Virus record (IMG/VR): IMGVR_UViG_3300013100_000006
Coordinates: 1 to 43,720 of that record
Direction: 5' to 3' (one strand)
Length of the DNA: 43,720 nucleotides
DNA from: a virus
The position numbers and the translations under genes were made by a program. A model generated the notes under the pieces. It had not been told where the DNA came from, searched no databases, and worked only from the letters and a program-made list of their open reading frames with translations. Shown piece after piece: positions 1-43,720 of the stretch. Position 1 is the stretch's first letter; each line of letters starts with the position of its first letter.

Positions 1-123
1 CGGTCGTAATCGCGTAGGCCCGTGTTCGGAAATCCGCCTGATACATGAAGTAGATCGCCTCGTACTCGCGGAACTTGCGAGCGACGCGCATCGCCGTACC
101 GAAACGGCCCCACTTCGTGAACC
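1..123. repeat. Left copy of the 123-bp terminal overlap
   Basis: Bases 1-123 are identical to 43598-43720. The repeat lies inside the RNA polymerase reading frame, and joining at the repeat restores one continuous frame. This fits a circularly closed assembly opened at an arbitrary point. It is unlikely to be the real packaging end, because a packaged end here would cut the polymerase gene. Confidence 0.9.
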
Positions 124-1222
124 GCAACTTGCACTCCGTGTACCACTCGGCAAGCTCGCGCTTCCACCGCGTGAACTCCGTCAGTTGCTCCGGGTTCATC
201 GTCTCCTTCTTCATCTCGTCCGTGAGCCAGTGCGGCCGGGGCGGCTTCGGAATCTCGGCCTGCATCAGAATCTCGTCCGTGTCGATCCGCTGGCTGATTT
301 CCTCGATCACGTCGAGCATGTCGCCGTTGATGCGCCACCGGACGCTTTGCAGGGCGTTCAGGGCGCTCCGGAGCTTCGCGGTGTACTCGGGGTACTCCTT
401 GTACATCGAAACCGTCTGACGGTCTGCTCGTCGGTATTGGAGGCAGTACGGCGCGGCCGTCCGCATCTCCATCGTGTGATACCCGCCGTCGTTGAACGCA
501 GTCCAGTCCTTTGGCCGCTCGATGAACGGCAGCGCGTAGGGCATGGAAAGCTCGACAGCCTCCTTGATGTTGCCGATCAGCATCCGCGCATCGTCGCTGA
601 GGTAGGCGATAAACACTGTGTTGACCTTCTTGAATCTCGTCTCTGTGTGCGGCTCGATCTGGATCATGCCGGTGTTGCGAAGCTCTTCCAGCAGGAACAG
701 GCCGAGCGTCTCGCGCTCGGCCGGCCCCCACGAAAGCATCTCCACGCCAGCATTACGCGCCGCACCAGCAACCGCGTTGAAGCGGTGCCGGGCATTCTTG
801 CTGTGCCGGCGATCCAGATCGTGCTGCACGTCCCACAGCAAATCAGGCTGCTCGATGTTCATCACCTGCAGCGCCATCTCGCGCTGTACAGTGACCCCGA
901 TGTTCCGGGCGATCGACTTCGCGTCGGAGTGCGACTCCTGAGCGAGTAGCTTGTTCAGCACCTCACGAACCGTGATAGACGCCGCCACAGCCCCGTCAAG
1001 GGCTTCGATGAGGGCGACGTGTGCCTTGCGTCGACCGGGCTTGCCCGAGCCCGCCTGAGCCGTTTTGATGGCCTCGGCGAGCGGGAGCAGGTAGCGGCGA
1101 TACAGCGCCTGCGCATACGGGTTCGTTTCCGCCCGGCCCTTCTCTTCGTTCCGTTCGATCATCGCCCGTGCGCGCTCGATGCCCGATTCGCGCATTTCCT
1201 TCTCCAGCTTCGCCTGATTCAT
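1..1222 (-). CDS. Phage single-subunit RNA polymerase, N-terminal part (gene continues at the right end of the window)
   Basis: This is the 5' part of the gene; the rest is at 42324-43720, and joining across the 123-base end overlap gives 831 residues (T7 gp1 has 883). The ATG at 1222-1220 follows an AGGGAGA ribosome site five bases upstream. Residues 1-407 cover the N-terminal, promoter-binding and early palm regions of a T7-type polymerase, including a stretch near the junction (RKFREYEAIYFMYQADFRTR) typical of this family just before the catalytic core. The enzyme transcribes the middle and late phage genes from phage-specific promoters. The gene follows a nucleotide-metabolism gene and a 51-residue unknown and precedes the structural block, the phiKMV-type arrangement. 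The gene is split only because the circular contig was opened here. Confidence 0.95.
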   Translation of the reverse strand, partial: MNQAKLEKEMRESGIERARAMIERNEEKGRAETNPYAQALYRRYLLPLAEAIKTAQAGSGKPGRRKAHVALIEALDGAVAASITVREVLNKLLAQESHSDAKSIARNIGVTVQREMALQVMNIEQPDLLWDVQHDLDRRHSKNARHRFNAVAGAARNAGVEMLSWGPAERETLGLFLLEELRNTGMIQIEPHTETRFKKVNTVFIAYLSDDARMLIGNIKEAVELSMPYALPFIERPKDWTAFNDGGYHTMEMRTAAPYCLQYRRADRQTVSMYKEYPEYTAKLRSALNALQSVRWRINGDMLDVIEEISQRIDTDEILMQAEIPKPPRPHWLTDEMKKETMNPEQLTEFTRWKRELAEWYTECKLRFTKWGRFGTAMRVARKFREYEAIYFMYQADFRTRAYAITT

Positions 1223-1235
1223 CTGTTCTCCCTGA

Positions 1236-1391
1236 TTACCACACGAGGTTGTATTCCGCCGCGCACACTTCGCAGAGCGTGTCGAAGTCCTCCGGCGATA
1301 GCGCGGCTCGCGCCGTGTGCATGTGGTCCACTGCCCGGCCCTTGTTGCCGGTCGTCATCGCGCATTCGATCAGGTTCAAAAACTTGTCCAT
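1236..1391 (-). CDS. Small hypothetical protein (51 aa) upstream of RNA polymerase
   Basis: The ATG at 1391 overlaps the stop of the preceding gene as TGATG and has a strong AAAGGAGG site five bases upstream, so translation is well supported despite the short length. The protein is helical, starts MDKFLNLIECAM, has three cysteines and no membrane segment. It may form a small alpha-hairpin. I do not recognise the family. It sits between the MazZ-like gene and RNA polymerase and was probably co-transcribed with both. Confidence 0.7.
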   Translation of the reverse strand: MDKFLNLIECAMTTGNKGRAVDHMHTARAALSPEDFDTLCEVCAAEYNLVW

Positions 1392-1933
1392 CAGTCCTCC
1401 TTTGTCAGGATCGATTCGAGATACATCAACGCCCGAGAGGCAGCGTGCACGGCGTGCAGCATACCCGACTCGTCGTCCTTGCCGTCGTGCTTCTCTCCGG
1501 TAGCCAGCAGATGCCGCGTGAGCGACGCCCGTTGCTTGTCGAGCGGCAGCGTGGTGAAGTGCCGCCATGCGTACTCCTTACCCTCAGCACCGAACTCCAG
1601 CACCTTCGCCACGGCCTCTAGGGCCTTGGGGAACTGGAACAGAAAGTTCACGTCCACCTTCGCCGCCTTGCTGTGTGCCTCGTCCACAACTTCGGGCGCA
1701 CCTACCGAGGGCGATTCCGAGTCGTTGAGTGTCGCCTTGACGCCAGCGAAAAGCCACGGGTGTTTAACTACCTCGAACTCTCTCTCCGCTTGGCGTCTAC
1801 GGTGCTCATCTAACTGAGCCCGCATCCGGTCCTCGGCGTTGGCCTCGCCCGTAACGATCCACGGGCGTGGGCGGAAGGCGCATGGGCCTAGGCAGACCCC
1901 GCAGTTGCTGCCTGCTGTGTGTTCTTTTGGCAT
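1391..1933 (-). CDS. MazZ/DUF5664-like dATP/dGTP pyrophosphohydrolase domain protein
   Basis: The 180-residue protein starts at the ATG at 1933 after AAGGAG; longer upstream reading is only a shadow of the next gene. Residues about 95-173 match the pattern I know for the phage dATP/dGTP diphosphohydrolase (DUF5664, MazZ) family: a VLEFGAEGKEYAWRHF block, then RHLLATGE, then DDESGMLHAVHAASRAL with histidines at 160 and 163. That family hydrolyses (d)NTPs to monophosphates and pyrophosphate through an all-alpha, metal-dependent site. The N-terminus is extra: three cysteines (CGVCLGPC), then a charged helical stretch. In the phage it could reshape the nucleotide pool. No PurZ-like synthetase is present. 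The assignment is from pattern memory and was not checked by a search. Confidence 0.65.
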   Translation of the reverse strand: MPKEHTAGSNCGVCLGPCAFRPRPWIVTGEANAEDRMRAQLDEHRRRQAEREFEVVKHPWLFAGVKATLNDSESPSVGAPEVVDEAHSKAAKVDVNFLFQFPKALEAVAKVLEFGAEGKEYAWRHFTTLPLDKQRASLTRHLLATGEKHDGKDDESGMLHAVHAASRALMYLESILTKED

Positions 1934-1941
1934 GCTGCTCC

Positions 1942-2739
1942 TTAGCTGATCGTCAGGTTCTTGCGATGCTCGCGGCTGTTCTCCATTGAGCGGCCCCGGC
2001 CCCATCCACCACACGTCTGGCATTGCAGACGAGCGTACACGCCGACCTGCGTAGTCCGCGTTCCCTTGCGGATCACGTGAGTGCTGCCGCACTTATCGCA
2101 CACCGGCCCGTCTTGTGGGTCCATGTACGCGCCGATGTTCGGATGACCCGTCATCCACGGCAGGATGATGTAGTACAGTTCTTCGAGCGAGAGTACGTCC
2201 ACCTCGTTGTAGACCTGCATCTCCTTCTGCGCTGCCGGGTTGCCCTTGAGGTACTCGTCCCACAGCAGGAAGCCGGGGAACTGCTTGTGCGTCAGCTTCT
2301 TGGTCTTGCACAGCTTGTTCGTGAGGTACTCCAGCTTGTGGCTGGTCATCGCGAAGTTCTTCCGCGATTCGAGCAGCGTGTCCACCACCTTGAACGGCGA
2401 CGGCGGTTTGAGGCCGAGCAGAATGAAGCGCGCTTGAATCTTACGCACGTCGAACTTCTTGCCATTGTGGGCGACCACGATATCCGCCTCATCGAACAGC
2501 TTGTGCAGCCGCTTGACGAGCTTCGTGTCATCGCGCTTGTCCCGCTGTCGGAACGTGTCGAAGTAGTGGATGCGGGGATCGTTCGCCCACTTCGCAGAGA
2601 ACGAGAGGATCGACCAGTCGAGGTCGAGCATGTTGAGTCCGACGCCGTGCTGCCAGATCGACCAGATGTGCGCCATCAGCGGCGCAGTCTCGATGTCGAG
2701 GAACAGGATACGCGGCATGCGCTTCTTTCGTGCAGTCAT
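1942..2739 (-). CDS. DEDDy 3'-5' exonuclease (RNase H fold) with C-terminal zinc ribbon
   Basis: The 265-residue protein starts at 2739 after GGAGAA, with the start overlapping the upstream stop as TAAATG. The exonuclease motifs are clear: Exo I FLDIETAP (D15, E17), Exo II VVAHNGKKFDVRKI (D97) and Exo III YNEVD (Y177, D181), the DEDDy arrangement. Residues 214-243 form a zinc ribbon, CDKC followed by CQTC, and the tail is basic. Likely role: degradation or end processing of DNA (or RNA) during replication or host DNA breakdown. It is separate from the exonuclease domain inside the DNA polymerase, so the phage has two DnaQ-type exonucleases. Its neighbours are two more nucleases and the MazZ-like protein. 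Confidence 0.8.
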   Translation of the reverse strand: MTARKKRMPRILFLDIETAPLMAHIWSIWQHGVGLNMLDLDWSILSFSAKWANDPRIHYFDTFRQRDKRDDTKLVKRLHKLFDEADIVVAHNGKKFDVRKIQARFILLGLKPPSPFKVVDTLLESRKNFAMTSHKLEYLTNKLCKTKKLTHKQFPGFLLWDEYLKGNPAAQKEMQVYNEVDVLSLEELYYIILPWMTGHPNIGAYMDPQDGPVCDKCGSTHVIRKGTRTTQVGVYARLQCQTCGGWGRGRSMENSREHRKNLTIS

Positions 2740-3000
2740 TTATTCTCCGAAGATGTGACGCTCAAGCTCGCGCATTACCATGCGACGCAGTTCGAACTTC
2801 TGGTAGTGCTGGAAGCCCTTGTCGTCTTTGAACTCGACCGGGTAGCTCTTGGATGCACGCAGTACAAACGTGTTCTTCGGATCAGTTCCGACGTACAGGT
2901 CCAGCGTGTCGACTATCTCCCCACGACCGGGAAGGTCCTCACGAATCTCCTGCGTCGTTTCGGTTCTCAGCCCGAGCTTTGCGACGAGCAGTGCGCGCAC
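2740..3000 (-). CDS. Hypothetical protein with uncertain non-ATG start
   Basis: The open frame ends at 2740, two bases before the ATG of the DEDDy exonuclease, and its C-terminal half looks like real protein (LYVGTDPKNTFVLRA, then a charged helix ending RELERHIFGE). No ATG lies between 3310 and the last 20 codons, and further upstream the frame is only a shadow of the endonuclease VII-like gene. The most reasonable starts are GTG at 3000 (86 residues, used here) or TTG at 3009; neither has a clear ribosome site. Either choice overlaps the upstream gene by about 60-70 bases, so translation may depend on coupling. Function unknown. Confidence 0.5.
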   Translation of the reverse strand: MRALLVAKLGLRTETTQEIREDLPGRGEIVDTLDLYVGTDPKNTFVLRASKSYPVEFKDDKGFQHYQKFELRRMVMRELERHIFGE

Positions 3001-3358
3001 GCTTGTTTGCAAGGTCTCGCTTTTCCCGTTCGGTTCGGTGGGTGCTGTGCAGGAGCCCGTTGTGTTGGGACTGGCTGTGAAGTTCGAGGTAATCCGCGAT
3101 TGCTCGAAGATAGGTCCAAGGTTCAAGGCGTTCTCCAGTTGCAGGGTCCGCGCCGAGGCGGTTGGCCCAATTTTCAATCTTGCCGAGCACGCCGTTGTTC
3201 CAGCGGCCGAGTGTTGCACGAATCCAGCCGTGCTTGTGACAGTGGTCGAGCACCGCGTTGTCGGGATCGATAGTCCACTTCGTGATGGGATCGACACCAC
3301 CTTGCGCTGCAAGCAACTGCTTACGCTTCGGTTTGAGCATCGAGGTTGTGAGCCGCAT
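2939..3358 (-). CDS. Recombination endonuclease VII-like (HNH) nuclease
   Basis: This 139-residue protein has an AAAGGAGG site before its ATG at 3358. Residues 37-56 carry an endonuclease VII/HNH-like core: LDHCHKHGWIRATLGRWNNG, with D38, H39, H41 and N55 in the positions of the metal-binding and catalytic DH...H...N set of T4 gp49. The cysteine pairs that bind structural zinc in T4 gp49 are missing; only C40 is present. The C-terminus is very basic. Family role: resolution of branched DNA before packaging. It overlaps the 5'-3' exonuclease by 38 bases, and phiKMV-like phages keep these two genes side by side, which supports the call. Confidence 0.75.
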   Translation of the reverse strand: MRLTTSMLKPKRKQLLAAQGGVDPITKWTIDPDNAVLDHCHKHGWIRATLGRWNNGVLGKIENWANRLGADPATGERLEPWTYLRAIADYLELHSQSQHNGLLHSTHRTEREKRDLANKRARTARRKARAENRNDAGDS

Positions 3359-4292
3359 CGTATGCCTCCTTTACACGTTGTTCGAGTCTTTGGAAGGCTG
3401 CCGTCATCTCGACCGCAGTGAATAATCGACCAGCATTGCGGACAGAAGCAGCACGGTCAGTGCGAAGCCACAGAAGGCCCGCTTGCTCGGCCATCGCATC
3501 GTACGCGGCATCGCCGTAATAGCTTCGATACACTCCAGCCACGCGCTGGTACGCTTCGGCATTGTTCGTTGCTCCTTCAAGGATAGCCTTAGCCGTGACC
3601 TCACCTACGGGCTTCTCTTTGCCCGCAGCGTTGAGCATCTTCGGCAGGCCGGGGATGTTGTCCGCAGTGTCTCCGTGCAGCATCTGCAACCAGAACCACT
3701 TTGTTCCGTATTGCAGCCCGCTGCCGGATACTACGTCGTACTCGGCGATGGCTGCACCGGGGGCAGCGCGGGCCACGGCCACCAACTCGAACGACTCCCA
3801 TTCGAGGTGGGTGCCGGGTAGCATGCGCATGTCCTTGTCGCGGTAACGAAAGACTGCATCAGTCTCCGCAGCCACGAGGGCAAACCCATCATCGGCTTCG
3901 CGAGTAGTCCACAGCAACGGTTGGAATTCCTTACCATCGTATGACTCCATGAGGTCGCGCAGGTACTCCCAGTTCTTCGGGTGCCTGCCGCTGCTACGCT
4001 GCCCTTGGTACGGCTTCACCGTGGCAATCTCGTAGCGGTGCGCCTTGTTCGTGGCGCGGTGTGAGAGGTGCATGACGGCCTTGCGACAGCCCGTCATGCC
4101 GAGGGAAATCTCGACGTTCTCCAGTAGCGTGCGACGAGCCACACCCGTGGGGGTGTCGTCGTTGCCGGCGCAGAAGTACGCGAGATAATCCCCGTCGATG
4201 TGCAGCACCTTGTCGTTCTTGACCGCGCCGCCTGACGTGATGTCAGCGCGGCGCATGTCCGTCAGGTCCAAGGCTGAGAGGTCAACGCTCAT
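3321..4292 (-). CDS. 5'-3' exonuclease (FEN/T7 gp6-like)
   Basis: The 323-residue protein starts at 4292 after AGGAGG. The flap-nuclease metal-binding set is visible: HIDGDYLAYF (D33, D35), READDG (E132, D134, D135), RDKDMRML (D152, D154) and HGDTADNIPGLP (D208, D211), followed by the helix-three-turn-helix DNA-binding region. T7 gp6 is about 300 residues. Role: removal of RNA primers, degradation of host DNA and generation of ends for recombination. It lies between the putative ssDNA-binding protein and the endonuclease VII-like gene. The first 28 residues are an N-terminal extension before the first motif. Confidence 0.9.
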   Translation of the reverse strand: MSVDLSALDLTDMRRADITSGGAVKNDKVLHIDGDYLAYFCAGNDDTPTGVARRTLLENVEISLGMTGCRKAVMHLSHRATNKAHRYEIATVKPYQGQRSSGRHPKNWEYLRDLMESYDGKEFQPLLWTTREADDGFALVAAETDAVFRYRDKDMRMLPGTHLEWESFELVAVARAAPGAAIAEYDVVSGSGLQYGTKWFWLQMLHGDTADNIPGLPKMLNAAGKEKPVGEVTAKAILEGATNNAEAYQRVAGVYRSYYGDAAYDAMAEQAGLLWLRTDRAASVRNAGRLFTAVEMTAAFQRLEQRVKEAYDAAHNLDAQTEA

Positions 4293-4304
4293 CAGCCCTC
4301 CTGC

Positions 4305-5201
4305 TTAGAACGGGATATCGTCGTCATCGAACTCCGTCGGGGCCGCGCTCTGCTTCGGCTCGCTCGGGGCCGGGGCTTCGCTGCGTGTCGGCTTCTCTGC
4401 GTCGCCTAGGTCGAGTTCCTTCCCGGTGTCCACCAGCGTGGCGATCGGGCAGGACGCGAAGTTCGCTGCCGACTTGATGAGGTTCTGGATGACATTGCGG
4501 CTGCGGGCCGGTGCGATCACCTTGCCGTCATCGTCCGTGCGTGCCGGAATCTCGCCGTCGATGTAGATCGAATCCCACATCGCCTTGTCCGCGAGGTTGA
4601 ACAGGAAGTACTTGATCGGCGAGAGGGCCGGAGCAACTGCGATGCTGTAGTCGCTGTCGTCCGCGTTCTTGCCGACGGTCGGCAGGATAACGTAGCCGTC
4701 CGGACCCTTGGCGTTGGCGTAGACGCGCTTCGTCTCTCCACTGCCGACTTCCTTGTGGAAGATCTTGATGAGGAACGGCTTGTCCAGAAGCTGCGCCATG
4801 TGCTTCGCGTTGCCACCGGTCGCCACGTTCAGCTTCGTGAACAGCTTGTAGAAGTTCGACTTGATGTGCGGTGCCTTGCCCGGCTCGTACGTCTCCTTGA
4901 TCGTGATGCGGTGCGGGGTCACCGTCTTGACACCGTCCTTCTCGAACTCGCGCGGCTCGTGCTTCGGGCCGGACAGTTCGATGACGAGGTGCACCTTGTG
5001 CTTCAAACGCTTCTTGCCGGTCTTTTGACCTTGTGCGTTGAACTCGTCCTCTTCGTGCTGACCGACTTCGTAGTAGCCGACCATACGTGCTCGTGCGATA
5101 CCTGCTGCCGGCGGCGTGTAGCCACCACCCGATGCCGTCTCCGGCTTGCTCATGTCTGCTTGCGTTTCGAGGGCTGCGTTCAGTGCGTCGAGATTTGCCA
5201 T
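4305..5201 (-). CDS. Putative single-stranded DNA-binding protein with bacterial SSB-like C-terminal tip
   Basis: I chose the ATG at 5201 (298 residues) because GGAGC precedes it; a TTG 27 bases upstream would overlap the polymerase end. The middle (about 40-215) is beta-rich with many basic and aromatic residues, as expected of an OB-fold-type ssDNA-binding protein. A proline/alanine-rich linker follows and the protein ends EFDDDDIPF. That tip is nearly identical to the end of E. coli SSB (DFDDDIPF), which docks SSB-interacting host proteins, and differs from the acidic tail of T7 gp2.5. The position directly after DNA polymerase and before the 5'-3' exonuclease fits a replication protein. 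Fold assignment is inference; the tip is seen. Confidence 0.7.
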   Translation of the reverse strand: MANLDALNAALETQADMSKPETASGGGYTPPAAGIARARMVGYYEVGQHEEDEFNAQGQKTGKKRLKHKVHLVIELSGPKHEPREFEKDGVKTVTPHRITIKETYEPGKAPHIKSNFYKLFTKLNVATGGNAKHMAQLLDKPFLIKIFHKEVGSGETKRVYANAKGPDGYVILPTVGKNADDSDYSIAVAPALSPIKYFLFNLADKAMWDSIYIDGEIPARTDDDGKVIAPARSRNVIQNLIKSAANFASCPIATLVDTGKELDLGDAEKPTRSEAPAPSEPKQSAAPTEFDDDDIPF

Positions 5202-5217
5202 GCGTGTAGTGCTCCTA

Positions 5218-7611
5218 TTACAGTTCAAACGAAGGGGTGTAGTTGCTCATATAAAGCTCGCGCAGACGCAACCGAATCTTGCGGGCCAGTGTGTCGAATC
5301 CTTCCGGGAAGGACAGTTCCTCCATCATGTTGCGACCGTACGACGCGACGGCCGGCACCGGCACGTCTACCTTCCAGTCGAAGAACCACTCCATGAACTC
5401 GTTCGCGCCGAGCATCGCGGCGTGCAACGTTGCTGCCGCCTTGATACGAACGTCCTCAGCCGAGTCAACGTACAGTGCATCGTGAACCTGATTGACCAGC
5501 AGAGCGCGCCCGCCAAAGTTCTTCGCCTTGTAGAACGCACGTACCGCCAGCCACATCGCGGCCTTCGCCCACTCACCGCCCGCACCCTGCACCTCGTAGT
5601 TCGCTACCTCGGTCGGCGAGAACGAGGTAAAGCCTTGCCCGGGCTTGACGAATGCGAGGGGTGTCGGTGACTCGCGGTATGAGTACCTTTTCCCGTCGGG
5701 CGTCACGCTGAAACCACGACCAAGTTGACATTGGATCGAGGGACGTTCCGGGTGCGGGACGAAGATCGACGTAGGTGTGCGCGACTTCTTGATGCGCTCC
5801 ATCTTGTCGACGTTGTACTGCTTCAACTCCGGCCAGTTCGATTCCTCCGCAGCGATCAAGTCCTTCACGTCGGACTCGCTCATACCGGTGGAGGCGGCGA
5901 TCTTGACTGCCCCTGCGCCGTAAGCTCGCTGGAAAGAGAACACCTTCGCTTCCGTGCGCTTCTTCTTCCACGCGGCCTCTGCATTCGTCACGCATCGTTC
6001 CAGTGCTTCCTCGTATGTGATGCCTTCCTTCTGCGAGACACGCACGCAGTGCATGTCCTTGCCCGCTTTCAGGTCTGCCTTGAGCCCCACGCATCCCGTC
6101 AGCAGCGCTTGGATGTACACCTCCAGCGCGGTGAAGTCGTCCTGAATGATCGACCCACCCTCGAAGCGGGAGACGAACACGCGCTTGATCTGCGATCCGT
6201 CCGGCACCCCGTTCTCTTCGTCGTACACGTCATCCGAGTTGTTGAGCGTGCCCTTGCTGATGTTCTGCGAGTTCGGGTTCGACGCAGAGAATCGCGCCGT
6301 AACCGTGCTCGTGTGGTTGATGCTGTGGTGGATGATGCTGTCGATCCCGACCAGCGTAAGCATCCCCGTGTAGTTGCCTTCCTTGTCTACCGTGATGAAG
6401 TACGTCCCGAGGTCCTTCGTCAACGTCGCCACTCGGCCGAGAGTCTTGAGGAACGGAATGTTTCGGTTCGCGAGTTCATCAATCACGTCCGCCTTGACGG
6501 AGTACAGCCCCGGCGTGCTCGACGCCCACTCCTTACGCGGTTCGGTGAAGCCGGGGAACTGGTACAGCTTCTCTTCCCACTTCAACTTCGGACGATCGAA
6601 GTCAGGGACCTTGACCTTCTTGGTCTTGATTTCGCCCTTGTTCTTTCCGCCTGCGAATCGCTGCGGAAGCACTAGCGTGTCCACTCCCGCCTCAAGCTGG
6701 AGTGTGTACGCCGTAAGCTCGGCCGATGAACCATCCGTCAGCAGAACGTGCACCTCGTCCTTCGTGTAGTACGCGGGCTTCCCGTCGTCATCTACTTGGT
6801 GGACACGGTCCTTGTACTTGATCGTGCCGCCGAAGATCAGCGGCGAGAGGTGGTAGCGGTTGCTCCAGTTGAAGTCGAACGGGAGATTGTCCGGAAGGTA
6901 CGCGCCGAGTTCCTCAGTGATACGCTTGAGTTCCTCTTCGAGTTCGGACGCGAGGCGCAGGCCCAACGGCTTGTCAACGTATAGCCCGTTGCGCTCCATC
7001 TCTGTCGTCGCCAGCAGCGAGCCCATGTTAAGCCAGATCGAGCGCATCTGCTTCTGCTCACGCGCCCGTTGGAACTGTCCGACGAAGATCAGTTCGGTGT
7101 TGCCGATGTCTCCGTGTACGTCATCCGTGCCGACGAGGTACGACATGAGCAGGTCAGGATCGATATCGATCGTGTCGATACCTGACGCCCATAGCGCTTT
7201 CACCTCGTCGTTCTTGAGGTTGCCGCCGTATCGCTCGACCATGCTGTCCATCGAGCACATGTGGAATCGCGGGTCTTGCCCTTCGAGCAGATACTCTGCT
7301 AGCTGGCAGTCCCACACAGTTCCACCGTTAGCTACGAACTCCATCCACGCTTCCAAGTTCTGCGGCTCGCGCAGAGCATAGAGCAGGTCGAACTTGATGT
7401 TCACGCCAACGAGAAACTTCGTGTCTTTGAGGAGTTTGGTGAACCAGTCAAAGGGCTTCTTGCCTTTGCCGTAGTACTCACCAAAGATTTGCTCACCCTG
7501 CCGTCGATAGCCAGATGCCACAACGAAGTTCTCTACTTCAAAGGGTGAAGCCTTTCGCTTGAACAGGGACTTGGTTGTTGTCTCCAAGTCCCACACAACG
7601 TATTTACTCAT
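5218..7611 (-). CDS. Family A DNA polymerase with 3'-5' exonuclease domain
   Basis: The 797-residue protein (T7 gp5 has 704) begins with the proofreading motif YVVWDLETTT (D8, E10) and has Exo II at VGVNIKFDLLYAL. In the polymerase domain, motif B is canonical (RTEAKVFSFQRAYGAG). Motif A (QDDFTALEVYIQALLTG) keeps the catalytic aspartate and the LE pair but has tyrosine where T7 has the arginine of ELR. Motif C reads NQVHDALYVD, so the usual HDE is HDA. The ATG at 7611 follows GAGG and lies about 11 bases after the start point expected for the promoter at 7621-7640. Replicates the phage genome; whether a host processivity factor is used cannot be seen. Confidence 0.95.
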   Translation of the reverse strand: MSKYVVWDLETTTKSLFKRKASPFEVENFVVASGYRRQGEQIFGEYYGKGKKPFDWFTKLLKDTKFLVGVNIKFDLLYALREPQNLEAWMEFVANGGTVWDCQLAEYLLEGQDPRFHMCSMDSMVERYGGNLKNDEVKALWASGIDTIDIDPDLLMSYLVGTDDVHGDIGNTELIFVGQFQRAREQKQMRSIWLNMGSLLATTEMERNGLYVDKPLGLRLASELEEELKRITEELGAYLPDNLPFDFNWSNRYHLSPLIFGGTIKYKDRVHQVDDDGKPAYYTKDEVHVLLTDGSSAELTAYTLQLEAGVDTLVLPQRFAGGKNKGEIKTKKVKVPDFDRPKLKWEEKLYQFPGFTEPRKEWASSTPGLYSVKADVIDELANRNIPFLKTLGRVATLTKDLGTYFITVDKEGNYTGMLTLVGIDSIIHHSINHTSTVTARFSASNPNSQNISKGTLNNSDDVYDEENGVPDGSQIKRVFVSRFEGGSIIQDDFTALEVYIQALLTGCVGLKADLKAGKDMHCVRVSQKEGITYEEALERCVTNAEAAWKKKRTEAKVFSFQRAYGAGAVKIAASTGMSESDVKDLIAAEESNWPELKQYNVDKMERIKKSRTPTSIFVPHPERPSIQCQLGRGFSVTPDGKRYSYRESPTPLAFVKPGQGFTSFSPTEVANYEVQGAGGEWAKAAMWLAVRAFYKAKNFGGRALLVNQVHDALYVDSAEDVRIKAAATLHAAMLGANEFMEWFFDWKVDVPVPAVASYGRNMMEELSFPEGFDTLARKIRLRLRELYMSNYTPSFEL

Positions 7612-7620
7612 GTATCCTCG

Positions 7621-7640
7621 CCTAGATAGTCTACTGAATC
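7621..7640 (-). promoter_or_regulatory. Phage RNA polymerase promoter directly before DNA polymerase
   Basis: Minus-strand sequence GATTCAGTAGACTATCTAGG matches the consensus shared by seven sites in this genome. The expected start at the GG leaves a leader of only about 11 bases (GGCGAGGATAC) before the DNA polymerase ATG. Confidence 0.85.
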
Positions 7641-7702
7641 ATCTTGTATATAAATCCCCTGTACAGATATGATAAGAGTACCTAAGAATATCTACTACTA
7701 GT

Positions 7703-7722
7703 CCTAGATACTCTACCGAATC
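7703..7722 (-). promoter_or_regulatory. Second phage promoter between ligase and DNA polymerase
   Basis: Minus-strand sequence GATTCGGTAGAGTATCTAGG has one change (C to G) within the otherwise invariant GACTATCTAGG core. It overlaps the ligase stop codon and stands 82 bases upstream of the first pol promoter, so DNA polymerase has tandem phage promoters. The changed base may weaken it. Confidence 0.75.
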
Positions 7723-8695
7723 AGAAGTGCCGCGTACGAATCTCTCGATGCCCGTCGTGTTCGTTGAGGAACTTCGCCAGCAGTTCGTCGTCAATGTCTA
7801 CCTCAGCACGCCACGTCAGGAACGTGGCATGTCGCGGCTTGTCTTTCTCGCCGTGCACCATCTTGCTGTACTTGCAGAAGAACCCCATTGACTTCGGGTC
7901 TACGAACCAAGCTTCGCGCTCGGCGATGGTGACGCCTCGGAAGATTCCGATTCGGAACCGCGTGCCCGATTCCAGATCGATAGCCAGTAGCGCTCCCACG
8001 CGGCCCGCTGCTCGTCGTCCCTCAGCCAATGATCTGCGCTCAGTTCGTCCGAACGCGTCTCGGGTTGCTTCGTTTTCATTGTGCTCTGCTTCCTCGTAAC
8101 CGTAGATGAATGCGTCCCGATCCTCGAAACGCTTGACCTTCAACAGCACCTTATCACGCAGGGTGCTGCGTCCGCACTTGTAGGGTGCGTCACCTCGACG
8201 CCACATCATGCCCTCGTAGCCGTCGTCCACGAAGATAGCTTCGGCTGCGTCGTATGCGTCCTCCGTCTGCACGTACAGCGTCGGGATGATGCGCGTATTG
8301 CCCGGGAACACGCTTCTCCAGTCTAGGAGTTCTGCGATGCGCTCGCAGTACTTCTCCTTAACCTCACTGTCCTTGTTGTAGTAGTCGAACACAACGAACA
8401 AGAAGTCCCGGCAATCGTCATGCCGGTTGACGAATCCGGTGGTGTCTCGGCACAGGCTCTGGCTGTTCAGCTCCCCGAACGCGATCTCTCCGTCGAGCCC
8501 TTCGAGAATGTCTTGGTTGCTGTGCGCCCATGCCTGCACGTGCTTGTTCTTGAACGGCTTGCCACTACGGCCGTACGCCACGCCATCAAACACGAAGCAG
8601 CGCACGCCGTCGATCTTCGGGCTGACGTAGCCGGGGCCGGGGTAGCCGTCAGCGGCTACCGCGAGCGTTGGTTTGAATCCTTGCGGAATAGTCAA
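7721..8695 (-). CDS. ATP-dependent DNA ligase (T7 gp1.3-like), TTG start
   Basis: I start this gene at the TTG at 8695, which overlaps the previous stop (CATTGA) and has GGGAGGG four bases upstream; no suitable ATG lies near the first motif. The 324-residue protein (T7 gp1.3 has 359) shows nucleotidyltransferase motif I PKIDGVR with the adenylated lysine K27, motif III around DGEIAFGELNSQS, motif IV YEGMMWRRGD and motif V VLLKVKRF, then a C-terminal OB-type domain. It seals nicks during phage replication. Its neighbours are a 78-residue unknown upstream and the two promoters of DNA polymerase downstream. The rare start codon may keep its level low. Confidence 0.9.
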   Translation of the reverse strand: MTIPQGFKPTLAVAADGYPGPGYVSPKIDGVRCFVFDGVAYGRSGKPFKNKHVQAWAHSNQDILEGLDGEIAFGELNSQSLCRDTTGFVNRHDDCRDFLFVVFDYYNKDSEVKEKYCERIAELLDWRSVFPGNTRIIPTLYVQTEDAYDAAEAIFVDDGYEGMMWRRGDAPYKCGRSTLRDKVLLKVKRFEDRDAFIYGYEEAEHNENEATRDAFGRTERRSLAEGRRAAGRVGALLAIDLESGTRFRIGIFRGVTIAEREAWFVDPKSMGFFCKYSKMVHGEKDKPRHATFLTWRAEVDIDDELLAKFLNEHDGHREIRTRHF

Positions 8696-8928
8696 TGCAC
8701 CCTCCCGTCCATGATGGCGACCAGTCGCGCCGTGACCTCCGCGAGAGTGCGGATACCTGCCTCGTCCAGATAAACTTGGGAGGCCGGCTCGTACTTGAAC
8801 ACGCCTTCCTGCTCGATCCACATCCTGTCTGACTCACCTGTGCGGATCGTGAACTCAGTCTGGTACGACTGGTTGCTGTGGTCATCGGTGACGGCGAAGT
8901 CCGCGAGCACCTCGTAGGTGATGCTCAT
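8692..8928 (-). CDS. Hypothetical protein (78 aa) coupled to ligase
   Basis: An excellent AAAGGAGGTG site precedes the ATG at 8928, the start overlaps the cupin-like gene stop as ATGA, and its own stop overlaps the ligase TTG. The protein looks like a small alpha/beta domain: an N-terminal beta stretch (SITYEVLADFAVTD), a central aromatic/acidic part and a helical C-terminus (TLAEVTARLVAIMD). I do not recognise the family. Tight coupling on both sides suggests co-expression with the cupin-like protein and ligase. Confidence 0.75.
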   Translation of the reverse strand: MSITYEVLADFAVTDDHSNQSYQTEFTIRTGESDRMWIEQEGVFKYEPASQVYLDEAGIRTLAEVTARLVAIMDGRVH

Positions 8929-9314
8929 ACCACCTCCTTTCTTCCGTGAGTGAGTGTGACGAATCGTCCGGCCTTGAACTCATGCCAGAGTTCAACCCAC
9001 GGTCCTCTGAATGTGAGTACCCATGTCGTGCCTTGGCTATGTACTCGGTGCAGGTTGTTCCGGGTCGTGACAATCGGCCACATACTCGGCCCGAATACCG
9101 ACCACACGCTGTGTCCATGAACGAGGCGATCCTCATCCAGTTGGCCGCGCAGTACCCACGACACGCAGTTGAACGCGTGGCTGTGATAGCAGTCCCGCGC
9201 CCCGTCCGAAAACCGCAGCAGGGCGACGCTGAAAACCCGCTTCCACTCGATCAGCCAGTAGCCCGTCACGTTGGAGTCATGCCCGCCGTCTCGGCGTATG
9301 AAGAAAGCCTTCAT
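8925..9314 (-). CDS. Cupin-like small protein (129 aa)
   Basis: The start overlaps the upstream stop (TGATG). The sequence has a cupin-like layout: motif 1 GARDCYHSHAFNCVSWVLRG with the HxH pair and closing glycine, and motif 2 NLHRVHSQGTTWVLTFRG with the third histidine. The usual motif 1 glutamate is not evident. Cupins are beta-barrel proteins, often metal-binding; the substrate cannot be inferred. Rich in tryptophan and histidine, with no membrane segment. It lies in a tightly overlapping run with the nucleotidyltransferase-like gene, a 78-residue unknown and ligase, which may indicate a nucleic-acid modification or repair role. Confidence 0.6.
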   Translation of the reverse strand: MKAFFIRRDGGHDSNVTGYWLIEWKRVFSVALLRFSDGARDCYHSHAFNCVSWVLRGQLDEDRLVHGHSVWSVFGPSMWPIVTTRNNLHRVHSQGTTWVLTFRGPWVELWHEFKAGRFVTLTHGRKEVV

Positions 9315-9766
9315 CAGCGGCCCACGATGCTGCGGAACGCGCGCACTCGCGTCTCTCGGTTGCGGTACATCTTGGCTGCTTCCTCACTGCTGTCCACCAG
9401 CCTCTTGACATGCTCCGTCGCACGCTTCATCTTCTGGTAGAACTCCGTGTCCACGCAGAGGATGAAGTTCAGCGGCCGTACCTCTCCGTCCTCACCGGCG
9501 AACTTGTCGGTCTTGTAACTGCGCCATCCGTCGCCCACGCTGTCCGGGTCTGCCTTCTCCGGCCCGCTGCCGCCGAGTTCCGCGTACATGTCCATGAGGT
9601 CCAGCACGTCCTCCACGTCGCCGCTCCACGGGTCGAGTAGCACGAGCCAATCCTCGTCGGTGCCATCACCGAAGAAGTGCATCGTACCGGTCGGGACCAT
9701 CTCCTTAGCGTGCACCTTCACGCGCTCGATGATCTTCTCACGCTTCGTCTTGAATACACCCGCCAT
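9314..9766 (-). CDS. Possible nucleotidyltransferase-like protein (150 aa)
   Basis: The ATG at 9766 is chosen because GGGAGGT lies directly before it. Near the N-terminus HFFGDGTDEDWLVLLDP resembles the G...(S/T)DxDxxV metal-binding core of minimal nucleotidyltransferases, and a later FILCVDTEFY strand could supply a third carboxylate. The rest is helical and ends basic. Nucleotidyltransferase-like proteins are often annotated beside ligase and helicase in phiKMV-like phages, which supports but does not prove the call. Possible roles are nucleotide addition to RNA or protein. The gene starts right after the helicase stop and overlaps the cupin-like gene. Confidence 0.45.
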   Translation of the reverse strand: MAGVFKTKREKIIERVKVHAKEMVPTGTMHFFGDGTDEDWLVLLDPWSGDVEDVLDLMDMYAELGGSGPEKADPDSVGDGWRSYKTDKFAGEDGEVRPLNFILCVDTEFYQKMKRATEHVKRLVDSSEEAAKMYRNRETRVRAFRSIVGR

Positions 9767-9767
9767 G

Positions 9768-11048
9768 CTAACCTCCCGGCATAGTGACACGGGCGCGTTG
9801 CCCGTCGAATTGAACCTCAGCGCACGGAGATTTCGGTGCGCCCTCTTTGGCTAGCTTGTTCTTCGTCGCGCCGATCCACCGGCTGCTCTCGTACATCGGC
9901 TCGTTGACCGCGCCGAGCGTGACGATGAAGTCTGCTGCGCCCTGCTTGCCCGTCTTGCTATCTTTCAGCATCGGCAACGTCGGATACTGCAATCCGTCAC
10001 CGTCTGCGCTGATCTGCGACATGGCGAGCACCGGCGTGTCGAACTTCACGCCGAGTACGCGCGCCCACTGGTACATCGCTTCGAGAAGCTGGTCCGTGCG
10101 CTGCCCGCCATTGCCTACCTCGCCTCCGAACTTGATGTTGTCGATCATGTCGAAGATCACCAGCCCCGGCTTGACGCGCTTGAGAATGTCCTCTACCTCG
10201 TAGCTGTAGAAGTCATGCACGTCCATGATGCGGATCCGATCGTCCGCACCTATCGCCTTCGCATACGCAGCGTCGAGTGTCTCTCTGTCCATCTCGACAA
10301 GCTCCCGCGTCGTCTTGCCTAACGCAGCTTGGTAGCAGCGGGCTTTGATGCGCTTGCCGGGGCCTTCGTTGTTGAACCAGACGACATGCCGCCCGTGGTC
10401 CACTCCGTAGTAGGCGTCGAACTGCGCGGCCATGAAGGTGACTTCGGAAGCAGTGAACGTAGTCTTTCCTCGATCAGGTCTCGCGGCAACGATTCCAAAG
10501 TCCCCGCCGCGAAGTGGACGTAGACTTGTGTTGAGCGCGTCGAGTCTCCAGTGCAACCCTGCATCATTTCGGTCCTCGTTGAGAATGTCGTGGATGCTGT
10601 CTTGCACCCACGGCACCCGGATTTTCTTCGCGGTCTGCGTCTCCATCCACTCGACAGTGCCGCGCAGCGCGGAGTACAGATCGATATCTTCGCCGTCGTT
10701 GAACTTCTCTACGATGCTCATCACGTCGGCGGATGCCTTGGCCGCGAGCAGCCGTTCGAGGATGCCGGCCTCTGCCGAGGGGTCAGGCGTGCCGGTCACG
10801 AGATTCAGCATGGTGTCGATGGCCGCTCGCTTGTTCTCGTCGTCCTTCGGGTGCTTGAGGTGGAACCACGTCTTGAAGTTGTCCATCGTGATGACCTCAA
10901 CCTCGGGATGCTCTCGAAAGAACTGCCCGAAGTTTTCAAGGATCACCTGAGTGTTTCCTTCAAGTACGTGCTTCGGCACCACCCGGATCAACGACCCATA
11001 GCGTTCTCGCCTCTTCAAAGTTTGAAGCAGCGTAACGTCCAGTGCCAT
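9768..11048 (-). CDS. DnaB-type replicative DNA helicase
   Basis: The 426-residue protein starts at 11048 after AGGAGG. The C-terminal RecA-like motor has Walker A AARPDRGKTTF (K195) and Walker B PGLVIFDMIDN (D300), with VLAMSQIS as the motif 3-type strand and KNKLAKEGAP near the end. There is no primase domain: the primase is the separate upstream gene, unlike the fused T7 gp4. Residues 1-150 form an N-terminal helical domain. The first 89 bases overlap the primase end in another frame, so the two are co-expressed and probably work as a pair at the fork. Confidence 0.9.
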   Translation of the reverse strand: MALDVTLLQTLKRRERYGSLIRVVPKHVLEGNTQVILENFGQFFREHPEVEVITMDNFKTWFHLKHPKDDENKRAAIDTMLNLVTGTPDPSAEAGILERLLAAKASADVMSIVEKFNDGEDIDLYSALRGTVEWMETQTAKKIRVPWVQDSIHDILNEDRNDAGLHWRLDALNTSLRPLRGGDFGIVAARPDRGKTTFTASEVTFMAAQFDAYYGVDHGRHVVWFNNEGPGKRIKARCYQAALGKTTRELVEMDRETLDAAYAKAIGADDRIRIMDVHDFYSYEVEDILKRVKPGLVIFDMIDNIKFGGEVGNGGQRTDQLLEAMYQWARVLGVKFDTPVLAMSQISADGDGLQYPTLPMLKDSKTGKQGAADFIVTLGAVNEPMYESSRWIGATKNKLAKEGAPKSPCAEVQFDGQRARVTMPGG

Positions 11049-11868
11049 TCAGCAACCTCCTAATTTCGTAGCGCGAGAGTAACTTCGGATCGCTCTCGCT
11101 GTCGATCCTGCACACGTCAACGCCGTAAGCTCTCAACGTGCGCTGCATCTTTCGCATACCACGATCGCCGGCCGGGTCGGGGTCTAGCCACAATACGATC
11201 GGTTGTTTCGTTTGAAGAACTAGGACGAGGTTCGCCTCCGACAACGACGTACCCATGATGGACCACGCCGCGCACCTCGCCCGCTGCACCTTCCATGCCG
11301 ACAGAATGTCCTCAGTGACTACGAGGGGCATGTCCACATCCTCGTAGTCTCCCTTGTACAGCAGCTTGTTGCGGTCTACCTGTGGGTTCAGGTACTTCGG
11401 GTTGTAGTCGTCCACCACCCCGACATTCCGCGCCTGCCAGTACGTGAGCACGCCATTCTGATACAGCGGAAGGACCACACGTTCCATGTCCGGCGACCAG
11501 ACCGCGCCGAACTCTCGAATGTCCTTGTTGCTCATGCCTGCTTTGTACAACCACGCTCTCGCTGCCGTAGGCCAGCGCTGTGGGTCTGCTTCACCCTCAG
11601 GCATACACAGACCGCCCCGTGCCTTGGCAACGGCACCAGCGGTCTGTAATCGCCTCTGACGGGCAATGCGTTCGCCAAGCGATGGCGCGGGCTTCGGAAC
11701 CCACCCCTCGCCTAGCTCAGTCGAGCAGCGGAAACAATGCGCCCGCCACCCGTCTGCCTTGTGCTCGATGACCAGCACTCGCCCCGGCCCGCAGTCGTGT
11801 CCTACGCGGGCGCGGCCATCTTCTGGCAACGCCTGCGCCTTGGCTAACCAGCCGGCCGGGTCGAGCAT
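10960..11868 (-). CDS. DNA primase (zinc-binding plus TOPRIM domains)
   Basis: The 302-residue protein starts at 11868, overlapping the previous stop as TGATG. A zinc-binding module is seen at residues 24-48 (C26, H36, then CFRC with C45 and C48). The TOPRIM core has the conserved glutamate in VVTEDILSAW (E186) and the DxD of LWLDPDPAGDRG (D229, D231). It makes RNA primers for lagging-strand synthesis and should act with the helicase encoded immediately downstream. The 89-base overlap with the helicase is longer than usual in this genome. The split primase/helicase layout is typical of phiKMV-like phages. Confidence 0.9.
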   Translation of the reverse strand: MLDPAGWLAKAQALPEDGRARVGHDCGPGRVLVIEHKADGWRAHCFRCSTELGEGWVPKPAPSLGERIARQRRLQTAGAVAKARGGLCMPEGEADPQRWPTAARAWLYKAGMSNKDIREFGAVWSPDMERVVLPLYQNGVLTYWQARNVGVVDDYNPKYLNPQVDRNKLLYKGDYEDVDMPLVVTEDILSAWKVQRARCAAWSIMGTSLSEANLVLVLQTKQPIVLWLDPDPAGDRGMRKMQRTLRAYGVDVCRIDSESDPKLLSRYEIRRLLNGTGRYAASNFEEARTLWVVDPGGAEART

Positions 11869-12272
11869 CAGTTCTCCTTCGTCAGCGCTTCGTGCGAGCG
11901 GCGCACGTCGTCGGCCTGCTGGCGCAGTTTCAGCGCGTTCTGGTGGCGGATAGCGGCCCGCTCCATCGCAGTGTTGATATCCTCCACCGCGCGCTTTGCT
12001 TCGTCCTGTGCGGCCTGTACGAGCTTCTGCGCCTCGTCCGTCACTGCGGCGAGATGTGCGTCACGGAGGCGCTCTTGGATTGCATCCGACGCGGCCACGA
12101 GGGCGCGGGCGGCGCTGTCCACGCTGAATTCGAGCGACCACAGGAGCTTGTGGAGGTACGATCGCACGTTGGCCGACACTCGCATTGTCTTGCCTTCAAG
12201 CACTTCGAGACTCTCGCTCAGGGCGTTCGTGAGCGGGTAGATGGCTCGGATGATTGCGGTCTTGGTCGTCAT
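11868..12272 (-). CDS. Hypothetical coiled-coil protein (134 aa)
   Basis: AAGGAG precedes the ATG at 12272. The protein is almost entirely helical, rich in alanine, glutamate and arginine, with heptad-like spacing from about residue 50 to the end. There are no cysteines, membrane segments or recognised motifs. It lies directly before primase, so a role as a replication accessory or scaffold is possible but is only inferred from position. I do not recognise the family. Confidence 0.75.
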   Translation of the reverse strand: MTTKTAIIRAIYPLTNALSESLEVLEGKTMRVSANVRSYLHKLLWSLEFSVDSAARALVAASDAIQERLRDAHLAAVTDEAQKLVQAAQDEAKRAVEDINTAMERAAIRHQNALKLRQQADDVRRSHEALTKEN

Positions 12273-12281
12273 GCGTGCTCC

Positions 12282-12710
12282 TTAGATGGGAAGGTCGTCG
12301 TCGAGGGACAGCGTGGCCTTCACGGATGCCGCTGCGGCCACGTTCGCTGCGCCTTCTGCGGCTGCCTCTGCTTGCTGCTGCTCGAACTTGCTCGCGGCTG
12401 CCGCGTCCTCTTTTGCCTCGTTGAGTGTTGCCTCTGCCACGGGCGGGACCTCGGCCTGCTCCACCTTCTCGCACTGGCTGCGGTATGCGGTCAGCGCTTC
12501 GGTCGTGAAGCCGTCACCCGTGATGATGCGGACCTGCTTACCGTCCGGCGACACGCCGACGATGACGCCTTGCTTGGTCGTCTTGGATTCGCCACGGCCG
12601 AACGGGAACGTGACCACGTTGCCGATCTGTACAGCCGACGCTGCCGCCTTGGCCGCTTCGAGTTCCGCGAGTTGTTTTTTCAGCGCTTCGATTTTGTCGT
12701 TGATGCTCAT
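12282..12710 (-). CDS. Hypothetical protein with N-terminal coiled coil, SH3-like core and SSB-tip-like end
   Basis: The ATG at 12710 (142 residues) follows AGGAG. Three parts can be seen: a short coiled coil (DKIEALKKQLAELEAAK), a compact beta domain at about 26-85 with the look of an SH3/KOW barrel (IGNVVTFPFGRGE, then KQGVIVGVSPDGKQVRI), and a long alanine/glutamate-rich linker ending SLDDDLPI. The ending resembles the SSB acidic tip, and the genome's ssDNA-binding candidate ends DDDDIPF. Its position before primase and helicase fits a replication accessory that shares a tip partner with SSB. Function unknown; the tip comparison is direct observation. Confidence 0.75.
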   Translation of the reverse strand: MSINDKIEALKKQLAELEAAKAAASAVQIGNVVTFPFGRGESKTTKQGVIVGVSPDGKQVRIITGDGFTTEALTAYRSQCEKVEQAEVPPVAEATLNEAKEDAAAASKFEQQQAEAAAEGAANVAAAASVKATLSLDDDLPI

Positions 12711-12788
12711 GAGAAACTCCTGTATAGGATGTAGAAGAGAAACACTTGGGCGATGGCTGGGAGAAGCAAGCCCTCCCGCCACAGCAGC

Positions 12789-13859
12789 TTAGATGCTGTG
12801 GATATCGTACGCACTGTCTGCGCTCTTACCATCGAAGCCGCGCATGATGACCTGTCCGATACGATTGCCGTAGAGCACGACGAAGATGAGTTTGTCGTGC
12901 ACGCTCCGCGCCTCCGGAATTACTGCGACCAGCTTCACGGTCCCGGTTACCCTGTCGTTACCTCGAAAACGGAACGTCTTGCCGATAGCCGCCGTCCAAC
13001 CTGCCTCGTCCTGCGGGATGTTGTTGTCCGCCCCTTGCGTGAACAGGCGAGCGAACTCCACTGCCTTGGCGTGGTCCGGGAACGACAGCGCGACATTCAT
13101 GCCGTTGACGGAGGGAACGCGGCACACCGCACTGAGGGTCTGTACGCGGTCCTTGCAGGTGACTGCGAACTTGACTTCTCGCGGTATTCCACTCAGCGAG
13201 TACTGGCCGTTCACGGCCTGCACTTGTTCGAGCGCCGTCTGTGCAGCCTGCACTACCTCAACGGGGCTGACTGCTTTGAAGGAAGTGAGGACCTTGGTCG
13301 GCCCGTAGAACGCTGCGTTCATGCGATTGTTCACTGCGTTGTACACGGCAGTGTCCACCTTGCCGGGCAGCACGAATTCGTCGTCCTCGTAGGCCGGCAG
13401 CGGGAGGGCGTAGTTACGCCCGTAGTAATCCACGGTGCTTTCTCTCGGGAAAGCCTTATCCTTGCCGAATGCTTCGGCATAGTAGAAAGCCACGTGCGTT
13501 CCGGGCTTGGCGTTTGCGAGACGCACGCGGCCCGGAGGTACAACCCATGCAGCACCCGTACCGATCGGCTCAAAAAGATGCTTCAACCGCAGCAACCCGC
13601 TAGCGGACACGCCGATGACGCGATACACGACTTCCGTGCTGTGAGCCGTCACGACCACCGGGTCTTGCTCTTTGATATGGTACGTCACGGGCGTGACGGA
13701 GAAGCGGTGCTTTGCGTAGCGACGCACGCTTCGCGTCTTGGGATTGTATATCGTGTAGCACGTCTCGTCCTCACCGCGCACGGTGAACTGAGCGCCCTTC
13801 ATGAGGTGGTCGCAGCCCGACGCGTTGATTACTTGAATGACTTTTCCAATGTTCGACAT
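12789..13859 (-). CDS. Hypothetical early/middle protein (356 aa)
   Basis: AAGGA precedes the ATG at 13859. This is the largest unknown gene before the replication block. It seems modular: an N-terminal beta domain (IGKVIQVINASGCDHLMKGAQ), a central region rich in aromatic and charged residues (VAFYYAEAFGKDK), a helical part (about 200-260) and a C-terminal beta domain beginning IGKTFRFRGNDRVTG. The start of the last domain resembles the N-terminal one, and both could be small beta barrels. No catalytic motif or membrane segment is seen. It could be a host-takeover or nucleic-acid-binding protein, but nothing in the sequence settles this. Confidence 0.8.
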   Translation of the reverse strand: MSNIGKVIQVINASGCDHLMKGAQFTVRGEDETCYTIYNPKTRSVRRYAKHRFSVTPVTYHIKEQDPVVVTAHSTEVVYRVIGVSASGLLRLKHLFEPIGTGAAWVVPPGRVRLANAKPGTHVAFYYAEAFGKDKAFPRESTVDYYGRNYALPLPAYEDDEFVLPGKVDTAVYNAVNNRMNAAFYGPTKVLTSFKAVSPVEVVQAAQTALEQVQAVNGQYSLSGIPREVKFAVTCKDRVQTLSAVCRVPSVNGMNVALSFPDHAKAVEFARLFTQGADNNIPQDEAGWTAAIGKTFRFRGNDRVTGTVKLVAVIPEARSVHDKLIFVVLYGNRIGQVIMRGFDGKSADSAYDIHSI

Positions 13860-13869
13860 GGAATCCTTA

Positions 13870-14013
13870 TCAGAGATTGAAGAGTACGGCGCACAGCCAG
13901 TACAGGATGAGGGGAGCAGCTATAGCGCCTCCGGCGCACGCTGCTAAGAAGAGTGACACGAGAACCGTCGGGGCGATGACGCCCTCAACGATGAACGTGA
14001 TGCGTTGGCGCAT
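13870..14013 (-). CDS. Small membrane protein (47 aa)
   Basis: The ATG at 14013 overlaps the previous stop (TAATG) with AGGT upstream. After a short charged N-terminus (MRQRITF) the protein is almost all hydrophobic: about 8-25 (IVEGVIAPTVLVSLFLAA) and 28-46 (GGAIAAPLILYWLCAVLF). Two transmembrane helices with a tight Gly/Ala turn are likely, placing it in the inner membrane. Function unknown; early membrane proteins of this size can block superinfection or disturb the envelope. Confidence 0.65.
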   Translation of the reverse strand: MRQRITFIVEGVIAPTVLVSLFLAACAGGAIAAPLILYWLCAVLFNL

Positions 14014-14195
14014 TACAGACCTGCGTTGTCTGCTGCCGCCTGTGCTTCGCGGGCCGTGGTGTACGGCGTGTTGCCCCACCCGCCGGTGTACGAGTCGAAC
14101 ACGTACCACGAATCGCCCTTGTACTGCGCTTGGTAGCGCTCGTGCTTCTCGTTGTTCGATGCGTTGATATTGCGGATTGCTTGCAGACCGTTCAT
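14013..14195 (-). CDS. Small hypothetical protein (60 aa)
   Basis: AGGAGA lies nine bases before the ATG at 14195. The protein begins MNGLQAIRNINAS and has an aromatic beta-like centre (YQAQYKGDSWYVFDSYTGGW) and an alanine-rich helical end. It is soluble and slightly acidic. The centre may be a small beta hairpin; I do not recognise the family. It is the second of the run of small early genes counted from the downstream end. Confidence 0.65.
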   Translation of the reverse strand: MNGLQAIRNINASNNEKHERYQAQYKGDSWYVFDSYTGGWGNTPYTTAREAQAAADNAGL

Positions 14196-14221
14196 GTATT
14201 GGTTCTCCTGAGTGAAATGAG

Positions 14222-14485
14222 TTAAGCGAGTACGTGCCAGACAGAGCGCTTGTTGTTGCGGGCCAGTGCACGGGAAATATCCACCTCGATGCAGATGTGG
14301 TCGGTCGTACCGTCTAGCATGGGGCACACCGCCGTGCTGTCCGCTTCGGCGAACGCGCAGCCTGCACACGACTGGTGCTTCGTTCCGCGTACCGCAGCGG
14401 CTTCTACCACCAGCGCATAGTCTTTGCCTTCTCGGCGCAGCAGGTACGCACCGTGCTTGGTCTGCTTGATCTTGTCTCCCTTCAT
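14222..14485 (-). CDS. Small four-cysteine, probably zinc-binding protein (87 aa)
   Basis: The start is the ATG at 14485, overlapping the upstream stop as ATGA. The basic N-terminus (MKGDKIKQTKHGAYLLRREG) is followed by a beta strand and then four cysteines, C40 and C43 (CAGC), C54 and C65, with spacing that could bind one zinc ion. No known zinc-finger family is recognised. Size, basic N-terminus and early position fit a protein that binds nucleic acid or a host enzyme, but that is inference. Confidence 0.7.
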   Translation of the reverse strand: MKGDKIKQTKHGAYLLRREGKDYALVVEAAAVRGTKHQSCAGCAFAEADSTAVCPMLDGTTDHICIEVDISRALARNNKRSVWHVLA

Positions 14486-14859
14486 TCTGCCTCCAGTTGT
14501 GCGCGCACCCATGCGAGCCGCGCTTGGTTCGTGTGGCAGGCATCCTCGTATGCCTCGTCGTGGTACGAGGGTGCATCAACGAGCTTGCCCCCGAATCTGT
14601 TGAACGGGAACACCGGATCCAGTCCTGCATCAGCGAACATGACCGCCAGCTTGATCGAGAGAACTTCATCCGCCCAGCGCCCGGTATCCTCGTCGTACGG
14701 GACCGCTGTAACCACGGACAGGCCGAGAACGTGCACGCGATACCACTTCGCAGACAGTGCGCACAGGCCACTGTCGCGGCGGAATACGGGGTGCGTGTCT
14801 GCACCTGCGTCGACCCATGCGACGTATTCCGACAGGAACTGCTTAAGCTGCTTGCTCAT
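14482..14859 (-). CDS. Hypothetical early protein (125 aa)
   Basis: The ATG at 14859 has GAGGAC upstream and overlaps the end of the previous gene by 17 bases. It begins MSKQLKQFLSEYVAWVDAGA, has a hydrophobic middle that looks like buried strands (WYRVHVLGLSVVTAVPYDED) and ends in an acidic helix. The centre FADAGLDPVFPFN is a pattern seen in small phage early proteins of unknown role. No catalytic or metal-binding motif is visible. It is translationally coupled on both sides. Confidence 0.75.
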   Translation of the reverse strand: MSKQLKQFLSEYVAWVDAGADTHPVFRRDSGLCALSAKWYRVHVLGLSVVTAVPYDEDTGRWADEVLSIKLAVMFADAGLDPVFPFNRFGGKLVDAPSYHDEAYEDACHTNQARLAWVRAQLEAE

Positions 14860-15196
14860 GGTGGTCCTCGTTGAGATGGTTGAGGTAGAGATGCGGATCA
14901 AAGATGCGTGCGCCTTTGTACTTCACGCGCTCCCGCATCTCATGCAGCCAGAACGCCGTGTACGCGTCCATAGCCGTCTTTATAACGGCCGATGTATTAG
15001 CGTCCGGAGGAATGTAGAACTTGCGGCCGTACTGCCGGCCGGCGACTCCGCTGACGTTACACGGCAGCACGTAACTGAGCCCCATCAACCAACCTCCGCC
15101 ATCGACACCGTCGAGGACATAGTTCGCCTTAACGTGGGCGTACATAGACGGCAGATACAGTGCTTCCAAAATCTCGTCAATCTGCTGTTCTGTCAT
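14843..15196 (-). CDS. Hypothetical early protein (117 aa)
   Basis: Start at the ATG at 15196, which overlaps the previous stop as ATGA and has AGGAAG upstream; the longer open frame is a shadow. It starts MTEQQIDEILEALYLPSMYA, has a glycine-rich turn (DGVDGGGWLMGLSYVLP), then helices, and ends in a histidine-rich tail (LNHLNEDHHEQ). Soluble and roughly neutral. Family not recognised. Confidence 0.75.
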   Translation of the reverse strand: MTEQQIDEILEALYLPSMYAHVKANYVLDGVDGGGWLMGLSYVLPCNVSGVAGRQYGRKFYIPPDANTSAVIKTAMDAYTAFWLHEMRERVKYKGARIFDPHLYLNHLNEDHHEQAA

Positions 15197-15468
15197 GCGA
15201 TCTTCCTGATGAGTGCGCGGACCAAGCGTGAGCCGCGCGGGGTTGTTGAGTGTTGCTCCGTTTCCGTGAGGTCGTCCACAATGATCGAGTCGTGGACGCG
15301 CCCACCACGTGCTACGCCGTAAAGCATGGAGAAGGTTGCAGCCTTGCCGAGTTCCCGCATGCTTCTTGAGTTCATGCCGTACCCTGCACAGATGCGCTGC
15401 TCTACGTCGCTGAGGTCCATTTCCACGGCGATCTTGCGCAGGGCGTCGTACTGGTCGAGGTAGTTCAT
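15193..15468 (-). CDS. Hypothetical early protein (91 aa)
   Basis: Start at the ATG at 15468, overlapping the stop of the upstream gene; the ribosome site is weak, so coupling probably drives translation. It begins MNYLDQYDALRKIAVEMDLS. The centre SMRELGKAATFSMLYGVARG resembles the helix of family A DNA polymerases around motif B (K...F...YG). The resemblance is short and the protein has no polymerase catalytic residues, so it is more likely chance or a decoy-like similarity. The C-terminus is basic. Function unknown. Confidence 0.75.
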   Translation of the reverse strand: MNYLDQYDALRKIAVEMDLSDVEQRICAGYGMNSRSMRELGKAATFSMLYGVARGGRVHDSIIVDDLTETEQHSTTPRGSRLVRALIRKIA

Positions 15469-15815
15469 GCTCGCGGCTCGATGAACTGCAGCGGATCGAA
15501 CGATCCCCAACGGTCAGCATGCGGGCCGAGCAGTTCGCCCCTGTTGCCGTCCGGCCGCACCGCGATGCAGTCCTGATACAGCCGACGTGCGATCAGTTTG
15601 ATACGGTCCCGCAGGCCGAGAAAGTGAAGCGGATGATCGTCGCGAATCACCGCTACGTACGTCTGTTCGGTATTCGATTGGCGCACGTCGGAGTACAGCA
15701 CCGTCAGGTAGCACTCGTTCAGCGCGCGCTCGACCCGCGACTGGCACAGGGTGTACTCCGGCACGCCATAGCCTGCGCTAGTACGCATGCCAATGTTCAC
15801 AGCGAGTTCAGTCAT
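15465..15815 (-). CDS. Hypothetical early protein (116 aa)
   Basis: GGAGG precedes the ATG at 15815. The N-terminus MTELAVNIGMRTSAGYGVPEY is followed by a mixed alpha/beta domain, with the strands YLTVLYSDV and TYVAVIRDD and a central helix LRDRIKLIARRLYQDCIAV. The acidic end has FDPLQFIEP. It overlaps neighbours on both sides by a few bases. No motif recognised; the size and fold impression fit a small host-interaction protein. Confidence 0.75.
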   Translation of the reverse strand: MTELAVNIGMRTSAGYGVPEYTLCQSRVERALNECYLTVLYSDVRQSNTEQTYVAVIRDDHPLHFLGLRDRIKLIARRLYQDCIAVRPDGNRGELLGPHADRWGSFDPLQFIEPRA

Positions 15816-15891
15816 GGCGAGCCTCCGATGCGATGACTGCGATCAGACCTGCGACCACCATGCAAACGAAAAGGATTGCGGCGGCTTCCAT
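15808..15891 (-). CDS. Micro-protein with one membrane segment (27 aa)
   Basis: This short gene has an AGGAGA site six bases before the ATG at 15891. It overlaps the stop of the preceding gene by a base and the start of the next by eight bases, in keeping with the packed style of this cassette. The product is MEAAAILFVCMVVAGLIAVI followed by a short charged tail (ASEARHD). That is one transmembrane helix with an N-out or N-in placement that cannot be decided. The strong ribosome site is the main reason for calling it. Function unknown. Confidence 0.55.
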   Translation of the reverse strand: MEAAAILFVCMVVAGLIAVIASEARHD

Positions 15892-16064
15892 TATTGTCTC
15901 CTGAGTGCTTTCCACTCCCGGAATTTCTCCGGGGCCATGAGTTCGAAGGCGATAGCCTGTTGCTCGTACAACTCCCGGTATCGCTGTGCGTCGCTCACTG
16001 CAGCGACCACGAACACGAACATGATACCCATCACGAGGATGGACGCAACGACGTAGAGCATCAT
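15891..16064 (-). CDS. Small membrane-anchored protein (57 aa)
   Basis: GGGAGGT precedes two adjacent ATGs; I use the first, at 16064, because it makes an ATGA overlap with the upstream stop. Residues 3-22 (LYVVASILVMGIMFVFVVAA) form one strong transmembrane helix. A soluble helical tail of about 35 residues follows (DAQRYRELYEQQAIAFELM), rich in charged and aromatic residues and ending ALRRQ. The layout suggests an inner-membrane anchor with the tail in the cytoplasm. Followed immediately by the 27-residue membrane micro-protein; the pair may form one complex. Confidence 0.7.
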   Translation of the reverse strand: MMLYVVASILVMGIMFVFVVAAVSDAQRYRELYEQQAIAFELMAPEKFREWKALRRQ

Positions 16065-16279
16065 GCGAACCTCCCTGCGATGATCTCGTTGTCCCCGTTC
16101 AGGATGACGCCCGACGCGCTCGCCGGATACTGCGACAGCCAGTCGATAGCGTCGTCCAGAGACGGGGCCTTGTGCGTGTAGCCCTTGCCTTCCCACTCGA
16201 CGACGCACGTGAAGCCGTACACTGCGTCAAGCAGGCGTTGCAGGAGATTGAACCAATTACGTTTGATCGTGCGGAACAT
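16061..16279 (-). CDS. Small hypothetical early protein (72 aa)
   Basis: The ATG at 16279 follows AAGGTG by six bases; longer upstream reading lacks support. After a basic amphipathic start (MFRTIKRNWFNLLQRLLDAV) the protein folds as a likely beta-beta-alpha unit (FTCVVEWEGKGYTHKAPSLD, then DAIDWLSQY). A short beta hairpin follows (GVILNGDNEIIAGRFA). The first helix could touch the membrane. Function unknown. The stop overlaps the start of the membrane-anchored protein. Confidence 0.7.
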   Translation of the reverse strand: MFRTIKRNWFNLLQRLLDAVYGFTCVVEWEGKGYTHKAPSLDDAIDWLSQYPASASGVILNGDNEIIAGRFA

Positions 16280-16302
16280 GGTGAGCACCTTGTGCGTGAG
16301 GT

Positions 16303-16509
16303 TTAGGGCCGTCGAGTGTTGCGGTCGGGATTCGCTGCCGTACCCATCGGAGCACATACCGTCTCCGTCGTAAGCTGACGTTTGCTATCTGCGTTGCGCA
16401 TCGCTACGGTACGACCAGCAGCGAGACACGCGGACATATCTTCGAAGGGAACCGACGTGACCGATACACCGAACGACACGTAGGCTACCGTGATAATGAG
16501 GTTGACCAT
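16303..16509 (-). CDS. Small exported protein with two conserved-type cysteines (68 aa)
   Basis: The start overlaps the previous stop (TAATG). Residues 1-19 (MVNLIITVAYVSFGVSVTS) form a hydrophobic N-terminus without the usual basic cluster, so a signal peptide or signal anchor is possible. The following part, PFEDMSACLAAGRTV and TTETVCAPMG, has two cysteines about 24 residues apart. That is a pattern often seen in small phage proteins thought to be oxidised in the periplasm. The end is basic and disordered. No downstream partner is evident. Function unknown. Confidence 0.6.
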   Translation of the reverse strand: MVNLIITVAYVSFGVSVTSVPFEDMSACLAAGRTVAMRNADSKRQLTTETVCAPMGTAANPDRNTRRP

Positions 16510-16655
16510 TACTGCCCCTTGCGGTTGCGTTCGTTTGCACGCGCGTCCTGCACTGCGCGCTTCATGCCCTTGCGTGCGAGCTTCGTCTCGAAGCCTTCGC
16601 TACGCACACGTTGCGGCTTGGCATTGCGGATGAAAGAGTTGTTCGTGCCTTGCAT
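16509..16655 (-). CDS. Small very basic protein (48 aa)
   Basis: The ATG at 16655 has GGAGCG five bases upstream. The protein starts MQGTNNSFIRNAKPQRVRSE, has about one third basic residues and ends ARANERNRKGQ. There are no hydrophobic segments, so it is probably disordered or helical and able to bind nucleic acid or a ribosome-like surface. I do not recognise it. It fits tightly between two other small early genes. Confidence 0.65.
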   Translation of the reverse strand: MQGTNNSFIRNAKPQRVRSEGFETKLARKGMKRAVQDARANERNRKGQ

Positions 16656-16656
16656 G

Positions 16657-16842
16657 TTACGCTCCGATCGGATTGCCGTTGATCTGCCACCAGCCATTCA
16701 CCACACGTACCACATCGCCGCGCTTGCGTGCGGCTTCGATGGTCGGAAGGATATGGCGTGTGAACCAGCCTGCCTTGCGCTCGCTGGTTGTGTATCGGCC
16801 GGACAGATCGCGGTCCCCTGTCCGGATTGCTTGGTTCTTCAT
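16657..16842 (-). CDS. Small hypothetical protein (61 aa)
   Basis: Start at 16842 with an ATGA overlap and GAGG upstream. The sequence MKNQAIRTGDRDLSGRYTTS leads into a region rich in aromatic and basic residues (GWFTRHILPTIEAARKRGDV). It ends in a beta hairpin (VVRVVNGWWQINGNPIG). The helix-then-wing layout could be a small winged-helix-like DNA-binding unit, but the match is only structural impression. Function unknown. Confidence 0.65.
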   Translation of the reverse strand: MKNQAIRTGDRDLSGRYTTSERKAGWFTRHILPTIEAARKRGDVVRVVNGWWQINGNPIGA

Positions 16843-17171
16843 GTGACTGCCTCATCGTTAAGGTAGACCACGTGCGCCTTCTGGTACACATTGGCACCAA
16901 GCGCACGTAGTCTGGATTGAGTGGTGGTGGTAGGATAGCGTGCGAGCATGTCTCGCATCACCGTCAGTTCGAGTGCATCGTGTCGGACCTGCGTGAGCGT
17001 GGCGATATGGTTGCCATGCAGATAGACACGGGCGCATGGCGTGCGAGTCGCTTCGTTCGTGCCAATCTCCACGCTGGTATTTCCCTCCCGCCAATCGCGC
17101 ATTGAGAACACAGCGTCACACATGAACACCTCAATCTTGCGCGCTGTGTACGTGTTGAGTTTGGTTTTCAT
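16839..17171 (-). CDS. Hypothetical early protein (110 aa)
   Basis: Start at the ATG at 17171, which overlaps the previous stop as ATGA; AAGGAAA lies about ten bases upstream. It begins MKTKLNTYTARKIEVFMCDA, with mixed beta strands and helices (TPCARVYLHGNHIATLTQ, then ALELTVMRDMLARYP) and a basic end. The strand-turn-helix pattern is reminiscent of small host RNA-polymerase or nuclease inhibitors, but there is no sequence match I can name. Confidence 0.7.
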   Translation of the reverse strand: MKTKLNTYTARKIEVFMCDAVFSMRDWREGNTSVEIGTNEATRTPCARVYLHGNHIATLTQVRHDALELTVMRDMLARYPTTTTQSRLRALGANVYQKAHVVYLNDEAVT

Positions 17172-17437
17172 GGCTTGAATTTCCTTGCGGGTTCGGATGC
17201 AGATACCCAGATGACGCCGGCACCAAACAGTGCGGGTATCCACGTGGACGCCTGCGTTGCGCCGCGCTTCGTGAGCAGAGCTTGAAGTGCGACAGCGTGA
17301 ATGTCCGCCCAATCCGAAAGCTCGTATGGGTACGGAACAGAAACCCGCACGTGCATCATGCGGGCCACAACCTGCGTACCATGCTTGTCGGTAGCGGGCT
17401 CAACCTCTGTGTAGATTGCCGGGTGTAATGTGCTCAT
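17168..17437 (-). CDS. Hypothetical early protein (89 aa)
   Basis: I take the ATG at 17437 instead of the GTG three bases earlier because AGGGAGA is five bases before the ATG. The protein starts MSTLHPAIYTEVEPATDKHG, has a strand-rich middle (TQVVARMMHVRVSVPYPYEL) and a helix with the sequence WADIHAVALQALLTKRG. It ends basic (SEPARKFKP). A 5-bp hairpin with an eight-base loop (17461-17478) lies between it and the upstream gene. Function unknown. Confidence 0.7.
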   Translation of the reverse strand: MSTLHPAIYTEVEPATDKHGTQVVARMMHVRVSVPYPYELSDWADIHAVALQALLTKRGATQASTWIPALFGAGVIWVSASEPARKFKP

Positions 17438-17487
17438 CACGTTCTCCCTGAGGCACTACTGCGGCTGATGCCCGCCGCTAGGCTTGC

Positions 17488-18030
17488 TTACTCGACCGAC
17501 TCGGGCGTCGCTGCTGCCTGCGCCTCTTCCGTGTGCGCTTCCGGGGTGCCTGCGATAGCGCGCAGTGCAGCCAGCTTTTCCGGGCTGATCAGCGTGCCGT
17601 CTTGCTGCTCCGCTGCGAGTGCAGACTCTGCCTTTTTGAGCAGCATCGCAAGGGCCTTCGCCAGATCGAACTGCACATACTCCGGCTCCGGCTTGAACTC
17701 CCAGAACGGTTTGGCATCTGCGGCCGCTTCGTCAAACACCTTCTTGCTGCCCTTGACGTGCACAAAGGGTGCCTCAGCACGCGTTTCCTTCTCGACGTTC
17801 GGAGCAAGCCCGGCACCGAAGTGCTCGACCCATGCCATCAGTGCGTTACGGCGTGCAGCCTTCGGCAGTGCGACGATGAGGCGGTTCACCAGCGTCACAT
17901 CGCCGTGCGCTGCGTGGTGTGCGATGCTCGACAGTGCGGCTTGGTGGATATCGGAGTCGAGCTTCTTACCACGCTTGTCGATCGATGCGATGAGTTTGAG
18001 GGTGTCGGCTTGGTTGAGAATGATCGTCAT
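17488..18030 (-). CDS. Hypothetical early protein (180 aa)
   Basis: GGAG precedes the ATG at 18030. This is the largest gene of the early cassette. The N-terminal 80 residues are helical (MTIILNQADTLKLIASIDKR, then HQAALSSIAHHAAHGDVTLV), followed by a motif KPFWEFKPEPEYVQFDLAKA and a long alanine/glutamate-rich, probably disordered tail. I have a general impression that proteins of this shape occur in the early regions of many T7-like and other podoviruses, but I cannot name the family or a role. Two GC-rich hairpins sit in the 70-base gap upstream, possibly RNA-processing sites. Confidence 0.75.
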   Translation of the reverse strand: MTIILNQADTLKLIASIDKRGKKLDSDIHQAALSSIAHHAAHGDVTLVNRLIVALPKAARRNALMAWVEHFGAGLAPNVEKETRAEAPFVHVKGSKKVFDEAAADAKPFWEFKPEPEYVQFDLAKALAMLLKKAESALAAEQQDGTLISPEKLAALRAIAGTPEAHTEEAQAAATPESVE

Positions 18031-18100
18031 GATGTACTCCAGTGAAAGTGCGCGGACTAGCCGCGTTCAGAAAATGGTCGTGCAGTGTCGCGTTCGCGGC

Positions 18101-18193
18101 TCAGTGCGACTGCTGAAAGAAGTCCCATGCTGTGTAGAACATGGCTTCGTTGTCGCAGTACACCGGCCAAAGATCGTTACCGTAATCGTCCAT
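18101..18193 (-). CDS. Micro-protein (30 aa)
   Basis: The ATG at 18193 has GAGGTG six bases upstream, formed around the stop codon of the previous gene. The product is acidic and aromatic (MDDYGNDLWPVYCDNEAMFY, then TAWDFFQQSH). It has no membrane segment. The ribosome site and its place between two early genes support translation; length alone gives little support. Small acidic, aromatic early phage proteins sometimes act as DNA mimics or inhibitors of host enzymes; that is speculation here. Confidence 0.5.
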   Translation of the reverse strand: MDDYGNDLWPVYCDNEAMFYTAWDFFQQSH

Positions 18194-18201
18194 GTGTCAC
18201 C

Positions 18202-18423
18202 TCATTTCATTACGAATCGTTGCGTCCCATCCTTGCGCGGCGGGCGATGGAAGTTACCGGGCTGCTGCTCACGCTTATCCCACGACTGAGCAAGAACCTT
18301 GCGAGTCTTGCGTGCATCGCTTCGTTCATCAGCGGTGCCAGTCATGATGAGAGAGTCAAGCGCTTGGCGTCGTGCCTCGCGTTGCTTAACCTTTGCGTAC
18401 AGTTTCTTCATCTGCGGCGACAT
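18202..18423 (-). CDS. First early gene: small basic protein (73 aa)
   Basis: GGAGAT precedes the ATG at 18423. This is the first gene after the tandem early promoters and their structured leader. The protein is strongly basic: MSPQMKKLYAKVKQREARRQ at the start and RPPRKDGTQRFVMK at the end, with a central helix carrying acidic and basic residues (ADERSDARKTRKVLAQ). It is likely helical and nucleic-acid- or ribosome-binding. The first early gene of T7 (0.3, Ocr) is an acidic DNA mimic; this product has the opposite charge, so it is not an Ocr equivalent. Confidence 0.7.
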   Translation of the reverse strand: MSPQMKKLYAKVKQREARRQALDSLIMTGTADERSDARKTRKVLAQSWDKREQQPGNFHRPPRKDGTQRFVMK

Positions 18424-18446
18424 TGCTATCTCCAGTATGATTGATG

Positions 18447-18680
18447 GAACGCACAGGTTCTATGCTATGCGTTCAGTTCAATCGCACTAGTTTGTGTGCG
18501 GCCTGAGCATGTGCTCTAGGACTCAGTCTAGGTTACCCCTAGCATTTTGATACCCCTGTAGTCAGACAGGGAACTGGCATTCGAACCAGTCTCGACTCGC
18601 TTTGTACGCCCGAGTCTTGCTAACGTGGCTGAGTTAAACGGCGTCGCCAGCCTTACGGTTCAGCATCGATGTTCAACCGT
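18447..18680 (-). promoter_or_regulatory. Structured early leader with serial hairpins and tRNA-like arms
   Basis: At least eight inverted repeats occur within 234 bases: 18447-18474, 18483-18500, 18528-18542, 18554-18571, 18573-18590, 18594-18616, 18621-18636 and 18655-18680, with stems of 4-7 perfect pairs. On the minus strand the last-but-one, 18594-18616 and 18573-18590 follow the order of the D, anticodon and T arms, and the T-like loop reads TTCGAATG. No matching acceptor stem exists, so this is not a working tRNA. All early transcripts would carry it at their 5' end before the first early gene. Confidence 0.55.
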
Positions 18681-18765
18681 ACGATCCTCTGTACAGCATC
18701 CGTCTCAACCCTAGCCCGTTTGCTAGTCCCATCTGGTAGACCGTGCTATCTGCTACCGTGTTCGC

Positions 18766-18795
18766 ATCTTACTGCCTTGCTGCTACTGCTGTCAA
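18766..18795 (-). promoter_or_regulatory. Early host sigma70 promoter, fourth (closest to genes)
   Basis: Minus strand: -35 TTGACA at 18795-18790, 18-base spacer, -10 TAAGAT at 18771-18766. The surrounding 35 bases are a diverged copy of the promoter 93 bases upstream. Confidence 0.65.
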
Positions 18796-18858
18796 GTACC
18801 TTGGAACCTACTAACTACTACGCTTAGGCGGCTCGCTCTTCGGCGGTACTTGCTTCGC

Positions 18859-18888
18859 ATCTTACTTCCTTGTTGCTGCCAGTGTCAA
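18859..18888 (-). promoter_or_regulatory. Early host sigma70 promoter, third
   Basis: Minus strand: perfect -35 TTGACA at 18888-18883, 18-base spacer, -10 TAAGAT at 18864-18859, followed by GCGAA as in the downstream copy. Confidence 0.65.
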
Positions 18889-18977
18889 GCGGCTTTCGCA
18901 TTTACTCAGGTGCCCTAGGGCTATCCCTTTCTGACTGCTAGGCAGTTCGTTTCACTGCCGCTTGCTACTGAGACTCC

Positions 18978-19006
18978 ATCGTAAAGCTTAGTTGCTACCG
19001 TGTCAA
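18978..19006 (-). promoter_or_regulatory. Early host sigma70 promoter, second
   Basis: Minus strand: perfect -35 TTGACA at 19006-19001, 17-base spacer, -10 TACGAT at 18983-18978. Confidence 0.6.
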
Positions 19007-19139
19007 CAAGTTTGTTAGTAGCAGTCTGGACTATCTTGCATCTGCTCTAGTAGTGTCGTTAGACCTAAAGACTTCCGATGCTCACCCATGCTCTTGCTAC
19101 TAACTCCCTTGCTTGCTCTGCATTGCTGCATTGGTTCCC

Positions 19140-19168
19140 ATGATAGACATAAGCCTAAGCCAAGTCAA
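19140..19168 (-). promoter_or_regulatory. Early host sigma70 promoter, first (most upstream)
   Basis: Minus strand: -35 TTGACT at 19168-19163, 17-base spacer, -10 TATCAT at 19145-19140 (five of six matches). With the three others it forms a tandem set like T7 A1-A3. Confidence 0.65.
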
Positions 19169-19299
19169 CAGATATTCGTTAGTACAAACCCTATCTCTAT
19201 CCCCCTTAACAATCCCCCTGCTACAGATAGCCTTCCCTCTATATAGTAATGTCCATAGTCTATACCTTAGCACTATCCCATCATATACCTAGCCTAGAT

Positions 19300-19319
19300 C
19301 ACCCTGCCTCTATCCCTGC
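19300..19319. repeat. 20-bp direct repeat, copy 1
   Basis: CACCCTGCCTCTATCCCTGC occurs here and again at 19352-19371, 52 bases apart, inside a tract where related ATCCCTGCC words recur. T7 has short repeats next to its terminal repeats; a similar role is inferred from position only. Confidence 0.75.
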
Positions 19320-19351
19320 ACCTCATCCCTGCCTATCCTACCTGCCTTCAA

Positions 19352-19371
19352 CACCCTGCCTCTATCCCTGC
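19352..19371. repeat. 20-bp direct repeat, copy 2
   Basis: Exact copy of 19300-19319. It lies 33 bases below the phage promoter at 19405-19423, so that promoter would transcribe both copies. Confidence 0.75.
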
Positions 19372-19404
19372 CTGAACACCGGCTTGAATACTGATGCTTT
19401 CCTT

Positions 19405-19423
19405 CCTAGATAGTCTACCGAAA
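19405..19423 (-). promoter_or_regulatory. Phage RNA polymerase promoter in the control region
   Basis: Minus-strand TTTCGGTAGACTATCTAGG matches the phage consensus fully in the core. It lies upstream of all early promoters, the place of phiOL in T7, and could serve replication priming or packaging as well as late reading of the early genes. Confidence 0.8.
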
Positions 19424-19861
19424 CCTATCCCATTGATTCGAAAGCGTAATACAGATGCTCGCGCCCCTACACACCCGCTCAAGCCGCACCATCTCGCCTA
19501 AACCACAACTCTGTACACCCGACCTGAGCACCAGCAATGCCTCTGTCGCTTGAATACAGCCCCTCTGACGGCCTGATGCTCCTGCCTAGCTACCCATGCC
19601 TACCCCATGCCCCTCAGCCCGTCCTAGAGCCCCTGACGCGGAACATCGCTAACTCGCATTATGTCAAATCGATCCGAGGCAGGCGCACAGCATCCCGAGT
19701 CCTCCCCTGCCCTGCCGCAATGGAGCTATCGCACGGGCGACGCGCACCCACACGGGGGCACGCGCGAGACTGGATTTGTCGCAGACCCGCGCACCTATCG
19801 GCACCAATTTTAGGTCGAGGCCATTCTGACGGTCGTACAGCCCCGTAGACGGCCCCGTTTC

Positions 19862-20119
19862 CTATGGGGTAGACACACCCCTTACCTTCCCAGCCCAAGC
19901 CCGTAGCGCGGCCTTATCGGCGTTGCAGCGGTCCAGAGCGAATCGCTCGCGTAAGGCGTAGTCAGCCAGCGCCCCGTTGGTCCGGGTAGCCGGCTTTTCC
20001 GCATGAGGGCAATCAGCGAGCAGCGACTCCGCTGGCAGCGTCGGCCCCGAAGATAGCGTCGTACACGCTGTCAGGAACAGCAGCATTGCTCCAGTCGCGA
20101 TTAGCGTTAAGCGCGCCAT
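19862..20119 (-). CDS. Rz1: Rz1-like outer-membrane spanin lipoprotein (o-spanin)
   Basis: The 85-residue protein has AAGGGAGA before its ATG at 20119. The N-terminus MARLTLIATGAMLLFLTAC is a lipoprotein signal with lipobox LTAC and the lipidated cysteine C19. The mature part is 67 residues, longer than lambda Rz1 and with two further cysteines (ADCPHA and LDRCNA). The first 107 bases are nested in the end of the Rz gene in another frame, the usual Rz/Rz1 arrangement. It should sit in the outer membrane and join the i-spanin to fuse both membranes in the last lysis step. It is the last gene before the control region. Confidence 0.85.
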   Translation of the reverse strand: MARLTLIATGAMLLFLTACTTLSSGPTLPAESLLADCPHAEKPATRTNGALADYALRERFALDRCNADKAALRAWAGKVRGVSTP

Positions 20120-20366
20120 TGAGTTCTCCCTTAGCCTTAGCCTCCTTAGCCGTAAGCTCAGCTAGTTGGCCCTTCAATACCTTAAGCGCAAGCACCTGCG
20201 CATCCCTTTCCTTCTCTGCTAACTCCCGCGCACGTGTAGCCTCAGCCAGTTGAGTCTGAGCTAACAGCGTTCGCCCGTGCTCGATCTTAAGCGTAATGCC
20301 AAGACCGGCAGAGAGAAGGGCGAACACGATGACCGCGCCCGCTAGTACCTTCTCCAGCATTTGCAT
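20013..20366 (-). CDS. Rz: Rz-like inner-membrane spanin (i-spanin)
   Basis: AGGAGG precedes the ATG at 20366. The 117-residue protein has one N-terminal transmembrane helix (LAGAVIVFALLSAGLGITL, about 8-26) and a long periplasmic coiled coil rich in A, E, K and L (about 35-88), which is the i-spanin architecture. Its 3' end overlaps the Rz1-like gene in a different frame. It sits in the inner membrane and bridges the periplasm to the lipoprotein partner once the endolysin has opened the wall. Order endolysin-Rz-Rz1 is intact here. Confidence 0.85.
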   Translation of the reverse strand: MQMLEKVLAGAVIVFALLSAGLGITLKIEHGRTLLAQTQLAEATRARELAEKERDAQVLALKVLKGQLAELTAKEAKAKGELNGALNANRDWSNAAVPDSVYDAIFGADAASGVAAR

Positions 20367-20386
20367 AGTGGCCTCCTATCGCCGGG

Positions 20387-20908
20387 TCACTTCTTGATGC
20401 CTGCCACGCCGGCAAGGCAGAGTTGCATGTTGGCGTTCGCGCGCGTGACGAGCCCCGGCAGCTTGACCTGCCTGCCATGCTTGTCGCGCCCGTACACCCA
20501 CTTCACGTTCTCGCGGCACGCGCCTATCCGGTCGCCCGCGTTGAGCTTCCGCAGCATTGTGGAGGTCGAGAAGTTCCCGAGCCCCTTGTTGAACACGAAG
20601 TCGCTATATGAGTCCTTCTCCGCCTCTGTGAGCCGCTGGTAGACCGCAGGGGTCACTACCCTACGCACGCCAGCAGCGGCCGCGTCAGCGTCCTGTGCCA
20701 GCCAGCGAGCGCACTGCTCGTCTGAGTACCGCACGCCTTCCTTCACGCCGGGGCCGGTGTGGCCCGCGCACGCGGTTGGCTTGTCCGTCCTGCCGCCCGG
20801 ATCACGATAGCCGGTGCTCACGATGCCCTCATGATCTGCTAGGGCACCGATGAACCCTGCACCGGCCACCGTGGCGAGCGCGACGGCCCGCTTCACGATG
20901 GGATTCAT
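20387..20908 (-). CDS. SAR endolysin (GH24 lysozyme family)
   Basis: AAGGAGG lies before the ATG at 20908. The 173-residue protein starts with a weakly hydrophobic Gly/Ala-rich segment (AVALATVAGAGFIGALAD) next to a basic N-terminus, the signature of a signal-arrest-release domain exported by the host Sec system. The GH24 catalytic region follows: E27 in DHEG, D36 in YRDPGG and T45 or T41 in the RTDKPTACAGHTG stretch, which has about three extra residues relative to the usual E-8-D-5-T spacing. It degrades peptidoglycan after membrane depolarisation by the holin. The spanin genes follow directly. Confidence 0.9.
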   Translation of the reverse strand: MNPIVKRAVALATVAGAGFIGALADHEGIVSTGYRDPGGRTDKPTACAGHTGPGVKEGVRYSDEQCARWLAQDADAAAAGVRRVVTPAVYQRLTEAEKDSYSDFVFNKGLGNFSTSTMLRKLNAGDRIGACRENVKWVYGRDKHGRQVKLPGLVTRANANMQLCLAGVAGIKK

Positions 20909-20917
20909 TCCACCTCC

Positions 20918-21211
20918 TTATGCGATGGTGAAGGTTAGCGCGCCGCCGGCCACGTGAGCCGTGAGGGTCTGCGCACCGACCGTGAAGGTCTGGCCGTCCA
21001 CAACCATCGCCGTGGTGCCCGGTGCCGCGCCGGAGAGCAGAGTCAGGCAGCCTTGGAAGAAGGTCGTGAGTTCTGCAGCCGCGCCTCCGGAGCCCTTGCT
21101 CTGGATTGCCTTGACCTGACCGATGGCGCGTGCAGCGTCGCAGCGGAGGTCCTCACCGCGCGAGAAGGCGAGCTTCGGGAGTTGTGCTGCGGTGTTGGTG
21201 AAGAGAGCCAT
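20918..21211 (-). CDS. Hypothetical protein (97 aa) between terminase and endolysin
   Basis: AAAGGAG precedes the ATG at 21211. The protein starts MALFTNTAAQLPKLAFSRGE, then has a helical, alanine-rich part, and ends in a beta-rich segment (GTTAMVVDGQTFTVGAQTLT). It is neutral, with two cysteines. The style of the beta-rich half is that of a virion component, and structural proteins of unknown role occur at this place in related phages, but that is inference. Family not recognised. Confidence 0.7.
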   Translation of the reverse strand: MALFTNTAAQLPKLAFSRGEDLRCDAARAIGQVKAIQSKGSGGAAAELTTFFQGCLTLLSGAAPGTTAMVVDGQTFTVGAQTLTAHVAGGALTFTIA

Positions 21212-21214
21212 GAA

Positions 21215-21415
21215 TTACTCCTTTGCCTTAGCGGCGGTCTTGTTGGGAAGCAGGCCCTTCACATGCCGGGCACAGGTAACGAAGAAGTCGAGCAGTTCCT
21301 GCGTGGTCGCTTCTTGGTTGAGAATCTCCGCGCGGGAGATGACGATGGCTGCGAACTTGCGCAGTTCGGGCGCACGGTAGATCGCGCCGGGGGACTTGAG
21401 GTCTGCTACGTTCAT
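21215..21415 (-). CDS. Small hypothetical protein (66 aa) after the large terminase
   Basis: The GGAAG formed by the terminase end precedes the ATG at 21415. The protein is helical (LRKFAAIVISRAEILNQE, then TTQELLDFFVTCARHVKGLL) with a basic end rich in alanine and lysine. It is soluble with no motif I recognise. It sits between the large terminase and the 97-residue unknown, all in the same direction and with gaps of only a few bases. Confidence 0.7.
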   Translation of the reverse strand: MNVADLKSPGAIYRAPELRKFAAIVISRAEILNQEATTQELLDFFVTCARHVKGLLPNKTAAKAKE

Positions 21416-21417
21416 CG

Positions 21418-23217
21418 TTACTTCCTCCGATTGAATAGGTTGTTGCCCTTGCCACGGGGTGCTTGAAGCAGATGCTTCGGCAGGCCCAAGGGGTTGGCTT
21501 GCATGGCTAGGATTTCCGCACGGCGGCGGGCTTCGATAGCCTTGGTCTGTTCCACCGCCAGTTGCTCCGCATACGGGCGCACAGCGGTTGCGAGCGCATC
21601 GATACGGTCGTCGTGGCCGAGACAGTCGCGGTCACGGCTGATGGTGGACAGTTGGTTCAGCAGCGAGTAGGTGATGCGCTTCGCTGCCGCGTACTTCTGC
21701 ACCGAGTCATCGTCGCTCGCGATCAGGTCGCTGTTGATGATGAGTTGGTGCCGGCCGATGATCGGCTCAAGCGTGTCGATGATCCGGAGTTCCTTCTGGC
21801 CGGACTCGAACACTTCCTCGACGGCACAGCCACCTTGTGGGTTACCAGCCTCCTTGTAGATGCGCCGAAGTACCGGCAGGAACAGCGCGGTCCACGTGCC
21901 GAAGCCCATGTTCTTTTCCACGATGATCTTGTTCGGCTTCCACTTCAATGCGATCTGCGCGAGCGCCTCGAACCGGTCGTCCGTGTGACCACCCGGCACG
22001 CCGCCCACGTCCAGCACCCACAGGTTCCCGTTGAGGAACCCGACCACCGCGTAGCCCGTCTCGTCGCCGTTCTTCCCGCCGCCTGCCGGGTCGATCGACA
22101 TGGTGATGCTCTGCAACGGGGCGGTGTCCTCCGACAGCACCACAGGCCGCAGGAAGTCGTACCGCTTGCCACAGGAGTTGTAGGCCAGCAGGTCGCCCGG
22201 CATCAGCGAAGGCGTGATAGTCATAGGGTAATTACCAGTTCCCGGAAGGGTCATGGCGATGATACGATTGGTCCGCAGCGGATACCGTTCCGCGTCAGCG
22301 AGCTTCGTGTTCAGCATGTGCTGCAACTGGAAGTAGGCCGCGCCTTGGTCCATCTCCTTCATCTGCAACTGTGCCTCACGGCCGGCCGGTAGCACCGGGT
22401 CCGTAGGCTTGCCTTGCTTACCGTCAATCCCGCCGCCGGTCCTCAGCGAAGGGTCTGCCTCCATGCGGCGCACGATAATGGGGGCCAGATGCTCCCCGTA
22501 GTTCTCCATCTGCTCGAACGTTGGGTAGCGCCCCGGCCAGATGCGGATGGTGTACCCGCGACCCGGCAGGGTGTTGTAGATCGAGTTCTCGCTCTGCGGC
22601 GTGCCGAGGTAGACAATGCGCCCGTCCGCGCAGATCGATGTGAAGTCCTTAGTAATCTGGAGAAGTTGCTCGCGCAAGTGTTCCGTCTTGGAGTTCTTGC
22701 CGGACTCCACGTCATCGGCAATCAGCAAGTCGGCACGCGCGCCCTGCAAGTTCGACTCGACGCCTTCGCATCGCACAGACGGCGACTTGTCCAAGCCCTT
22801 GAGGGAGTGGTGCACGTCGAATGCTTCTGTTGAGGTCCGGTCGCCCGCCGACTTGTCAGGGCATAGACAGGCAAGCTCCGGCATGCCCGTGATGATACGC
22901 ACGATCAGCGTCGAAATCTCGTTCGCCTGCTTGCCGCCGGCGGACAGGATCATGACTCGGAATGAGGGGTTGTGGATGAGACAGAACACTGCGTAGGCTG
23001 CCGTGACCGTGGTCTTGGCCTGCCCGCGTTGCGCCTGAATCATCAGGTACTGTGGCCCGAAGGCGAGGAACGTCCCGATGTCCTGCTGAATCTCAGTCGA
23101 GCTAAACCCGAGTTCGGTCATCACGACATCGAGGAACCCGACGAACGACGGGAAAGCGGCCTGAACCAGTTCAAGCTCTTGCCAACGCAGCGCCGCTGCA
23201 ATCGGATTCTCACGCAT
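21418..23217 (-). CDS. Terminase large subunit (T7 gp19-like)
   Basis: The 599-residue protein (T7 gp19 has 586) starts at 23217. The ATPase motor has Walker A AQRGQAKTT (K68) and Walker B DLLIADDVE (D168, D169, E171), with LGTPQSENSIY as the coupling motif. The nuclease domain shows SIDPAGGGKNGDETG, IVEKNMGFG and LGHDDRIDALATAV, the RNase H-fold carboxylates that cut the concatemer. It drives ATP-dependent packaging through the portal and makes the ends. The small subunit is directly upstream. Phages with this type of terminase usually have direct terminal repeats. Confidence 0.95.
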   Translation of the reverse strand: MRENPIAAALRWQELELVQAAFPSFVGFLDVVMTELGFSSTEIQQDIGTFLAFGPQYLMIQAQRGQAKTTVTAAYAVFCLIHNPSFRVMILSAGGKQANEISTLIVRIITGMPELACLCPDKSAGDRTSTEAFDVHHSLKGLDKSPSVRCEGVESNLQGARADLLIADDVESGKNSKTEHLREQLLQITKDFTSICADGRIVYLGTPQSENSIYNTLPGRGYTIRIWPGRYPTFEQMENYGEHLAPIIVRRMEADPSLRTGGGIDGKQGKPTDPVLPAGREAQLQMKEMDQGAAYFQLQHMLNTKLADAERYPLRTNRIIAMTLPGTGNYPMTITPSLMPGDLLAYNSCGKRYDFLRPVVLSEDTAPLQSITMSIDPAGGGKNGDETGYAVVGFLNGNLWVLDVGGVPGGHTDDRFEALAQIALKWKPNKIIVEKNMGFGTWTALFLPVLRRIYKEAGNPQGGCAVEEVFESGQKELRIIDTLEPIIGRHQLIINSDLIASDDDSVQKYAAAKRITYSLLNQLSTISRDRDCLGHDDRIDALATAVRPYAEQLAVEQTKAIEARRRAEILAMQANPLGLPKHLLQAPRGKGNNLFNRRK

Positions 23218-23220
23218 GCT

Positions 23221-23505
23221 TTAGTGCCTCATGGTTAGATTGTCGAGGGCGTCATCCACGTCTCCACCGATTTGGTGTTGACCTTGACGACGGGTGATGT
23301 TATGCGTCTGCCGCGCCTTGAGCTTGTCGCGCAGTTCTTGCAGCGAGTCGTTCTTGCCGGTGTCGGCGGTGATGCTATTGTGCTTGAGCAGTTGCACGGC
23401 TACGCCGAGGTCGGCTGCCGAAGCATCACCGGACTCGATGCGCTCCAACAGTTCCTTCACGGCGACACAATGCAGTTGCTCAAGCAACGAAGTCAGATCG
23501 CTCAT
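23221..23505 (-). CDS. Terminase small subunit (94 aa)
   Basis: Start at the ATG at 23505, an ATGA overlap with the holin stop, with AGGAG upstream; the longer open frame is a shadow. The protein has an N-terminal helical half (MSDLTSLLEQLHCVAVKELL) with the SGDASAADLGVAVQLLKHN pattern of podoviral small terminases, and a basic C-terminal half. T7 gp18 has 89 residues. It recognises the concatemer and recruits the large subunit. The order holin, small terminase, large terminase is as in T7 (17.5, 18, 19). Confidence 0.85.
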   Translation of the reverse strand: MSDLTSLLEQLHCVAVKELLERIESGDASAADLGVAVQLLKHNSITADTGKNDSLQELRDKLKARQTHNITRRQGQHQIGGDVDDALDNLTMRH

Positions 23506-23684
23506 AGCTTGCTCCTGAGTTTCTTGATGGTGTCCCATGCGCCGGGCAGCGCCTTGAGGGCCGCGAACACTGCATACACGAAGGTAGCGATGCTCGCGGC
23601 GGTGCTCCAGTCCCACCCCGTCATTCCGATGGCGGAACCAACGAAGAGGATGAATGCACGCCACTTCTCCGCGATTCCGTCCAT
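23502..23684 (-). CDS. Holin (60 aa, T7 gp17.5-like class II)
   Basis: AGGAGA precedes the ATG at 23684. Two hydrophobic segments are seen, RAFILFVGSAIGMTGW (about 9-24) and AASIATFVYAVFAALKAL (about 29-46), with a basic end (TIKKLRSKL), as in class II holins with both ends in the cytoplasm. T7 holin has 67 residues. With a SAR endolysin it may act as a pinholin that depolarises the membrane. Its position between tail and terminase genes matches T7. Confidence 0.85.
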   Translation of the reverse strand: MDGIAEKWRAFILFVGSAIGMTGWDWSTAASIATFVYAVFAALKALPGAWDTIKKLRSKL

Positions 23685-23692
23685 ATCTTCTC

Positions 23693-24094
23693 CTAGCCCG
23701 GAAAGTCCGGGAACTGCACGTCAAGCGGCCAGCCCGGAAGCGCCTCGATGTCGCGCAGCTTCGAGCGGTAGTCGATGATCGCAGCGTGCCGCGCTGTGAC
23801 GTACTCATTGGCATCCGATGGAAGAAAAGCGAACGGGTCGCTGTACTTCAATCGGTCGTCGCGCTGATGCCGCGCGAGGGCGGCGCAGATCGCCTCTTGA
23901 TTCTCGTGGTAGTGGTCGAGCACCCACTCAGCGCGTGGCTTTGTGTCTGGTGCCGTCCACTCCACGATCCACGGATCGCCACACTGTCCGCCACCCTCAG
24001 TACAAGGCATTGCAACCTTGTAGTCCTTCCAATGCGAAAGGTGAGGGTACATCGACATCAGCGTGAAGATCATGTGGTCGTGTGTGTACTGCAT
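23693..24094 (-). CDS. Tail-fibre assembly chaperone-like protein (133 aa)
   Basis: AAGGAGG precedes the ATG at 24094, directly after the tail fibre. The C-terminal stretch YRSKLRDIEALPGWPLDVQF followed by PDFPG fits the 'YR..LRDI...P.wP.dv..P' ending of phage tail-fibre assembly proteins (XkdW/gp38-like). The N-terminal half has HDHMIFTLMSMYPHLSHW and the CTEGGGQCGDPWIVEW segment, which is unusual for that family. Likely role: folding or attaching the fibre C-terminus. T7 has no such gene, so it may have come with the modular fibre. Confidence 0.65.
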   Translation of the reverse strand: MQYTHDHMIFTLMSMYPHLSHWKDYKVAMPCTEGGGQCGDPWIVEWTAPDTKPRAEWVLDHYHENQEAICAALARHQRDDRLKYSDPFAFLPSDANEYVTARHAAIIDYRSKLRDIEALPGWPLDVQFPDFPG

Positions 24095-24103
24095 GTTTCC
24101 TCC

Positions 24104-26569
24104 TTAGCCGACTGCCAGCCAGTTAGCCCGCAGGAACAGCGTGTTGCTGCCGAGAACTGTCCGCAGGCCGATCATCACCCACGGGCTACCGGCGTCCGTC
24201 GTGTTAGCCGCTCCGTTCACGTTGACCGAGCCGAACTCGTTGATGCCCGCGCGGTGAGTCGCTTGCGTACCGTTGGGCACCTTGCTGCTAAGTGCGGAGA
24301 ACAGGTTCCCGCTCGGCATGCTGCCGCCGACGATATTAGCGTCCGGCTGGATACGCACCCCACCGATGTTCGCAGAACTGCTCTGGTAGGTGGTGCCACC
24401 ATCGTCAACTGACCACGGCACAGCGTTGTATGCCGAGTTGATGACCTCCAGACCGCCTCCCTGACGAGCGCGCAGGAACACGTTAGCGTTGCCCGTACCG
24501 TTCAGGTTCTGCAACGCGAAGTCTGCTTGCCAGCCGGATGCGCCGAGAGTGAGCCGTCCAGACATCTGGTCGCCTGTCTTTTCCACCTTCGTACCGGGGT
24601 TGAAGTTGGCGTTATCCCACGGCACCGCGCCACTGGCCCACGTCGGCCGTACACCGAGCACGATAGCGTTCGCGGCGAACGTGAGCCCACCCTGTCCGGA
24701 TGTGCCCGTACCGCCCGACGCGATGATTCGCGAGTCGTAGTCGATGTTGTTGCCGCTGGAGTGGAAGTCGATGAACGGCTGGCCGGCCGACGACGTGCTT
24801 CCGAGTTCGAAGCCGGTATTGGCCGTAGTCAACTGCACACCGCCAGTAATGGCCCCGCCGGCCTTGTCGAACTTGGTGGTCGGGTCGAAGTTGTTGCTGT
24901 CCCACGGCGTGTAGCCGGCCCACGCAGGACGCTGCGTGAGCGTCAGCTTGCCGGTCGAGCGGGTCACGTACAGCGGCGAGTCGATGAGGGCACCCGCATC
25001 GCTGTAGCGCGAGAGGAACCAATCCGAGCCGACGTTGCTGCCCGACTCTGCCGCGCTCGACGCGCCGTGCTGCCATCGGGTCGAGCCGTTCGTGTTGTAG
25101 ACCACCGCTCGCTCTTGGCCGGCGGCCGTGCCGTTCAGCGTGAGATGCGGGTTGGCATACGAGAGTGCCACTGCGCCGGCCGCTGTGAGCGCTGCCGTGC
25201 TGACCGCGCCCGTGCTCCAGTTCACCGAAATGGGCGCGTCCACGAGGGTGCCGCCCGAGTTGTATCGGTTCAGCGCGAACGTGGGCGTGCTGCCCGTGCC
25301 GCCGGCAACCGACCAACGCAGCGAGCCCGGCGACGCGCGCGAGCCAGAGAGCATCTGGACCTGCGTGTCTGCTGAGTTCTGGTAGATGCGGACCTGATTG
25401 TCGTACCGGCCGTCGGACGCACCAAGGGCTTGGTCCGCCTTCGCGTCTGCCGCGTTAGCTGTGTCGAGGGCTGATTGTGCCTTGGCATCCACACCGTTCG
25501 CCGTGTCGAGAGCCTGCTGAGCCTTGGCGTCGATGTTGTTAGCGGTGGTGGACGCAGCGTTAGCCGTGCTGATGGCAGTGCTCGCGTTGGCCGAAGCGGT
25601 GTTAGCCGTGTCAAGGGCAGACTGAGCCTTAGCGTCGATACCGTCTGCCGTGGCCTTGGCCGTGTCTGCAGTGGCCTTCGCTGTGTTGGCCGTGGTCGTT
25701 GCAGAGTTGGCTGTGCTGATCGCGGTGCTGGCGTTCGCGCTAGCCGTGTTAGCGACGCTCAGTGCAGTGCTCGCATTCATCGCTGCCGTGTTGGCGGTGC
25801 TGAGTGCAGAGTCTGCCTTGGAGCTTGCGCTGTTAGCCGTTGACACCGCAGCAGCAGCAGCCGTGTTGGCTGCGTTCGCTGTGGACACTGCCGAGCTTGC
25901 TGCTGCGCTCGCGGAGTTCGCCGTCCCGATAGCCGTGTTGGCTGTACTGAGGGCGGTGCTCGCTGTAGCGCTTGCAGTGTTGGCCGTAGCGATCGCGGTG
26001 TCTGCCTTGGAGCTAGCGTTGTTCGCCGTCGTCAGGGCAGTGTTAGCCGTGGTCACTGCGCCGTTAGCAGTAGTGATGGCTGTGTCTGCCTTCGTGTTGG
26101 CGGCGTTCGCGATAGTAAAGGCTTGGTCGGCCTTGTCGCTCGAAACGCCGAAGCGGTCAACCATCTCCGCTGCTGCGTACACAGCTTGGCGGAAACCAGT
26201 GTCGAGGTTCTCTTCATCGATGATCGAGCCATCGTTGAAGTTGGGGATAGGCTGCTGCTTCGGCGAATCCCGGAATACGGAGAGCGTCTGTCCTGTAGCG
26301 ATGATCGCACCCGTTACCGGATGCTTAAGCTCTAGGATAGTGTCGCTGATGAACGCAGTGCTCGGCACTTGGAATACCGCCGTGCTGAAACCAGTAGCGT
26401 CGTCGGTAACGTAGTACTTCACGTGAGCGCGGTCCAGATAGCCCGGAGCGATACCCGCGAAGTTAATTCCCCACCGAATGGTCGAGCCGTTGCCGGGCCA
26501 CTGGTTAAAGGCGAAGCGGCCACCCGTCTCCGCCGCGCCCGCAAGCCACGGGGTAAGATTGTCTGCCAT
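24104..26569 (-). CDS. Tail fibre protein with T7-type N-terminus and long heptad-repeat shaft
   Basis: The 821-residue protein (T7 gp17 has 553) starts at 26569 after AAGGAGG, about 19 bases after the expected phage-promoter start. Residues 1-145 are a T7 gp17-type attachment domain, ending in the family pattern around QPIPNFNDGSIIDEENLDTG. Residues about 146-388 are Ala/Thr/Asn heptads such as TANTASA, forming a trimeric coiled-coil shaft. The distal part has duplicated modules: two copies of an 'LxRYxxxGxLxDxPxxVxxSTG' unit and two of an 'RPxWAxxxPWDxxNFxPxTK' unit. The final part (QSSSANIGGVRIQPDANIVG to the end) should contain the receptor-binding tip. No peptidase or enzyme motif is visible, so receptor binding is probably non-enzymatic. 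Confidence 0.9.
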   Translation of the reverse strand: MADNLTPWLAGAAETGGRFAFNQWPGNGSTIRWGINFAGIAPGYLDRAHVKYYVTDDATGFSTAVFQVPSTAFISDTILELKHPVTGAIIATGQTLSVFRDSPKQQPIPNFNDGSIIDEENLDTGFRQAVYAAAEMVDRFGVSSDKADQAFTIANAANTKADTAITTANGAVTTANTALTTANNASSKADTAIATANTASATASTALSTANTAIGTANSASAAASSAVSTANAANTAAAAAVSTANSASSKADSALSTANTAAMNASTALSVANTASANASTAISTANSATTTANTAKATADTAKATADGIDAKAQSALDTANTASANASTAISTANAASTTANNIDAKAQQALDTANGVDAKAQSALDTANAADAKADQALGASDGRYDNQVRIYQNSADTQVQMLSGSRASPGSLRWSVAGGTGSTPTFALNRYNSGGTLVDAPISVNWSTGAVSTAALTAAGAVALSYANPHLTLNGTAAGQERAVVYNTNGSTRWQHGASSAAESGSNVGSDWFLSRYSDAGALIDSPLYVTRSTGKLTLTQRPAWAGYTPWDSNNFDPTTKFDKAGGAITGGVQLTTANTGFELGSTSSAGQPFIDFHSSGNNIDYDSRIIASGGTGTSGQGGLTFAANAIVLGVRPTWASGAVPWDNANFNPGTKVEKTGDQMSGRLTLGASGWQADFALQNLNGTGNANVFLRARQGGGLEVINSAYNAVPWSVDDGGTTYQSSSANIGGVRIQPDANIVGGSMPSGNLFSALSSKVPNGTQATHRAGINEFGSVNVNGAANTTDAGSPWVMIGLRTVLGSNTLFLRANWLAVG
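25405..26134 (-). repeat. Imperfect 21-bp tandem repeats encoding the fibre shaft
   Basis: About 35 consecutive heptad codon blocks (TANxAxx, STANxAx, KADxAxx) give a degenerate 21-base period through some 730 bases. Later blocks contain longer exact duplications, for example around the two DIDAKAQ-type units (GIDAKAQSALDTANTAS and NIDAKAQQALDTANGVD). Such arrays can change length by recombination. Confidence 0.85.
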
Positions 26570-26586
26570 GCTTCCTCCTTTCTTGT

Positions 26587-26606
26587 CCTAGATAGTCTAC
26601 TGATTT
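26587..26606 (-). promoter_or_regulatory. Phage promoter before the tail fibre
   Basis: Minus-strand AAATCAGTAGACTATCTAGG matches the consensus. The start at GG gives a leader of about 19 bases carrying AAGGAGG, so the fibre has its own late transcript in addition to read-through. Confidence 0.85.
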
Positions 26607-26612
26607 GAGGGA

Positions 26613-26632
26613 GGCAGGCCCGAAGGCCCGCC
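26613..26632 (-). terminator. UUCG-capped hairpin after the gp16-like gene
   Basis: Minus-strand GGCGGGCC-TTCG-GGCCTGCC forms an 8-bp stem (one G-U) closed by a very stable UUCG tetraloop. It lies between the stop at 26637 and the fibre promoter. No T-run follows (TCCCTC), so it may protect or process the upstream 3' end instead of stopping polymerase. Confidence 0.5.
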
Positions 26633-26636
26633 GGTC

Positions 26637-29600
26637 TTACTGTGCTGCGTTGAAGGCCCATGCCAGATACGGGATGTTCCCGCCCGGCAGCACCGACTTG
26701 CCGAGCTTCGCCGCCTGATCAAACGTAGGCTTCTGCACGATGCCGAGTGCATTACGCACCACACCATCGGCATACGACAGGCCGGGGATCAGAGAGCCCA
26801 AGCCGTTCTTCGCGCCGGTTCGCGCGTTCTCACCACCGAACGTCTTGCCGGTCGCCGCGCTGTACACGCCCTGCACTGCGTCCCACCCTTCACCGGCGAG
26901 GCCAGACAGGGAAGCGTAGTTGAGCGAGGCCCGCACAAGCGCTGCCATCGACGTGTTGGTGTCGATGTACTTCTGCGCATCCTTCTTGCCGAGCGCGTTG
27001 AACTGCACGCGAGCGAGATGCACCGGGACTGCTGCCATCATCTGGCCGGCGAGGTAGGCGGTTGCTGCTACGCTACCCGTGGCCCCGGCGACGCGGCCCC
27101 ACTGCTTCTCCATCGACAGGAAGGTAAAGCTCCGGAACTGCGTGAGCAACTGTCCGAGCATCGTCGTCTGCGCCCGGAAGTTCTCACCCCGGAACGAGCC
27201 TTGGATCACCTGCCGAGCGCCGCGCTGCACGCCCTGCACAAGCTCGCTTGCCACGTCACGCGGGAGAGCGTCGATGTCGAACGACGCGACCCACTTGCCG
27301 TCGAACGTAGTCGAACCCGGCAGGCTGGCCTTGAGCTTGGTCATGAAGCCTTCGTTGAACCCCATCTCTTCCACCAGCTTACCGAGCTTCTTGTCCCCGT
27401 TGGCTGCACGCAGCACCTTGGACGCGATCTGCTCCGTTGCCATCTTCATCTGCCAGTTGTGCACAGCCCGGTGCCCCGTGACGACGGAGAACTTACGCGA
27501 TGCCGTTTGCAGACCGCGAGTGAACAGGCCGGGAGTGTCGTGACCGTAGACACGATCAGTCTCGCCCGGCAGTTCATACGGGAAGTGGAACCGCTCTGCG
27601 GCGTCGTGGCGACCCCCGATGAGTTCGAGTTGCTCGTACAGCTTGGCACCCTTCATCAGGCGCACGTCCTTGAGCATGTTCCGAACCAGTGGCACGGAGC
27701 CGAGCATCGCACGTACGCCTAGATGCGTTGCGATGTTGATCGACTCCGCTGCCTGCGTGAAGCCCATACCGCCAAGCATGTTCATAGAGGCCAGCGTCCG
27801 CAGGTTGCGCATTGCCTGCTGCCCCGGCACGCGGGAGGTCATCGGCATACCGAGCATGTCACGCATGAAGGCATCGTAGGCTGCGAGGTCATGAGGCAGT
27901 GAAGCGACGCGCTCCGGCGTGTTAGCTGCCCGAACCATCGCGTCACGCGTCAACTGGATGCCCTGCCGGCCATGCACGCCGTACTGCGCCAGAGCAACTT
28001 CGCCCGTGGCACGCTGCATGTAGCGGCTGAACAGTGCCGACTGGTCCGACACGAAGTAGTCGCCAAGCCGGCGGGTTTCACCGACCGGTGCCGACAGGTC
28101 GAACTCGTAGCGCTGCTTGGTGAAGCTCGCGCCACCCCGGATGAACCGGTCACGCAGGCGCGCGATGTCTTGGTCCGACGTAGCCAGCACGTCAAGCAGG
28201 TCCATCAGGTTCTCCGGTGCAGAAAGCTGGCGCACGTTCGAGATATCCTGCTCAATGACGCCCGAGGCACGCGCCCGCGTGTGCTCGATGTACTCACGTG
28301 CCAGCCGGCCGGCCAGCGCAGAGTCGATACCTGTGTTGAACGTCGCGATCTGCCGAGCGAGTTCGCGTGTCAAGTCTCGAGTCTCAGCCGTGCTCGCAGT
28401 CATCAGCATGTTCTCGTCCATACGCTGCGGCATGTAGCCCCGCGCTGACTCCGGCATGTGCTGCGTGCCGATAGCATCCACACGGCGCAGCCAGTTCAAC
28501 TGCTGCTGGTATGCACGCTCCAGAGCGTCAGCCCCGTCACGCACAAGCTGCGGCACGTTGCGCTCTGCGTCGGTCGCCACGTCCGTGCCGCGACGAGCGT
28601 AAATCTCATCCTGCACCAGCCGGTCGAACTGCCGGCGATGCGTGCCGTGGAGTGCATCCTCGACGGCCGACAGCGGGCCGTGCTGTTGACGCCATGCGTC
28701 TTGCAACGCGAGGTAATCGCCGAACTGCTCGCGGCTGATGTTCTCCAACTGAGACTTCGTGATGGACGCCGTCCGCACCCGCTCCGACGTACCGGCTGCC
28801 GACTCCATCAGCGTCGAGCTAACGTAGTGGGCCACCGGGTTATCGCTGCGGGCCAGCGTCATGCCGAGGGTTTCAACCTGCGTGCGGATGCCTTCCGGCA
28901 GCGCGCCCATCAGCTTGCCGATCTTCTTCAAGTCGGTAGGCCGGGCTGCTTGGTTGCGTTCCGCACGGGCGATGGTTTCCGCCGTGAGGTTGCGCTCCGC
29001 GTCCGACACGATGTTGTCGAGGCCGTAGCGGGCCACTACCTCTTGGCCGACCGTTGCGCCGTCCGGCCGCACCTCCTGAACCAGCGTCGGCTGAGCCTCG
29101 TCCGACGGCATAAGGCGATGCGTGTCCGGAACCTCTGACAGGTTGATTGCCGCCCGCATCTCTTCCCGCTTCGCCCAATCTTGCTGATCGAGTTCCACGG
29201 CGCGGGCTGCGATTTCATCTGGCGTCGCGTTCGGGCCGAGTTCCTGAGCCGCACGCACGTGCAGGTCCGCCTTCGCTTCTGCCATACCGCGCCGTAGGGA
29301 GTTCATCGAGCCGGTGAGGCCCTCCATAGCACCGTGGCCCAACAGGCCGAGGGTGGCCCCCGTGAGGCCCGCCATGAGGTAGTCGTGAGAGGTGATGTTG
29401 CTGCCGGCTGCTTCGAGGGCACCCGTGATTGCCAAGTTCGACACCGTGCCTGTGATGCCGGCCGCTGCCAGACGTGCAGCCATACCGCCCTTCACAAGCC
29501 CGGAGACGGCCGCCCCCGCCCCTCCCGTGATGAGCAGACCCACCGGGTCAGCCACACCACCGGCGAGCCCTCCAACGAAGCCAGAGACGCCGTGCTGCGC

Positions 29601-30662
29601 GAGGTTGAAATTCGAGTCGCGCTGTGCTGCGATATCCGCCTTGATCTGGTTCAGGTTCATCTCGCTCGACGCGTCACGAAGCTGCTGCATCTCGCGCTCC
29701 GTGAAGCCTTCCTTCCGCAGGGCCTCGTCGTGCTCCGTAGTCAGCGACCACGTGCCGTCCCACCCATCCGCCTTGGCCTGCTGCTCAGCCATCGTCTTGG
29801 ACAGCCGGGCCACGACGTTGTTCTGCACGAACGAGTCGCCGAACGCATCCCACGCCGACGTGTTTTTGCGCAGGTCCTGCATCGCCGTATCCGCGCGGTA
29901 GCCGATGTCCGCAGTAGCGGCCAGTCGATCATACTGCATCGAGAGGTTCGGCTGAGCAGCGGTAGCAATCTCCGCCTGTCCTTCCGGGTCGCCGGCCTTC
30001 ACTGCGTTCTTCACTACGCTCGCGCCTTCGAGTGACACGCCCTTGTCGAGGGCCATACCGGCGGCCGTCGTAGCTGCGGATTCCACGAACTTAGGCGTGT
30101 AGTCCTTCGGTGCCTTTGGAGAGACGCTACGCAGATCGCGCGGCGCAACGTCAGCGAATGCGTTAGCCGTGAACGACGGAGGAAACATCAACTGCATCGA
30201 TTGCACGTTGTTATTCGGACCAGCGGCGTACAATTCGTCATCCTGCGGTGCCGGCGTACCGAGCACCTTAGCTGCGTATTGCTGACCATCTGCACCGCGA
30301 GCGTTCGCCGGGCCTGCCTTGTATGCGGCCACTGCCAGATTCAGGTCGCCCTTGAACGCCTGCATGTTCTCCTTCAACTGCATCGCGGCACCCCACAGCG
30401 CGTCATCGAACTTGCTACGATCGATGGTGACGCCGTAGTTCTTCGCCAGCCCGCGCACCGTGCCGTCAAGTTGCTGGAACTCGCCGAATGCGGACGATGC
30501 CGGGTTGGGCTGATATGCTGCCGGGTTCTGACCACGGCTCGACTCACGGTTCCAGATGCCGTCCAGAGCAGACACCGGCACGCCTGCTTCCGCCGCTGCC
30601 TTCTCAAACTTCTGCTGCTTCGTCAGGCCAGTGAAACTTGCCGGTGTAAATTGCTCTGCCAT
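26637..30662 (-). CDS. Internal virion protein with lytic transglycosylase domain (T7 gp16-like)
   Basis: The 1341-residue protein (T7 gp16 has 1318) starts at 30662 after AAGGAGG. The N-terminal 150 residues are a lysozyme-like transglycosylase: catalytic glutamate E40 in GIWNRESSRGQN, then SAFGEFQQLDG and NLAVAAYKAGPAN. A glycine/alanine-rich hydrophobic stretch (about 365-450) could insert in the inner membrane. The rest is mostly helical and forms the DNA-ejection channel. On infection it is ejected, cuts peptidoglycan locally and forms a conduit with the gp14- and gp15-like proteins. It ends just before the tail fibre gene. Confidence 0.92.
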   Translation of the reverse strand: MAEQFTPASFTGLTKQQKFEKAAAEAGVPVSALDGIWNRESSRGQNPAAYQPNPASSAFGEFQQLDGTVRGLAKNYGVTIDRSKFDDALWGAAMQLKENMQAFKGDLNLAVAAYKAGPANARGADGQQYAAKVLGTPAPQDDELYAAGPNNNVQSMQLMFPPSFTANAFADVAPRDLRSVSPKAPKDYTPKFVESAATTAAGMALDKGVSLEGASVVKNAVKAGDPEGQAEIATAAQPNLSMQYDRLAATADIGYRADTAMQDLRKNTSAWDAFGDSFVQNNVVARLSKTMAEQQAKADGWDGTWSLTTEHDEALRKEGFTEREMQQLRDASSEMNLNQIKADIAAQRDSNFNLAQHGVSGFVGGLAGGVADPVGLLITGGAGAAVSGLVKGGMAARLAAAGITGTVSNLAITGALEAAGSNITSHDYLMAGLTGATLGLLGHGAMEGLTGSMNSLRRGMAEAKADLHVRAAQELGPNATPDEIAARAVELDQQDWAKREEMRAAINLSEVPDTHRLMPSDEAQPTLVQEVRPDGATVGQEVVARYGLDNIVSDAERNLTAETIARAERNQAARPTDLKKIGKLMGALPEGIRTQVETLGMTLARSDNPVAHYVSSTLMESAAGTSERVRTASITKSQLENISREQFGDYLALQDAWRQQHGPLSAVEDALHGTHRRQFDRLVQDEIYARRGTDVATDAERNVPQLVRDGADALERAYQQQLNWLRRVDAIGTQHMPESARGYMPQRMDENMLMTASTAETRDLTRELARQIATFNTGIDSALAGRLAREYIEHTRARASGVIEQDISNVRQLSAPENLMDLLDVLATSDQDIARLRDRFIRGGASFTKQRYEFDLSAPVGETRRLGDYFVSDQSALFSRYMQRATGEVALAQYGVHGRQGIQLTRDAMVRAANTPERVASLPHDLAAYDAFMRDMLGMPMTSRVPGQQAMRNLRTLASMNMLGGMGFTQAAESINIATHLGVRAMLGSVPLVRNMLKDVRLMKGAKLYEQLELIGGRHDAAERFHFPYELPGETDRVYGHDTPGLFTRGLQTASRKFSVVTGHRAVHNWQMKMATEQIASKVLRAANGDKKLGKLVEEMGFNEGFMTKLKASLPGSTTFDGKWVASFDIDALPRDVASELVQGVQRGARQVIQGSFRGENFRAQTTMLGQLLTQFRSFTFLSMEKQWGRVAGATGSVAATAYLAGQMMAAVPVHLARVQFNALGKKDAQKYIDTNTSMAALVRASLNYASLSGLAGEGWDAVQGVYSAATGKTFGGENARTGAKNGLGSLIPGLSYADGVVRNALGIVQKPTFDQAAKLGKSVLPGGNIPYLAWAFNAAQ

Positions 30663-30671
30663 TCTTCCTCC

Positions 30672-32888
30672 TTACATGCCGATGAATGCTGCACCTTGCG
30701 GGCTCAGCAGATTGGCGTTGGTTGACATCGGACGCTTGCGGTTATCGCGCTTCTTGATACCCGAGGCGTAAGCCGACTTCATCTCGTCTGCACTTACCGG
30801 CACGGTATGCGTGATACCGTCGTCCGTGATTAGCGAAATGTACAGGTTGTTTCCACTGCGAATGATCGAGTTGATCTGATTCGGATTCGCACCGATAGCC
30901 TTGAGCTTCGTGTCACGGATACCCGAGAACACGTCGCCCATCGCATCGTCTGGAATGTTGAGCGTCCGGGCGATTGTCATCTGCCCCGGTGCCTTCACGT
31001 ACCCGTCACGACCGAACTGATCGACGCCTGCGTTCTTCGTAGCCACGAGTGCAGCTTGGTTGATGTCCGCGTTCGCGCCGACGTACTGGTCGATGCGGTT
31101 CGTCACTGCGGTGGTGAGGTTGCGCATGAGATACGGTGCGGTGTCCTCACGGAACCCAAGCGCGGCCATAACGCCGCCATCACGCCACGCGCTATCCACT
31201 GCCTTGGTGACTGCATCCGCCGCCTGCTGCCGCCCGCCCGTGATGCGCATGATGTTGTTCATCTGCGGCGGCTTGCTGAACGTGCTTTTCCACGCGTCCT
31301 GCGGCTGCGCGCCGGCGGCGGTCATGTCCACGAACTGGTGCATCTGCGGGGCCTGCGCACCGAAGTACGCATCTGCCGCAGCCGGCGATACTGCTGCCAG
31401 CTTGCGATACCAATCCGCCGACGTTGCGAACGCATCCGTGTAGCCCTGATCCTGCGACGCCCGCATACCCGAAGTCATGAGCGACGCCACGCGATCCGAC
31501 ACGAAACCTCGGCTGTTCGTCTTGGCAAGGAACTGGACCGCTTGATCCGGAGACTGCTGCGAGAACTCGCTGAACTTCGCGTTAATCAACTGCTCCACCT
31601 CAGCCTTCGAGGCGGCACCGGTGATGATCGCTTGCTCAGGATCGCCCGCGTTGATCTGGCCCACCGCGAAGTTCGTGTCCTGCAACTTCTGGAGTTCCTT
31701 CTGATGCGCTTCGTTGGCTTTGTTCGTCCGCGCATCCGCCTTGTCCATCTCGCGGATGATTGCGCGGTTGTTCCCCTTCACCATCGTTTCGAGGTCTTGG
31801 CCGGTGACGAACGGGGCCTCAACGCCGGTAGCCTGAGCTACGTTCTCGTTCAACCGGTGCGCCGCCTTGATCGCATCGTTGCGCGAGATGAGGCCCAACG
31901 ATGCCTGCGACATGATGTCGGCCTTCTGCGTGCCGTAGTCGCTGTATGCCAGCTTGTTGAGATACTGCTGCTCGGCCTTCTGCTGATACTGGTCGACGTT
32001 GCGCTGCTCGTCAGCCGACAGGTTCTGCCACATCTGCGACTCCCGGAAAATCCGGCCGTAGATGAAGTTCCCGCGCTCGTAGTTCGCACGCACCGCCGAG
32101 AGGGTGGACCGGCGGAACGTGTCCGGGTCCATGCCGGGGTTCGTGTCGATCTGGTCGAGCGTCTGCTGCTTTGCCTTGATGCCCGTGTCTGTGCTGAGGA
32201 AGTTGCCTGCCCCCGCACCGGCCACAGACTGCAAGTAGCCGCCTTGCGACAACTGCATACCGGACCACGCCCGCGAGTTCTGATCCTGCATCCACGCGTA
32301 ATGCTGCTTGGCATGAGCCTCCAGCATCGTGCCCCACCCTTCCGCCAGCTTGGCTTGAATGGCATTGTTCACGTCCACGTCGCCGACGTTGATCGCCTGC
32401 GCTTGGTTGACGAGGTACTTGCGCACGTCGTCCGGGGACTGAGCGCGGAGGTTCGGCATGCTGTTCAGGAAGTCGGCCTGCTGCTGCTGCACGACCGTCA
32501 TAGCCGTCATGGCCTGCGCTCCGCGCACCGTGGCACTCGGGCCGAAAATCTTCGTGTACCACGGCTGCTCCTTCTCGATGTCCGTCAGAGCTTGGCCCTG
32601 CGCCACCTTCGCCATGCCGTCGAAATACGCGGCCTGCTGCCGCTGCGCGATGTACTTCTCTGCCGTAGGGGCTGCGATCTTAAGCACGCCCTCCACGATG
32701 CCCTTAGTCTCCTTGGCATACTCTCCTGCCTGCCCGATCCAGTCGCCACTCTGCGTGACGTTCTGGAATCGGGCATTCGTCGTGCCGCCGACTACCTGCG
32801 TCAGTTGCTGCTGCACCGGTGCGCTCATGGTGCTGCTATCGGTGAGCACAACATTCCCCGTGCTCCCCAATGCGAAAGAATCGCTCAT
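30672..32888 (-). CDS. Internal virion protein (T7 gp15-like)
   Basis: The 738-residue protein (T7 gp15 has 747) starts at 32888 with an ATGA overlap and CGGAGGTGGT upstream. It is largely helical and alanine/glutamine-rich, with a disordered N-terminus (about 1-40) and heptad stretches around NKANEAHQKELQKLQDTNFA. In T7 this protein forms the periplasmic tube of the ejection channel. Size, order between the gp14- and gp16-like genes, and composition support the call; no short motif is diagnostic. The long open frame on the opposite strand is a codon-bias artefact. Confidence 0.85.
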   Translation of the reverse strand: MSDSFALGSTGNVVLTDSSTMSAPVQQQLTQVVGGTTNARFQNVTQSGDWIGQAGEYAKETKGIVEGVLKIAAPTAEKYIAQRQQAAYFDGMAKVAQGQALTDIEKEQPWYTKIFGPSATVRGAQAMTAMTVVQQQQADFLNSMPNLRAQSPDDVRKYLVNQAQAINVGDVDVNNAIQAKLAEGWGTMLEAHAKQHYAWMQDQNSRAWSGMQLSQGGYLQSVAGAGAGNFLSTDTGIKAKQQTLDQIDTNPGMDPDTFRRSTLSAVRANYERGNFIYGRIFRESQMWQNLSADEQRNVDQYQQKAEQQYLNKLAYSDYGTQKADIMSQASLGLISRNDAIKAAHRLNENVAQATGVEAPFVTGQDLETMVKGNNRAIIREMDKADARTNKANEAHQKELQKLQDTNFAVGQINAGDPEQAIITGAASKAEVEQLINAKFSEFSQQSPDQAVQFLAKTNSRGFVSDRVASLMTSGMRASQDQGYTDAFATSADWYRKLAAVSPAAADAYFGAQAPQMHQFVDMTAAGAQPQDAWKSTFSKPPQMNNIMRITGGRQQAADAVTKAVDSAWRDGGVMAALGFREDTAPYLMRNLTTAVTNRIDQYVGANADINQAALVATKNAGVDQFGRDGYVKAPGQMTIARTLNIPDDAMGDVFSGIRDTKLKAIGANPNQINSIIRSGNNLYISLITDDGITHTVPVSADEMKSAYASGIKKRDNRKRPMSTNANLLSPQGAAFIGM

Positions 32889-33859
32889 TCACCACCTCCG
32901 AAAGAGAAGTTAAAGGAATTGCCTCCGACACCGTAGCTGCTCCCGCTGTCGCCCGTTGAGAAGCCGTAGGAGTTGCCGCCCACCCCCCAACTACCACCGC
33001 CACCGCCGAACGAGTCGCCGCCCGAGCCTGCGCCCCACGAGCTACTGAAACTGTTCACACCGCCGAGCAGGGATTGAGACGCATAGCCCGGCGTATTGCC
33101 TACCGTGCCGCGAGTGCCGCCCCACCCCGCTGGCATCTGGAAGTTAAAGCCTCCGCTGCCGCGTGCGTTGTTCTCTGCCATCGCGATACCCGGCTGCTCG
33201 CCGAGGCCGAACGCACCGCCGGTGAAAGCACCCAACGCTACCTGCCCGAAGTTCGGCGGACGCGGCACCACCGGAGCCGGCATCGGCGTGAACGTGTCCC
33301 GAGCAAGATCGATTTGTGCCATCGACTGATTCAGGTCGAGCGAGAGGTACATGTTGGTAGCGAGGCCCGCTGCCTGCATCTTCATGTCGTAGGTCTTGAG
33401 GTCGTTGTTCTCGTCCATGTACGCCTTGGCCCGCGATTGCGCGATGTTCAGCGCAGAGAGAGCAGCGGCTGAACTGCCGCCGGTTCCCGCGCGGGACGCT
33501 ACCAGCGCCCCCATCTGCTCCGCTGCCGCGATACGACTCTCGACCGTACCCTGCGTCATCTTGTCGACCGTCCGTGCCATGTTCACTTGGAAGTCGTTAG
33601 ACCTGTTGCCCGCTGCGGTAAGCCGCAACTGGTTCCCCATGCTGCGCGACTTGTTCTGGATCGCTGCGTTCGTTGCGTTGGCAGCGTTGGCGATGAGGCG
33701 ATTGGTGTTCGCCGCCGCCACCGCCGACTGTCCCTGCAAGTTCTGCGCGTAGGTGTTGGCATCGCCGATCATCTGTTGCGCATCGGCCTGTGCCCCCGCG
33801 ATGCGAGCCTTACCAAGCTCGCCCATGATGGACATGCCGGCCTGAATAAAGCTACCCAT
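32885..33859 (-). CDS. Internal virion protein (T7 gp14-like) with Gly/Ser/aromatic low-complexity tail
   Basis: AAGGAGG precedes the ATG at 33859. The first 200 residues are helical and alanine-rich (MSIMGELGKARIAGAQADAQ and later NMARTVDKMTQGTVESRIAA), matching the outer-membrane ejection protein gp14 of T7 (196 residues). The remaining 120 or so residues are not in T7 gp14: a proline-rich linker (TPMPAPVVPRPPNFGQ), then a tail of glycine, serine and regularly spaced W/F/Y, with the repeating unit VGGNSYGFS / VGGNSFNFS. The tail is probably disordered. Its position before the gp15- and gp16-like genes supports the call. Confidence 0.8.
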   Translation of the reverse strand: MGSFIQAGMSIMGELGKARIAGAQADAQQMIGDANTYAQNLQGQSAVAAANTNRLIANAANATNAAIQNKSRSMGNQLRLTAAGNRSNDFQVNMARTVDKMTQGTVESRIAAAEQMGALVASRAGTGGSSAAALSALNIAQSRAKAYMDENNDLKTYDMKMQAAGLATNMYLSLDLNQSMAQIDLARDTFTPMPAPVVPRPPNFGQVALGAFTGGAFGLGEQPGIAMAENNARGSGGFNFQMPAGWGGTRGTVGNTPGYASQSLLGGVNSFSSSWGAGSGGDSFGGGGGSWGVGGNSYGFSTGDSGSSYGVGGNSFNFSFGGGE

Positions 33860-33868
33860 GCTCCCTCC

Positions 33869-36472
33869 TTACACCCGTCGGGCGTTGTTGAAGTACTGCC
33901 CCGCCCACTCCAGAGAAGTGATGCACAGAGGCAACCAGTTGTGTGACACGAACCGCACGCGGTGCCGCAGGTTGTTCGCTCCTACCGGGACTGCAACCGT
34001 CTGCGTTGCGATCGGCTGGTAGCCAACCTGCGCTGACGTTCGGCCCGAGATGAAGCCACGGAATCGAACCACAGCCGTCTCCGGGATGTTGTTCCGCGAG
34101 AGCATCGCATCGAAGCCGCCGGTGTCGGTTACCTGCACCCGGTAAAGCTGGATGGTGAGGTTGCCCGAGAGCACCGCCCGGTCGTTGTTGTCTCGCAGGA
34201 ATGGCGGCGTGATGTCGATGAACGATTCGTACTCGACGCCGACTTGCGCCGACGCGTTGAGCATGTCCATACCGAACTTGCGGATCATCTCGTCCACCCG
34301 CGCCCACTCCACACCGACCATGAAGCGGTCAGTGGTCTGGTCGAACGCCACGCCTAGCTTCATCTTCATCTCGTCCGTGTCGCGGAACCAGAAGTAGTTA
34401 CCGGCCGCTGCATCCTGCACAGCACGCGTGTAGGGCCGATACGAATCGAAGTACGGCACATCACGCACCTGCGAGTCCATGTTGAACTCTTCCACAGCAA
34501 ACCACAGCGACGCGCCGTCGTCCTTGATCGTGAACGCGAGCATGTTCGTGTCGAACGTCGTGATGCCGATCAGGTTGCCTACGCGGGCGTCCCACTCCCA
34601 CCGCGACCACGAATCGAACTGCCGCGCCTGCGTGCCGGGCTGGTCGATGAAGCTGTAGACGTACACACCACGATCGTAACCGTCCGTTCGCACGAACAGG
34701 CACGTCGGTGCCGCCAACGTGGCTAGCTCCGTCGGCCGGCCCCGCAGATACTTGTCGATCTGTGGCGTGACGCTATACGTCTCCGGCGTATCGAGGAAGA
34801 TACCAAGCTGGAACTGCGCCACAGCGCCCACGAACGGCGAAGGTGTGAGCCCGCGAGCCGCCTTCGAGCGACCGTAGAACAGCAGGTTGCCGGAGGCCGC
34901 AGGGCGGGCATAGCCGGCCCCGTGCTCCGATGCCGCTGCACTGATAGTCGAGGTCTTAGGGCTGACGATCTGCCGCCCGCTGACGACGTACTGGTTGCGG
35001 ATGCCGAAGAGGAACAGGTCCTTGTTGTAGAGGATCGATCGCGTGATAATGTCGTCCTCTGCACCAACCGCGTAAATCTCGATTGGGTCGTCGTCCAACA
35101 GTGTCGTTGCCGACTTGCGGAAGAAGTTGAAGTAATCCCCGCTCCGCGACATCGCGACCACGCCATTCGACACTACGACTAGCCTGTCGTTGAACATCGT
35201 GACGCACGTGATAGGATGGTCGAGAAAGTACGGCTTGTTCGACACCTGAGAGATGTCACCTGACGACGAGCCCGCGTAGTCCGGCACTGCCTGCCCGCTG
35301 ACCGTGGCGAGTTCGCCCGGCGTGCCTGCGATGCAGAACGCGGACTGGTCGCCGTTGTATCGACCGAGCAGGAACACCTTGGTCGGCTGCACTAACTGCG
35401 CAGGCGTCTCCACCCATGTACCCGGCCCGAACGCGCCGTTGCCGTCGCTGCGGATGAACTTTAGGTAGTATGCATCAAGCTGGCCCGGTGCTCGCACCAT
35501 AACCACCTTCGTGCCGTAGTGCTGCGCCGTCACCGCGTCCGGCGTCTTGACGATGCGATGCGTATCGCGCACCAGCGAGCCGTCGCCGCCGTCGTCGATA
35601 GCCATCGCTCGGACGTTGTTCATCTCGATCGAGGACCCGTGCACTGCTACCTGCAAGAAGCCGGCCGCGACCAGACCTTGCGCAAGCTTGTTTGCAATGT
35701 TCTCCGGCTGCTGGTCGAGGAACGCGTCACCCACCCACTTCGTTGCCGCCGAATTGTAAGCGTTCACGCGGTCATTCACCAGCTTCTGGTAGTCTGGGTT
35801 CGCCACCCACTTCGAGCCGTCCCAAATCTGCGACGGAATGTCCGAGGTGTCCAGCAAGGCCGGGTAACTCGAAGCCATTGTGGTGTAGGTCGCCGTGTGC
35901 CAGACGCCGTCGTTGTCCGACTGCACCTTTAGCGTGAAGGTCCGGCTGTAGCTACCGCCACGGACCCACGCGCAGGCCAGCGTGCGAGTGCTCTCATACT
36001 GGTCCACTTGTGTGTAGGTTGGGCTCGCCTTGTTGACCGAGGCGATTAGGTAGTCGCCCACCGTCGTGACGCTCGACAGGCCGTACTGCTTGAAGGAGTC
36101 GAGCCCTGTGCCCTCCGCGATGGGAATGACCCGGTTGTTGCTCTTGTCGAACAGGAACAGCAGCGGCAGCACGTTGAGCTTGTCCGCCGCGACTTCGCCG
36201 TGACGGTACAGCACGGAGTACTCCACGCCGTTCATGAAGAAGCTATGCTCTCGATACGTGCGCAGGATTTCCGGCAGGCCGGCTTCCGCCAGTGTGCCCG
36301 CGCGGATCAGCTTCTCGCCGATGTTGCGGGAGCCCTGCCGACGCGCGACGCCGCGCACCGGATCGGACACCATGTTTACTTGCTCGTACATCTGTCCGGG
36401 GTGACGATCCTGTGGAACCTGTTCGCTGACGCCCCGGACTACCGACGCAAACGAGGAAACTACCTTAGCCAT
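33869..36472 (-). CDS. Tail tubular protein B / tail nozzle (T7 gp12-like)
   Basis: The 867-residue protein (T7 gp12 has 794) starts at 36472 after AAGGAGG. The N-terminus VVSSFASVVRGVSEQVPQDR with the following HPGQMYEQVNMVSDPVRGVA is the family opening. The body is beta-rich, with the typical GRSKAARGLTPSPFVG and RDVPYFDSYRPYTRA segments. It forms the hexameric nozzle of the short tail, below the gp11-like ring, and closes the channel until receptor binding. Order after the gp11-like gene matches T7. Confidence 0.92.
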   Translation of the reverse strand: MAKVVSSFASVVRGVSEQVPQDRHPGQMYEQVNMVSDPVRGVARRQGSRNIGEKLIRAGTLAEAGLPEILRTYREHSFFMNGVEYSVLYRHGEVAADKLNVLPLLFLFDKSNNRVIPIAEGTGLDSFKQYGLSSVTTVGDYLIASVNKASPTYTQVDQYESTRTLACAWVRGGSYSRTFTLKVQSDNDGVWHTATYTTMASSYPALLDTSDIPSQIWDGSKWVANPDYQKLVNDRVNAYNSAATKWVGDAFLDQQPENIANKLAQGLVAAGFLQVAVHGSSIEMNNVRAMAIDDGGDGSLVRDTHRIVKTPDAVTAQHYGTKVVMVRAPGQLDAYYLKFIRSDGNGAFGPGTWVETPAQLVQPTKVFLLGRYNGDQSAFCIAGTPGELATVSGQAVPDYAGSSSGDISQVSNKPYFLDHPITCVTMFNDRLVVVSNGVVAMSRSGDYFNFFRKSATTLLDDDPIEIYAVGAEDDIITRSILYNKDLFLFGIRNQYVVSGRQIVSPKTSTISAAASEHGAGYARPAASGNLLFYGRSKAARGLTPSPFVGAVAQFQLGIFLDTPETYSVTPQIDKYLRGRPTELATLAAPTCLFVRTDGYDRGVYVYSFIDQPGTQARQFDSWSRWEWDARVGNLIGITTFDTNMLAFTIKDDGASLWFAVEEFNMDSQVRDVPYFDSYRPYTRAVQDAAAGNYFWFRDTDEMKMKLGVAFDQTTDRFMVGVEWARVDEMIRKFGMDMLNASAQVGVEYESFIDITPPFLRDNNDRAVLSGNLTIQLYRVQVTDTGGFDAMLSRNNIPETAVVRFRGFISGRTSAQVGYQPIATQTVAVPVGANNLRHRVRFVSHNWLPLCITSLEWAGQYFNNARRV

Positions 36473-36481
36473 AGGGCCTCC

Positions 36482-37081
36482 TTAGAAGGGCTTGATGTTT
36501 CGGCGCATCGGCCGCACTCGGGCCAGCTTCTGCGCAAATGTGCTGCGCTGATCGTAGAGGATGTTCTCCTTACGCTGGCGGATGTCCTCTGTCTTGACGA
36601 GGCCAGACAACTGGTTGTACTTCACCAGCAGCTTTTGGTACTGCTCACTGTCGGCATCGTACTTGCCTTGGAAGTCGAGCACGGCACGCGAAGCAACGAA
36701 CTGATTCCACATCATCGGGAGGTCGTCAAACGGAACCTCTACTGTGAGCCGGACATACAGCGGGGCATTGATGAAGTACGTGCCGTTGTAGCGGTCGTAC
36801 ATGCGCCGGCCTCGTTGCACGATCCCTGTACAGAGGGGGTCGAGCGGCAGGGCCGTGATGGTGTCCTTGGGGACGAAGATCGTGCCGTCTACTTCCGGCT
36901 GCAACACGAACTCATCCTCGTTGAAGTACCAGCCCTTGCCGAGTTCCAGCGTGAGCGCTGTCTCGATCGATTGCAGGGCAGGCGGGACGTACGGATGATC
37001 AGGATCAATGCTGTTGAGGGGCGCTTCGCCCTGAGTCGCAATGCACTGGTTGATCACGTCCAGTTGAGAAAGCATAGCCAT
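36482..37081 (-). CDS. Tail tubular protein A / adaptor (T7 gp11-like)
   Basis: CGGAGG precedes the ATG at 37081. The 199-residue protein (T7 gp11 has 196) opens with MAMLSQLDVINQCIATQGEA and contains GRRMYDRYNGTYFINAPLYV and PMMWNQFVASRAVLDFQGKY, the usual pattern of the tail adaptor that forms a 12-fold ring under the portal and anchors the fibres. It is the first gene after the capsid terminator, so its expression would depend on read-through from the capsid promoter. Confidence 0.92.
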   Translation of the reverse strand: MAMLSQLDVINQCIATQGEAPLNSIDPDHPYVPPALQSIETALTLELGKGWYFNEDEFVLQPEVDGTIFVPKDTITALPLDPLCTGIVQRGRRMYDRYNGTYFINAPLYVRLTVEVPFDDLPMMWNQFVASRAVLDFQGKYDADSEQYQKLLVKYNQLSGLVKTEDIRQRKENILYDQRSTFAQKLARVRPMRRNIKPF

Positions 37082-37104
37082 AGAATCCTCCGGGCCTGAA
37101 AGCG

Positions 37105-37145
37105 AAAATAGCCCCCGGATTCCCTTGTGAGGAACCCGAGGGCTA
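37105..37145 (-). terminator. Rho-independent-type terminator after the major capsid gene
   Basis: Minus strand: AGCCCTCGGGTTCC, a seven-base loop, then GGAATCCGGGGGCT make a 14-bp stem with two G-U pairs (37144-37131 with 37123-37110), followed by ATTTTCGCTTT. The place, directly after the capsid stop, is that of T-phi in T7. It would lower tail-gene expression relative to capsid. Confidence 0.85.
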
Positions 37146-37155
37146 GGATGGCTGG

Positions 37156-38196
37156 TTAAGCCTTGAGGATCACGCCAGCGTATGCAGGGTTATCCGTGGT
37201 CGCACCGAACGACAGCCAGTCGTCCACGTTCCACACCTTGGTGTTGTCATCGAACCAGACCTTCGAGGTCAGGGAGATGGTTTCACCGGCCAGCACCGAG
37301 CGCGGCGAGAACACGGCGGCGTAGACCTTCGAGAAGTCGCCGTCATACGCGTTGCCGTTGCCTGCGTTGGACAGGAAGTGGTTCGTGACCGCAGCCGTCG
37401 GCAGGTTGTTCGAGACGCGCACCGGGACGCCGTAAGCAGCCAGAGCCTTCGTCTTGATGTTCGTCCCGTCCGACATGATGTACTCACGATCGATGATCGC
37501 GTCGTTCTGCAGGAGCGTGTAGTACGCGGCCGGCTTCACGACTGCCATCATGCCCGCTGCGATCGGGTCGATGTCCTTCTCTTCGATCATCGTGAAGAGT
37601 TCCGCGAACGCTTGCAGCACCTTCGCCGGGTCCTTTTCGTCATTCGCCGCAGCGAACGTGTACTGCGAGCCCGGATTCCAGCCTGCCGGATAGCCGGCGG
37701 CATTCGACGTGTCCGTGATCTGCGCAGCCTTGATCGCTTGGATCAGCAGCGCTTGGTCGCGGAACTTCGCGATCTTCTTGCCGTGCTCCACCGCCACCTC
37801 ACGCCGGGCGTTGTAGCTGTTCTGGAAGTCGTCCAGCATCGGGATCATGTTGCGAGCCAGCACGACGGTATCAACCGTCACCTTCGCCTTGTTCGCTTGC
37901 ACGACCGTGCCCTTCGGTGCTTCGCCCGGCACGAGCTTCTGGAGCGTCGCTTCGCCGATGCGGAACTTCGACACCGTATCCGTGCCACGGACGCTGATCG
38001 TCGGGACGAAGCCGGTCATGATCGACTCACGCGCGATGGTGCCTTCCACCTGACCGCTGTACTCTTCGATGTAGAGTGCTGCCGGGTTGGTCGCATCCGG
38101 CGCGTGGCCGACCTGCTTGTTCTGGAGTGCCGGGTCTTGCAGCTTCGCGCCGGGACGCGTCAGAATCCCACTTTCGTAACCGAATTCGAGTGCCAT
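37156..38196 (-). CDS. Major capsid protein (T7 gp10-like, HK97 fold)
   Basis: AAAGGAGG precedes the ATG at 38196. The 346-residue protein (T7 gp10A has 345) contains the podoviral capsid landmarks YSGQVEGTIARESIMTGFVP, LVPGEAPKGTVVQANKAKVT and ARREVAVEHGKKIAKFRDQA. It assembles with the scaffold into the procapsid. It has its own phage promoter and leader hairpin upstream and a terminator downstream, an arrangement for high expression. No frameshift site producing a longer minor form is evident near the stop. Confidence 0.95.
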   Translation of the reverse strand: MALEFGYESGILTRPGAKLQDPALQNKQVGHAPDATNPAALYIEEYSGQVEGTIARESIMTGFVPTISVRGTDTVSKFRIGEATLQKLVPGEAPKGTVVQANKAKVTVDTVVLARNMIPMLDDFQNSYNARREVAVEHGKKIAKFRDQALLIQAIKAAQITDTSNAAGYPAGWNPGSQYTFAAANDEKDPAKVLQAFAELFTMIEEKDIDPIAAGMMAVVKPAAYYTLLQNDAIIDREYIMSDGTNIKTKALAAYGVPVRVSNNLPTAAVTNHFLSNAGNGNAYDGDFSKVYAAVFSPRSVLAGETISLTSKVWFDDNTKVWNVDDWLSFGATTDNPAYAGVILKA

Positions 38197-38221
38197 AAAT
38201 TCCTCCTTTAAATGTTGGGAC

Positions 38222-38262
38222 AGAGGAACGGACGGGCGTTAGCCACTCCCTCCGTTTCCTCT
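38222..38262 (-). promoter_or_regulatory. Stable 5' hairpin of the capsid mRNA leader
   Basis: On the minus strand AGAGGAAACGGA (38262-38251) pairs with TCCGTTCCTCT (38232-38222) as 11 bp with one bulged A; a GGG/CCC pair can extend it inward. It begins one or two bases after the expected transcript start, so it could protect the 5' end. The ribosome site lies outside it. Confidence 0.75.
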
Positions 38263-38282
38263 CCTAGATAGTCTACTGAATT
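38263..38282 (-). promoter_or_regulatory. Phage promoter before the major capsid gene
   Basis: Minus-strand AATTCAGTAGACTATCTAGG matches the consensus completely in the core and overlaps the stop codon of the scaffold gene. It corresponds in place to T7 phi10. Confidence 0.88.
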
Positions 38283-39102
38283 AGGCTACCCGACGAAGCA
38301 GCGCACGGTAGGCCGGTGTGTGCACGTAGGCGTCACCGTGGGTCTGGTACAGCTTCGCGCCCTCTTCGGCAAGCTGCGCTCGCGTGATGGGCGTGTTCGA
38401 CGCCTGCGGGCCTCCACGGCCCCCGCCCGTGTGCACCTGTGCCTGCGGGATGATGTTCACCGGGTCTTGGCTGTTCGCCTTGTCGTAGAGCGACGAGACG
38501 TAGGCCAGTGCGGCGCGGGCTTGGAAACCGCCCTGATCCATCATCGCGTTGAACGCCGCCTTCTCATGCGGCTCTGCGTTCTCCGACGCCCACGCCACGA
38601 CGGCATCCGCCCGCTCCGCGCCGCCGAGGAACTCGACCTGCTCGGCTGCTTCCTTCGCCCGCTTCTCGTTCTCGGCCCCCACGAACTCCTTGAACGAGTT
38701 CTCCAGAATCGAGAGCATCTCAGCCGCGCCCGGCGTCGGGTTCTGCGCGAAGTGCGCCTTGAGCCCGTCGAAGTTGCCGGTCTTGGCCGCGAGTTGCACC
38801 AGTTCGTTTTCCTCACCGAGGCCCTGATTGCCGAGCCACGTGAGGGAGATGTCCAGCGACTGGTGGCCGGTCTTGGCCCACTCAACCGTCTTGGCCGCTT
38901 CTGCCGGCTCTGTAGCTGCCGGAGTCGCTGCCGGGGCGGGAGCGGCTGGAGTCGGTGCGGGGGTCGCAGGCGCTGCCGCAGCAGCCCGGGCAGCAGCCGC
39001 TGCCTCGTCACCCGACATCACGACAGTGCCGCCACCGCCTGCGCCGCCCGTGCCATCGTTTGCCTCGTCCATCTTGATGAACCGCTTCGAGAAGAAAATC
39101 AT
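38281..39102 (-). CDS. Capsid assembly scaffolding protein (T7 gp9-like)
   Basis: I keep the ATG at 39102 (273 residues) because AGGAG lies five bases upstream and the start overlaps the portal stop as TAAATG; an internal ATG at 39072 has no ribosome site. The protein is acidic and alanine/proline-rich at the N-terminus (a run of PAPTPAAPAPA-like repeats) and helical in the second half, ending basic (YRALLRRVA), as expected of scaffolds whose C-terminus binds the capsid protein. T7 gp9 has 307 residues. Place between portal and capsid confirms the role. Confidence 0.88.
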   Translation of the reverse strand: MIFFSKRFIKMDEANDGTGGAGGGGTVVMSGDEAAAAARAAAAAPATPAPTPAAPAPAATPAATEPAEAAKTVEWAKTGHQSLDISLTWLGNQGLGEENELVQLAAKTGNFDGLKAHFAQNPTPGAAEMLSILENSFKEFVGAENEKRAKEAAEQVEFLGGAERADAVVAWASENAEPHEKAAFNAMMDQGGFQARAALAYVSSLYDKANSQDPVNIIPQAQVHTGGGRGGPQASNTPITRAQLAEEGAKLYQTHGDAYVHTPAYRALLRRVA

Positions 39103-40677
39103 TTACGCTCCTTGGTTTCGAACTTGTTGTGCTGCCACGCCCGGTACTGCGGCTGCTGCTGCGTCTTGTGCCTTAGATGCTGCGATCATCTGCTGCGCAT
39201 CCTGCTCCGATAGCACGTACTCGTTCGGGTCGAGCCCACGCGCTTGGAAGATCTTGGCGATGATCGGTTGCAGCTTGAGTCGCTGGAGAACGATCGGCGG
39301 GATGTTGGCGAGGTTAGCGATATCAGCGATGCACATCTGGAGCAGTTCCAGATCACCGTTACGGGACAGCGCGTCCATGCCTGTGATGATGACCGGCTTT
39401 AGCCCACTCTCTCCCGCCTTCACCCCCTGCACTTCGATCAGCCAGTAGGCGATGGGCGTCTGCATGTCCACCGCGAGTCGCGAGTAGACGCCCCCGAGGC
39501 TCGTCTCCAGTTCCTGCGCCACGGCCGAGACTTCTGCCGCCGTCGTACGCTCACTGTCTCGGATCACGGAACCGATCATCAAGAATGTCTTTCCGATCCG
39601 GTTGATGTAGTCCGTGTTCAGCGCCTGCATCGGCTGGAGGTTGATGTTGCCGCCGTTCACCACTGGCGCGATGTCGTTCGGCATGCCGGGCAGCGCGTCA
39701 CCGTTCTTCGATGCTGCGTAGTCCTGCACGCTGGTCTGCCCTGCCGGGTTCACCAGCCAGCGGAATTCGCTAGCCAGCACCGCAGCCTGCAACGCAGCCT
39801 CTGACAGCATGCTGATCGCTTCGAGGTCACCCGCGCACTGCTCCACCAGCCCGGTGCCGTAGTTGTTCTCGTCAGCAAGCTCCCACGTCAGCGGACGGTA
39901 CGGCATGGCCTCTTCCGTGAACTCGCCGTAATACGGGGAGTCCTTACCAACCGATGCCGGGGTGAGGTCGATGTCATCCACCGCCTGCGTCATGATGTAC
40001 TTCTTCTTGTCCTCATCCCAACGCAGCGATACGAAATGCTCTACCCACTTCTCGATGGAGGCCGACAGGTCATCGCTGATCGTGTACCGCGTGGCCGACG
40101 CTGCGAGAATCCTCTGCGTCTGATCCGTCAGTTCATCGAACAGTAGCTTATCCCGCATGATGACTCGGATCACCTTGCCTACCTGATTGCGCTTCACCAC
40201 GTAGTTGCGAAGCCCGACCGTCCGCAGGCCGTCTGTCTTGACGCCCTTGCCATGCGGCAGGACCAGCAGCACGTTACCGGTGACGATAAGGTGCTTGATG
40301 GCGCTGTACAGCTTCGGGCGGGATGAGAACTGTTCGAGGTGCTTCACGCAGTTGCGCTCTGCCACCGCGAGGGCCGACTCAAGCTCCGTCGTGTCCTTGC
40401 CCTGACCGGTAATCTGCTGTAGTACCTTGTCTGGAATGTCGAAGCGGAAGAACGGCCGGGACGGCGCGAACAGTGCGAGCATCACCTTGTTGGCAAGGTT
40501 GTTCACCGACTGCGAGCCGACCGACTGATAGTCGTTCTCCATCTCTTCGAGGTTTTCGTTGTAGCCAATCGGGGGCATTAGGATCGGCTGCGTCAGCCCT
40601 GCGTATCGCTCACAACGTGTGAGGAACGCAGAGCGGCTGCCGTCCAACGCCTCCCAATCTCGGCGGAGGTCTGCCAT
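39103..40677 (-). CDS. Portal / head-tail connector protein (T7 gp8-like)
   Basis: AAGGAG precedes the ATG at 40677. The 524-residue protein (T7 gp8 has 536) has the family features SAFLTRCERYAGLTQPILMP, then VGSQSVNNLANKVMLALFAP with SRPFFRFDIP, and later RDSERTTAAEVSAVAQELET. It forms the dodecameric gate through which DNA is packaged and ejected. The C-terminal 40 residues are alanine- and glutamine-rich. The order portal, scaffold, capsid is as in T7. Confidence 0.95.
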   Translation of the reverse strand: MADLRRDWEALDGSRSAFLTRCERYAGLTQPILMPPIGYNENLEEMENDYQSVGSQSVNNLANKVMLALFAPSRPFFRFDIPDKVLQQITGQGKDTTELESALAVAERNCVKHLEQFSSRPKLYSAIKHLIVTGNVLLVLPHGKGVKTDGLRTVGLRNYVVKRNQVGKVIRVIMRDKLLFDELTDQTQRILAASATRYTISDDLSASIEKWVEHFVSLRWDEDKKKYIMTQAVDDIDLTPASVGKDSPYYGEFTEEAMPYRPLTWELADENNYGTGLVEQCAGDLEAISMLSEAALQAAVLASEFRWLVNPAGQTSVQDYAASKNGDALPGMPNDIAPVVNGGNINLQPMQALNTDYINRIGKTFLMIGSVIRDSERTTAAEVSAVAQELETSLGGVYSRLAVDMQTPIAYWLIEVQGVKAGESGLKPVIITGMDALSRNGDLELLQMCIADIANLANIPPIVLQRLKLQPIIAKIFQARGLDPNEYVLSEQDAQQMIAASKAQDAAAAAVPGVAAQQVRNQGA

Positions 40678-40686
40678 GTGCGCTCC

Positions 40687-41097
40687 TTACGAAAGGCGAA
40701 TGCCAGTCATGCCGCCACTCGATCCGTTGCCGTACTGGTTGCGCGGGTTACGCCGCTTGTCCTGCTCGTCCGTCGAGGCAGTCGTGTCGCCCGTGAGGTC
40801 CACCGTCGGCTTGTCCGTCTGACCGGCCTTGTCCTTCGCCTCCTGCACGAGCTTCTGCTGGTTCTGCATCGCCTGCTGTGCCGACTGCTGCGCCTGCAAG
40901 GACGAGTTCTGCGCCTCCAGAGCGGCCTGCTGCTGCGCCTGCGACTGCTGGAGTGCTGCATCGCTTGCAGCCTTCTGTGCCGCCGCCTGAGCGTCCGCAG
41001 CCGCACGCGTGGCCGCAGCCTGCTGTGCTGCCGCGTCTCGGATCGCGCTGCCGTCGTTGCCGCCCCATCCCATGATGCTGCCGATGATCTTACCCAT
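40687..41097 (-). CDS. Small Ala/Gln-rich virion-type protein (136 aa), T7 gp7.3/gp6.7-like by position
   Basis: The ATG at 41097 has AAGGAG five bases upstream; the GTG six bases earlier lies inside that site. It starts MGKIIGSIMGWGGNDGSAIR, has a long alanine/glutamine coiled coil (about 20-90) and ends in a disordered basic tail closing with SSGGMTGIRLS. The neighbouring gene ends PTGIRIS and also starts MGxI. T7 gp7.3 has a comparable small size, position before the portal and glycine-rich end, so a minor virion protein ejected at infection is likely. Similarity is in style only. Confidence 0.65.
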   Translation of the reverse strand: MGKIIGSIMGWGGNDGSAIRDAAAQQAAATRAAADAQAAAQKAASDAALQQSQAQQQAALEAQNSSLQAQQSAQQAMQNQQKLVQEAKDKAGQTDKPTVDLTGDTTASTDEQDKRRNPRNQYGNGSSGGMTGIRLS

Positions 41098-41106
41098 GCT
41101 CACTCC

Positions 41107-41676
41107 TTACGAGATGCGAATGCCGGTCGGCCGGTTCGTGAAACCTCCCGGTCGCTTGCGTTGATCTTCTGCGCCCGCCGAGGGGCTGCCGCCGTCGGCA
41201 CCGTCTGCCGTTACCTGAGACACGTCCGCGCTCGCTTGCTCCGGCGACTTGTTCTGGTAGTCTCGAATCTGCGACTGCACGTTGAGCGCGTTCACGTTCT
41301 GCACCTGCGATTGCGTCTGGCCCTGCTGCGTGTACTGCCGCTGCTGTGCCGCCGACTCCGCAACCTTGGCTGCCTGCCGGCTTGCTTCTTCTGCCGAAGC
41401 GCGCTGCGCATTGGCCGCATCGGTCTGCTGCTTAATCTCAGCCATGCGGCGGTTGTCCCACGTACTCTGCGCTTGGCCCTGAATGCCGCTGAAATTCGCG
41501 ACACCGCCTAGGCCCGGCCCATACGATTGACCCACCTTCCACGGGTCAGCCGACGCGAGGTCCTTGAGTGCGTTCATGTCCATCGAGTTCATCTCGTCTT
41601 GCGAGACGGTCTTGTACTTCGGTGCGTCGACGAGGCCACCGCTACTGTCGTCCTGCGGCTTGAAGATGTTACCCAT
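41107..41676 (-). CDS. Gln-rich virion-type protein (189 aa) sharing termini with its neighbour
   Basis: AAGGAG precedes the ATG at 41676. It starts MGNIFKPQDDSSGGLVDAPK, has a glutamine/alanine-rich coiled coil (about 75-140) and ends DQRKRPGGFTNRPTGIRIS. The ends match the downstream protein (MGxI at the start; E/DQxKR and TGIR[IL]S at the end), while the middle differs. The two look like paralogues or proteins using a common docking tail. Place before portal suggests a minor virion or head-tail assembly protein. No enzyme motif. Confidence 0.7.
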   Translation of the reverse strand: MGNIFKPQDDSSGGLVDAPKYKTVSQDEMNSMDMNALKDLASADPWKVGQSYGPGLGGVANFSGIQGQAQSTWDNRRMAEIKQQTDAANAQRASAEEASRQAAKVAESAAQQRQYTQQGQTQSQVQNVNALNVQSQIRDYQNKSPEQASADVSQVTADGADGGSPSAGAEDQRKRPGGFTNRPTGIRIS

Positions 41677-42117
41677 TCAAAGCTCCTTGATTAGCTGCTC
41701 GGATTCGCTGCGGAATCCTGCGCGTTGGTAGACACGAGCCAGCCGCTTATCCTGCGTGAGCGCATCGCCTACACAGACCACTCGACATTGCTCGTCCTCG
41801 GCAAGGATGTCGAGCGCACGCAGCACCTTACGGTAGTCTCCGCCCGCTCGAATGCGGATTACCAGCATCTCACTCAACACGCGAAGCTCGGAGTTGTACC
41901 ACGGGACTCCGACGCAGTAGACGATCACGAAATGGTCATCGACCCGAACAGCCTTGAGCCGACCATCCGACACCGATCGGAAGCAGTCGTCCACGTTGAT
42001 GTGTGCGAACCACGACTTAGCGCCCGACTTCTTCGCTTGCTCTGCCACATGCACCATCGCGTCGTAGAACTCCCATCCTTGCTGGCAATCCCACTCGTCA
42101 CTCTGTAACAAAACCAT
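41677..42117 (-). CDS. GNAT-like protein (146 aa) after RNA polymerase
   Basis: GGAGC precedes the ATG at 42117, and the start overlaps the previous gene by 20 bases. The C-terminal half has the look of an N-acetyltransferase: a strand and helix at GGDYRKVLRALDILAEDEQC, a strand RVVCVGDAL and the closing signature RLARVYQRAGFRSES, where GNAT proteins have 'Y...GF'. The acetyl-CoA pyrophosphate loop (Q/RxxGxG/A) is not evident, so it may be a degenerate, non-catalytic GNAT fold. Such proteins occur at this place in phiKMV-like genomes and near T7 gp13, which helps virion assembly. Confidence 0.6.
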   Translation of the reverse strand: MVLLQSDEWDCQQGWEFYDAMVHVAEQAKKSGAKSWFAHINVDDCFRSVSDGRLKAVRVDDHFVIVYCVGVPWYNSELRVLSEMLVIRIRAGGDYRKVLRALDILAEDEQCRVVCVGDALTQDKRLARVYQRAGFRSESEQLIKEL

Positions 42118-42403
42118 CGCGAAGCTCCTTGAAGATGCGTTGGTAGGCCAGTGCTTGAGCTACCTCCATCGGTGTACTGGTGTTCACCACGATCGGCATC
42201 GGGAACTTGCGCTCCAGTTCAGCCATCACATGCGGCGAGAGGCGGGTCACCACAACTACCTTTTCCTTGCCTAGATAGTCTACCGATTCACCCGTCTGTT
42301 TCAGTTGACTATCTAGGACTGAATCAGGTGAAGAAGAACTTGCTGCGAAGAACTTCCCGCAGATCGAGTTGACCTTTGCGCGGAGTTTCTGGAAGAAGCC
42401 CAT
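42098..42403 (-). CDS. Hypothetical protein (101 aa) overlapping the RNA polymerase end and carrying two promoters
   Basis: AAGGAGA precedes the ATG at 42403; the first 80 bases overlap the RNA polymerase 3' end. The N-terminus MGFFQKLRAKVNSICGKFFA is basic and amphipathic, followed by a serine-rich linker. A compact alpha/beta half follows (KVVVVTRLSPHVMAELERKF, then IVVNTSTPMEVAQALAYQRI). Codons 26-46 are constrained by two oppositely directed phage promoters, which encode DSVLDS and SVDYLG. Function unknown. Its place corresponds to the small genes following polymerase in phiKMV. Confidence 0.75.
   Translation of the reverse strand: MGFFQKLRAKVNSICGKFFAASSSSPDSVLDSQLKQTGESVDYLGKEKVVVVTRLSPHVMAELERKFPMPIVVNTSTPMEVAQALAYQRIFKELRDGFVTE
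42270..42289 (-). promoter_or_regulatory. Phage promoter for the structural block (inside a gene)
   Basis: Minus-strand GAATCGGTAGACTATCTAGG matches the consensus. It lies in coding sequence just after RNA polymerase and would drive the GNAT-like, virion, portal and scaffold genes. Confidence 0.85.
42300..42318 (+). promoter_or_regulatory. Oppositely directed phage promoter, antisense to RNA polymerase
   Basis: Plus-strand TTCAGTTGACTATCTAGGA differs from the consensus by one base (T for A in GTAGAC) and keeps GACTATCTAGGA intact. It is back to back with the minus-strand promoter ten bases away; the cores form an 11-bp inverted repeat. Transcription would run through the polymerase gene in antisense. 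Confidence 0.65.
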
Positions 42404-43720
42404 TGTGCATCTCCTTGAAGAGTTCCAGAGGATCGTTATTCTCGTACATCGAGACGAACTGTTCCCGGATGATGTTGTAAAGACGTTCCGTGTCCGCTGC
42501 ATGCGTACCGTAATCGTCATGGATCATAGCTAGAGACTGGATACCCTCAGCCTTAGCAGCGAGAGTAGTAAGACACATATGCGCAGCGTCCATGCTATGC
42601 ACGAAGTTAGGAGATAGACCGTTCTTGTGCCCGTTCACGTCAGGACGATCGGAAGTAGAACCAACACGGATACGAACCCCACCCAACAGGATAGAGTTAA
42701 TCGTAACGATGTCAGCCTCTTGATACACTTGCCGGACCTTGAAACCAATCGGAGTGAACCATTCGATCTGTTGAGTCTGGGCTTTTATAATGGTCTGTGC
42801 TGCACGTTGCAGATAGTCCATCGCTTCACGCGCTGCGATAACCACTTGACCGATTGCTCTCCACACGAAGTGCGAGAGATACGATGCTGCGAAGCTATAC
42901 GACTCTCGCTTGAACTCAGGTGCCTTACCAAGCCGCATATAGTCTGCGACGATGAAGTCTGCACACGAGAACCGCGTAGAGCCGTACGGCAGGGTCATCA
43001 CACTGCGCTTGACCAGCGAGCGACTGATCCCGTGCTGAATCCAGAGTTCGAGGTACTCACGATCCCGCGCCCACCGCTTCGCTGCTTCTTCGTCTGCGTG
43101 CTCCGGCTCCGCTTTGGCCTGCTCGGCTCGAAGTAGCGAGAGAACAACCTCAGCAACCTGAGCGTAAATGTCGTTCGGGCGTTCTCCGTCAGTGAGGTTG
43201 GTTGCCCTTCCACCCACCGAATCTCGTAGCATTGCGCTGAAATGCTGGAGTCCGTTGCAGCTACCATCGAGGCCGACGGGAAGGTGCGACACAAACTGTG
43301 CACCTGATCGAACAGCCCTACAATATGCCTCGAATTCTCTGCATGCTGCCAAGAATTGCAGAGGACAGTCAGCATCCATCCACTCTCTGTGGCGTGTAGG
43401 CTCGCGCCCGATCGCTTCAAGCAGCTCCGCGTTGTCGTCAACCCATTTCTCCTGTTCTGCGTGCGGCACCTTGTCAATGCCGAATTTGTTCGCGATGTTG
43501 CGCTTGAACCATGCCACAGCGTGCGGCGTGTCCAGCGGCTTACCATCCGCAAAGTGGATTAGCGCCTTCTGCACGTCGCTCCCCTGCGGCGATACGACGG
43601 TCGTAATCGCGTAGGCCCGTGTTCGGAAATCCGCCTGATACATGAAGTAGATCGCCTCGTACTCGCGGAACTTGCGAGCGACGCGCATCGCCGTACCGAA
43701 ACGGCCCCACTTCGTGAACC
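42324..43720 (-). CDS. Phage single-subunit RNA polymerase, C-terminal catalytic part
   Basis: This is the 3' part of the polymerase that begins at 1222. In full-length numbering the catalytic residues are visible: the first aspartate in LDGSCNGLQHFSAML (D518, T7 D537), the lysine in VKRSVMTLPYGS (K604, T7 K631) with the tyrosine of YGS (Y612, T7 Y639), and the second aspartate in IHDDYGT (D768, T7 D812). The C-terminus SKFFFT ends in aromatic residues like the T7 'foot' (FAFA). The segment between GFKVRQVYQEADIVT and GLSPNFVHSMD should carry the promoter specificity loop. The last 80 bases overlap the next gene (42098-42403). A plus-strand copy of the phage promoter lies just beyond the stop codon and points into this gene. 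Confidence 0.97.
   Translation of the reverse strand, partial: FTKWGRFGTAMRVARKFREYEAIYFMYQADFRTRAYAITTVVSPQGSDVQKALIHFADGKPLDTPHAVAWFKRNIANKFGIDKVPHAEQEKWVDDNAELLEAIGREPTRHREWMDADCPLQFLAACREFEAYCRAVRSGAQFVSHLPVGLDGSCNGLQHFSAMLRDSVGGRATNLTDGERPNDIYAQVAEVVLSLLRAEQAKAEPEHADEEAAKRWARDREYLELWIQHGISRSLVKRSVMTLPYGSTRFSCADFIVADYMRLGKAPEFKRESYSFAASYLSHFVWRAIGQVVIAAREAMDYLQRAAQTIIKAQTQQIEWFTPIGFKVRQVYQEADIVTINSILLGGVRIRVGSTSDRPDVNGHKNGLSPNFVHSMDAAHMCLTTLAAKAEGIQSLAMIHDDYGTHAADTERLYNIIREQFVSMYENNDPLELFKEMHNGLLPETPRKGQLDLREVLRSKFFFT
43598..43720. repeat. Right copy of the 123-bp terminal overlap
   Basis: Exact copy of bases 1-123, encoding the same polymerase residues (about 367-407). It should be trimmed when the circular sequence of 43,597 bases is used. 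Confidence 0.9.

Follow-up and report, generated by a model that had tools for sequence, protein, structure and literature searches.

Phages of the T7 type are textbook cases of transcription programmes that run in one direction, and the limits set on their RNA polymerase (RNAP) are ascribed to protein inhibitors. In T7 itself the primary origin of replication is located just after gene 1, at the promoters phi1.1A and phi1.1B, both of which read downstream and in the same direction. The phage nearest to the one analyzed here among those with a name, Burkholderia phage JG068, has six described promoters, all of them forward, and an antisense promoter is not mentioned (PMC3765740). Repression by antisense transcription has been built synthetically in E. 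coli, where a gene with an opposing promoter at its 3' end is repressed via collision and antisense RNA, and the more strongly the farther apart the two promoters are (PMC4731013). We found no earlier description of an antisense promoter like the one reported below in an open-access library of papers (subscription papers were not covered), and the work on cold-sensitive mutants of AMP1 (PMC8917201) contains nothing on promoters.

The junction behind the RNA polymerase gene

The window, i.e., the whole stretch of DNA that was analyzed (an IMG/VR record of 43,720 bases), comes from a phiKMV-type, T7-like phage with all of its genes on the minus strand. It shares 75% DNA identity with JG068 (3.1 kb searched), and the C-terminal part of the RNAP is 85% identical to that of the JG068 enzyme; a genome-contig search with the query P0002 found no relative. 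The contig ends (1-123 and 43598-43720) duplicate each other over about 123 nt and split the RNAP gene, so that the record, although classed as linear in IMG/VR, has the appearance of a circularly permuted assembly. The DNA-metabolism module closes with the RNAP gene, and beyond a pair of promoters at the 3' end of that gene the structural module begins. The features needed below are the following.

42324-43720, continuing at 1222-1, minus strand: 3' part of the single-subunit RNAP gene (Pfam PF00940, E=1.6e-100), stop codon at 42326-42324
42300-42317, plus strand: putative antisense phage promoter TTCAGTTGACTATCTAGG, one mismatch to the consensus, predicted start at 42316, directed into the RNAP gene from its 3' end
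42270-42287, minus strand: sense phage promoter ATCGGTAGACTATCTAGG, predicted start at 42271, directed into the gp28-like and structural genes; counterpart annotated in JG068 at 18834
42270-42317: inverted repeat formed by both promoters, arms 42270-42280 and 42307-42317, 11 bp each
42098-42403, minus strand: gp28-like ORF, long form of 101 aa, beginning inside the RNAP gene and running through the promoter pair
38263-38280, minus strand: sense phage promoter before the capsid gene
26587-26604, minus strand: sense phage promoter before the ORF at 26569-24104 (tail-fibre position in JG068)
19405-19422, minus strand: sense phage promoter within the non-coding early region
7703-7720, minus strand: TTCRGTAGACTATCTAGG-type promoter site, upstream member of a tandem before the DNA polymerase gene
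7621-7638, minus strand: sense phage promoter directly 5' of the DNA polymerase gene

The phage promoter TTCRGTAGACTATCTAGG has six minus-strand matches in the window, each exact or one base off, and for an 18-mer at up to three mismatches only 0.01 occurrences are expected by chance. The core GACTATCTAGG is present in six exact copies, five on the minus strand and one on the plus strand (42307-42317), with a seventh copy carrying one mismatch at 7713-7703 on the minus strand. Start sites were inferred from the G that ends the promoter core. The plus-strand site lies 6 nt from the RNAP stop and is the sole close plus-strand match in the window; its single mismatch is a T for A at position -10 (taking GG as +1/+2). 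With the junction pair held out and only the five remaining sense promoters in the scoring matrix, it reached 32.2 versus 13.2 for the next best antisense position, ranking first among 43,697. A preliminary description of this DNA had pointed out the near-perfect plus-strand copy outside the RNAP stop of a genome otherwise read from the minus strand, the 11-bp inverted repeat, and the location of the pair in coding DNA, where promoter and protein constraints would have to be satisfied together; these three statements hold, the last one on the evidence of the reading frame given next.

A short form of the gp28-like protein, of about 51 aa and starting at a GTG near 42253, is the one annotated in relatives, including JG068 and Burkholderia phage Paku, and the homology of the relatives to this protein begins only at residue ~46. 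On that account we favoured at first an intergenic, non-coding location of the pair, which is wrong for the lineage of the window. Over the stretch from the RNAP stop to the start of gp28 homology, the gp28 frame is open in all 17 phages of the lineage, the window included (4.5 expected from shuffles), as against 5 and 4 of the 17 for the two remaining sense frames. The lengths of this stretch differ among the lineage phages while the phase is kept. The two promoters and a reading frame thus occupy the same bases. Since transcripts from the sense promoter begin within the ORF, they would yield the short protein only. It is possible that the ORF gives rise to two proteins, one from read-through mRNA and one from the late promoter, or that it serves as a frameshift extension of the RNAP.

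JG068 has six annotated phage promoters with a sequence identical to that of the window. On its antisense strand the homologous place reads TTCGGTTGACTATTCAGA, with the upstream half retained and four mismatches in 18 positions, including those at -3, -2 and +2. Loss of the core in close relatives had been named beforehand as a result that would speak against an antisense promoter, and JG068 meets it in part: three of its four mismatches fall within -3 to +2, but this degenerate site still tops the antisense matches of the JG068 genome. Judged from its bases, the JG068 site may be weak or dead, and from the window and JG068 alone a decaying antisense promoter cannot be told from a hairpin.

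Another arrangement shared by both phages is the tandem of promoters with an AT-rich spacer upstream of the DNA polymerase gene (7621-7720 on the minus strand of the window, 9559-9680 in JG068). In the upstream member GAGTATC replaces GACTATC in the window and in JG068, and a nearby inverted arm has the matching change. The tandem may serve as a replication origin or, alternatively, as a hairpin for RNA processing.

Distribution and maintenance of the antisense site

Aquamicrobium phage P14 has an RNAP with 52% identity and a different promoter, TTTCGGTACGCTCTAGCA, which was identified de novo; the divergent pair recurs behind its RNAP gene. We collected 80 RNAP-bearing loci from IMG/VR and completed 15 contigs. 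A divergent pair at the RNAP 3' end was present for 28 of the 86 RNAPs compared, each built from the promoter of its own phage, and the phages bearing it have about 20 differing promoter sequences. In 20 phages or loci with an antisense copy of their own promoter at this place, its predicted start was 3-14 nt beyond the RNAP stop in 18 and at +51 and +62 in the remaining two, P14 being the one with about +62. With a start this close to the stop codon the RNA would be complementary to the RNAP mRNA, as the placement of a cis-antisense RNA demands (18/20). When the junctions were scanned without any consensus, 19 of them contained an inverted pair matching at 16 or more of 20 positions, almost always in the expected geometry; among 356 shuffled junctions there was no such pair. 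On the RNAP tree (86 rows) the 28 positive rows need seven changes of state, versus 23.6 with shuffled labels, and they fall in three separate parts, the JG068/Paku/L144, P14/L122/L101 and L147/L163/L166 groups; Paku, like AMP1, carries an integrase. This was a quick tree supported by SH-aLRT only, and the rows compared are related, so that the counts overstate their independence.

We found no antisense partner in the phages of Caulobacter, Brevundimonas, Sphingomonas, Stenotrophomonas and P. putida nor in KP34, in all of which a sense promoter follows the RNAP stop at a short distance. Since entire groups of related phages lack the antisense site, it is not essential to this life style. In CP1 no repeated promoter could be identified, and in phiKMV only a weak repeated element was seen at the junction; hence neither is a strong negative. 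A scan of IMG/VR with the promoter pattern returned only JG068 and unrelated single matches. A tighter layout, again with no antisense partner, was observed in KiKu, LNA10, KP34 and P26059B, where the sense promoter overlaps or abuts the RNAP stop codon.

To rank the antisense positions of each genome we used a matrix (positions -18 to +6) derived from the other sense promoters of that same genome only. The junction antisense site came first in 16 out of 16 genomes, with z values of 5-8 among ~25,000-45,000 antisense positions each, and in several genomes it outscored the junction sense promoter. The 20 genomes with antisense copies had been picked after the inverted-repeat scan, but the rank test itself does not use the pair. 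When related phages with a changed promoter were compared, the antisense site followed the consensus of its own phage at 71 of 82 positions and that of the other phage at four (some comparisons share a phage). For example, the promoters read ...CTGAAGAC in L097 and ...CTTGGGAC in L144, a difference common to the sense promoters and the antisense copy. By tracking the promoter changes of its own phage, the antisense copy is held to the specificity of the polymerase. When laboratory T7 was forced onto an altered RNAP merely 4-5 of its 16 promoters evolved (PMC6171733), and given that so few did, the updating of the antisense site suggests that it affects fitness. L097 and L144 have nearly the same RNAP C-terminal part with differing promoter cores, making them a natural pair to map specificity residues.

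The preliminary description had read the plus-strand site as an antisense promoter pointing into the RNAP gene, possibly for negative feedback, and had asked whether relatives conserve it beyond what the codons require. Such conservation exists: many phages whose promoters are unrelated in sequence have the site at this place and in this orientation, and it changes together with the other promoters of each phage. The reading is borne out as far as a maintained promoter is concerned, its firing and the feedback being inferred without transcript data. That the plus-strand site is a promoter maintained by selection is strongly supported at the level of sequence comparison. On the other side, single-subunit RNAPs can be very strict (for the enzyme of another phage one base change abolished activity, PMC11475235), and the mismatch of the window at -10 lies in the specificity region and counts against activity. 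The antisense sites deviate from the consensus mainly at -13 to -7, which by inference would suit a promoter of somewhat lower strength, active when the RNAP is plentiful.

Other explanations for the pair

The main rival to repression is a replication origin, in which divergent transcripts would prime DNA synthesis bidirectionally at the RNAP 3' end, a place homologous to that of the primary origin of T7. We regard it as unlikely, although it has to be kept in mind because an origin needs a real promoter and hence explains the consensus tracking and the rank-1 results as well as repression does. A divergent pair would also suit bidirectional priming, and phi1.1A is the first T7 promoter, lies within 100 bases of phi1.1B and is lost upon deletion of gene 1 (PMC6171733). 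However, the GC skew at third codon positions runs through the junction without a break, whether or not the phage has the pair (skew being weak evidence in phages, this neither supports nor excludes an origin), the AT richness of the junction is about equal to that of phages without the antisense site, and the tandem promoters with their AT-rich spacer before the DNA polymerase gene (7621-7720) are at least as origin-like.

Fewer grounds remain for supposing that the inverted repeat matters as RNA, the read-through RNAP mRNA folding into a stem that would act as an RNase III site, as a stabiliser or in translation control of the next gene, with the plus-strand match as a by-product of the promoter arm. 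For 42270-42317 an RNA stem of 11 bp, an A.A mismatch and 5 bp (16 pairs) with a 14-nt loop is predicted; the JG068 stem retains 15 of 18 pairs, counting G.U, and the promoter before the DNA polymerase gene is also within a long stem (7676-7720), with GAG:CUC in place of GAC:GUC. These two stems of the window had first prompted a hairpin-only reading. It is disfavoured by the positions at which the arms differ, which track the promoter consensus. Among 284 columns in which the other promoters are invariant (one near-duplicate phage left out), the junction sense promoter was off consensus in 22; the antisense site had the consensus base in 20 of these and the base of its partner in one, and in eight of the 20 no pairing with the sense arm is possible, G.U included. 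Where the antisense site departs from the consensus, just 8 of 34 departures still pair with the sense arm. The likeness to the consensus also continues beyond the start site, e.g., GACACA on the antisense side versus GACGCA in its partner. Retention of the consensus where the sense partner has left it (20 of 22 versus one) argues that the site is kept as a promoter and not as a mere hairpin arm, and conserved arm pairing, the hallmark of an intrinsic terminator or RNase III hairpin, is not what these sites show. We consider the RNA stem an improbable explanation.

Still harder to sustain is a third possibility, that the antisense promoter fires but the product under selection is a noncoding RNA acting elsewhere or buffering RNA decay, instead of RNAP repression. 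Antisense RNAs with a proposed regulatory role are found in other phages, e.g., downstream of the capsid gene of LUZ100 (PMC10134795), but at this junction the antisense start keeps its place relative to the RNAP stop codon in the different lineages and there is no conserved antisense terminator that would delimit a discrete RNA, which leaves very little room for it. A functionless inverted duplication of the promoter, arisen by chance or kept as a neutral relic, could account for the degenerate copy of JG068 and for the several phage groups without the pair, but is strongly disfavoured by the first rank in 16 of 16 genomes, by the unrelated promoter sequences involved, by their co-change with the other promoters and by the absence of inverted pairs with at least 16 matches from the 356 shuffled junctions.

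Proposed function and known systems

We propose that the plus-strand site is a promoter for the RNAP of the phage itself, aimed backwards from the 3' end of the RNAP gene into that gene, and that it and the sense promoter would make up a divergent pair where the DNA-metabolism module gives way to the structural one. Once phage RNAP is present, the pair would switch on the late genes downstream and send antisense transcription back through the RNAP gene and those preceding it. Further expression of the RNAP and of the middle genes would then be limited in two ways, by head-on collisions with polymerases of host or phage and by antisense RNA acting on the RNAP mRNA, and the outcome would be a negative autoregulation combined with a middle-to-late switch. 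As no conserved terminator was found on the antisense strand, transcripts from the site would be expected to run far; about 9 kb separate it from the opposing phage promoter, which precedes the DNA polymerase gene. The analysis establishes the sequence of the site, where it lies, its geometry, its conservation in several lineages and its co-variation with the promoter specificity of each phage. Firing during infection, the long antisense RNA and the repressive effect are all inferred, there being no transcript data, and negative autoregulation with silencing of the upstream module at the late switch is, by inference, the most economical function. On balance we think that a conserved and selectively maintained antisense promoter, repressing the RNAP together with the genes upstream by way of polymerase collision and antisense RNA, is the probable explanation. 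Whether the wider picture is right is evenly poised. In it the divergent pair, joined to the end of the RNAP gene, would be a widespread regulatory element of phiKMV-type phages through which the polymerase would directly repress, in cis, its own gene together with the entire preceding module. The element would have outlasted many shifts in RNAP specificity and, in the lineage of the window, would be overlaid on a translated frame, providing negative feedback and a middle-to-late switch without a separate regulator protein.

If this is true, a conserved promoter directed against the RNAP's own gene would add a built-in feedback across many genera. The mirrored site is also an extra copy of the promoter of each RNAP, useful to define orthogonal RNAP-promoter pairs, and a reverse promoter may lie hidden in expression parts that are taken from the 3' end of these RNAP genes.

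With regard to systems already described, the promoters of JG068 have the same sequence as those of the window, including the annotated sense promoter at 18834 behind the RNAP gene, but its antisense copy is degenerate whereas that of the window has one mismatch. The pair resembles phi1.1A and phi1.1B of T7 in that promoters for the phage RNAP immediately follow the RNAP gene, where the region transcribed by the phage enzyme begins (PMC6171733); here, however, one of them is directed back into that gene. In LUZ100, which is also T7-like, antisense transcription has been detected by ONT-cappable-seq (PMC10134795), although downstream of the major capsid gene and not at the RNAP gene, and no conserved mirrored promoter was described. 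The closest likeness in geometry is that of the synthetic antisense promoter at the 3' end of a gene, which represses by collision and antisense RNA (PMC4731013). That construct depends on the host RNAP, whereas the arrangement found here is natural and would be driven by the product of the very gene that it would repress.
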